From contig JAFGON010000003.1 in assembly GCA_016926475.1 (NCBI GenBank), positions 1-35,780 on the forward strand: DNA of 35,780 nt, in the 5' to 3' direction. Made by a program: the position numbers and the translations under genes. Source of the DNA: a candidate division WOR-3 bacterium. GTDB lineage: Bacteria > SDB-A. Of this stretch, positions 1 to 35,780 are shown one piece after another; position 1 is the stretch's first letter; each line of letters starts with the position of its first letter. The notes below the pieces were generated by a model, which was given only the letters and a program-made list of their open reading frames with translations, did not search any database and was not told where the DNA came from.

Positions 1-84
1 GTTTCTCAGAAATTGGTTCCGGCTCAAGGTGAAATAGTCCGCAGTGCCAAATCTGTCGGGACTTGTTTTGGAATACCAGGTTAA
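1..84 (+). CDS. C-terminal fragment of an unidentified protein
   Basis: An open frame enters from the left edge and ends at a TAA at 82-84, giving 27 residues that finish in KSVGTCFGIPG. It has no start in the window and is too short to assign to a family. It lies 29 bases upstream of the thioredoxin gene on the same strand, so the two may be cotranscribed. The frame is open from base 1, but a tail this short could be chance. Confidence 0.4.
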   Translation, partial: VSQKLVPAQGEIVRSAKSVGTCFGIPG

Positions 85-100
85 AATTTTAAAATTTCTT

Positions 101-106
101 TGGAGG
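101..106 (+). promoter_or_regulatory. Strong Shine-Dalgarno site for the thioredoxin gene
   Basis: TGGAGG lies 7 bases before the ATG at 114, with an A-rich spacer. This fixes the thioredoxin start. No clear -10/-35 pair is visible between the preceding stop codon and this site, so the gene is probably transcribed from upstream. Confidence 0.6.
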
Positions 107-113
107 AAAAAAA

Positions 114-473
114 ATGGAAAAATTGACGAAAGAGACTTTTAAAGAAAAAATTTTCAATTACGAAAACGACGGAGATATGGTTTTATTAAACCCTTTGCCT
201 TGTATAATCGACTTTTACGCTGATTGGTGCGGTCCCTGCAAAATGGTTCACCCGATACTTGAAGAACTCTCCAGAGAGTATGATGGTAAAATCAACATTT
301 ATTCTGTCGACACGGAAGACCAACCTGAACTGGCATCGGTTTTCGGAATTCAGAGCATACCCAGCATTCTTTTTGTTCCCAAGGGTGAAAAACCCCAAAT
401 GGCTGTTGGAGCTCTGCCGAAAAAAACTTTCCATCAAGCTATTAAAGAAGTTCTCAAGGTAGATGCCGCTTAA
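114..473 (+). CDS. trxA: Thioredoxin
   Basis: A 119-residue thioredoxin, a cytoplasmic dithiol reductant. The active site WCGPCK is at residues 38-43, preceded by the typical FYADWC strand. The cis-proline loop IQSIPSILF follows, and the C-terminal segment has the usual beta-beta-alpha pattern. The length is normal for the family (105-120 residues) and no signal peptide is present. A cysteine at residue 30 is additional to the catalytic pair. The end overlaps the start of the HAD gene by 11 bases in another frame, which suggests translational coupling. The family is certain; whether this is the main housekeeping thioredoxin cannot be judged from one window. Confidence 0.95.
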   Translation: MEKLTKETFKEKIFNYENDGDMVLLNPLPCIIDFYADWCGPCKMVHPILEELSREYDGKINIYSVDTEDQPELASVFGIQSIPSILFVPKGEKPQMAVGALPKKTFHQAIKEVLKVDAA

Positions 474-1242
474 AAAAGTTCTCGGAGTAGATCTTCACGG
501 AACGTTGCTGGACAAGTTTTGGAAGATTGACTCCGGAATCGCCCTTAAAATTTCCAAAATTCTTTTCGATTTGAAAAGGGATTTCAGAATTTACGTCTGT
601 TCAGGAAACGATCTAGAATTTGCCAAAGAACATATACCGGCTGAAATATTCGAGAACACCGACGGTTTGATTCTTGAGACAGGATGCGTTTACAGCGATG
701 GAAAAACGGAAAAAATACTCGTTGAAGAAAAACTCGTAAAAGCCGCCAAAGATCTTGAGCTCAGGCTCAGAAGAGCCCAGCTAAAAGGGGTTAAGTATTT
801 TGCCCGAAGACTCTGCACCGTGAGTCTGTTCACGCGGGATGAATTTTCAGGAGAAGACCCGGAGTGTGTTTTCGACCAAATCTGCGAATTTCTCGATAAA
901 GAAGAGGAAAAACTTTTTTACGCGACGCATTCCGATGTCGCCGTTGATGTTGTCCCTGAGGGTTACGACAAATTCACGGGTTTGGAAACCGTAGCCCGGG
1001 GCCGTGAAGTTTTTGCCATCGCCGATTCTTACAACGATGTCACCCTTCTTGAAAAGTCTGATTATTCGTTCGCGCCCAAAAATCTTTCCCCAAAAGCATT
1101 GAGAATTCTAGAAGGCAGAAAAAAAATTTCTTTTCTGACGAAAACTCTGGAAAAAGGAGTACTTTACACAAGCGGAAAGTATTACGGAGATGGGGTGTCG
1201 GAAATCCTCGAAACCATTCTGCTCTATTCCAAAAATTCCTGA
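463..1242 (+). CDS. HAD-superfamily (Cof-like) phosphatase
   Basis: A 259-residue haloacid-dehalogenase hydrolase of the Cof/sucrose-phosphatase type, which typically removes phosphate from sugar phosphates or related metabolites. Motif I is at residues 10-14 as DLHGT. Motif III is the lysine of GYDKFTGL, and motif IV is ADSYNDVTLL. The region between motifs I and III is large enough for a C2-type cap. The oddity is His12 where the family consensus DxDGT has the second aspartate (the general acid/base), so the activity may be altered. It is not the short KdsC-type phosphatase, although kdsA lies nearby. It overlaps the thioredoxin gene upstream and the convergent phosphatase gene at its 3' end by 19 bases. 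The substrate is unknown. Confidence 0.85.
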   Translation: MPLKKVLGVDLHGTLLDKFWKIDSGIALKISKILFDLKRDFRIYVCSGNDLEFAKEHIPAEIFENTDGLILETGCVYSDGKTEKILVEEKLVKAAKDLELRLRRAQLKGVKYFARRLCTVSLFTRDEFSGEDPECVFDQICEFLDKEEEKLFYATHSDVAVDVVPEGYDKFTGLETVARGREVFAIADSYNDVTLLEKSDYSFAPKNLSPKALRILEGRKKISFLTKTLEKGVLYTSGKYYGDGVSEILETILLYSKNS

Positions 1243-2195
1243 AGATTTTTTTTCATGGTTTTTTTACAGTATCCGTCTATAGTTTTAAAATACAGTTTGC
1301 CCGGAAAGAAGAAAAAATTTTTGTCTACAATGAAAGCCGAACGGGCTTCGTTTTTCACCACAAAGTCAAAAGGATTGATCTCTTTTCCCGATGAATCACA
1401 GACCAAACCACCCGCTTCTTTGTAAGCCAGTGTCGAGCATGACAAATCGAGGATGTCTATGTTTTTGCCGGCGTAAAAAGCATAAGGTGGTAGCTCCTTC
1501 AGGAGAGGATAAAATTCAGCCTTTTCGAATGAAGTGTTCAAGAGAAGCGCTAGAAATGTTCCTGTGAAACTTCCAGGGTTGAATGAGTTACGCTGCAGAA
1601 AATCATTGAGTTTTCTTCCCGATTCCCCCATTACAGTGCTTATTCTGCCGACATCGTTCTCGTTAAAAGCTTTATCTGAATTAATTCTGATTTCGGTATT
1701 ATTGAAAAGTGTTTTTTTGCCTTTTCCGGTGATTATACAGGAATCTTCTCCTAAACAGGGAAAATGCATAATGCCGAAAAACGGATCAGTGTTTTTTAGG
1801 ACGCACAGGGATACCGCCCAAAGTTTTGACTTTTTTGACCTATCTTTTGTCCAATCGGCGTAGTTCTTTGTTCCGTCTATGGGGTCAATCAGAAGAGTAT
1901 ATTTCTCGATTTTACACCAGCTTAAAAAGGCATTTTTTGGATAAAATGAAGAAATTTCTTCGGCTATAACGTCCATTTTTCCTGGGTACTCTTTTGAGAT
2001 TTCACTGATAAGGTAGTCTTGAACTGCCAGATCAGCTTCCGTGACAACGGATTTTTCTTCGAAGAAAGATTTTTCTGCGTCAAGAGCCGTGTCCATGCTC
2101 TTTTGTTTTACTGAAAGGTTTTCCCCGTATTGAAGGGCAATCTTTCCGGCTTTTTTCACAATAGAAACTATTTTTTCCAATTCAGAAACTTGCAT
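1224..2195 (-). CDS. Inositol-monophosphatase/CysQ-family phosphatase
   Basis: A 323-residue member of the lithium-sensitive, magnesium-dependent phosphatase family (inositol monophosphatase, CysQ/3'-phosphoadenosine 5'-phosphate phosphatase, some fructose-bisphosphatases). The first metal motif has the AEE acidic pair at residues 78-80. The signature DPIDGTKNY is at 104-112, giving the metal ligands Asp104 and Asp107. A C-terminal motif DLSCSTLAYKEAGG starts at Asp250. A lysine-rich insertion (residues 118-124) follows the signature, and at 323 residues it is longer than typical IMPase (about 270), closer to the CysQ/Hal2 size range. It converges with the HAD gene and shares a compact divergent promoter region with kdsA. 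The substrate cannot be decided from sequence alone. Confidence 0.85.
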   Translation of the reverse strand: MQVSELEKIVSIVKKAGKIALQYGENLSVKQKSMDTALDAEKSFFEEKSVVTEADLAVQDYLISEISKEYPGKMDVIAEEISSFYPKNAFLSWCKIEKYTLLIDPIDGTKNYADWTKDRSKKSKLWAVSLCVLKNTDPFFGIMHFPCLGEDSCIITGKGKKTLFNNTEIRINSDKAFNENDVGRISTVMGESGRKLNDFLQRNSFNPGSFTGTFLALLLNTSFEKAEFYPLLKELPPYAFYAGKNIDILDLSCSTLAYKEAGGLVCDSSGKEINPFDFVVKNEARSAFIVDKNFFFFPGKLYFKTIDGYCKKTMKKNLQEFLE

Positions 2196-2217
2196 TTTAA
2201 CTTTTCTTTCTTATAAT
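2190..2217 (+). promoter_or_regulatory. Sigma70-like promoter for kdsA
   Basis: TTGCAT at 2190-2195 and a perfect TATAAT at 2212-2217 are separated by 16 bases, and transcription would start near 2224. The -35 box overlaps the start codon of the opposing phosphatase gene. Because the TTG at 2217 lies in the -10 box, the promoter argues that translation begins at the ATG at 2271 instead. Confidence 0.5.
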
Positions 2218-2243
2218 TGTATTTTAACCTTGAAACAAGGCAA
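2216..2243 (-). promoter_or_regulatory. Sigma70-like promoter for the phosphatase gene (1224-2195)
   Basis: Read on the minus strand, TTGCCT (2238-2243) and TACAAT (2216-2221) are 16 bases apart, and transcription would start near 2209. Its -10 box overlaps that of the kdsA promoter on the other strand, so the two RNA polymerase sites would compete. Confidence 0.4.
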
Positions 2244-2270
2244 GAGATTTCTGTTTACACTAAATCATCT

Positions 2271-3104
2271 ATGAGCGAAAAAAAAGTAAAAGTAGGAGAC
2301 ACAATCTGTGGCGAAAAGGGTATTTTCGTCATTGCCGGTCCTTGTGTGATAGAGGACGAAAAAATTGCTTTCAAAACAGCTGAAATTCTGAAACGGGCAT
2401 GTTTCAATCTCGGGGTAGGGCTCATTTATAAATCGTCTTTTAGCAAGGACAACAGAAGTTCTTCCGAGAATTACAGAGGGCCGGGGCTGGAGAACGGCCT
2501 CCAAATTCTGAAAAAGGTAAGGGAGGAATTCGATGTCCCCGTTACTTCGGACATTCATTCCGCTGAACAGGCGCTTCCGGCCTCGGAAGTTTTGGACCTT
2601 TTGCAAATTCCGGCTTATCTATGCATGCAGACTTCGATCGTCGAAGCGGTCGCGAGAACCAGCAAACCAATGAACATAAAACACGGTCAATTCATAGCTC
2701 CGGAAAACATGAAATTCCCTGTGGAAAAAGCGCAAAACGCAGGAAATTACGAAATCATGCTGACCGAGAGAGGTTATACCTTTGGTTACAACGATTTGAT
2801 CGTTGACCCGAGAAGTTTTTTCGAGTTGAACAAAATTGGATATCCTGTTATTTTTGATGTCACTCACAGCGTCAGGAGGTACGGTATTCCTAGCGCTAAC
2901 CCGTTGGGGGGGAAAAGACAGTATATGCAAACCCTGGCGAGAGCCGCTACCGCTTCTGGTATCGACGGACTATTCGTTGAAGTCCATCCCAGCCCGGAAA
3001 AGGCTTTGTGCGATTCTTCGAGCCAGCTCAACGTGTTTGAATTTGAAGAATTTATCAAACCATTGATAGAAATACACAATTTGATTAAAGGCGGATTAAA
3101 ATGA
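2271..3104 (+). CDS. kdsA: 3-deoxy-8-phosphooctulonate synthase (Kdo-8-P synthase), metal-dependent class
   Basis: A 277-residue cytoplasmic enzyme that condenses phosphoenolpyruvate with arabinose 5-phosphate to Kdo 8-phosphate, the committed step toward lipopolysaccharide Kdo. Recognisable blocks, from the ATG at 2271, are IAGPCVIE, KSSFSKDNRSS, DIHSAEQ, QIPAYLCMQTS, KHGQF, TERGYTFGYNDLIVD, DVTHSVRR and EVHPSPEKALCDSSSQL. Cys25 in AGPC marks the metal-dependent class (as in Aquifex); the other expected metal ligands are His199, Glu237 and Asp248, all present. An in-frame TTG at 2217 would add 18 residues but sits in the -10 box. There is no clear Shine-Dalgarno site before 2271. The 3' end overlaps the transaldolase-CBS gene by 4 bases (ATGA), implying coupled translation. 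Confidence 0.95.
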   Translation: MSEKKVKVGDTICGEKGIFVIAGPCVIEDEKIAFKTAEILKRACFNLGVGLIYKSSFSKDNRSSSENYRGPGLENGLQILKKVREEFDVPVTSDIHSAEQALPASEVLDLLQIPAYLCMQTSIVEAVARTSKPMNIKHGQFIAPENMKFPVEKAQNAGNYEIMLTERGYTFGYNDLIVDPRSFFELNKIGYPVIFDVTHSVRRYGIPSANPLGGKRQYMQTLARAATASGIDGLFVEVHPSPEKALCDSSSQLNVFEFEEFIKPLIEIHNLIKGGLK

Positions 3105-4123
3105 GAATTTTTCTTGACTCTGTAGATTTCAAAGAGATTGAAGATGCTTTCGGCTTGGGAATTTTAAAGGGGTTGACCACTACTCCAACTTTTATGCACA
3201 GAAAAGGAATAACTGATATAAACAGCGCGATAGTTAAACTTTCCGGCATGGTCCCTGAGCTTCACGTCGAAGCCCTTGGAAAAACAAGCGACGAGATAAT
3301 AGAAAAAGCGCACGAACTTCTCTCTTTGCCACTGAGCAGAAAACCGGTTTTCAAGATACCAATTTCAAACCACTCCATAAAAGCTTGCACGAGGCTCGTA
3401 TCCGAGGGCAATACGGTAAACATTCATCTGGTATACACTCTCAACCAAGGCTATTTGGCAATGGAAGCCGGAGCTTCTTATGTATGCCCTCTTGTGGGGA
3501 GGCTTCACGACCAGGGGCACGACGCTGTTAGCCTCGTCGCCGACCTCGTCGAAACAACCGAGAAATACGGATATGATACCCAAATAATGGTTTCGTCCGT
3601 CAGGCACGCTGAACACGTAAGGCAGGCTCTTCTAGCAGGGGCACACGTATGCACTGTGCCTTATTCGGTTCTCATGAGCCTCAGCGAAAATTCACTCACT
3701 TCAGCCGGGACGAGTAAATTTTACGAACATACCAAGTTGATGACTTTAAAAGTAAAAGACGTAATAAGGGATTACAATCCCATCTGCAAAAAATCCGACA
3801 TGCTGGTAGATGCACTTGTGAAAATGACTGAATCGCGATTGGGAGCGATATCGGTTGTGGGTGAAGACGGAAAACTTCTCGGCATATTCACAGACGGCGA
3901 CCTGAGAAGAATGATCAAGGAAAAGGATAAATCCGTAGTCAACTGTAAAATGTCCGATTTTAACTACACCAAACCCGCGACTATATCAGCTAATGCGTTG
4001 CTTTACGAAGCCGTCAACTTCTTTTCAACACATGAATTCGACAATCTCATAGTCGTGGAGAATGAACTGCCTGCGGGAATTCTTGACATACAAGATCTGG
4101 TCAAACTCGGACTCATAGGTTAA
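3101..4123 (+). CDS. Transaldolase/fructose-6-phosphate-aldolase domain fused to a KdsD-type CBS pair
   Basis: A 340-residue two-part protein. Residues 1-220 form a TalC/FSA-type barrel: Asp6 in MRIFLDSVD, GLTTTPT at 24-30, and the Schiff-base lysine Lys85 in FKIPIS, at the same number as E. coli FSA. Residues 225-340 are two CBS modules closely resembling the tail of arabinose-5-phosphate isomerase (KdsD/KpsF), including GIFTDGDLRR at 261-270 and a final DLVKLGLIG. Pocket residues differ from FSA: Asn28 is Thr, Thr109 is His, Tyr131 is Leu, and the Gln59 position is Glu. The start codon overlaps kdsA by 4 bases. Established: KdsD pairs a SIS isomerase domain with such a CBS pair. Inference: this protein makes, salvages or gates arabinose 5-phosphate for KdsA. 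Domain calls are firm; the reaction is unproven. Confidence 0.85.
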   Translation: MRIFLDSVDFKEIEDAFGLGILKGLTTTPTFMHRKGITDINSAIVKLSGMVPELHVEALGKTSDEIIEKAHELLSLPLSRKPVFKIPISNHSIKACTRLVSEGNTVNIHLVYTLNQGYLAMEAGASYVCPLVGRLHDQGHDAVSLVADLVETTEKYGYDTQIMVSSVRHAEHVRQALLAGAHVCTVPYSVLMSLSENSLTSAGTSKFYEHTKLMTLKVKDVIRDYNPICKKSDMLVDALVKMTESRLGAISVVGEDGKLLGIFTDGDLRRMIKEKDKSVVNCKMSDFNYTKPATISANALLYEAVNFFSTHEFDNLIVVENELPAGILDIQDLVKLGLIG

Positions 4124-4137
4124 GAATCAAACCGGAG

Positions 4138-4896
4138 TCAGTTTAAAAACAGCAGATCTTCGTCCAAGACGCTGTCTGAAGGCATTTGGAAAAAGAAATT
4201 TTTATTTATCAGAGGTGAAATAAATTCAGCCCATCTGTCGAATCCTTCCTGGGACAGGTGAACTCCGTCGTATGAGTATTCCGTTTTCAGGTTTCCCGCG
4301 GAATCTTTGAATTCTGAATTGAGATCGACGTATCTAATGAAATAGAAAAATGATTTATTGTCGACAATTATTTTCAGCAAATTGTTAAGTGAATCTATGT
4401 GAGGATTTAAAGAGGAATAATTTCCGGAAGTTGGCAGAACACTCTGCACGTAGAGTTCTGCCATGGGAAAACTGTCGAATATAGCTTGTACAACCTCTTC
4501 GTACCCCAAAGCCAAATTTTGAACAGACCTTGAACCGATGTCATTGACCCCGATCATTAAGAATATTGACGCCGGGGCGAGATCATAACACGATTCTTTG
4601 AGCCTTTTGGACACTCCTGCGTAATCGCCTATGCCGATTTGGTCTCCGACTATTCCCCTGTTATAGATCAACATACCGGGAAAATACTTCTCCAGGTCAA
4701 AGCCCTGGGTTATTGAATTGCCTATGAAAACTATCCCTCCCGGGAAAGCGTTTTGGTTTTGGTCTCTGAATAACTCTAAACGGGCTTGGTAGTTTTCGTA
4801 AAAAGTTTCGTTGAAATATTTAACGTTGTTCTCGTCCACATAAAAACCCTCGATTGCTAACAAGGCGGTTAATAACCGTATTACTTGACAAGCCAT
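4138..4896 (-). CDS. SGNH/GDSL-family hydrolase
   Basis: A 252-residue serine esterase/lipase-type hydrolase, often acting on acylated sugars or lipids. Block I is IGNSITQG with nucleophile Ser61. Block II is NRGIVGDQ with Gly81, block III is GVNDIG with Asn118, and block V is DGVHLSQEGF with Asp210 and His213. All four catalytic blocks are intact. The ATG at 4896 overlaps the end of the PrsW-like gene by 16 bases and would give a weakly hydrophobic N-terminus. An alternative GTG at residue 20 has GAGGG seven bases upstream and would give a plain cytoplasmic protein, so localisation is uncertain. The gene converges on the transaldolase-CBS gene with 14 bases between them and no terminator-like hairpin. 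Confidence 0.85.
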   Translation of the reverse strand: MACQVIRLLTALLAIEGFYVDENNVKYFNETFYENYQARLELFRDQNQNAFPGGIVFIGNSITQGFDLEKYFPGMLIYNRGIVGDQIGIGDYAGVSKRLKESCYDLAPASIFLMIGVNDIGSRSVQNLALGYEEVVQAIFDSFPMAELYVQSVLPTSGNYSSLNPHIDSLNNLLKIIVDNKSFFYFIRYVDLNSEFKDSAGNLKTEYSYDGVHLSQEGFDRWAEFISPLINKNFFFQMPSDSVLDEDLLFLN

Positions 4897-5894
4897 TTTT
4901 TAACTTCTGGCGCGAGAGAGGCGAATTTTTTGGCGAGTTCGGATATTTGGGTTACGAGCTTTTTGTCAGAACCATTTTCTGCCCTGAAACGTTTGAAAGA
5001 CAATTCCGAAGCGGTCTGTAAAAATTCCCCCAATTTCTTGTTTTCTTTTTTTCCTCCATTCTTCAGAGCTTTTAAACGAGCCGATGAACGCCTGTAAGTG
5101 GAGATTATCATTGACAAATTCTCTTTGCTTATAAGACCTGATGAAACTTCGGGGGAAAGGTACTTTTCTATCCGCTTTCCCTCTTTTTTATGTATTAGGG
5201 TCAAAACGACAAGCAGAAGCACGAGCCCACCGAAATTGAAGAAAAAGTCGACGAATATGGAGAGGCAATACGTATGAGGCACGAGAATTGTGCAGGTGTT
5301 GTGAAGGCTGTGCAAGAAAACAGCCGCAAACCATGAAGTCAAAACAACCAAAAAACCTTTGATTTTATTTCTCGACAAAAGAGCCCAGCCCCAAGCAAAG
5401 CCGATAATAGATGTCCAAAACGCGTGGTTGGAACCGAACAAAAAGCTTCTCAAAAAAACGTTGAAATATCCTTGGGCTATGCCGTTTTCAAGCGTTTTAA
5501 TAAAGTACAAAACGTCTTCGGTGAGAGCAAATCCGAAGCCGCTCATCGCCCCGTAAATAGCGCCGTCGAGTTCGTCGTCTATGTTTTTTCTGAAAAATAA
5601 AAAAAGTAAAAAAAGAAAAATACCTTTGACGAATTCTTCTACGATCGGAGCTATGACGCTTACGGAAAAAAAAGATTGCGCCAGATCAGACTTTCCATTG
5701 AGCTGAAGAGGTTGGGAAAATATTATCTCCAAAATAATTGAAAAAACAACCGCGGGGATAAGTCCCCAAAAAAAAGCAAAAGCGAGAAGAGGAATAGGTT
5801 CCTTTTCGTATCTGTCAAACCACCTGAGAAAAATAACAAGGACGGCAGTTGAAAATATTATCCCAAGAAGGCCGAATAAAAAGTAAAGAATCAT
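4881..5894 (-). CDS. PrsW-family intramembrane metalloprotease
   Basis: A polytopic membrane protein of the PrsW family, related to CAAX-type proteases; Bacillus PrsW cleaves an anti-sigma factor. From the ATG at 5894 it has 337 residues. After a first membrane helix comes the family motif FDRYEKEP (residues 26-33). The active-site elements are EEFVK at 86-90 (Glu86, Glu87), GFALTED at 121-127 (Glu126), His157 in GSNHAFW, and the HSLHNT histidines at 195 and 198. The C-terminal 90 residues are soluble, basic and probably cytoplasmic. A TTG at 5930 would add 12 polar residues ahead of the first helix; I prefer 5894 because it has AAGGG just upstream and starts directly in the helix. The substrate is unknown; no anti-sigma factor is adjacent. 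Confidence 0.8.
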   Translation of the reverse strand: MILYFLFGLLGIIFSTAVLVIFLRWFDRYEKEPIPLLAFAFFWGLIPAVVFSIILEIIFSQPLQLNGKSDLAQSFFSVSVIAPIVEEFVKGIFLFLLFLFFRKNIDDELDGAIYGAMSGFGFALTEDVLYFIKTLENGIAQGYFNVFLRSFLFGSNHAFWTSIIGFAWGWALLSRNKIKGFLVVLTSWFAAVFLHSLHNTCTILVPHTYCLSIFVDFFFNFGGLVLLLVVLTLIHKKEGKRIEKYLSPEVSSGLISKENLSMIISTYRRSSARLKALKNGGKKENKKLGEFLQTASELSFKRFRAENGSDKKLVTQISELAKKFASLAPEVKKWLVK

Positions 5895-5946
5895 TTGCCC
5901 TTGAAAACAATGTTTTTGTGGAATCGCCAAACTACCAGCATGAACG

Positions 5947-5952
5947 ATTATA
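5947..5952 (-). promoter_or_regulatory. Possible -10 element for the PrsW-SGNH pair
   Basis: A perfect TATAAT on the minus strand, 53 bases upstream of the preferred ATG at 5894. No good -35 hexamer is found at 16-18 bases, so this is only a candidate. If used, it would leave almost no leader for the TTG at 5930, which supports the shorter start. Confidence 0.25.
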
Positions 5953-6046
5953 CACTCTATTCAAAGATTTTTGTATGGAAATCAAACAAAACAAGCAGGT
6001 TTTTATTGTCTCTAATACGTGATAATATCAATCAAAAAAATTATTT

Positions 6047-6051
6047 AGGAG
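6047..6051 (+). promoter_or_regulatory. Shine-Dalgarno site deciding a TTG start
   Basis: AGGAG ends six bases before the TTG at 6058. No ATG or GTG in this frame is better placed, so it supports TTG as the initiation codon of the TMTC-like gene. Confidence 0.55.
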
Positions 6052-6057
6052 CTGCAC

Positions 6058-8211
6058 TTGACCCAAAAAATCAGCGAACTCAGTTTTTCAAAAAAGTTTT
6101 TATTTTTCACGCTTCTTTTTTTGGTTGTCGTCATAACTTATTCTCCATCTTTGTTCAACGGCCTCTGTTACGACGACATAACCCTGATTGAAAAAAACGC
6201 TCTTGTGAAAAATTTCGACATCCGAGGAATATTTTCAAAAGATCTTTTCAACATCACTCGAGGTGAATCGCCTTACTACAGACCTTTGATCCCTCTAGTA
6301 TTCGCTATTGAAAATTTGATTTGGAGCACCAAGTGGGGTTTTTATCATTTAGACAATATTGTTCTGCACTTCTTGGCTTCACTTTTGGTTTACAAACTCG
6401 TGAAGAGAATATTGTCTTTAGACATGAAATCAAATAATTACAAACTTTTCAAAACAAAAAAGCCTAAAGATGAAAAGAGTGTTTTCTTCTGGTCTATCAG
6501 CTCAGCCTTTTTTTTCGCCCTTCATCCTGCGAACTCGCAAACTGTCTATTGGCTTTCCGCCAGAGGGGACCTTTTTGTGACATTGGCTGTTTTGACTGGT
6601 TGCGTTTGGATTGGAAAAAAAAGCAAATGGGCATATTTAATTTTGCCTGTGTCGTTTTTTCTGGCGTTATTCAGCAAAGAGACTGGTGTTCTGTTCTTGC
6701 TTGTGCTGGCCCTTTATTATTTTTTGTTTTTGAGAGATAAAATTACCGTTCAAAAAGTCCTGTTTTACGCTCTTTCAGTTTTACCGGTGTTTTTGTTGTA
6801 TTTGTTTCTGAGAAAAATGGCGGTTTCCGTTTCGCCTTTCACACCGGTGGACGAAAGTTTTTGGACAAGAGATGACGGGTTGTTGAAGCTTTACATGACG
6901 ATTCCGTCAATTTTGGGGTATTATGTTTTCAGAACCATATTCCCCTATTTTTTGAATTTCGAAACAGGAATAAACCTTTTCAGATCAGCTCTGGACGTGC
7001 AGTTTATTTTCGGACTTATCTGTGCCGTATTTTCTTTTGCCGCGCTGTATTTTTATAGAAAGAACAGACTTTTTTTATGGGGCTTTTTGTTTTGGTTTCT
7101 TCCCCTGCTGCCGGTTATGAATTTCATTCCGATGTTCGAATCAGGGATGGAACACTACCTTTACCTGCCTGTTGCGGGTTTATCGATTTTGCCGCTTTTT
7201 GTTTTCTTTAAGAGCAAATTGACAAAAGCGGTTTGGATTTTGTTGCTGATTTCTTTCTCATTGACTGTTTATTTGAGAGGTTCCGCGTGGAAAAACAACC
7301 TTACACTTTTCACGGATTCTTCGAAAAAGACGGGAGAAAATTGCAAACAAGGATGGATAAGATCGCGAAACAATCTCGGCACAGCGTATCTCGATTTGGC
7401 GATCGGCGGTTTTGATTTCGAAGTTAATGTTAAAAAAGCTGACTCGCTTTACAGCGAAATTACAGACGCTTATCCTGATTACGGGGGGGCTTATATAGGG
7501 AGGGGAGATGTTGCTTACGTTTCACTGGATTATCAGAAAGCCATACAGTTTTATTCCAGAGCTCTTGAAATATACCCGAGAAATTATTTTTTGATGAATA
7601 AACTGGGGATAGTCCATTCTTGTCTCGGGGACTATTCACAAGCCGAAAAGATGTTCGGGAATGCGCTGGAAATAAACCCCGGGTATGTTGATCCGAAAGT
7701 AAACCTCGCGAAGATATTTTTCATCAGAGGTCAAGTCCAAGCAGCTTCGGAACTTTTGGATGGCCTGCCTGAAACCCCTTCAACCGAGGGTTTGGTGAAG
7801 TCGTTGAAGCTATCGATATCCGCTTCGCAGGGTTTTATTGATCGAGACGCGGATTCTGAAGACCTCATAACGGCTGTTGAAATATTGGCAGAAGCGGGGA
7901 TGTCAGAAGAAAAATTAGCTCTTGCTGAAGTCATCCACCAGAGATTTCCATCCGATTCCGACGCGCTCTATAACCTTTCACTGATTTACCTTTCGGATAT
8001 GGAAGATTTCGAATCGGGTCTTGAAAAACTTCGACAAGGTGATTCGCAGTTTCCCGCAGACTACAGGTTTAAACGGGAACTCGCAGTCTTTTACGTTATC
8101 AGAGGCGACAGCGTCAGTGCGGCTTATTACTTTGGCAGAGTGCTCGAACTGAGCCCTGAGAATCCTGAAGCTGAAAGAATGAAGGATTTTATAGAAAAGG
8201 TAAAAAATTGA
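6058..8211 (+). CDS. TMTC-like membrane glycosyltransferase with C-terminal TPR repeats
   Basis: A 717-residue integral membrane protein. Residues 1-410 hold about ten hydrophobic helices. Residues 430-717 are tetratricopeptide repeats, the clearest being DYQKAIQFYSRALEIYPRN (491-509) and DYSQAEKMFGNALEINP (525-541). Family marks of the GT-C/TMTC type are an Asp-Asp in the first extracytoplasmic loop (CYDDITLIEKN, Asp39-Asp40), SPYYRPL, LHPANSQTVYWLSARGD (155-171), FSKETG (205-210) and HYLYLPV (366-372). Animal TMTC proteins are O-mannosyltransferases using a lipid-linked sugar, with the TPRs binding the acceptor protein. Transfer of sugar to exported proteins is therefore the likely role, though sugar and target are unknown. 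Start is TTG with a good Shine-Dalgarno site. Confidence 0.75.
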   Translation: MTQKISELSFSKKFLFFTLLFLVVVITYSPSLFNGLCYDDITLIEKNALVKNFDIRGIFSKDLFNITRGESPYYRPLIPLVFAIENLIWSTKWGFYHLDNIVLHFLASLLVYKLVKRILSLDMKSNNYKLFKTKKPKDEKSVFFWSISSAFFFALHPANSQTVYWLSARGDLFVTLAVLTGCVWIGKKSKWAYLILPVSFFLALFSKETGVLFLLVLALYYFLFLRDKITVQKVLFYALSVLPVFLLYLFLRKMAVSVSPFTPVDESFWTRDDGLLKLYMTIPSILGYYVFRTIFPYFLNFETGINLFRSALDVQFIFGLICAVFSFAALYFYRKNRLFLWGFLFWFLPLLPVMNFIPMFESGMEHYLYLPVAGLSILPLFVFFKSKLTKAVWILLLISFSLTVYLRGSAWKNNLTLFTDSSKKTGENCKQGWIRSRNNLGTAYLDLAIGGFDFEVNVKKADSLYSEITDAYPDYGGAYIGRGDVAYVSLDYQKAIQFYSRALEIYPRNYFLMNKLGIVHSCLGDYSQAEKMFGNALEINPGYVDPKVNLAKIFFIRGQVQAASELLDGLPETPSTEGLVKSLKLSISASQGFIDRDADSEDLITAVEILAEAGMSEEKLALAEVIHQRFPSDSDALYNLSLIYLSDMEDFESGLEKLRQGDSQFPADYRFKRELAVFYVIRGDSVSAAYYFGRVLELSPENPEAERMKDFIEKVKN

Positions 8212-8477
8212 TTTCGAGTTTCTACGGAGGTAATTGCGCTCGAAATTATTGACAACTGATATAATTTTTGTGCATGAAAGTGAAATATTCAAAGTCAGCA
8301 AATTAAAAGTTAAATGATTTGATCCGTGAAATCTCACGCGAATACAGGCGTCACAAGAAACGGATTATGCAAAGGTTCACAGGAATAAGGACACGAAATT
8401 TTAATAGGGATAGGTTGAGAATTGCATAAAGAGGTTCAAGTATGACAAGATTCTCGCATGCGATAACCCAGACTAAT
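8212..8477. other. Intergenic stretch without a supported gene
   Basis: These 266 bases separate the TMTC-like gene from the convergent methyltransferase gene. They contain no Rho-independent terminator that I can see. A TTGACA/TATAAT-like pair around 8249-8265 is spaced only five bases apart and is not a promoter. The only coding-like object is the basic micro-ORF listed separately. Confidence 0.5.
8319..8429 (+). CDS. Possible basic micro-ORF (36 residues)
   Basis: A TTG-initiated frame of 36 codons between larger genes. Its product would be extremely arginine-rich: REISREYRRHKKRI near the N-terminus and RTRNFNRDRLRIA at the end. No Shine-Dalgarno site precedes the TTG, and the in-frame codons upstream are interrupted by a TAA at 8304-8306. 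I do not recognise a family. It could be a small RNA-binding peptide, a remnant of a decayed gene, or chance. Confidence 0.15.
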   Translation: MIREISREYRRHKKRIMQRFTGIRTRNFNRDRLRIA

Positions 8478-9203
8478 TCACTTAAACACCCCCCTTTTCA
8501 ATTCTGACTGTTTTTGGATTTTTAACAAAAAATCAACCCCGCCGTTTTTTCTTTCCGCTCTGAATACTTCTGTGCGGTATCCCTTGTTTTTCAACTCCGA
8601 ACAAAGATCAACGACTTCATCTGGGCTGAAACTGTGGCAGTAACGTCTTTCCTTCTCTCCATTCCAGCTCAAAAGAAAGTCGTTCCGGGAGTCTTCCAAA
8701 GGGGTCTTTTTGCCTTTTGAAATGTTTTCAAAGTTCCAGAGTGAGACGACAGCTAAACCCTCATGTTCGAGAATTTTGCAAAGAGAGACCAGAAAATCCA
8801 GTCTTCTTTCAGGAATATGGTGAAGCAAGCCCAAAGCGAGGACAATGTTGAAATATTCTTTGAAATTCCCTATGTAATCAGAGCTGATAGGCGATTTTTG
8901 AAAAGAAACGCCATTAGAGCTTTTGAAATTTTCACGGGCGATTCGAAGCATTTCTTCGCTTTGGTCTATTCCGAGATATTTGATCCTGTAATATGGAAAT
9001 TTTTTCGAAAAATAATCCAAAAACCTGCCGTTACCGCATCCTAGATCGAGGATGGAAAGGCGCGTCTTTTTACTGCTAAAATCATCGAAAATCAGATTCC
9101 ACGCCGGATCGCTGAAACGTCTTGAAAAAGAAAACGACATTGAATTCTCTTCGTAGAATTTTTTGTTTAAATCAGCGCAATTTTTTATTTCATCTGGCTT
9201 CAT
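8478..9203 (-). CDS. Trm9/ALKBH8-like class I SAM-dependent methyltransferase (putative tRNA wobble uridine methyltransferase)
   Basis: A 241-residue cytoplasmic Rossmann-fold methyltransferase. The SAM loop is ILDLGCGNGRF (51-61), the acidic end of strand 2 is LGIDQS (Asp80), and the post-II motif is LLHHIPERR (127-134). Outside the generic fold it follows yeast Trm9: the N-terminal FYEEN...FSFSRRFSDPAW pattern matches Trm9's VYNEIAPHFSQTR...W. His128-His129 align with VHHWSTRERR. Trp156 in SLWNFE aligns with the Trm9 CWALE, and LLSW then RRYCHSF (177-192) align with the VPW...YRYYH tail. Trm9/ALKBH8 methylate cm5U34 of tRNA to mcm5U34. The neighbouring divergent gene is an Elp3 homolog, the enzyme that starts the same modification, which strengthens the call. 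A less specific methyltransferase remains possible. Confidence 0.7.
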   Translation of the reverse strand: MKPDEIKNCADLNKKFYEENSMSFSFSRRFSDPAWNLIFDDFSSKKTRLSILDLGCGNGRFLDYFSKKFPYYRIKYLGIDQSEEMLRIARENFKSSNGVSFQKSPISSDYIGNFKEYFNIVLALGLLHHIPERRLDFLVSLCKILEHEGLAVVSLWNFENISKGKKTPLEDSRNDFLLSWNGEKERRYCHSFSPDEVVDLCSELKNKGYRTEVFRAERKNGGVDFLLKIQKQSELKRGVFK

Positions 9204-9222
9204 AAGAAAAACTTGACTGTCA

Positions 9223-9231
9223 TGTTAAAAT
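9223..9231 (+). promoter_or_regulatory. Extended -10 promoter candidate, possibly giving a leaderless elp3 mRNA
   Basis: TGTTAAAAT fits the extended -10 pattern TGn-TAAAAT. Transcription would begin about seven bases downstream, at or next to the ATG at 9238. No Shine-Dalgarno sequence precedes that ATG, in keeping with a leaderless message. The whole divergent spacer is only 34 bases. A TTGACT at 9213-9218 is too close to serve as its -35. Confidence 0.35.
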
Positions 9232-9237
9232 ACTCGG

Positions 9238-10902
9238 ATGACCATACAAAAATATCACGTAAATCTCGACGATTCAAATCTTTATTCAGCGGTTTTGTCC
9301 CTGAAAAACATGAAGAATCCCAAGGATACTGATGTGAGAAAAATACTGAGGAAATATCCAAAGCAAGGGCGAGGATTTTTTGCCAAAGCAGAGATCTTTA
9401 AACTTTACAGAAAACTGGCACTTGAAGGGAGCATAGAAAGAAACGCAGCCCTGGAGAAGATACTCGTCACGAAGCCAACCAGATCTTCATCCGGTATTTC
9501 CGCCGTCACTGTAATGACAAAACCTTTTCCGTGCCCTGGAAAGTGCCTGTTTTGCCCCGAAGAAAAGGGAATGCCAAAAAGTTATATATCGAGCGAGCCT
9601 GGATCGATGAGGGCGAAACAAAGCAATTTTGACCCTCATGGGCAGGTTTTGAGCCGACTCACCGCATTAAGCGAGACGGGGCACAACACCGGAAAATCAG
9701 AGATTATTGTACTTGGGGGCAGTTTCAGTTCTTATGAGAAGAGATACAGAATAGATTTCACGACAGGAATTTATGAAGCCCTTAACGAATTCAAGACCAA
9801 TGAGGGGTTGCAAGAATCCCATGCTAATGAGCAAAACAAGCTCCGAGGCTCAATGGATTCTCTTGTTTCGGTTCAGAAAGAGAATGAAAATTCACCGACG
9901 AGGTGCGTGGGACTCTCTTTTGAGACGAGGGTCGACCTTATAGACAGAGACGAAACTGTTTTTATGAGAAGGCTAGGCGCCACAAAAATCCAGATAGGCG
10001 TCCAGTCTCTCGACGAGGATGTTTTAGCCCAGAACAGAGTAGGTTTCAAAACCAAAGACATAACCAGGGCATTCTCCTTTTTGAGGGGAGCTGGTTTCAA
10101 GATTCAGGCGCACGTAATGGTCAATCTGCTGGGGTCAAATCCGCAAAAAGACATAATGACGTACAAAAATCTTTTCCAAAGTCCTCTATGCCCGGACGAA
10201 GTCAAAATATACCCTGTCGCGGTTGTTTATAACAGCCCACTTTATTCGAAATACGCAAGGGGTGAATACACTTACTATAAACAGAGGGATCTCCTTGATA
10301 CTCTTTCGAAAATGCTGTGCGCGACTCCAAACTACTGCCGAGTTAACAGAATAGTCAGGGATATACCAAAAAACTGCACGGTGGGGGATTCACCTCCCAA
10401 CAATTTAAGGGAAAAGGTTGAAGAGATTTTAAGGGACTCCGGCAGAAACGACTTGAATATAAGGAACCGCGAAATTAGAAGGAATAAAATTTTCGGAGAA
10501 ATAAAAATTAATGTCACCTCTTATTTCAGCGGCGTTTTTGAGGAAAAATTCATCGAGTGCGTCGACGGAAAAAATAAATTGACGGGTTTTCTAAGGCTTT
10601 CTCTGGTTCCCGATGCTTGTCGCCAAATCTCAGAAAACCAAGGATTCACTTTAGATGAATTGAAAAATTCGGCGGTGATTAGAGAACTTCATGTCTATGG
10701 GGAGCCTGCTCAAATAGGAGAATACGATTTTTCAAAGAGTCAACACCGGGGGATTGGAAAGATGCTTGTCAGGGCAGCTCGCAGAATTTCCAAGGAGAGA
10801 GGGTACAGGGTTTTATCTGTTATTTCATCCGTAGGTACGAGGAATTACTACCGAGGGATTGGATTCAAAGACGGAGATATGTATCAGCATATGCCCATTT
10901 GA
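9238..10902 (+). CDS. Elp3-like radical SAM/GNAT protein (tRNA wobble uridine carboxymethylation)
   Basis: A 554-residue homolog of Elongator catalytic subunit Elp3, about the length of the yeast protein (557). Elp3 uses a radical SAM domain and an acetyl-CoA-binding GNAT domain to form cm5U at tRNA position 34. The N-terminal region contains VTKPTRSSSGISAVTVMTKP, then the iron-sulfur motif CPGKCLFC (Cys99, Cys103, Cys106), followed by SSEPGSMRAKQSNFDP as in other Elp3 proteins. The cluster spacing is CX3CX2C, shorter than the CX9CX2C of yeast Elp3. The GNAT domain shows RELHVYG (482-488), QHRGIG (502-507), SVISSVGTRNYYRGIGF and a final MYQHMPI. It is divergent from the Trm9-like methyltransferase. 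No other Elongator subunits are seen, as is usual for bacterial and archaeal Elp3. Confidence 0.92.
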   Translation: MTIQKYHVNLDDSNLYSAVLSLKNMKNPKDTDVRKILRKYPKQGRGFFAKAEIFKLYRKLALEGSIERNAALEKILVTKPTRSSSGISAVTVMTKPFPCPGKCLFCPEEKGMPKSYISSEPGSMRAKQSNFDPHGQVLSRLTALSETGHNTGKSEIIVLGGSFSSYEKRYRIDFTTGIYEALNEFKTNEGLQESHANEQNKLRGSMDSLVSVQKENENSPTRCVGLSFETRVDLIDRDETVFMRRLGATKIQIGVQSLDEDVLAQNRVGFKTKDITRAFSFLRGAGFKIQAHVMVNLLGSNPQKDIMTYKNLFQSPLCPDEVKIYPVAVVYNSPLYSKYARGEYTYYKQRDLLDTLSKMLCATPNYCRVNRIVRDIPKNCTVGDSPPNNLREKVEEILRDSGRNDLNIRNREIRRNKIFGEIKINVTSYFSGVFEEKFIECVDGKNKLTGFLRLSLVPDACRQISENQGFTLDELKNSAVIRELHVYGEPAQIGEYDFSKSQHRGIGKMLVRAARRISKERGYRVLSVISSVGTRNYYRGIGFKDGDMYQHMPI

Positions 10903-10989
10903 TTTGCGATGCGGAGGCTTTTTTTCTTGTTTTGATAGTATACTTTGTTTTGAGAGGATAATATAATTTTTGGTTTCACTGGAGGATAG

Positions 10990-11898
10990 TTGCTGGATAT
11001 TCTTTTGAGGATGGTTCCGTTTTTCGCGTCATTTTTTTTGGGCTTCGCTGCCAAGAGCTTGAAAATAATTGAAGAGAAAGACGCGAGAACGCTTTTAAAA
11101 ATATTTTTTTATTTTATATTCCCTTTTCTCGCCTTTAGAATACTACATGATGTCGAGATCAGCTCGAATCAGATCCTGCTGCCTTTTGTATCCTTTACGA
11201 TTTTGATCTCTCTTTTTTTCGTTTCAGTTTTTTTGTCTAAAGTTATTTTGTCTAAAAAAATCAAAAGAAGCGAATCCGTCGCTTTTATACTTGCAGTCTC
11301 TATTATGAACACGAGTTTTATAATGCCTTTCGTAAACGAATTCGCCGGAGAAAAGGGCTTGACTTCACTCATGATTTTCGACATAGGCAACATGGTTGTC
11401 ATTGCAACCTTTCTTTTCGCGTTTTCAAGCTATTCGGCGACGAGATCTTTTGGCAGGACAGCCGTCAATTTGATGCTCTCCCCACCAATTTGGGCTGTTT
11501 TATCCGCTTTTATCTTCAACTTTTTCAACATCAAGTCTCCTGCGGTATTGGATCAGACACTTTTGTTTCTCGAAAAACCGGCTTTCCCCATGGTGCTTTT
11601 TTCTCTCGGCGCTCTTCTAGATTTTAAAATTTTATTGAGTAAAACTGCCGTCAGTGCCGTAGCGATGAGGATGATTTTGGGTTTCGCTATTGGATTTGCG
11701 GTCATCAATGCAATAGATCTTCAGTGGGCGGAGAAATTTGTAGTGATAATGGCAGCATCATCTCCCTGCGGTTTCAATTCTGTGGTTTATTCTTCTCTTC
11801 ATGGACACGATGCCAAAACTGCGGCGGCATCAGTGTCCTTATCGCTCTTGTTGAGCTTAATGAGCCTGCCCGTTCTGGTTTATATTTTCACTAAATAA
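10990..11898 (+). CDS. AEC-family (auxin efflux carrier/malate permease-like) transporter
   Basis: A 302-residue membrane protein with roughly ten hydrophobic helices in two halves. Family-like features are the opening PFFASFFLGFAAKS segment, the middle NTSFIMPFVNEFAGEKGL stretch with its broken helix, and the repeat half ending in ASSPCGFNSVVYSSLHG. AEC transporters export or import organic anions such as malate, or auxin in plants. The start is TTG at 10990, with GGAGG five bases upstream; a CTG at 10993 is the only close alternative. It is transcribed in the same direction as the elp3-like gene, 87 bases away. The spacer holds a TATAAT at 10962-10967 without a good -35. The substrate cannot be inferred from context. 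Confidence 0.85.
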   Translation: MLDILLRMVPFFASFFLGFAAKSLKIIEEKDARTLLKIFFYFIFPFLAFRILHDVEISSNQILLPFVSFTILISLFFVSVFLSKVILSKKIKRSESVAFILAVSIMNTSFIMPFVNEFAGEKGLTSLMIFDIGNMVVIATFLFAFSSYSATRSFGRTAVNLMLSPPIWAVLSAFIFNFFNIKSPAVLDQTLLFLEKPAFPMVLFSLGALLDFKILLSKTAVSAVAMRMILGFAIGFAVINAIDLQWAEKFVVIMAASSPCGFNSVVYSSLHGHDAKTAAASVSLSLLLSLMSLPVLVYIFTK

Positions 11899-11935
11899 GC
11901 CATCCCTCCAAGAAGGGGGACTAAAGAGGGATGGC
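11899..11935. repeat. Perfect 10-bp inverted repeat directly after the AEC stop codon
   Basis: GCCATCCCTC at 11899-11908 and GAGGGATGGC at 11926-11935 are exact reverse complements with a 17-base loop. The hairpin begins at the base after the TAA. No run of T follows, so it is not a standard intrinsic terminator for the plus strand. The CCCTC/GGGGGA/GAGGG composition resembles dispersed palindromic repeats found in many genomes. Confidence 0.7.
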
Positions 11936-11936
11936 A

Positions 11937-11960
11937 AATCTTCTCTTTGCTGAGAAGATT
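11937..11960. repeat. Second hairpin, 9-bp stem with 6-base loop
   Basis: AATCTTCTC (11937-11945) and GAGAAGATT (11952-11960) pair perfectly around TTTGCT. It starts one base after the first hairpin ends, making a tandem pair. There is no T tract downstream on the plus strand. It may stabilise the 3' end of the AEC mRNA or be part of one mobile palindromic element together with the first hairpin. Confidence 0.65.
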
Positions 11961-12219
11961 GAAAATGGTACAGGAAAAATAATATCAGATCCATGATAGA
12001 ATTCAACGGTGTTTGCAAGGAAAGGATCTGAAAATATTTTTGACATGTTTTAACTGGAGCTGTTTTCTTTTCAGGCGAACGTTTGAACTGAAGTTTTTGT
12101 TTTTTTATTGCAGATTTGAACTTGAGAAATGCCTCTTTTGATAGGCCTGTATAAAAAAAAGTTTTCTTTTTGACAAAGAAGAGCATTATAATCGCAGGAA
12201 ATTTAACCAGCAGGAAAAA
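11961..12219. other. Intergenic stretch upstream of the ABC exporter operon
   Basis: With the two hairpins, this completes a 321-base gap. No plus-strand gene is supported. A long minus-strand frame crosses it, but runs into coding sequence on both sides and lacks a credible start. A perfect TTGACA (12170-12175) and TATAAT (12187-12192) lie upstream of the exporter, but only 11 bases apart, so only the TATAAT may act as a -10. Confidence 0.5.
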
Positions 12220-14010
12220 ATGCGATTTCACAGAAACGACGATCTGCTCGAAAAAGAGTCGAGAAAATACACAACTGTTGAACTGATTACAAGAGTATTT
12301 CCTTTCATCAAACCTTTCCTGGGTCAATTTTTCGCAGCGACTCTGCTGCTTTTGATAGTCACGACGTGCAACTTAGCGGCTCCTTTAATTTTGAAGGAGG
12401 TGGTCGATAAAGCGATACCCGATAAAAATGTATCTGAAGTATTGGTTTTAGCCCTGCTTTTCACCGCTGTATTCGTGTTTTCGGTTCTTGTCTCCTATTC
12501 TCAGATCATGATGATGACAAAAATCGGTCTTTCGATAATAAGAGATTTAAAGGCAAAATTATTTGATCATTTGATGACTTTGTCCATGTATTATTACGAT
12601 GAAAATCCTACAGGAAAACTGATGGCTCGCGTGGAAAGCGACACAGAGCGTGTGAGAATGCTATTCAGCGATGTCTCCATGTCTCTTGTCGCGAATATGC
12701 TTATGTTCACTGGAACTGTTTTCATCATGATGAAAACAAATTTGAAATTGACTCTGATGGTCATGGTTTTTCTTCTGCCCGTGGCTTTCACTACATATTT
12801 TTTTCTTAACCTCACGAGAAAACTTACGTCCAGAGTAAGGTCGAGCTTCGCGAGAATGACTGCTTTTATAACCGAGTACGTAAGGGCTGTTCAGATACTT
12901 CAGATATTCAAAGCAACTGAAATGGCTCAGGAGAAAATGCATGAAGTCGGTAAAGATTTTCTGAGAAAAGAGGTTAAAGCGTACACCGTTGAATATGTTT
13001 ATTGGAGTTTCATTGGCGCGTGTGAAATTTTGGTTGTGATAATTATTTTGATCGGAGGTAAAAGCGGCCTTTCGACAGGTGTAATAACAATTGGAACCGT
13101 AATCCTTTTTGTCGAATACACGAGAAGACTTTTTATGCCTCTTGTCCAGTTTTCGGAGACTCTAAACCAAGTTCAGAGGGCTTTTGCCTCGGCTGACAGA
13201 ATATTCTCAATACTCGACACAAAGACAAAGACTCCCGACGGCGTCCTCGGCATGGATGATTTTCCCGAAAACTGGAGAGAACTCGCTTTTGAAAACGTCT
13301 GGTTTAAATACAAAGAAGAGTGGGTTTTAAAAGGGGTCAGTTTTACGATCCCCAAAGGAGCCATGTGGGCTATTGTGGGAGCGAGCGGAAGCGGGAAAAC
13401 GACGCTGATAAGCCTTTTAATGAGGTATTACGAACCGACACACGGTTCGATTAAAATCGGCGGGGTTGACATTAGGAATTTTAAATTGGAAGTCTGGAGG
13501 TCAAAAATCGGACTTGTCCTGCAAAACGTAAGCCTTTTTTCAGGGACACTTTCTGAAAATCTTACGGTTTTCAACCCCGAGATTTCAAATCACGCCCAAT
13601 TAAAAGCACTGGATAAAGTTCACGCCCGTGAAATCGTCGAAAAGTTTCCCAATGGAATAGAAGAGGAAATAAGCGAAGGAGGACTCAACATCTCGATGGG
13701 TGAAAGGCAATTGCTCTGTTTTGCCAGGGCGGTCTTGTACAACCCTCCAATTCTTGTCCTCGACGAAGCGACTTCTTCGGTGGATCCCGGGACCGAAAAA
13801 AAGATACAGGAAGCTACGAGCATCTTGACAGAAGGAAGAACTTCAATAGTTGTCGCTCACAGGCTGAGCACAATTACCAACGCCAAAAAGATCATTGTGC
13901 TCCAAAAAGGAGAGATTGTCGAAGAAGGAGACCACCAAGCACTGTTGAAATCCGAAGGCATATACGCGAGTCTTTACAGGCTGCAAGAAGGTGAAATCAT
14001 ATATGATTAA
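12220..14010 (+). CDS. ABC exporter, fused membrane and ATPase domains, subunit 1
   Basis: A 596-residue half-transporter with an N-terminal six-helix membrane domain (about 1-330) and a C-terminal nucleotide-binding domain. Walker A is GASGSGKTT (387-395), the Q-loop is LQNVSLF, the Walker B region is ILVLDEATSS with catalytic Glu516, and the H-loop is His547 in VAHRLST. The signature motif is non-canonical: ISMGERQ (491-497) in place of LSGGQ. The next gene overlaps by 8 bases and encodes the partner, so the two form a heterodimeric type IV exporter resembling TM287/288 or BmrCD. Substrates of such pumps are lipids, drugs or peptides. AGGA lies close before the ATG. Nothing adjacent identifies the substrate. 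Confidence 0.92.
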   Translation: MRFHRNDDLLEKESRKYTTVELITRVFPFIKPFLGQFFAATLLLLIVTTCNLAAPLILKEVVDKAIPDKNVSEVLVLALLFTAVFVFSVLVSYSQIMMMTKIGLSIIRDLKAKLFDHLMTLSMYYYDENPTGKLMARVESDTERVRMLFSDVSMSLVANMLMFTGTVFIMMKTNLKLTLMVMVFLLPVAFTTYFFLNLTRKLTSRVRSSFARMTAFITEYVRAVQILQIFKATEMAQEKMHEVGKDFLRKEVKAYTVEYVYWSFIGACEILVVIIILIGGKSGLSTGVITIGTVILFVEYTRRLFMPLVQFSETLNQVQRAFASADRIFSILDTKTKTPDGVLGMDDFPENWRELAFENVWFKYKEEWVLKGVSFTIPKGAMWAIVGASGSGKTTLISLLMRYYEPTHGSIKIGGVDIRNFKLEVWRSKIGLVLQNVSLFSGTLSENLTVFNPEISNHAQLKALDKVHAREIVEKFPNGIEEEISEGGLNISMGERQLLCFARAVLYNPPILVLDEATSSVDPGTEKKIQEATSILTEGRTSIVVAHRLSTITNAKKIIVLQKGEIVEEGDHQALLKSEGIYASLYRLQEGEIIYD

Positions 14011-15724
14011 ATATTTTGTCTGGATCTCTCGTTTTTGGATAATGCACAAGCTTCATATAGCCTTTTTGTTTATTTTCACAATAGTGTCCAGCGTTGTCGC
14101 CTTATCTTTTCCGCTGGTTTTCAAATTTCTTCTCGACGAGATAGAAAGCGCGTTGTCGGGGACATCCATGAGCATCGATTTCAGAAACACGCTTTTGTTT
14201 CTCGCCGCACTAGCGTTGGCGAAATTCGTCGCCGGTCTGTATCCGGGCGCGAGAGCTTGGCTTAATTCCAAAATCGGTTTGAACGTCAGGGACACCGTTT
14301 TTAGAAATATGTTGATAAAGGATCACAATTTTTTCAACAGATTCAGGCCTGGCGATCTCGCGACGAGGTTGACAGATGACATAGTCGAGCACCCGAGGAT
14401 AGCTTGGTTCAGCTGCTCGGCGGTTTTCAGGGCTCTGGAATCTTCTTCAAAACTGGTTTTTTGTCTCGCGGTGATGTTTTACATGAACAGACAACTGACC
14501 CTCATTGCCATTTCTCCTCTTCCCTTAATGCTTTATTTATTCTATGTCGTTCAGAGCAGACTCGGCAGGGAAGTCATGGAAAACAGAAAAGCGACGAGTC
14601 GAACAAACGACCTTTTAGACAGCACTTTTGCAGGGATTTCAATCATAAAAGCGTACAGAGCTGAAAAAGGTCAGAAAAAGAGGCTTAAAACCCTTTTGGA
14701 CAGAAGGTTGAAAATTGACCTCAGGATAACGAAGTACATGATGATTGTCCATTCCGCGTATAACGTACTCGGACAAATCGGCAAAGTGATTGTAATGTTT
14801 GTGGGAGGAATATTTGTTGTCAGAGGCGCTATCGGAATCGGTGAGTTTTACGCTTTTTACGTCTATCTCGACATGATCCTCGCACCTATGATGGATATAC
14901 CTAACCTTTTCGTGACATCGAAGCAAGCTTTTGTCTCGATAGACAGAGAAAACGAAATACTCGATTTTCCGGTTGTGGAAAAGCACACGGGTTCAAAAAT
15001 TTTAAACACAGTGGATGGTGTCTGCTTTGAAAACGCGGGTTTTGTCTACGAGAACGGCAAAGGCGTCAGCTCAGTCAGTTTTTCGGCTTCGAAAGGGCAG
15101 ATAATATCTGTTGTCGGAGAAATCGGAAGTGGAAAGAGCACCCTACTCAAAATGGCATCCACGCTACTGCCTGTATGTCATGGGGGATATTTTATAAACG
15201 GCTTAAGGGTTGAAGAGTTTACGAGAGAATCATTTCTTTCAAAATTAGGATATGTCCCTCAAGAATCAACCCTATTCAGCGAAAGTATTGGCGAGAATGT
15301 CAGGATAGGAAGAAACATAGCAAATGACGAGGTACTGGAATCCCTCTCGGCAGTGAGGATTACTTCAGATGAAATCCTGGGAGGCGCTTATGCTAAATTG
15401 CAGCAAGCCGGGGTCGGGGTCAGTGGGGGGCAAAAACAAAGGATCGCGATAGCGAGAGCAATAGCCGGGAACCCCTCGATAATCCTTTTCGACGACTGCA
15501 CCTCAGCTCTTGATTCAAAAAACGAAGAGTCTCTCTGGAGATATTTAAAAAGCGCTTTTACCGGTTCGATTATTATTGTAGTAAGCCATAGGTTGGCGAC
15601 AATAAAACAGTCGGATAAGGTGGTTTTCATTCACAGGGGAAAGCAGCTCGCTTTCGAAAAGCATGAAGAGCTTATGAAAACGAGCGGCCTTTACAGAATT
15701 ATTCTCGCCTCGGAGGCAAAATAA
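14003..15724 (+). CDS. ABC exporter, fused membrane and ATPase domains, subunit 2
   Basis: The 573-residue partner of the preceding gene, with six membrane helices and a C-terminal ATPase. Walker A is GEIGSGKS (372-379) and the signature is the canonical VSGGQ (473-477). Walker B is IILFDD, with Asp498 in place of the catalytic glutamate; the H-loop is VVSHRLAT. In a heterodimer each ATP site combines Walker A/B of one chain with the signature of the other. Glu516 of subunit 1 therefore pairs with this canonical signature to make the hydrolytic site, while this chain's Asp498 pairs with the odd signature of subunit 1 to make a degenerate site. I prefer the ATG at 14003, 10 bases after AAGGTG; a GTG at 13991 is possible. 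Confidence 0.92.
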   Translation: MIKYFVWISRFWIMHKLHIAFLFIFTIVSSVVALSFPLVFKFLLDEIESALSGTSMSIDFRNTLLFLAALALAKFVAGLYPGARAWLNSKIGLNVRDTVFRNMLIKDHNFFNRFRPGDLATRLTDDIVEHPRIAWFSCSAVFRALESSSKLVFCLAVMFYMNRQLTLIAISPLPLMLYLFYVVQSRLGREVMENRKATSRTNDLLDSTFAGISIIKAYRAEKGQKKRLKTLLDRRLKIDLRITKYMMIVHSAYNVLGQIGKVIVMFVGGIFVVRGAIGIGEFYAFYVYLDMILAPMMDIPNLFVTSKQAFVSIDRENEILDFPVVEKHTGSKILNTVDGVCFENAGFVYENGKGVSSVSFSASKGQIISVVGEIGSGKSTLLKMASTLLPVCHGGYFINGLRVEEFTRESFLSKLGYVPQESTLFSESIGENVRIGRNIANDEVLESLSAVRITSDEILGGAYAKLQQAGVGVSGGQKQRIAIARAIAGNPSIILFDDCTSALDSKNEESLWRYLKSAFTGSIIIVVSHRLATIKQSDKVVFIHRGKQLAFEKHEELMKTSGLYRIILASEAK

Positions 15725-15731
15725 AAAATTT

Positions 15732-17213
15732 CTATTCGAGCACTGTGAACCTGAAGGAAGAATCAAAATCTCCGTAACTTATTTTCATTAGATACACTCC
15801 TGACCCAAAATCGTCCAGATGCAGCGCATAAGAATTTTCACCTTCTGTGAGCTGAATGGTCTGAGCGGGAATGACTGTTCTCCCTGATAGGTCGAATATC
15901 CTGACTTCAGCACCGCTTGTTGTCATTGAGCAAAGAAACTTCAGAACAGGGTTGAATCTCGTCACAATAAACGAAGTGACCTGAAGGTTCAGGGGATTTT
16001 CATAAATTTCTTCGACAGGATTGTGCGCCAGACCTATGTCCACTATTATTGTGTCAACTACTGTTAAATCGTATGGAATTTCCTGGGGCAAAAGATACCA
16101 ACCGTTGTAAGTGCCTCCCCAGCCCATGTTCAAGTGGTAGTAATCATTTGTGTTGTAGCCGTCTATTACGAAATTGTGCCCTGCTGTGAGAGTGGAAGTG
16201 AGTGCGGCGATATGCGCGGGTTTTCCGTCTTTCATGTTTTGCGAGAGCCTTTCATAAAGACTGTCGGAGAGAGTGTCAAGGGGATGGCAGTCGGTGTATC
16301 CGAATTTTATGTAGGCTTGATAAGCTTGAGTTGCACCGAAAGTTCCTGAGATGTTGTAGGTGTAGACTTGTCTCATCGCGGCTCCGCAAGCCCAGGTCAG
16401 AGCGACTTTGTCCTGGTTTGTCACCTGAATATCATTGTTGTAGTGGCTCTCAAGGGTGTCCAAGTACACGTTGAGTTGAGACCAGGATGGGAAACCTCTT
16501 GAAGACCAGTCGTCGTCAATCCAATAATTTCTTCCTCCGTATGAATGATAGTAGTCGTCCGAATCGGAAAAATGGGTCGAATGAATGCTCTCCTGAAAGT
16601 TGACTATCATGCCCATTGCGACAGCGGGACACCCTGCGACGCATCTGGTCCCGCCTTGAACAGGGTCAGTTGGGCACATATCGTTGTAAGGTGAGTTCTG
16701 AGTCCAGTTTGATTCAAGCCAGCCTCCCGTAGGCGTGGACCCGGAAGGGGGCCATTGTTCGAAATCCGGGGATAGACGTCCTTCGAGTAAACCTATTCTC
16801 CATGATTTGAAACGTTCTCTTACATGTCCTGGTATCATTTCCAAGCAGGATATTTTTTTCTCAATGTCGTATTTTACCAAGTCGAAAAGAGGGTTCGAGT
16901 TTTCTTCTCCTATTCTGCATCCATTTTCGTAAGAATAGGCAAGTATAGGGAAAAGTCGGTCTTCGGCTGGAACTATCATGTAACCGGTCGGCTTCAATTC
17001 AAACACATACGCGAGAGTCTGATCGTTTAAATCCGACTCGAGAACGTATGATGTGTCAATGACTCTTGAGTCAGTCATATCATCTTGTGACATTTTAAAC
17101 AGAACAAGGGATTCGGCTGAATTTTGGTCCACAAAACCCGCAATGAGATTTGCGGCGGAAAACAAAAAGAGAATAACGGCTGCGATCTTTGAGGAGAAGA
17201 GATAAAGTTTCAT
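15732..17213 (-). CDS. Secreted C10-family (streptopain-like) cysteine peptidase with C-terminal sorting-type domain
   Basis: A 493-residue exported protease. A signal peptide occupies about residues 1-26 (KIAAVILFLFSAANLIAG). A propeptide of the Spi/streptopain type follows, then a papain-like catalytic domain (about 160-400) with nucleophile Cys195 in RCVAGCPAVAMGMI. The catalytic histidine is His346 in GHNFVIDGY, followed by YYHLNMGWGG, closely matching streptopain's HAFVIDG and WGWGG. Residues 408-493 form a beta-rich tail with VRIFDLSGR, GSGVYLMKISYG and FRFTVLE, typical of type A C-terminal domains that direct proteins through the type IX system. The ATG overlaps the M48 gene's stop by 4 bases. 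It is the last gene of the run led by the CHASE2 cyclase and converges on the ABC operon with 7 bases between. Confidence 0.9.
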   Translation of the reverse strand: MKLYLFSSKIAAVILFLFSAANLIAGFVDQNSAESLVLFKMSQDDMTDSRVIDTSYVLESDLNDQTLAYVFELKPTGYMIVPAEDRLFPILAYSYENGCRIGEENSNPLFDLVKYDIEKKISCLEMIPGHVRERFKSWRIGLLEGRLSPDFEQWPPSGSTPTGGWLESNWTQNSPYNDMCPTDPVQGGTRCVAGCPAVAMGMIVNFQESIHSTHFSDSDDYYHSYGGRNYWIDDDWSSRGFPSWSQLNVYLDTLESHYNNDIQVTNQDKVALTWACGAAMRQVYTYNISGTFGATQAYQAYIKFGYTDCHPLDTLSDSLYERLSQNMKDGKPAHIAALTSTLTAGHNFVIDGYNTNDYYHLNMGWGGTYNGWYLLPQEIPYDLTVVDTIIVDIGLAHNPVEEIYENPLNLQVTSFIVTRFNPVLKFLCSMTTSGAEVRIFDLSGRTVIPAQTIQLTEGENSYALHLDDFGSGVYLMKISYGDFDSSFRFTVLE

Positions 17214-18121
17214 TTAACAATCCTTTCGACTCTTAAGGGGAGAGTCTGCGGCCATTCAGAGAGTGTGTTTATTTCATCGCCTATGTAGGCGACTCTTTCG
17301 GAGGGGGAGGGGTGGGATCCATAATGAGCATCCGTGCCGTTGTCAAGTTTTTGAACTATATTAACTAGTTCTTCTGGATTGTAACCAGCGACAGTCATGA
17401 GATGGACAGCGTAAATATCCGCTTGTTTTTCCTGTTCTTTACTGTAGGCGCTTTCAAACACATTAACGATTTCATCGGTTATGGTCGAAAATATGCTCTC
17501 TACTGATATGTCCATTATTTCATGAACAAACCAATCGGGTAGTTTGTCGAGGGCTTGTTGTGCTTTTGCTCTGCCGATGTCGCCACCGTATTTTTCCGCT
17601 AGTTTGATGAGTGAAATCAACTTGTTTTTGTCGCTAATTGAATTCACTGCGTCTTTATGTACCACGTGTCCGATTTCATGGGCGAGGATACCAGCTATCT
17701 GATCTTCGTTTTCGCAGGCGTCTATCATGCCCTTCGTTATGAAAATAAAACCTCCAGGGGTGGCAATTGCGTTTTTCTTCGGAGAATCGATGACTATGAA
17801 AACATATCCGGAAAACAAGTCCGTTCTGTCTGAATACACCGCGAGAGCTTGACCGATTTCGCTGACGTATTTTTGCTGTTCCGGGATGCCCGTCAAAGCG
17901 TTGGAATAGTTGTTTAGAATGTTCGCTGCGCATGATCTACCCAGGTAGTATTCCTGCTCAGGGGTGTAGCCTTCCGCGAAAACATTAATAGCTTCTACGA
18001 TGTCGCTTGCTATTGAAAGGTAATCATTCAGGGGCGTCTCAACTGGTATGTCCACGGGAAAACTCGGGAATGCCGATAAAACGGAAGATATAAAAAACAA
18101 AGAAAAGACGGTGAATTTCAT
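17210..18121 (-). CDS. Exported M48-family zinc metallopeptidase
   Basis: A 303-residue protein with a signal peptide (KFTVFSLFFISSVLSAF) and an M48 catalytic domain. The zinc motif HEIGH is at 148-152 and the third ligand is probably Glu231 in EKQADIYA. The family motifs TPGGFIFITKG (121-131) and SHPSPSERV (269-277) are present. Such periplasmic proteases (BepA/YcaL/LoiP type) clear misfolded or misassembled envelope proteins. Unlike BepA there is no long TPR tail. A strong AAGGAGG precedes the ATG. It lies between the small exported protein and the C10 peptidase, overlapping the latter by 4 bases, so it may help mature or quality-control the secreted peptidase; that link is inference. Confidence 0.9.
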   Translation of the reverse strand: MKFTVFSLFFISSVLSAFPSFPVDIPVETPLNDYLSIASDIVEAINVFAEGYTPEQEYYLGRSCAANILNNYSNALTGIPEQQKYVSEIGQALAVYSDRTDLFSGYVFIVIDSPKKNAIATPGGFIFITKGMIDACENEDQIAGILAHEIGHVVHKDAVNSISDKNKLISLIKLAEKYGGDIGRAKAQQALDKLPDWFVHEIMDISVESIFSTITDEIVNVFESAYSKEQEKQADIYAVHLMTVAGYNPEELVNIVQKLDNGTDAHYGSHPSPSERVAYIGDEINTLSEWPQTLPLRVERIVK

Positions 18122-18136
18122 GTTGTTCCTCCTTTT

Positions 18137-18499
18137 TCACGGAGCGTAAGCGCCAACGCCGCCTGCTTGCATCCACTGGTCCCATTCAGCGCCGTATTTT
18201 TTGTCGAAAGAGTAAAAGTTCCAGCCATGTTCCAGGGAATTTAGAAGGTCAAAACTGCTTATGAGTTCATTGTGTTCATTGATGTATTCCGCTTCGACTT
18301 CAGGGTTGAAGTTTTTTATAGCCGCTGCGACTTCTTCGTTCGTCGCCCTTTGGTCGCCGCTGTAAACGGCATTGTTGTAGTTTTCAGCCCTTTTCTGAGC
18401 CTCTTGTCTTCTCTGTTGAAAAGTGGTGGTGTCTCCAGCCATCAGAGATAAAGGCAGAAGGACCAAAAACAAAGACGCCAATAATTGGTTTTTTTTCAA
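18137..18499 (-). CDS. Small exported protein of unknown function
   Basis: From the TTG at 18499 this is 120 residues, starting with a clean signal peptide (MKKNQLLASLFLVLLPLSLM, then AGD). The mature part is hydrophilic and rich in Gln, Glu, Asn and Tyr, with EAQKRAENYNNAVYSGDQR near its start and a tail QWMQAGGVGAYAP. An upstream in-frame ATG at 18532 would add 11 basic residues and overlap the cyclase gene. The TTG is preferred because GGAGG (18506-18510) sits six bases before it and the signal peptide begins there. There is no lipobox cysteine. I do not recognise a family. Its position, 15 bases before the M48 gene, suggests a cofactor, substrate or inhibitor of the secreted peptidases, which is inference. 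Confidence 0.7.
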   Translation of the reverse strand: MKKNQLLASLFLVLLPLSLMAGDTTTFQQRRQEAQKRAENYNNAVYSGDQRATNEEVAAAIKNFNPEVEAEYINEHNELISSFDLLNSLEHGWNFYSFDKKYGAEWDQWMQAGGVGAYAP

Positions 18500-18505
18500 C
18501 GTTTG

Positions 18506-18510
18506 CCTCC
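18506..18510 (-). promoter_or_regulatory. Shine-Dalgarno site deciding the TTG start at 18499
   Basis: GGAGG on the minus strand, six bases before the TTG at 18499, just past the cyclase stop codon. It argues against the longer ATG start at 18532. Confidence 0.6.
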
Positions 18511-18512
18511 TT

Positions 18513-20918
18513 TTATTTTTGGGTGAATTCATACGCTCCCGTCCAATCCTGTGGTGGCGGATTTGCGATGAAATTTTCGCATCTTTTGAGCATTACCCGA
18601 GACGGGCCGTCTCCGGGATACAATGACAGTATTTTGTCGAATAGAGCAGACGCCCCGGTAAAATCCTTGGCAAAGTACGATCTCAGGGCATCCTCGTAAA
18701 GAGTTACCGCAGAGCTCTGTTCTCGTTTGAAAGAGCCTTTCCTTCCAATAAGTTCGAAAATTCCGACTGGTTCGGCTTTTCCTTTGACTTTTATCAGGTC
18801 GACTTTTCTCGTCTCGAAATCGTTTTCAACGGCTTCTTTTGTTGTGTGTGAGATCATGATTTCTGTTCCATAAAACTTATTTATGCCTTCCAGGCGTGAA
18901 GCTAGATTTACAGAGTCTCCAATTATTGTATAATCCATTCTTTTGTCGGATCCGAAATTTCCAACGACCATAAAACCGGTGTTCAGTCCCATACGCATTT
19001 TCATGGGCGGTTTACCTTCCTTCTCCCATTTCGTTCTCATTTCAGAAAGTTTTTCTTGCATTTCCAAAGAACAATGACATGCTTTTTGAGCGTGATCTTT
19101 CAGATCGAGAGGCGCGCCCCAGAAAGCGATTATCGCGTCTCCTTCGAATTTGTCAACGATTCCTTCGTGCCGTGAAATTATCGAGCACATTGCGGAAAGA
19201 TATTCGTTTAAAAGCGCTGACACGGCTTCAGGGGACATGGTCTCTGAAATACTCGTAAAACCTGCGATGTCGGAAAAAAAGGCCGTCATGAATCTCCTTT
19301 CTCCTCCGAGTTTGAGCTTATCTGGGTTCTGCAGCAATTCGTTGACTACTTTGTTGGAAAGATAGTAACCGAAAGCGTTTCGGACAAAGTTTTTTTCTTT
19401 GACTTCACGAAAAAAAGCTATGAGGGTTCCAGAGATATATGAAAAAGTCAAAGACAGGGGCACGGAAGAGAAGTCTAAGAAAGTTTTGCGGAAAACGTAA
19501 AAAGAGGAAACTATGGCGGCGTATAGGAAAAGAGAGAATAAAAAAATTGACAAACTCTTTTGAATTTTGAATTGAAATCCGATGATAGAACCTGTCAGAG
19601 ACATAATGGATATCAGGATGAAAACCAGGATAGGGTCGTAGTTGGCTTTGAGAAACCCTCCAGTCATTAAATTGTCGAGAATTGAAGCGTGTATAAAAAC
19701 TCCTCCGTCTTTTTCTCCAAAGGGATTCGGTCTTATGTCGTACAAACCAGGCGCTGTGCCGGCAACAATGACGATTTTGTCTTTAAATGCGTTGGGAGAG
19801 ATATAATTCTTTTCAAAGTTTGATATTGCGCTTTCAACTGATGAAAACTCGCTTTCCTTGATCGAGGAAATCACCTCGTCGTCGATTTCCTCAAACATCT
19901 GCTCTATAGAGTCATAGGTGAATCCGTATATGTCGTTTAGGTGTTTGTTAAAGAGGGCGAAATCAACGCCGGAGATCTCTTTTCCCTCATTTATTGACTG
20001 TTTTAATATGTCGTAAGCTTCAAATAGTCCGAGGTAATTCTGGTATTCAAGGTATAGTTCTTGAATCTGTCCTGAAGAATAGAAAGACGCTGATTTCAAA
20101 ACAGCCGCAACAGTATAATTCTCGTAAGACCTGTACATTTCACCTTTAAAATTCACAAGAACTTCGCCGTTTTCATCAAGATGTATAACCCTTTTGGAGT
20201 TCTCGGAAAAAATGAACAAACGGTCTTGGTCCAAGACGATTGAATCGGCTCCATTTGTCAGCAGAAATGCAGCAAGAGAGATATGGGGGTAATAGCTTCC
20301 GTTGATTTTGAATAAAATTGGAGATTTTCTGTAAATACCGTCTTTGTCTGGAGTAATATTGACTCCTCCGGACATGAAGACACTTTTGGATATTATCTCC
20401 AACGGGGGTTGCGAATAATCGTAGTCGGTGAAATTCACGGAACTATCTTTAAGCGAAAGGGTGATTTTTTCTAAATTTTCGTTGGATGAATCTGAAAAAA
20501 AATTCTTGTGCTTGGAAGCCATAAAAGCGACTACGACTTTGCCGGATCTCGACGCGGCGAGAGAAAATACTGAATCATCCGAAGATCCATACACCGAAGG
20601 TTCTGTGTAGAGAACGTCGAGTATTATCGCTCGTGCTCCTCCGGCGCTCAGGTAATCAATAAGATCCGCCGTCATTTTTCGCGGCCATGGCCAATAGATT
20701 CCGTCTTCAGCCATTATGTCCAGGGATTTCTGGTCGATAAAAAAGAAAACTATGCTTTTTTCAGGTTTGCCCGAAGAGAAGAGGAAAACAGTTCTTCTTA
20801 TGTCAGAAGAGAAAAGTTCCAGCTCGGAAAAGAACCCTAAATAAAAGAGTGTGTAAAATATCAAAACCCAGAAAAAACCAATTCCGGCAGGAATTATTAT
20901 TTTTTGTTTCAATGTCAT
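18513..20918 (-). CDS. CHASE2-domain class III adenylate cyclase
   Basis: An 801-residue membrane-bound receptor cyclase. An N-terminal helix (about 9-30) is followed by a large extracytoplasmic CHASE2 sensor (about 35-410), with the typical FFIDQKSLD and WPWPRKMTADLIDYL blocks and GGVFIHASILDNLMTGG before the membrane. Helices follow at roughly 415-505, then the cyclase domain. Metal-binding aspartates are Asp550 (FFSDIAGF) and Asp594 (FEGDAIIAFWG), 44 residues apart as in the class. Lys590 and the threonine of YTIIGDSVN fit adenine specificity, and the N and R of GDSVNLASRLEG are present. The last 70 residues look like a single TPR-like helical unit. The predicted output is cAMP in response to an external cue. 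It heads an operon with three exported-protein genes. Confidence 0.92.
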   Translation of the reverse strand: MTLKQKIIIPAGIGFFWVLIFYTLFYLGFFSELELFSSDIRRTVFLFSSGKPEKSIVFFFIDQKSLDIMAEDGIYWPWPRKMTADLIDYLSAGGARAIILDVLYTEPSVYGSSDDSVFSLAASRSGKVVVAFMASKHKNFFSDSSNENLEKITLSLKDSSVNFTDYDYSQPPLEIISKSVFMSGGVNITPDKDGIYRKSPILFKINGSYYPHISLAAFLLTNGADSIVLDQDRLFIFSENSKRVIHLDENGEVLVNFKGEMYRSYENYTVAAVLKSASFYSSGQIQELYLEYQNYLGLFEAYDILKQSINEGKEISGVDFALFNKHLNDIYGFTYDSIEQMFEEIDDEVISSIKESEFSSVESAISNFEKNYISPNAFKDKIVIVAGTAPGLYDIRPNPFGEKDGGVFIHASILDNLMTGGFLKANYDPILVFILISIMSLTGSIIGFQFKIQKSLSIFLFSLFLYAAIVSSFYVFRKTFLDFSSVPLSLTFSYISGTLIAFFREVKEKNFVRNAFGYYLSNKVVNELLQNPDKLKLGGERRFMTAFFSDIAGFTSISETMSPEAVSALLNEYLSAMCSIISRHEGIVDKFEGDAIIAFWGAPLDLKDHAQKACHCSLEMQEKLSEMRTKWEKEGKPPMKMRMGLNTGFMVVGNFGSDKRMDYTIIGDSVNLASRLEGINKFYGTEIMISHTTKEAVENDFETRKVDLIKVKGKAEPVGIFELIGRKGSFKREQSSAVTLYEDALRSYFAKDFTGASALFDKILSLYPGDGPSRVMLKRCENFIANPPPQDWTGAYEFTQK

Positions 20919-20944
20919 CAGGTTAAAATGTTTCGATTCGGAAA

Positions 20945-20973
20945 ATTATAGAGCTCTTTTTGATATTTGTCCA
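20945..20973 (-). promoter_or_regulatory. Sigma70-like promoter of the cyclase-protease operon
   Basis: On the minus strand TGGACA (20968-20973) and a perfect TATAAT (20945-20950) are 17 bases apart. The predicted start is near 20938, about 20 bases before the cyclase ATG. This is the best promoter match in the window. Confidence 0.6.
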
Positions 20974-20987
20974 TAAACTTCACTGGC

Positions 20988-21016
20988 TTGATTTAGAACT
21001 TAACAGAGATTAGAAT
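20988..21016 (+). promoter_or_regulatory. Sigma70-like promoter of the C39-like/golvesin gene
   Basis: TTGATT (20988-20993) and TAGAAT (21011-21016) are separated by 17 bases. The predicted start, near 21023, lies just before the GGAGG ribosome site. It is back to back with the cyclase promoter, without overlap. Confidence 0.5.
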
Positions 21017-21045
21017 ACAAAAAAAGGAGGTCAATCATTCATTCT

Positions 21046-23325
21046 TTGATAGTTTTCTTTTTATGCCAAACTTTCGCCGACCCTGTACCGTGCGGAGAAA
21101 GCATATTTTTCACAGACGAAAAAAGAGAATCTCTTTACATTCTGTCTGAAGAGACCGAAAGGGAAATCTTTCGCGGATCGGGCTGCGGCAGGTTTGTCTT
21201 TTCATCTCCTTCCGGAACGAAGATTGGCTTTAAATTCATTGACGAAAATGGCATGCAGACCCCCATGGTCTATGATGTTTACAAAAACGAATTTTCAGAA
21301 CTTTCCCATCCCCGCACTGTCGTAGGGCAAGTTTCTTTTACACTTGACGACAGACCAGCGTATACAACTGAAAACGAGCTTATAATTGACCCTTTGGGAG
21401 AAAATATATCGGTGTATTTGGGCTTATACGCCAATATCTGCCCAATATCACCCGACGGTAGCAAAGCTGTTTACAACGATTTAAACGACGCTCTATGGAC
21501 GGTTAATACATCGAGTGGAGAAAAGAGAAAAATTACTCCCGATGGCTCGGGTTTTTGCTGCCCTGAATGGTCAAAAGACGGAAACAGACTTCTTTTTACA
21601 AGCCTCGAAGGCGGGATATTCGTATGGAAAAGTTTGAACTCAGCCCCAGAATTCGTAGGAGAGGGAATCAATCCCTCTTTTTCCCCGGATGGCGAAATGG
21701 TGGTTTTTGAGAAAAATTTTCATCGGAGCGAAATTCTCGTCAATTCGGATATATACCTCTGGCTTTCAAGTGAAAAGCAAATTTTCAGAATCACAAACAC
21801 CGACAGTGTAAAAGAGTCTTGCCCCGTTTTTACCGGGGAGCGCGAAATAGCATATTTAATTCAAGAAAAAAATTCCATGGTTTTCGCGAAAATTGAAAAT
21901 GCTCAACTTGAAACAATCAGGGTTGAAGAACTGCAAATCCCCGAGAAAGAGGGAATTTACAAGCCGGTCGAATGCCATGGGAAAGGGGACTCTCTTGACG
22001 TGCCTTACATTCATCAGGTCTATGACACCCCTGATTGGTTCAACGGTCATTGGGCTTGCGCTCCTTCAACGGCGACAATGGCAATAGCCTACTACTGTCT
22101 TCTTCCAAGCTGGAGGTGTCAGTGCTCATCTCCATATTCACACGAGAGCCTTTTCGGGAGGTATATATGCGAGAGATACATGTTCAACGAAACCGATTAC
22201 AATCTTTCAGCAAACGATCCAGCCGGGACGCCGGCTTACGGAGGTTACGGTTTTATGTGGAACGGGACTTCTTCCCCTCATACTACGATGGCTCAGTATT
22301 TTTTAAATCACGGTTTAAGCTCTTCTGGCGATGATTCTCCTACTTTCAGCGAAGTCGTAATTGAAATCGGAAGCGGCTTTCCTCATTCGTTATGCGTCGG
22401 GCTGACTTCTTCGGGACACTTGGTTCTCGCCGTCGGCCAAGTTCTTACCTGGCACACTCTCATTTTCAACGATCCTTACGGAGATAAAAACACACCGGGT
22501 TACCCGAGTTACGACGGGAAATTTGTCAGGTATGACTGGCCTGGATACAACAACGGTTATCAAAACCTGAACCAGGTCTATTGGACAGTGACATCGAGAG
22601 GAAATTTTCCAGCGACAAGCGATACTTTGGTCGATGACAGACATTTATCAAGCGGTTTTTATCTTAACGCAGAGAATCCTTCTTCAATGAGATTTTGGAG
22701 AGACGCTCTTTCGGGTTTTCAGGGGCACAGCTGGTGGACTTATTCTACGGAATGCTCCATAGACACTTGTTACGCCACATGGACACCTGAGCTGGCAAAC
22801 CCCGGAAATTACCAAGTCGCGGTTTATATACCTCCGACAAACGCTTTGGCGTCATCGGTGCGCTACCAGATTCACCATTCGACAGGCGTAGACACGGTTC
22901 ATGTAGATCAGTCTCAATATTCGGATGAATGGATTTCACTCGGCAGTTATTATTTTGAAGACGCCGGAGGCTATTTGTATTTAGGAGATGCGACAGGAGT
23001 TCAAGGACAGAGGATTGCTTTTGACGCCGCTGTGTTTTCAGAGCAGATTTCTTTCGTCGAAGAAGATGAAAGTGTCAACCCGCCTGTCGTCTGGGCAAAT
23101 TTTCACGGAGATTTTGTCGTCATAAAATGCTGCAGTGCGGGAAATCAATCTTTTCCGGTATTTATTTTTGACCTTTCGGGAAGACTCGTTTTTTCAGAAG
23201 AAATCCAATTAGATCAATCCGGTGTTACAATGAGCCAAACATCAGGTCTATCCGACGGCGTGTATTTTCTAAAAGTTTATAACCGTGGGGTAGAAAATAT
23301 CATCAAATTATTAAAAATAAAATAA
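21046..23325 (+). CDS. Secreted C39-like cysteine peptidase with beta-propeller, golvesin-type and C-terminal sorting-type domains
   Basis: A 759-residue multidomain exported protein. After a short hydrophobic leader (IVFFLCQTFA) come TolB/WD40-like blades to about residue 300, with units such as SPDGSKAVYND, WSKDGNRLLFTS and FSPDGEMVVFEK. A C39-like papain-fold domain follows: DVPYIHQVYD, Cys338 in HWACAPSTATM, His458 in SSGHLVLAVGQ and IFNDPYGD. Residues about 525-665 resemble the golvesin carbohydrate-binding-like fold, with ATWTPELANPGNYQVAVYIP, VDQSQYSDEWISLGSYYF and IAFDAAVF. The last 85 residues form a type A sorting-like tail with VFIFDLSGRLVFSEE and SDGVYFLKVYN. It is divergent from the cyclase-protease operon. 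TTG at 21046 is the first ordinary start codon, but it is 15 bases from GGAGG; an ATT at 21037 is better spaced. Confidence 0.8.
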   Translation: MIVFFLCQTFADPVPCGESIFFTDEKRESLYILSEETEREIFRGSGCGRFVFSSPSGTKIGFKFIDENGMQTPMVYDVYKNEFSELSHPRTVVGQVSFTLDDRPAYTTENELIIDPLGENISVYLGLYANICPISPDGSKAVYNDLNDALWTVNTSSGEKRKITPDGSGFCCPEWSKDGNRLLFTSLEGGIFVWKSLNSAPEFVGEGINPSFSPDGEMVVFEKNFHRSEILVNSDIYLWLSSEKQIFRITNTDSVKESCPVFTGEREIAYLIQEKNSMVFAKIENAQLETIRVEELQIPEKEGIYKPVECHGKGDSLDVPYIHQVYDTPDWFNGHWACAPSTATMAIAYYCLLPSWRCQCSSPYSHESLFGRYICERYMFNETDYNLSANDPAGTPAYGGYGFMWNGTSSPHTTMAQYFLNHGLSSSGDDSPTFSEVVIEIGSGFPHSLCVGLTSSGHLVLAVGQVLTWHTLIFNDPYGDKNTPGYPSYDGKFVRYDWPGYNNGYQNLNQVYWTVTSRGNFPATSDTLVDDRHLSSGFYLNAENPSSMRFWRDALSGFQGHSWWTYSTECSIDTCYATWTPELANPGNYQVAVYIPPTNALASSVRYQIHHSTGVDTVHVDQSQYSDEWISLGSYYFEDAGGYLYLGDATGVQGQRIAFDAAVFSEQISFVEEDESVNPPVVWANFHGDFVVIKCCSAGNQSFPVFIFDLSGRLVFSEEIQLDQSGVTMSQTSGLSDGVYFLKVYNRGVENIIKLLKIK

Positions 23326-23339
23326 AAAAGCTCTAAATA

Positions 23340-26300
23340 TCAAATTTCGAGAGTTTCAATGATTTTCTCAGAAAGGTCGTTTAATGTAAACGGCTTGATA
23401 AGGTAGTTGTCAAAACCGTATTCTCTGTATTGTGATATTGTCAAATCGTTTGAATAACCGCTTGATACAAGAGCTTTTACGGAAGGATTCGATTTTCGGA
23501 TTTCTTTTATGGTTTCTTTACCTCCCATCCCGTTTTGCACGGTGAGATCGAGAATGACCAAATCGTAAGGTGATTTTCGAAGTTTATCCAAAACTTCTTC
23601 TCCGTTCCTGGCGGTGTCGGTTTTGTAACCGAGCTCTTCCAACATCTTTGACGTGACTTTTATGACCATTTCTTCATCGTCCATCAGAAGAATATTAGCC
23701 CTGCCGCGCTTTATTTTTTTTGATTTTTCATGGTTTTGAGAAACGTGGGGTTTTTCAGAAGCCGGTATAATAATCTTGAATGTTGTTCCTTTTTTTATTT
23801 CTGATTCTGTTTCAATTATACCGTTGTGATTTTTGATTATTGAATAGACTATGGAAAGCCCAAGGCCGGATCCGTTTTCTTTTGTTGTGAAATATGGGTT
23901 GAAGATTCTCATTATATCATCCTGAGGTATGCCAATACCGGTGTCTCTTATGGTTATCTCGACAAATTTTCCCGGTTTCAGGTAATACAGATACTTGTAT
24001 TTCTCAATTTGCTCTTTGGAGAGAGAAATGTTGCAAGATGAAATTACAATTTTACCTCCCCCGGGCATCGCCTGGACAGAATTGAGCACAAGGTTCTGTA
24101 TTACTTGAGAAAACTGTCCTTTATCGATGTCAACGACCCAAAGATCCTTATCGAAGTTATATTCAACACTGATGTCCTTTCCTCGGAGGATAAAGCTTGC
24201 GGAGCTTTTTATTATTTCGGGAATTGAAGACGCTTCTTTGAAGGGAATCCCGCCTTTGGCAAAAGTCAGAAGCTGTTGAGTCAAATCGGTCGCTTTTTTT
24301 ATTCCTTTTTCGGCTTCCCTTAGGCTTTCTTTTAAATCTCCTTCGTCGGGGGTGTATATGTTTGCCATTGAAATATTGCCGCTTATGGTCGTCAGTATGT
24401 TGTTGAAATCGTGAGCTATGCCTCCGGCGAGAAAACCTAAAGATTCAAGGCTTTTCATTTTTGAGAGCTGATCTTCAATCTGCTTTCTTTCGGTTATGTC
24501 CAATATGTGGGTTATTATTTTAATGTTTTCTTCTCCTCGAAGCGCGAAAGAGTTCAAAAGAGTCCAAATTACTCTTCCTGATTTATTGTAGAAGCGTTTT
24601 TCAAATTGAACATTGTTTTTTTCTCCCGCTGTCAAGGAATTCAAATATCGCATGGATTTATACAAGTCGTCGGGATAAGTTAAATCGGTGAATTTCATTT
24701 TTAAAAGTTCTGGTTCGGTGTATTCGAGTATGTTGCAAAGAGATCTGTTGACAGCGATATATCTTCCTTCGGGATCCATTATGCTCATGCCTACGGGTGC
24801 ATTCTCGAAAGTACTTCTGAATTTTGATTCGCTGAGTCTGATTTTTAAATCGTTTTGAATTCTTGTGATAATGTCTCCCAAAAAGGGAGCGATCTGGGAG
24901 AGAATTTTGATTGAGATCTCGCTGAAATTTTCATAAGTGTGAGAAGCCAGATTCATGCACGCTACAGGAGAATCCTTGTAAAAAATCGGTATTACCGCAA
25001 GAGACTTGATGCCTTCGTTCAGAACAGCTGAAAAATCTTTTTCAACAAGTTCTTTTTGGGGGAAAAAAGACGGTTTTTGTTTTCTGGCTATTATGCCTTT
25101 TGGGGAGTCCTTCTCGTATCTTTCAATTTTTTTAACCAAAGAGTCCTTTAAACCGGAGTGTGCCGCAAGGGTCAGTCCTCCTGTGTCTTGGTCGGTTAAA
25201 TACACCCCTCCGCTGTCAACTTCTTCTATGAATTCGATGTAAATATAAAGTATGTAATTCAGGGCTTCGGACAGATCGTTGGTCTTGCTTGTCTTTACAG
25301 CAAGTTTATGTTGAAGTTTTAAAATATTTTCGTTTATTTTTTTTTCTGTGATATCGTCTGAAAGGCCGAGAAGTATTGAAGGTTTGCCTTTTTCATCGGT
25401 AACAGGCATCTTTATCGTATGAAGCAACCTTCTTCCTGATTTTGGAGAATCTATCGGTTCTTCGGGAATGTCGTAGACAGTGTTGTTTCTGAGAGTTTTT
25501 TCGTCCATCTTTTGAAAAAATTCCGCTTGTTCTCTCGGGAAAAAATCAAAATCATTTTTTCCGACGACATCTTCGCTTTTTAACCCGTAAAAGTTTTCGC
25601 TTGCTTTATTCCACATGAGAAAGTTACCCTTTTTGTCTTTGGCGTAAAGTGAAATAGGAATGTTGTCAATTATTTTTTCAAGAAACTGTTTGTACTCGAG
25701 TTCCTTTATCATTCTCTGTTTTTTCGCCAGAGCGGCGGAGATATTGTTCGATACAAATTCGAGTATGTTTTTATGGAAGCTTCCGTAGGAAAGGTTTTTA
25801 TCGTAGGACTGAACGACAAGGGCGCCAATTACTTCATCTTCGTATTTCAAAGGAACTCCGAGCCAGCTGAAGGCTGATGTGCCTTGAATTTCTAATCCGT
25901 TTTGGCAGAGAAAATCGCCGATTTCAGGTTCTGTGAGCAGGAGAGGGATCCCCTTCTTGACTACGTAGTCAGTCAGACTGTTTTTCACTGGCCTTGGTTC
26001 TGGACGCGAGTCGTAGAGGTCAATATAACATGGGAAACTCAGGGCGTTTCTTTCTTTTTCATAAACCGCAAGAAAAAAATTTTCGGAGGGTATGAGATCT
26101 TTAATACTAAAATGGATTTTGTTGAAAAGATCTTCCAATTCGTCTTTGTGAATCATCAGGTCGGAGATTGCAAACGCGACTCTCTGCAGGTCTTTTTTTA
26201 GTTTGTCTTCGCTCACATCTGAAAAAGCTATGATAATGCCTTTGAACTTTCTGTTCTCTCGCATGTCTTTTGCTCTGCCTGAGACGTATTTATCGGTAGA

Positions 26301-26564
26301 GTTTTCGAGAACTATTCTCAGGTCGAAAGGAAATGATTCTCTTGGTTTAGAAAGTATATTCTCGAAAATCTCTTCGGCTTTAGCTCTGTCGTCAGCGTGT
26401 ATGAATTCGAAAATATTTGTTTTGGAAGTATTTTTGGAGCATTTGCCGGAAAATTTTTCTAGATTTTCCGAGTGTGAGACAATATTGCCCTTGGTATCTA
26501 CAATCAGCAGGATTTTCTCAAGACATTCAAGAACATCGTTTTCAAAAATTTCAGATAACGGCAT
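23340..26564 (-). CDS. Hybrid sensor histidine kinase with PAS-GAF-PAS-GAF-PAS input
   Basis: A 1074-residue soluble signalling protein with no membrane helix. Domains in order: PAS (about 10-120), GAF (125-285), PAS (290-405), GAF (425-565), PAS (575-695), HisKA, HATPase and a C-terminal receiver. The phosphoacceptor is His718 in AGGIAHDFNNIL. The ATPase has the N box NLVLNSVQAM, the G1 box RDTGIGIPQDD, FNPYFTTKENGSGLGLS and a later GTTFKIIIP. The receiver (about 955-1074) has an acidic pair in LLMDDEE, Asp1006 in VILDLTVQNGMGG and Lys in NYLIKPF. There is no DNA-binding or effector domain and no adjacent response regulator, so output must pass to a separate partner. It has its own promoter, 55 bases from the peroxiredoxin gene. 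Confidence 0.93.
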   Translation of the reverse strand: MPLSEIFENDVLECLEKILLIVDTKGNIVSHSENLEKFSGKCSKNTSKTNIFEFIHADDRAKAEEIFENILSKPRESFPFDLRIVLENSTDKYVSGRAKDMRENRKFKGIIIAFSDVSEDKLKKDLQRVAFAISDLMIHKDELEDLFNKIHFSIKDLIPSENFFLAVYEKERNALSFPCYIDLYDSRPEPRPVKNSLTDYVVKKGIPLLLTEPEIGDFLCQNGLEIQGTSAFSWLGVPLKYEDEVIGALVVQSYDKNLSYGSFHKNILEFVSNNISAALAKKQRMIKELEYKQFLEKIIDNIPISLYAKDKKGNFLMWNKASENFYGLKSEDVVGKNDFDFFPREQAEFFQKMDEKTLRNNTVYDIPEEPIDSPKSGRRLLHTIKMPVTDEKGKPSILLGLSDDITEKKINENILKLQHKLAVKTSKTNDLSEALNYILYIYIEFIEEVDSGGVYLTDQDTGGLTLAAHSGLKDSLVKKIERYEKDSPKGIIARKQKPSFFPQKELVEKDFSAVLNEGIKSLAVIPIFYKDSPVACMNLASHTYENFSEISIKILSQIAPFLGDIITRIQNDLKIRLSESKFRSTFENAPVGMSIMDPEGRYIAVNRSLCNILEYTEPELLKMKFTDLTYPDDLYKSMRYLNSLTAGEKNNVQFEKRFYNKSGRVIWTLLNSFALRGEENIKIITHILDITERKQIEDQLSKMKSLESLGFLAGGIAHDFNNILTTISGNISMANIYTPDEGDLKESLREAEKGIKKATDLTQQLLTFAKGGIPFKEASSIPEIIKSSASFILRGKDISVEYNFDKDLWVVDIDKGQFSQVIQNLVLNSVQAMPGGGKIVISSCNISLSKEQIEKYKYLYYLKPGKFVEITIRDTGIGIPQDDIMRIFNPYFTTKENGSGLGLSIVYSIIKNHNGIIETESEIKKGTTFKIIIPASEKPHVSQNHEKSKKIKRGRANILLMDDEEMVIKVTSKMLEELGYKTDTARNGEEVLDKLRKSPYDLVILDLTVQNGMGGKETIKEIRKSNPSVKALVSSGYSNDLTISQYREYGFDNYLIKPFTLNDLSEKIIETLEI

Positions 26565-26581
26565 AGGTAAACCTTAAAATT

Positions 26582-26610
26582 ATTCTATTCAATTATTCCT
26601 AAAAGGGCAA
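26582..26610 (-). promoter_or_regulatory. Sigma70-like promoter of the hybrid histidine kinase gene
   Basis: Minus-strand TTGCCC (26605-26610) and TAGAAT (26582-26587) are 17 bases apart. The predicted start is near 26575, directly at the AAGG ribosome site (26572-26575), giving a very short leader of about 11 bases before the ATG. Confidence 0.4.
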
Positions 26611-26619
26611 ATAAAAAAA

Positions 26620-27084
26620 TCAGTTAACCCTGTTGTTCTCAATGAAAGCGAATATTTCTTCTATGTCGGGAAGTTGTTTGATTTCGTATAATTTTGCAAA
26701 AACTACGATTCCTTCAGAGGATACAATAATGTTTGCCCTTTCTGAAAAGCCGTTTTTAAAACGGAAAACACCGTATTCATCCGCGATTTTCCCATGAGGC
26801 CAGAAATCAGAAAGTATTTTTAGTTTTTTTATCTCTAAATTATCTGCCCATGCTTTTTTTGAAGGAACAGGGTCGACGCTTAAACCGAGAGGCGTTACCC
26901 CAAGCGACATGAATCTTTCGTGGTTTAAATCCAGATCCTTCATTTGTTCTGAACACACAGAAGTCCATGCGAGGGGATGAAATGACAGCAAAACGGTTCT
27001 TATACCGAAAGACGATAATCCAACGTCTTCGCCGTTTTGGTCTTTTAAAATGAAAGACGGCGCTTGTGAGCTCACTCCTATCAT
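26620..27084 (-). CDS. 1-Cys peroxiredoxin (AhpC/TSA family)
   Basis: A 154-residue cytoplasmic thiol peroxidase that reduces hydrogen peroxide or organic peroxides. The family motif PxxxTxxC is present as HPLAWTSVC, with Pro37, Thr41 and the peroxidatic Cys44. There is no other cysteine in the protein, so it must use an external resolving thiol (1-Cys mechanism, like AhpE). The N-terminal APSFILKDQNGEDV and the later SVDPVPSKKAWAD and GVFRFKNGFSERANIIV are typical. Its ATG overlaps the stop of the cyclase-like giant gene by 4 bases, making it the last gene of a five-gene run. A thioredoxin gene at 114 could supply reducing power, but that is only conjecture. Confidence 0.88.
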   Translation of the reverse strand: MIGVSSQAPSFILKDQNGEDVGLSSFGIRTVLLSFHPLAWTSVCSEQMKDLDLNHERFMSLGVTPLGLSVDPVPSKKAWADNLEIKKLKILSDFWPHGKIADEYGVFRFKNGFSERANIIVSSEGIVVFAKLYEIKQLPDIEEIFAFIENNRVN

Positions 27085-30000
27085 TTTTTTCTCCTTTCTT
27101 GCAATGAAACTATATCATCGTAAGTTATGTATATTCCCGAAATATTTCCAAGGATGGGAGGATTCTTTTTAGCTGTTTTTAGCAGCGAAGATAATGCTTT
27201 TTTGAATATTTTTTTGTCGCCTTTTTTTTTCAAAAATAAAACCCAGGCGTAATCGGCAAAAATTTTCAGATATATATTTTTGCCGATGGTTGCTTTAGCC
27301 CGTATTTTGTCGAAATCATCCTTGAGACCGCTTAGTTTGCCCGATTTCATTAAAATAAGCATTTTGTTTGTCCTGGCAACTATGTTTATGTGAGGATAGA
27401 CTATGTCAGAAATTTTGATAGACCTTTCAATTTTTCTCAAAGCCTTTTCGAACAAGCCTTTTTCTGAGAGAAAAATAGCGTGGTTCATGGATAAATTTGC
27501 CAAAGTCCAATTGTAGCCTATCTTTTTAGAACATCTCAGGGCTTTTTTAATATAAAATACTGCTTTATCGATTTCCCCGAGCAAGAAATACGTTTCGGCA
27601 ATATCGTTGAATAGGTATTCCATTGAATGATACTCTTTTACGAGTAGAGATGATTTTAAAAAATAATTCAGGGCGGATTGATAATCATTTTTTGCGTAAG
27701 CTATGAGACCTCTTCTGTGTAGGTAGTTGAATTGATTGTCTTTTTGCTTTGTTCTAACTTGATTTTTGCTAAATAAATCCAAATATTTTTCAGATTCTTC
27801 TATTTTACCCAACCTCCAATAGACGTCTGATAAAAGTATGTAAAGGAATTCTTTGTTTTGCCCTGAAGACAACAAAAGGGCTTTTTTGTAAGAGTATATG
27901 GATTTTTTCAAATCCATATTGAAAAAATGATAAAGCCCTATGGATTTATACAGTTCGTATAAAAGCAACAAATCGTTTTTCTTTTTTGCCCAAAGAAGGC
28001 ATTTTTTCATACAGATGTCGTGGCCGCGGGTGTTGCCCTGGATGGAATAACTTTCCGCTTTTTTAAACAGAAGTTTATACATTTCATCTTCATTTTTTGC
28101 GAGTTGTTGAGCAAGTTCTATGTATTTCAAAGCTTTTTCCGGATGTTTTTCGTTTAAAGCGCTTTGGATACCTCTCATGTAAAGTGGAAAAGCATAGTCT
28201 TTTTTCCCCGCCATATGATAATGATAAGCTATTTCCCCGTTGAGTGTTTCTATGGATTCTTTGTCTTCGGAGAGAATTTTCGCGGTTTTAAGATGTATCG
28301 TCTTTCTCTCAAAAGAAACAACGGAATCTTGTAAAACCTCTCTAAAGAAAGGAATTTTAAAATTATAAATTCCTCTTCGCGTTTCCAATATTCCCTGAGC
28401 AGAAGATTGAGAAAGGTAAAGAGGTGTTTCAGGATCGCCAGTGAGTTTGGTTAAAATACTTTCGGAAAACGAATTTCCGACAATAGAGGCAGTTTTCAAA
28501 GTGTTTTTGATTTTTTTATCCATAGTGTTGAATTTAGCCATCGAGACGAGAGCGATATTTTCAGGGACCCTTCTCGGAATTTTTTTAAGAGAAGCCGAGA
28601 GTGCTGTTTTTTTGAGAAAAGAAAAATTTTCCAAGTAGTTTATCAACATTGAGGAGAAAAGAGGATTGCCTTTTGTAATATTGACAATGTAATGAAGCAG
28701 AGGTTTTTCAATTCTTTTGACACCCATCTCTTTTGATAGCAGTTCAGATGTGTTTTTAAAACCGAATGGTTTTAGCTTAATTCTGGCGAATTTTTCAATA
28801 TCGAAAGCAGATCTCGAAGTAATTATTATAATACTTCCGCTTTTTTCAACAAAATCCATAAGTTTGTCCAAAAGAAGCAAGTCAATGCTTTTCATATCGG
28901 CGTCGTCTATGAGAAGGGCGAATGGAATTTTCGATTTTAGAGCGTTTGCTATCCTGTCGGAATATATACCGATTCTTGAGGCCTGGGAAATGGAAGAAAT
29001 ATTTGGCAAATCCGCAGAGTACCGGATCTGATGGATGATTTCTTCCGACAAAAAAACAGGTGAATCGTCCCTTTTTTTTACGGCGAGTATCACGTTGTAA
29101 TCAGCCAAAAGAAAATTTTTAATCTTTTCCAAGAAAGCTGTTTTGCCTATGCCTTGTTCTCCGGTAATTTGAATGGCGGATTGGTTTTCCCGAATCAAAT
29201 CTTTTGCTTGATTCAATTCATTAATCCTGTCTACAAAGAACATCTTTTTTTCTTTGATTCCCTCCAATCGGTAGTAGTTTAATTTATCCGGATACTTGGG
29301 GATTGACGTTTTTTTGAATCTTGTGAATTTGACTTTTGATGGCAGAAGATTCTTGAATTTTTCAGAAAACAATATTTCGTTTTCTGTTGCTATTCTCGTG
29401 AGCCTTTCTGAAAGATTTATGTCGTCACCGATGGCCAAAAATTTGGATTGATCTTCCACGTTTAAAGTTCCCGTGTAAGCGTAACCGGCAGAAATACCAA
29501 TTCTGGAATTGTTTGAATTTAGCTGATCTGATTTGAGAATTTTTTTTGCGCAAAAAAGTATGTTTTCAAAAGATGTGTCGTTATCAGTTCTATGCCCGAA
29601 CAATATCAACGTCTTGAAACCTGTCTTTGAAATACAATCTATATCGCAGATCTCTCCGTTGAATTCACTCAACGTTTCGCCGGTTGTATCTATGAATTTT
29701 TTAAAGTTAAAATCTTTTGGCGCCGAGACACCTATCATCATGGAAATGACAACTCTGTGCTCTGGATTTATTATCGCAGGGTATTCGATGTCGTTTGCCA
29801 AAAAAAAGGGAATATTCTCTGATTTCTCGATCAGGGGGAGCGGCTGAAAATTGCTTTCTTCTTCTTTTAAATCAAGATCTGACAGTATCTCTTTTGAAGG
29901 GCCTTTTATGATCGAAAAACGCTTGTCTTTCCAATAGAAATTTTTGTGTTCAAAATCATCAATGATAAGAGCGGTTTTAACGCTAGTATTGATTTCTGGA

Positions 30001-30302
30001 AAAACCTTTTTGTACTTATCCAACCTCTCTTTAAGAAGTTTTCTTATTATACTTACTGTGTATTCTGATGTTTTGGAAAAGGGCAGGGAAACAAGTACAG
30101 AATCTCCCGCAGCGTTTATGAACTGTCCGCCTAATGCTTGTGAAGTCTGAATAAAAAGACCGTATAGCACATTAACGAAACTGGCGATTTCTTCAAGCCC
30201 TTCTTTCCCTCTCTTCGATAGGGTTGCAACAAGTTTGGTGAAGCCTGATATATCGGCATAGAGAAGCGATGATTTGTGTCTGTATTTTTCATCTGATTGC
30301 AT
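27081..30302 (-). CDS. Soluble-adenylate-cyclase-like protein: tandem cyclase domains, STAND/AAA ATPase and TPR array
   Basis: A 1073-residue cytoplasmic protein with the layout of animal soluble adenylate cyclase. Cyclase domain C1 (about 10-140) has metal-site aspartates Asp17 (YADISGFTKL) and Asp67 (NAAGDSVLVS). C2 (about 185-340) has GYAYTGTL and GDDINLSER, retaining transition-state residues Asn296 and Arg300. An ATPase module follows with Walker A GEQGIGKT (381-388) and Walker B FALLIDDAD. From about residue 650 come TPR-like helical repeats such as DYQSALNYFLKSSLL and GEIDKAVFYIKKALRC. The position that binds adenine in C2 is Leu289 and a nearby lysine is shifted, so nucleotide specificity or activity is uncertain. 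Upstream, only one base separates it from the C5-epimerase-like gene; downstream, it overlaps the peroxiredoxin gene. Confidence 0.85.
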   Translation of the reverse strand: MQSDEKYRHKSSLLYADISGFTKLVATLSKRGKEGLEEIASFVNVLYGLFIQTSQALGGQFINAAGDSVLVSLPFSKTSEYTVSIIRKLLKERLDKYKKVFPEINTSVKTALIIDDFEHKNFYWKDKRFSIIKGPSKEILSDLDLKEEESNFQPLPLIEKSENIPFFLANDIEYPAIINPEHRVVISMMIGVSAPKDFNFKKFIDTTGETLSEFNGEICDIDCISKTGFKTLILFGHRTDNDTSFENILFCAKKILKSDQLNSNNSRIGISAGYAYTGTLNVEDQSKFLAIGDDINLSERLTRIATENEILFSEKFKNLLPSKVKFTRFKKTSIPKYPDKLNYYRLEGIKEKKMFFVDRINELNQAKDLIRENQSAIQITGEQGIGKTAFLEKIKNFLLADYNVILAVKKRDDSPVFLSEEIIHQIRYSADLPNISSISQASRIGIYSDRIANALKSKIPFALLIDDADMKSIDLLLLDKLMDFVEKSGSIIIITSRSAFDIEKFARIKLKPFGFKNTSELLSKEMGVKRIEKPLLHYIVNITKGNPLFSSMLINYLENFSFLKKTALSASLKKIPRRVPENIALVSMAKFNTMDKKIKNTLKTASIVGNSFSESILTKLTGDPETPLYLSQSSAQGILETRRGIYNFKIPFFREVLQDSVVSFERKTIHLKTAKILSEDKESIETLNGEIAYHYHMAGKKDYAFPLYMRGIQSALNEKHPEKALKYIELAQQLAKNEDEMYKLLFKKAESYSIQGNTRGHDICMKKCLLWAKKKNDLLLLYELYKSIGLYHFFNMDLKKSIYSYKKALLLSSGQNKEFLYILLSDVYWRLGKIEESEKYLDLFSKNQVRTKQKDNQFNYLHRRGLIAYAKNDYQSALNYFLKSSLLVKEYHSMEYLFNDIAETYFLLGEIDKAVFYIKKALRCSKKIGYNWTLANLSMNHAIFLSEKGLFEKALRKIERSIKISDIVYPHINIVARTNKMLILMKSGKLSGLKDDFDKIRAKATIGKNIYLKIFADYAWVLFLKKKGDKKIFKKALSSLLKTAKKNPPILGNISGIYITYDDIVSLQERRKK

Positions 30303-30303
30303 G

Positions 30304-31179
30304 TTAGAAGATTTTCAATTTCACGGCTGCTTTTTGGGCGAAACGCGATGCGTGACGCAAAAGAATGTTGAACGGAGATTCTAAATATTTGTCCCACTTC
30401 AGGCTCTTTTCGAGAAAAACATTTTTACCTGTCAGCTCGAACAGTTTCCATGTGAGAAGAACATGATATTTGTGATAGTCTAAATTGGCAATCGGTCTAT
30501 GTTTGAAAAGAGAGTAGTACGTCCAAAAACCCGTGTCGTAAAGGCTGATATTATTTTCCAGTGATAAAACCAACTCATCTTTTAATGTATGAAATTGCCT
30601 GTCTTTAATCAACTCGCATACATCGAACAGACCTAATAAAGAAACAATCATACCATTCAAAACCAGACTTTTGGGATCGGATGCATATTCTTCCAGAGCG
30701 ACCGAGCCGTCAGGAAACTCTGAACGGACTCCTCCTTGTTTTACGGTATAAAAGAACGGTTTTATGGCTTCAGAAGAAGCTTCCAAAAAACTGACTTGTC
30801 CTGTAATTTCATAAGCTCTTGTGAAAACAGATGAAGCCCTTCCCTGCGCCATCGCCGAAATCCAGGGCGGTTTCAAATTCATATGACCGAGAGGAAAATC
30901 GAATTCAAAAATCAAACCTTTTTTGCAGGATTTTCCTTTTTTAAAAAGCCATGAGCTGATTCTGATGAATTCGTCGAGGTGTTTTTGATTTTTTTTCAAA
31001 AGGTATACCTGCAAGTTGTAAAGTGCGTAATGGCAGATGAATATTACATTGTATTCAACCCCCCATGAGTATTTATACATCGGAATGTTTTCCGAGTCGA
31101 AAACGAAGTTTTCGTACATACCTTCTCTGACGTCTTTGAAACCCAGATCAATGTGATAAGGCGTGGGTAAATTACTCAT
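30304..31179 (-). CDS. D-glucuronyl C5-epimerase-like protein
   Basis: A 291-residue protein matching the C-terminal catalytic (alpha/alpha barrel) region of glucuronyl C5-epimerases, which turn glucuronate into iduronate within a polysaccharide chain. Conserved-looking blocks are PPWISAMAQGRASSVFTRAY (104-123), ALEEYASDP (161-169), LVLNGMIVSLLGLFD (172-186), LYDTGFWTYY (213-222), DYHKYH (234-239) and a late KWDKYLES. There is no signal peptide or membrane helix, so it would act in the cytoplasm or be part of a cytoplasmic assembly. It lacks the N-terminal domain of animal enzymes. Gene spacing (24 bases after radC, one base before the cyclase-like gene) shows an operon. It could instead be a non-epimerase relative; the substrate is unknown. 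Confidence 0.75.
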   Translation of the reverse strand: MSNLPTPYHIDLGFKDVREGMYENFVFDSENIPMYKYSWGVEYNVIFICHYALYNLQVYLLKKNQKHLDEFIRISSWLFKKGKSCKKGLIFEFDFPLGHMNLKPPWISAMAQGRASSVFTRAYEITGQVSFLEASSEAIKPFFYTVKQGGVRSEFPDGSVALEEYASDPKSLVLNGMIVSLLGLFDVCELIKDRQFHTLKDELVLSLENNISLYDTGFWTYYSLFKHRPIANLDYHKYHVLLTWKLFELTGKNVFLEKSLKWDKYLESPFNILLRHASRFAQKAAVKLKIF

Positions 31180-31203
31180 TGGAGATGATTTTTAAAATAA
31201 TTT

Positions 31204-31911
31204 TCAACCTAACAAACCGTTTTCCCTGAAACTGTAAGCTTTTTTTTCCGTGACTATAATATGATCCAAAAGACTTATTTCTATTCCGGATAGAATTTTT
31301 TCAATCTTTTCGGTGAGTATGACATCTGCCTGAGAAGGTTCCGGGTTTTGTGACGGATGGTTGTGAATGAGTATAACCGAAGAAGCTTTTTTCAAAAGGG
31401 CTCTTTCCATGATTTTTCGAGGATATACATCAGCTTGACCAACCGTGCCCTCCGAGACAGTGAAAAGTTCAAGGACTGACCCGGCGTTGTTTAAAAAAAT
31501 CGAATACACATGTTCGTCTTTAAGGCTGCCGATTGAGGGGCAGAGATTTTTTTCAATTTCGTCAACTGCGTCTTTTGAATTTCTAATTTTCTTTGTTTTT
31601 ATGTTCTGTTTTAAAGCTCTTTTGTAACATTCAGCGGTGAAGAGAATTCCAAAAGCGGCATGTTCTTTTACGCCGGAAAAGCTGATTAAATCTTCTTTGT
31701 CTGCGTTGAACACTTCGTGGAGAGTTTTGAATTGCTTTAAAATTTCCTTTGCCTGCGGTCTCATGTCTTGTCTTGGTCTTCCGACGGTCAAAAGGAGTTC
31801 AACTATATCCGTATCTGAAAGGGAATCGATACCTTCTGAAAGGTATTGATCTCTCAGCCTCTTCCGGTGTCCTTGTCTGTGTTTATCGGGATTACTTTTC
31901 GATGATTTCAT
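31204..31911 (-). CDS. radC: RadC-family JAB/MPN protein
   Basis: A 235-residue RadC homolog from the ATG at 31911. The N-terminal half is a helix-hairpin-helix-like region (SDTDIVELLLTVGRPRQD, then FSGVKEHAAF). The C-terminal half is the MPN/JAMM metal domain with HNHPSQNPEPSQAD; His183, His185 and Asp196 are the expected metal ligands, and Glu133 (DEHVYSIFLN) the acidic partner. RadC was once linked to DNA repair, but its biochemical role remains unsettled. A longer frame from 31962 exists inside the Mur ligase gene; the ATG at 31911 gives a normal N-terminus and a 20-base overlap with that gene. Being within this operon is likely incidental to function. Confidence 0.9.
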   Translation of the reverse strand: MKSSKSNPDKHRQGHRKRLRDQYLSEGIDSLSDTDIVELLLTVGRPRQDMRPQAKEILKQFKTLHEVFNADKEDLISFSGVKEHAAFGILFTAECYKRALKQNIKTKKIRNSKDAVDEIEKNLCPSIGSLKDEHVYSIFLNNAGSVLELFTVSEGTVGQADVYPRKIMERALLKKASSVILIHNHPSQNPEPSQADVILTEKIEKILSGIEISLLDHIIVTEKKAYSFRENGLLG

Positions 31912-33244
31912 CAGTAATTTTCCCGAGAAAAGGATCTCTCGCACCCATTGTAATAAAGGCATCGTATTGAGAGAGGTTTACACTTTTCCAATTCAATTCT
32001 CCACTCGTCACTGTTAAATCATTGTTGAAAGATTTTACCAGTTCTTCGAGCCATTTTGAATTAAATTGTGTCTCCTTGATGGTTCCTCCAGTGTAGAAGA
32101 CTTCAAATAAATGCAGACAATCCTTTTGACCCAGCAAATCTGCAAAAATACGGGCGATCTCTAATCCAAATAGTTTCAAGGGTCCGAAACCGTGTGGACG
32201 GAAAGCGATGAAAATATTTTTATGTCTTTCTTTAAGAGCTCTTATTGAAGCATTGATTTTTGCCGGATTATGGGCAAAGTCATCGTATATTTTGGTTTTT
32301 CCCCGCTTGCCTTTGAATTCAAGCCTTCTTTTGATAACCGGCAGGCCCAGTAAAGCTTTTTTGACTATTGAAAGTTCAATTCCGAATTCAACACAGGCTT
32401 TTATGGCCGCCACACAATTTTCAACGTTATGACGACCGAAAAGTGGAACATCGTATACTTCACCTTCGAGCATGAATTTCGTCCAGGTTATACCGGTTTT
32501 ATCTTCAAAACTGTCCATGACAGAATGATCGCTTGTATATACTAATCCGCAATCGATAAGGCCATGGCAGGAATAATTGACAAAGCATTTTTTGCTGTTA
32601 AAGCAAAAGTCTTTAAACATACTTGTCAATTTTTCCAACTTAAAATGATCCCTTGTAATATTGAGAACAATTCCGATATCGGGTCTGTAAAGATGGAGTT
32701 TGCCGTCGCTTTCGTCTGATTCGACAACGAATAATTCTTCTATGTCTTTTTGAAAATAAGGCTCTCCTTCGCTGCCGGTGAAAACAGCGGGTTTTCTTCC
32801 TGATGTTTTAAGGACATGACCAATTATCGTGGCCGTGGTGGTCTTGCCGCTGGTCCCGGCAACGCAAATGGAGTATCCGTTATTGACTATCTGTGCCAAA
32901 ATCTCTGATCGGCTGATTACCGGGACGCCTTTTTCGAGGGCTCCTTCTATCAAAGGGGTGGAATCCTCAACAGCGGCACTTCTAATCAGCAAAAAAACCG
33001 ATTTTTCAAATACCGAGAATTTTTCGCCGACTATTTTTACTCCGAGATTTTCGAGGAATGATCTTTTTCCGTCGGCTTTGCCCATATCGAAAAGCCGGTC
33101 TGAACCTATTAGACGGAATCCTTTTACGGCTAAATAAGCCGCGAGTACGATCATTCCTGAACCGGCCAACCCCGCAACGTAAATCAGTCCTTCATTTTTT
33201 AAATCGGTATTTAAAGAAAAATGCATGTCCAAATTTTCCTGCAT
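31892..33244 (-). CDS. MurC/Mpl-type Mur ligase
   Basis: A roughly 450-residue ATP-dependent amide ligase of the peptidoglycan family, cytoplasmic. The N-terminal Rossmann domain has VAGLAGSGMIVLAAYLA and GFRLIGSD. The ATP site is AGTSGKTTTATIIG (Lys134 counting from the ATG at 33244), with ESDESDG, LNITRDHF, FGRHNVENCVAAI and YDDFAHNPAKI following. These fit MurC (adds L-Ala to UDP-MurNAc) or Mpl (attaches recycled tripeptide). The glycine loop AGLAGSG and FRPHGFGPLK differ from textbook MurC GxGGxGM and QPHR, so I do not choose between them. Possible starts are TTG 33265, ATG 33244 and ATG 33226; the last has AGGA ten bases upstream. It heads the five-gene minus-strand run. Confidence 0.85.
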   Translation of the reverse strand: MQENLDMHFSLNTDLKNEGLIYVAGLAGSGMIVLAAYLAVKGFRLIGSDRLFDMGKADGKRSFLENLGVKIVGEKFSVFEKSVFLLIRSAAVEDSTPLIEGALEKGVPVISRSEILAQIVNNGYSICVAGTSGKTTTATIIGHVLKTSGRKPAVFTGSEGEPYFQKDIEELFVVESDESDGKLHLYRPDIGIVLNITRDHFKLEKLTSMFKDFCFNSKKCFVNYSCHGLIDCGLVYTSDHSVMDSFEDKTGITWTKFMLEGEVYDVPLFGRHNVENCVAAIKACVEFGIELSIVKKALLGLPVIKRRLEFKGKRGKTKIYDDFAHNPAKINASIRALKERHKNIFIAFRPHGFGPLKLFGLEIARIFADLLGQKDCLHLFEVFYTGGTIKETQFNSKWLEELVKSFNNDLTVTSGELNWKSVNLSQYDAFITMGARDPFLGKITDEIIEK

Positions 33245-33439
33245 GAAGTGAAAAATAATGCACAAAATTCGAAAAAGTAAAAAAACATCAAGGATTTCAT
33301 GGAAACCGTGTGGTTTTTATAATACGTTTCTAACCTCTCTTTTACTTCTGGAGCTGTTGCTTTGAGTTAAATCCTGCAGTCTTTTAACTTATATAATCTT
33401 TTCGTCGATAATTCAAATAAATACTTGTAAATACGCAGT

Positions 33440-33490
33440 TTTATCAATGTCCATGACTTGACAATATACTGTAGAGGTGATATTGATAAA
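33440..33490. repeat. Perfect 9-bp inverted repeat flanking the hutI promoter (candidate operator)
   Basis: TTTATCAAT (33440-33448) and ATTGATAAA (33482-33490) are exact reverse complements, 33 bases apart, and bracket the TTGACA hexamer. Their centres are 42 bases apart, about four helical turns, so two protein dimers could face the same side of the DNA. This arrangement suits a repressor controlling hutI. No regulator gene is adjacent. Confidence 0.4.
33458..33484 (+). promoter_or_regulatory. Probable hutI promoter
   Basis: A perfect TTGACA (33458-33463) is followed 15 bases later by GATATT (33479-33484), or 17 bases later by the poorer TATTGA. The -10 region overlaps the right arm of the inverted repeat, so a protein bound there would block RNA polymerase. 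The -10 is weak, consistent with a regulated promoter. Confidence 0.4.
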
Positions 33491-33548
33491 TTGGTAATTG
33501 TTTGTAGTATCAAGATTTTAAGGGCGGTAAAGAGGGTTTATTGGCTGA

Positions 33549-34787
33549 GTGAAAAAGCTTGTTAAAGACATTGGTCAAATCATCACCATGAACGAAGGGA
33601 AAATACCCAAAAGAGGAGATGATTTAAAAAAGATAGGACTGATAGAAGGGTATGATTTGCTTATGGAAAACGGGCTCATAAGCGAAATCGCCCCAGTCGG
33701 TAAATATTGCGCTTCAGACGTAGATGAGGTTTTCAGCGCTCAGGGCTTGAACGCCTTGCCAGGTCTTGTTGATTCACATACTCATTCGGTTTTCTGCGGT
33801 TCAAGAGTCGGAGAGTTTTACGAGAGAGCATCCGGAAAGGATTACCTTGAAATTTTAAAAGACGGCGGCGGAATACTCAGTACCGTGAGAAGCGTCAGGA
33901 AAGCCTCGGAAAGAGAATTGGCGTCTTTTTCTTCAGGTTTTATGAAAAAATTTATTGACTTAGGAACGACGACAGTAGAAATAAAATCCGGGTACGGTTT
34001 GACAACCGAGGATGAGATTAAAATTCTCAAAACGGTAAAAAAACTTTCATCCGAGATTGACACCGTGCCGACTTTTTTGGGAGCGCACGCAATTCCGGAA
34101 GAATACAAAGACAGAAAAAAAGAGTATGTAGATTTGATAGTGAATTCGATGCTTAGGGCTGTATCTGAAAAAAAGCTTGCGATTTTTTGCGATGTTTTTT
34201 GTGAAAAAGGAACTTTTGATTCAAATGATGCTCGGAGAATAGCCGAAGCGGCGACAGCCCTAGGATTGAGAATGAAATTTCACGCCGAGCAATTTACAAG
34301 ATCCGGAATAGTGGAGCTGGCTCTTGAATTCAGTGCTGCATCTGTGGATCATTGCGTGGAAATCACAGACGAGGATATTGACATGCTGTCATCATCTGAA
34401 ACCGCAGTGGTTTTCTTGCCTGGAACCGAACTGGTGTTAAATCAAATCAATTACGCCCCCGCGAGAAAGGTTATTGATAAAAACTGCATTGTCGCTTTGT
34501 CTACAGATTTCAATCCGGGGAGTTGTCCTATCCAATCTCTTTGGACGATAGGCGCTCTCGCTGTATTGAAATTATCGATGTCCTTTGAAGAAGTTCTAAA
34601 CGCTATAACTGTCAACGCGTCTTATTCTCTAGGTCTTCATGATAAAGCCGGGTTAATCAAAGAGGGATTTTGGGCAGACATAATTCTCACTGAAGTAAGG
34701 GATTTCAGGGAGTTGTTCTATTACCTGGGAAGCAACCCTGTAAGGGTTGTTATCAAGAAAGGAAAAGTAGTAAAATCTGAATTATGA
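33549..34787 (+). CDS. hutI: Imidazolonepropionase
   Basis: A 412-residue amidohydrolase that opens imidazolone-5-propionate to N-formimino-L-glutamate, the third step of histidine degradation. Metal-site residues His77 and His79 (DSHTHSVF), His245 (HAEQF) and Asp320 (STDFNPGSCP) are in place. The substrate-binding family blocks RVGEFYERASGKDYLEI, GGGILSTVR and IKSGYGL are also seen. Length matches the family (about 405-420). It starts at GTG 33549, with a modest GAGGG some distance upstream. No hutH, hutU or formiminotransferase gene is in the window, so the rest of the pathway must lie elsewhere. Its stop codon overlaps the ATG of the next gene (ATGA). Confidence 0.95.
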   Translation: MKKLVKDIGQIITMNEGKIPKRGDDLKKIGLIEGYDLLMENGLISEIAPVGKYCASDVDEVFSAQGLNALPGLVDSHTHSVFCGSRVGEFYERASGKDYLEILKDGGGILSTVRSVRKASERELASFSSGFMKKFIDLGTTTVEIKSGYGLTTEDEIKILKTVKKLSSEIDTVPTFLGAHAIPEEYKDRKKEYVDLIVNSMLRAVSEKKLAIFCDVFCEKGTFDSNDARRIAEAATALGLRMKFHAEQFTRSGIVELALEFSAASVDHCVEITDEDIDMLSSSETAVVFLPGTELVLNQINYAPARKVIDKNCIVALSTDFNPGSCPIQSLWTIGALAVLKLSMSFEEVLNAITVNASYSLGLHDKAGLIKEGFWADIILTEVRDFRELFYYLGSNPVRVVIKKGKVVKSEL

Positions 34788-35780
34788 AAAAAGAAGAAGT
34801 TGAAATTTTCAAAAAACTTTTTGAATCAGGGAAATGGGAAGAAGCCCAAAGATTCAGCGAAAAAGTTCCTAAAGAAAACATGCTAACAGAATTCAAATCG
34901 GTTATTCTTTTCAACACAAATCAAAAAAAGCAGGGAGAAGAAATTTCATCTGAGCTTATAAAAAACTACATAAAAAAACACGAATTTTTCGATTGCTTGG
35001 CATACATGGAATTGATGAGAGTTTTTTGCAAAAAAAATTACAGGAATTACTTTAAGATTCAAAACAGAATTTTCATTCAAGCGAAATTTTGGTCTGGTCT
35101 ACTAGAAGTCATAAGGGATATTTTTCTGACTTACAGTTCTGACGTCGAAAGTGTCTCACAATACGTCGAATCTTTGACAAGCTTTATAGGAAATAAAGAT
35201 GCTCTAAAAATGGTGGAAGACATCATCACTATCGTAAAGACAAAAAAAGTAATCGACAATGATTCCGCTAAATTGACAAAAGAAGGACTCGATTTTTCCG
35301 TCCCCCGATACTTGGAGAAAATCGGTTCTAACGAGAACGCTGCTTATTCATACATCAAAATAGCAAAAAAAGCCATTGAACTCGGGAGAAACGAAGAAGT
35401 TAAGAGTTCGATTGAAGCTCTTGAGAGGTTGGGTTACGGGGGGCTTATTGAAGTCAAAGAGTTGAAAAAAACCATCGAAAGCAACAAGAACAATTATCTT
35501 TTCGGAATAAGCGATAAAAGTGTTTCTGATACTGTAGTAAATTTCATTGACGGAGCTTATGAAAGAATACCGATTGAGGCTCCAGAAAACCACGCAAAAT
35601 ACGCGCAGTCACTTTTCAAAAGAGCGCTTTACGAGCAAACCAAAAACGAGTATCTGTTTTCAGTTCTCACTTACCCACTTCAGCTGAGAAAAACTTACAT
35701 CGAAAATTTATTTTCCGAACTTTCCAACCAAGATATAGATTGGGCAAACGAAGTAATGGATTTTTTCATTAATTCTGGAA
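34784..35780 (+). CDS. N-terminal part of a large helical protein (runs off the window)
   Basis: An open frame starts at ATG 34784, overlaps hutI by 4 bases and continues without a stop to the window edge, about 332 codons. The product is lysine- and glutamate-rich and looks entirely alpha-helical, with TPR-like stretches such as MKKEEVEIFKKLFESGKWEE near the start and AAYSYIKIAKKAIELGRNEE in the middle. There is no signal peptide or membrane segment. I do not recognise the family. One possibility is the long N-terminal extension of large GreA-type transcription factors seen in some spirochaetes and chlamydiae, but no GreA domain lies within the window to support it. Confidence 0.75.
   Translation, partial: MKKEEVEIFKKLFESGKWEEAQRFSEKVPKENMLTEFKSVILFNTNQKKQGEEISSELIKNYIKKHEFFDCLAYMELMRVFCKKNYRNYFKIQNRIFIQAKFWSGLLEVIRDIFLTYSSDVESVSQYVESLTSFIGNKDALKMVEDIITIVKTKKVIDNDSAKLTKEGLDFSVPRYLEKIGSNENAAYSYIKIAKKAIELGRNEEVKSSIEALERLGYGGLIEVKELKKTIESNKNNYLFGISDKSVSDTVVNFIDGAYERIPIEAPENHAKYAQSLFKRALYEQTKNEYLFSVLTYPLQLRKTYIENLFSELSNQDIDWANEVMDFFINSG

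Follow-up and report, generated by a model that had tools for sequence, protein, structure and literature searches.

The fusion gene at the center of this report encodes a protein in which a transaldolase/FSA (TAL/FSA) barrel is joined to the paired CBS modules of KdsD, and it lies directly downstream of kdsA in the window, a 35,780-nucleotide stretch of DNA from a candidate division WOR-3 bacterium (contig JAFGON010000003.1). Kdo belongs to the core sugars of the bacterial surface, and KdsD and GutQ are taught as the only enzymes for the step that feeds its synthesis, from pentose phosphate to D-arabinose 5-phosphate (A5P). The fusion probably is a non-orthologous replacement of KdsD that would supply the five-carbon precursor of Kdo to the linked KdsA, with a barrel that uses Lys85 to form a Schiff base and with its CBS pair as the control. 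The product is most likely A5P. A preliminary description had proposed the fusion as an alternative source of the Kdo precursor, and both the absence of KdsD and the mutual exclusion between the two genes support this idea.

The two-part architecture suggested in that description is borne out by matches to Pfam, NCBIfam and the PDB. Pfam TAL_FSA covers residues 3-225 (1.3e-33, 117.1 bits, gathering score 27), placing the protein in the TAL/FSA family, and two CBS stretches are recognized as well (Pfam, 1.7e-15). The FSA equivalog TIGR00875 (NCBIfam) yields 146.6 bits, far below its cut-off of 245.95, so that the protein falls outside FSA in the strict sense. The KpsF/GutQ model of NCBIfam matches with 65.3 bits, but only over residues 214-322, equivalent to model positions 153-260, its tail; consistent with this, the Pfam scan of the fusion protein shows no SIS isomerase domain. 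The C-terminus reads GIFTDGDLRR ... DLVKLGLIG. In an AlphaFold2 model (mean pLDDT 92.4), the best PDB folds for the barrel are the transaldolases 3r8r, 1vpx and 3s0c, with TM scores normalized by target length, and a fold search with the separately modeled CBS tail is led by the KdsD CBS pairs 4o9k, 3k2v and 3fna. In a profile comparison of the tail with the PDB, the top three of 46 matches are KdsD tails, as expected of a KdsD-type pair. By this profile comparison, the CBS pair is homologous to the KdsD tail. The fusion tails form one clade in a CBS tree, in which the placement of long outgroups makes descent from KdsD tails no more than a possibility. The barrels of the fusions, including six divergent ones discussed below, likewise group together, to the exclusion of the transaldolases sampled (support 100/100). 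The fusion is neither a chance event nor an assembly error, because full-length homologues are present in two congeneric genomes, two Scalindua and dozens of Bacteroidetes.

Table 1. Features of the kdsA-fusion region (positions in the window)
Feature	Position	Strand	Basis or remark
HAD phosphatase (Hydrolase_3), upstream of kdsA	463..1242	+	similar HAD directly upstream of kdsA in L016
kdsA, variant subtype (KDNRS, LCMQT, NIKHGQF, THSVRRY)	2271..3104	+	
Fusion gene, TAL/FSA barrel + KdsD-type CBS pair	3101..4123	+	340 aa ORF; homologues
ATGA overlap, kdsA stop / fusion start	3101..3104	+	
(beta/alpha)8 barrel of TAL/FSA type, residues ~1-209	3101..3727	+	Pfam TAL_FSA, model, PDB folds
Asp6 codon, kept	3116..3118	+	
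Thr28 codon (Asn in transaldolases, FSA)	3182..3184	+	
Glu57 codon, retained (as in transaldolases; FSA has Gln)	3269..3271	+	
Lys85 codon, family Schiff-base lysine position	3353..3355	+	present in 48/48 kdsA-type fusions, absent from 6/6 divergent ones
His109 codon (Thr in transaldolases, FSA)	3425..3427	+	
Leu131 codon (Phe in transaldolases, Tyr in FSA)	3491..3493	+	
CBS module 1 (residues 218-273), contains TDGDLRR	3752..3919	+	Pfam
CBS module 2 (residues ~285-335), contains DIQD	3953..4105	+	Pfam

The stop codon of kdsA and the start codon of the fusion share the ATGA, with AAAGGCGG upstream, confirming the 4-base overlap seen earlier. The listed ORF of kdsA opens at TTG 2217, but the ATG at the position given in Table 1 is the likelier start. 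The earlier remark that kdsD is often found near kdsA holds for some Bacteroidetes, where the two are on the same contig within 1-2 kb, but not for E. coli, in which kdsD adjoins kdsC.

Elsewhere in the window are genes for a radical SAM protein with a Radical_SAM_C domain (9238-10902), which by eye is Elp3-like although encoded by a bacterium, a CHASE2-adenylate/guanylate cyclase protein (18513-20918), and a protein with a D-glucuronyl C5-epimerase C-terminal domain (30304-31179, 149 bits) that adjoins a very large cyclase/TPR protein. A streptopain-like Peptidase C10 protein (15732-17213) has a weak match to a Por secretion tail, and the end of a golvesin-domain protein (21046-23325) is similar to it by eye; these tails suggest a type IX-like secretion.

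The genome that contains the window (2.15 Mb in 106 contigs, listed as 100% complete) encodes, besides kdsA, the Kdo genes kdsB (168 bits) and waaA (175 bits). A search of it with the KdsD family model finds only the tail of the fusion, and a profile search for SIS domains finds a single weak match of 25 bits, to a protein of 201 amino acids. A hidden SIS-type KdsD was also sought with TIGR00393 and PF01380 in this genome, in two Scalindua genomes and in the genome of locus L005; for the two sister genomes the search used PF01380 alone. Nothing was found beyond weak GmhA/PHI-like or GlmS-like matches. Two SIS proteins of 335 amino acids in the sister genomes score 31-34 bits; the G006 KdsD scores 95. 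A SIS-domain KdsD elsewhere in the window's genome, on which the idea of an alternative precursor source could have foundered, is not detected. A search for relatives among genome contigs retrieved full-length fusions from two genomes of Candidatus Scalindua, at 63-64% identity, and from one Bacteroidetes MAG (56%), in none of which a KdsD scores over the cut-off. The phylum of the window comprises four genomes; the fusion is present in three, all of one genus, and the fourth, of another genus in the same family, carries a canonical KdsD of 321 amino acids beside a KdsC-like HAD, and no fusion.

This reciprocal distribution is not restricted to the window's own family. In 395 genomes of the Bacteroidetes class to which the fusion-bearing MAG belongs, taken from tables that carry no completeness values, the fusion occurs in 77, a KdsD match in 225 and a true kdsA in 289, the latter defined by an E-value below 1e-50, since weaker matches, at about 1e-30 to 1e-40, resemble DAHP synthases. 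Of these 289 kdsA-positive genomes, 213 have KdsD only, 66 the fusion only, four both and six neither (Fisher test, odds ratio 0.0017, p 8e-53, ancestry ignored). As these genomes are related to each other, the p value overstates the case; nonetheless, the same exclusion is found in three phyla when compared to nearby lineages. In the order of Scalindua (62 genomes), two genomes, both Scalindua, have the fusion without KdsD, 55 have KdsD without the fusion, five have neither and none has both. As the preliminary description had proposed to check, the same fusion is thus found elsewhere together with kdsA and in place of KdsD, in Bacteroidetes, in the Scalindua order and in the window's own family. 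The kdsA-type fusions are present in kdsA-positive genomes in 70 of 71 cases, the lone exception being at a contig end. With the fusion present alongside kdsA where KdsD is absent, the protein would work like KdsD without being a member of its family. What counts against a replacement of KdsD, as far as gene content indicates, are the four of 70 kdsA-positive fusion genomes that retain KdsD, and the six kdsA-positive genomes with neither gene.

The genes around the fusion point in the same direction. In 27 contexts of kdsA-type fusions, the immediate same-strand neighbor is kdsA in 18 and a kdsC-like HAD in four more (22/27). The gene order is kdsA-fusion-kdsC in Bacteroidetes, whereas in Scalindua the fusion precedes kdsA, and kdsB is nearby in six loci. 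The L005 locus has the run kdnA-kdnB-kdsA-fusion-kdsC, in which kdnA and kdnB match the solved 8-amino-Kdo enzymes with 432 and 418 bits, and the HAD has KdsC as its best match. The KdsC-like phosphatase linked to the fusion scores 71 bits, against a cut-off of 208, and is thus divergent. With kdsA, kdsC, kdsB and kdnA/kdnB as its neighbors, the fusion belongs to a Kdo or 8-amino-Kdo operon. Given its position, the HAD upstream of kdsA in the window is a possible candidate for the Kdo8P phosphatase of this genus.

The residues of the barrel suggest that it is catalytic, but not an ordinary member of its family. Asp6, Thr26-Thr28, Glu57, Lys85, Asn107, His109, Cys129, Leu131, Arg134, Ser166 and Arg168 are invariant in all 48 kdsA-type fusions aligned. 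These thus have the Schiff-base lysine of the TAL/FSA family, and do not have its Asn28 and Thr109 pocket, as Thr28 and His109 are found in 48/48. By contrast, Asn, Thr and Phe occupy positions 28, 109 and 131 in all 18 sampled transaldolases, and Asn28 and Thr109 are also constant in B. subtilis Tal, T. maritima Tal and FSA. The alignment thus agrees with the first reading of the window's gene, in which Asp6 and Lys85 were kept and positions 28, 109 and 131 were changed to Thr, His and Leu. Six divergent fusions (L120-L125), from Bacteroidetes genomes without kdsA, have lost Lys85 to Arg (five) or Ser (one), and His109 and Arg134 are changed as well. They form long branches nested inside the Bacteroidetes fusions in the barrel tree, and adjoin genes for a PafA phosphatase and an M61 peptidase, in most cases along with DUF2911 genes; possibly, they represent a repurposed sensor or a decaying gene. 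Comparison of the 48 and the six shows that genomes with kdsA preserve the catalytic residues of the fusion, and that those lacking kdsA do not.

Three routes to A5P would fit these observations: isomerization or epimerization of a pentose phosphate, or the addition of glycolaldehyde to glyceraldehyde 3-phosphate. To our knowledge, free glycolaldehyde is not a high-flux metabolite, and as it is scarce and Lys85 is invariant, conversion of a pentose phosphate to A5P via a lysine imine is favored, with a net aldol addition second. The catalytic part would then be a re-tooled transaldolase/FSA barrel that acts via a Schiff base on Lys85 and interconverts a pentose 5-phosphate and A5P without free glycolaldehyde. 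Ribose 5-phosphate would be bound as an aldimine on Lys85, and its C2 epimerized either by proton transfer or by retro-aldol cleavage and re-addition. Arg134 and Arg168, on the phosphate side, are retained, and the donor side appears to be rebuilt by N28T, T109H, S129C and F131L. Positions 129 and 109 line this donor side, and their changes would therefore favor an imine with an aldose over the one that a transaldolase forms with dihydroxyacetone. Position 129 corresponds to Ser176 in TalB, and position 131, the Leu of the fusion, to F178. The CBS pair may act as a sensor as it does in KdsD, with CMP-Kdo or another late product of the pathway probably exerting feedback. Counting against the fusion as a KdsD replacement, a lysine Schiff base offers no obvious mechanism for a plain isomerization of ribulose 5-phosphate. 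We know of no enzyme that converts ribose 5-phosphate into A5P.

The fold itself can handle substrates of this kind. E. coli FSA cleaves A5P with a KM of 0.65 mM and a kcat of 3.6 per s (PMC6900487), and a study cited in that paper is quoted there as finding that the enzyme is more specific for A5P than it is for fructose 6-phosphate. FSA also forms A5P from glycolaldehyde and glyceraldehyde 3-phosphate and is termed an arabinose 5-phosphate aldolase, and the F178Y mutant of TalB also makes ribose 5-phosphate (PMC9947464), indicating that both C2 epimers of the aldopentose phosphate are within reach of the fold. The same activities speak for a different, though rather unlikely, mode of action, in which the fusion is an A5P aldolase running in the synthetic direction, the Lys85-enamine of glycolaldehyde adding to glyceraldehyde 3-phosphate, a reaction that E. 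coli FSA carries out in vitro, in a cell that feeds free glycolaldehyde. The invariance of Lys85, Asp6, Glu57, Arg134 and Arg168 accords with such an aldolase, but the affinity of FsaA for glycolaldehyde is too low for flux (PMC9947464), the Thr109 and Asn28 of FSA are replaced in the fusion, and no glycolaldehyde-producing gene was recognized in the conserved fusion neighborhoods.

The coupling to kdsA seen in the preliminary description is confirmed, but the KdsA itself is of an altered subtype that was overlooked there. The linked KdsA passes the cut-offs for KDO8P synthase (TIGR01362, 315.1 bits, cut-off 314; a second model, 331.9 bits, cut-off 242). Nevertheless, in E. coli numbering, the fusion-linked KdsA from three phyla carry R120M, K139H and Q205R in 30/30 and A61D in 29/29 readable cases, while 20/20 KdsA from KdsD genomes, a sample of mainly high-scoring matches, are canonical (Ala61, Arg120, Lys139, Gln205). 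In place of the KANRS motif and Arg120, the linked proteins thus have KDNRS (29/29 readable) and Met120 (30/30). The main substrate contacts of N. meningitidis KDO8P synthase are Lys50, Lys55, Arg58, Lys133, Arg163 and His197 (PMC6650799), which we map to E. coli K55, K60, R63, K138, R168 and H202, and these are kept in both groups. A loss of the PEP-phosphate lysine from the linked KdsA was considered and rejected, since by exact numbering K139 is changed, and K138 and the five other contacts remain. With its contacts kept and its changes fixed, the linked KdsA retains the appearance of a KDO8P synthase, yet represents a separate subtype that accompanies the fusion; by sequence, the two would be either co-adapted or simply inherited together.

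Fixed changes at conserved positions could also mean that the substrate of the linked KdsA differs from A5P. It is conceivable, if improbable, that the fusion makes an intermediate other than free A5P, through which it and the KdsA variant together, as a module, lead to Kdo. The fixed subtype and the divergent KdsC-like phosphatase would fit, as would three second, non-adjacent KdsA genes of fusion genomes (L169 8106-8915, L170 8312-9136, L171 6711-7559), all of which are canonical. Such a module is, however, difficult to reconcile with the kept contacts and passed cut-offs of the linked KdsA, with the ordinary nature of the downstream kdsB, kdnA, kdnB and waaA, and with two fusion genomes (G183, G222) in which no KdsD is detected although they also encode a canonical KdsA, an enzyme that would depend on A5P. 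For these genomes, the fusion would be the source of A5P, in line with the fusion as a KdsD replacement.

It is very unlikely that the fusion is an ordinary transaldolase or F6P aldolase with a CBS switch, merely near kdsA, in cells that obtain A5P from another enzyme. It does have a transaldolase fold, and is the only TAL/FSA-family gene of the window's genome. Yet, in Scalindua an ordinary transaldolase of about 220 amino acids exists besides the fusion, Asn28 and Thr109 are replaced in every kdsA-type fusion aligned, and the mutual exclusion with KdsD would be left unexplained. Least credible is a catalytically idle barrel that binds a sugar phosphate and regulates KdsA together with the CBS pair, for although the CBS pair and the tight linkage to kdsA would suit a regulator, Lys85 and the pocket are fully conserved in kdsA-type fusions and lost exactly where kdsA is missing, and the source of A5P would again lack an explanation.

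In its fullest and more tentative form, the replacement of KdsD might amount to a self-contained second route to Kdo, in which a Lys85 imine of the barrel turns ribose 5-phosphate into A5P under KdsD-type CBS control, for use by a co-adapted KdsA, the whole having moved between phyla as a unit. About a quarter of the kdsA-positive genomes in the sampled Bacteroidetes class (70/289) carry the fusion, nearly all of them without KdsD, and it is also found in anammox Scalindua and in the small phylum of the window. If confirmed, the fusion would fill in a missing reaction in many genomes, by a new enzyme with a testable mechanism, in which one catalytic fold gave way to another and the CBS regulatory pair stayed. 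The bacteria that bear it would then escape inhibitors of KdsD, and the co-variation of KdsA provides a direct handle on the mutual adaptation of two consecutive enzymes.

The enzymatic role, a source of A5P for Kdo, is already known; the fold, the architecture and the coupling to a KdsA subtype appear to be new. In the open-access literature (subscription papers lay outside the scope), no description was found of the fusion, of a replacement of KdsD in Bacteroidetes, or of the KdsD CBS pair with CMP-Kdo. The fusion resembles KdsD/GutQ/KpsF, which combine a SIS domain and a CBS pair, in total length (about 320-340 amino acids), in occupying the slot next to kdsA or kdsC, in its co-distribution with kdsA and in its homologous CBS pair, but has a TAL/FSA barrel in place of the catalytic SIS domain. 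The closest match of its tail in both sequence and fold is the CBS pair of Methylococcus capsulatus KdsD (4o9k; 1.3e-25, TM 0.86, 30% identity), a structure we take to be a CMP-Kdo complex. FSA (FsaA) shares the family and the catalytic lysine and is documented to cleave and form A5P, but differs in Gln59, Thr109 and Tyr131, and is a free-standing barrel for which no Kdo role is reported in the papers cited here. To the transaldolases of B. subtilis, T. maritima and T. acidophilum (3r8r, 1vpx, 3s0c), the barrel is similar with a TM of 0.94-0.95 and 33-34% identity, and it has Lys85, Asp6, Glu57, Asn107, Arg134, Ser166 and Arg168 in common with this subfamily, from which it is set apart by the changes N28T, T109H, S129C and F131L, by its CBS tail and by its linkage to kdsA.
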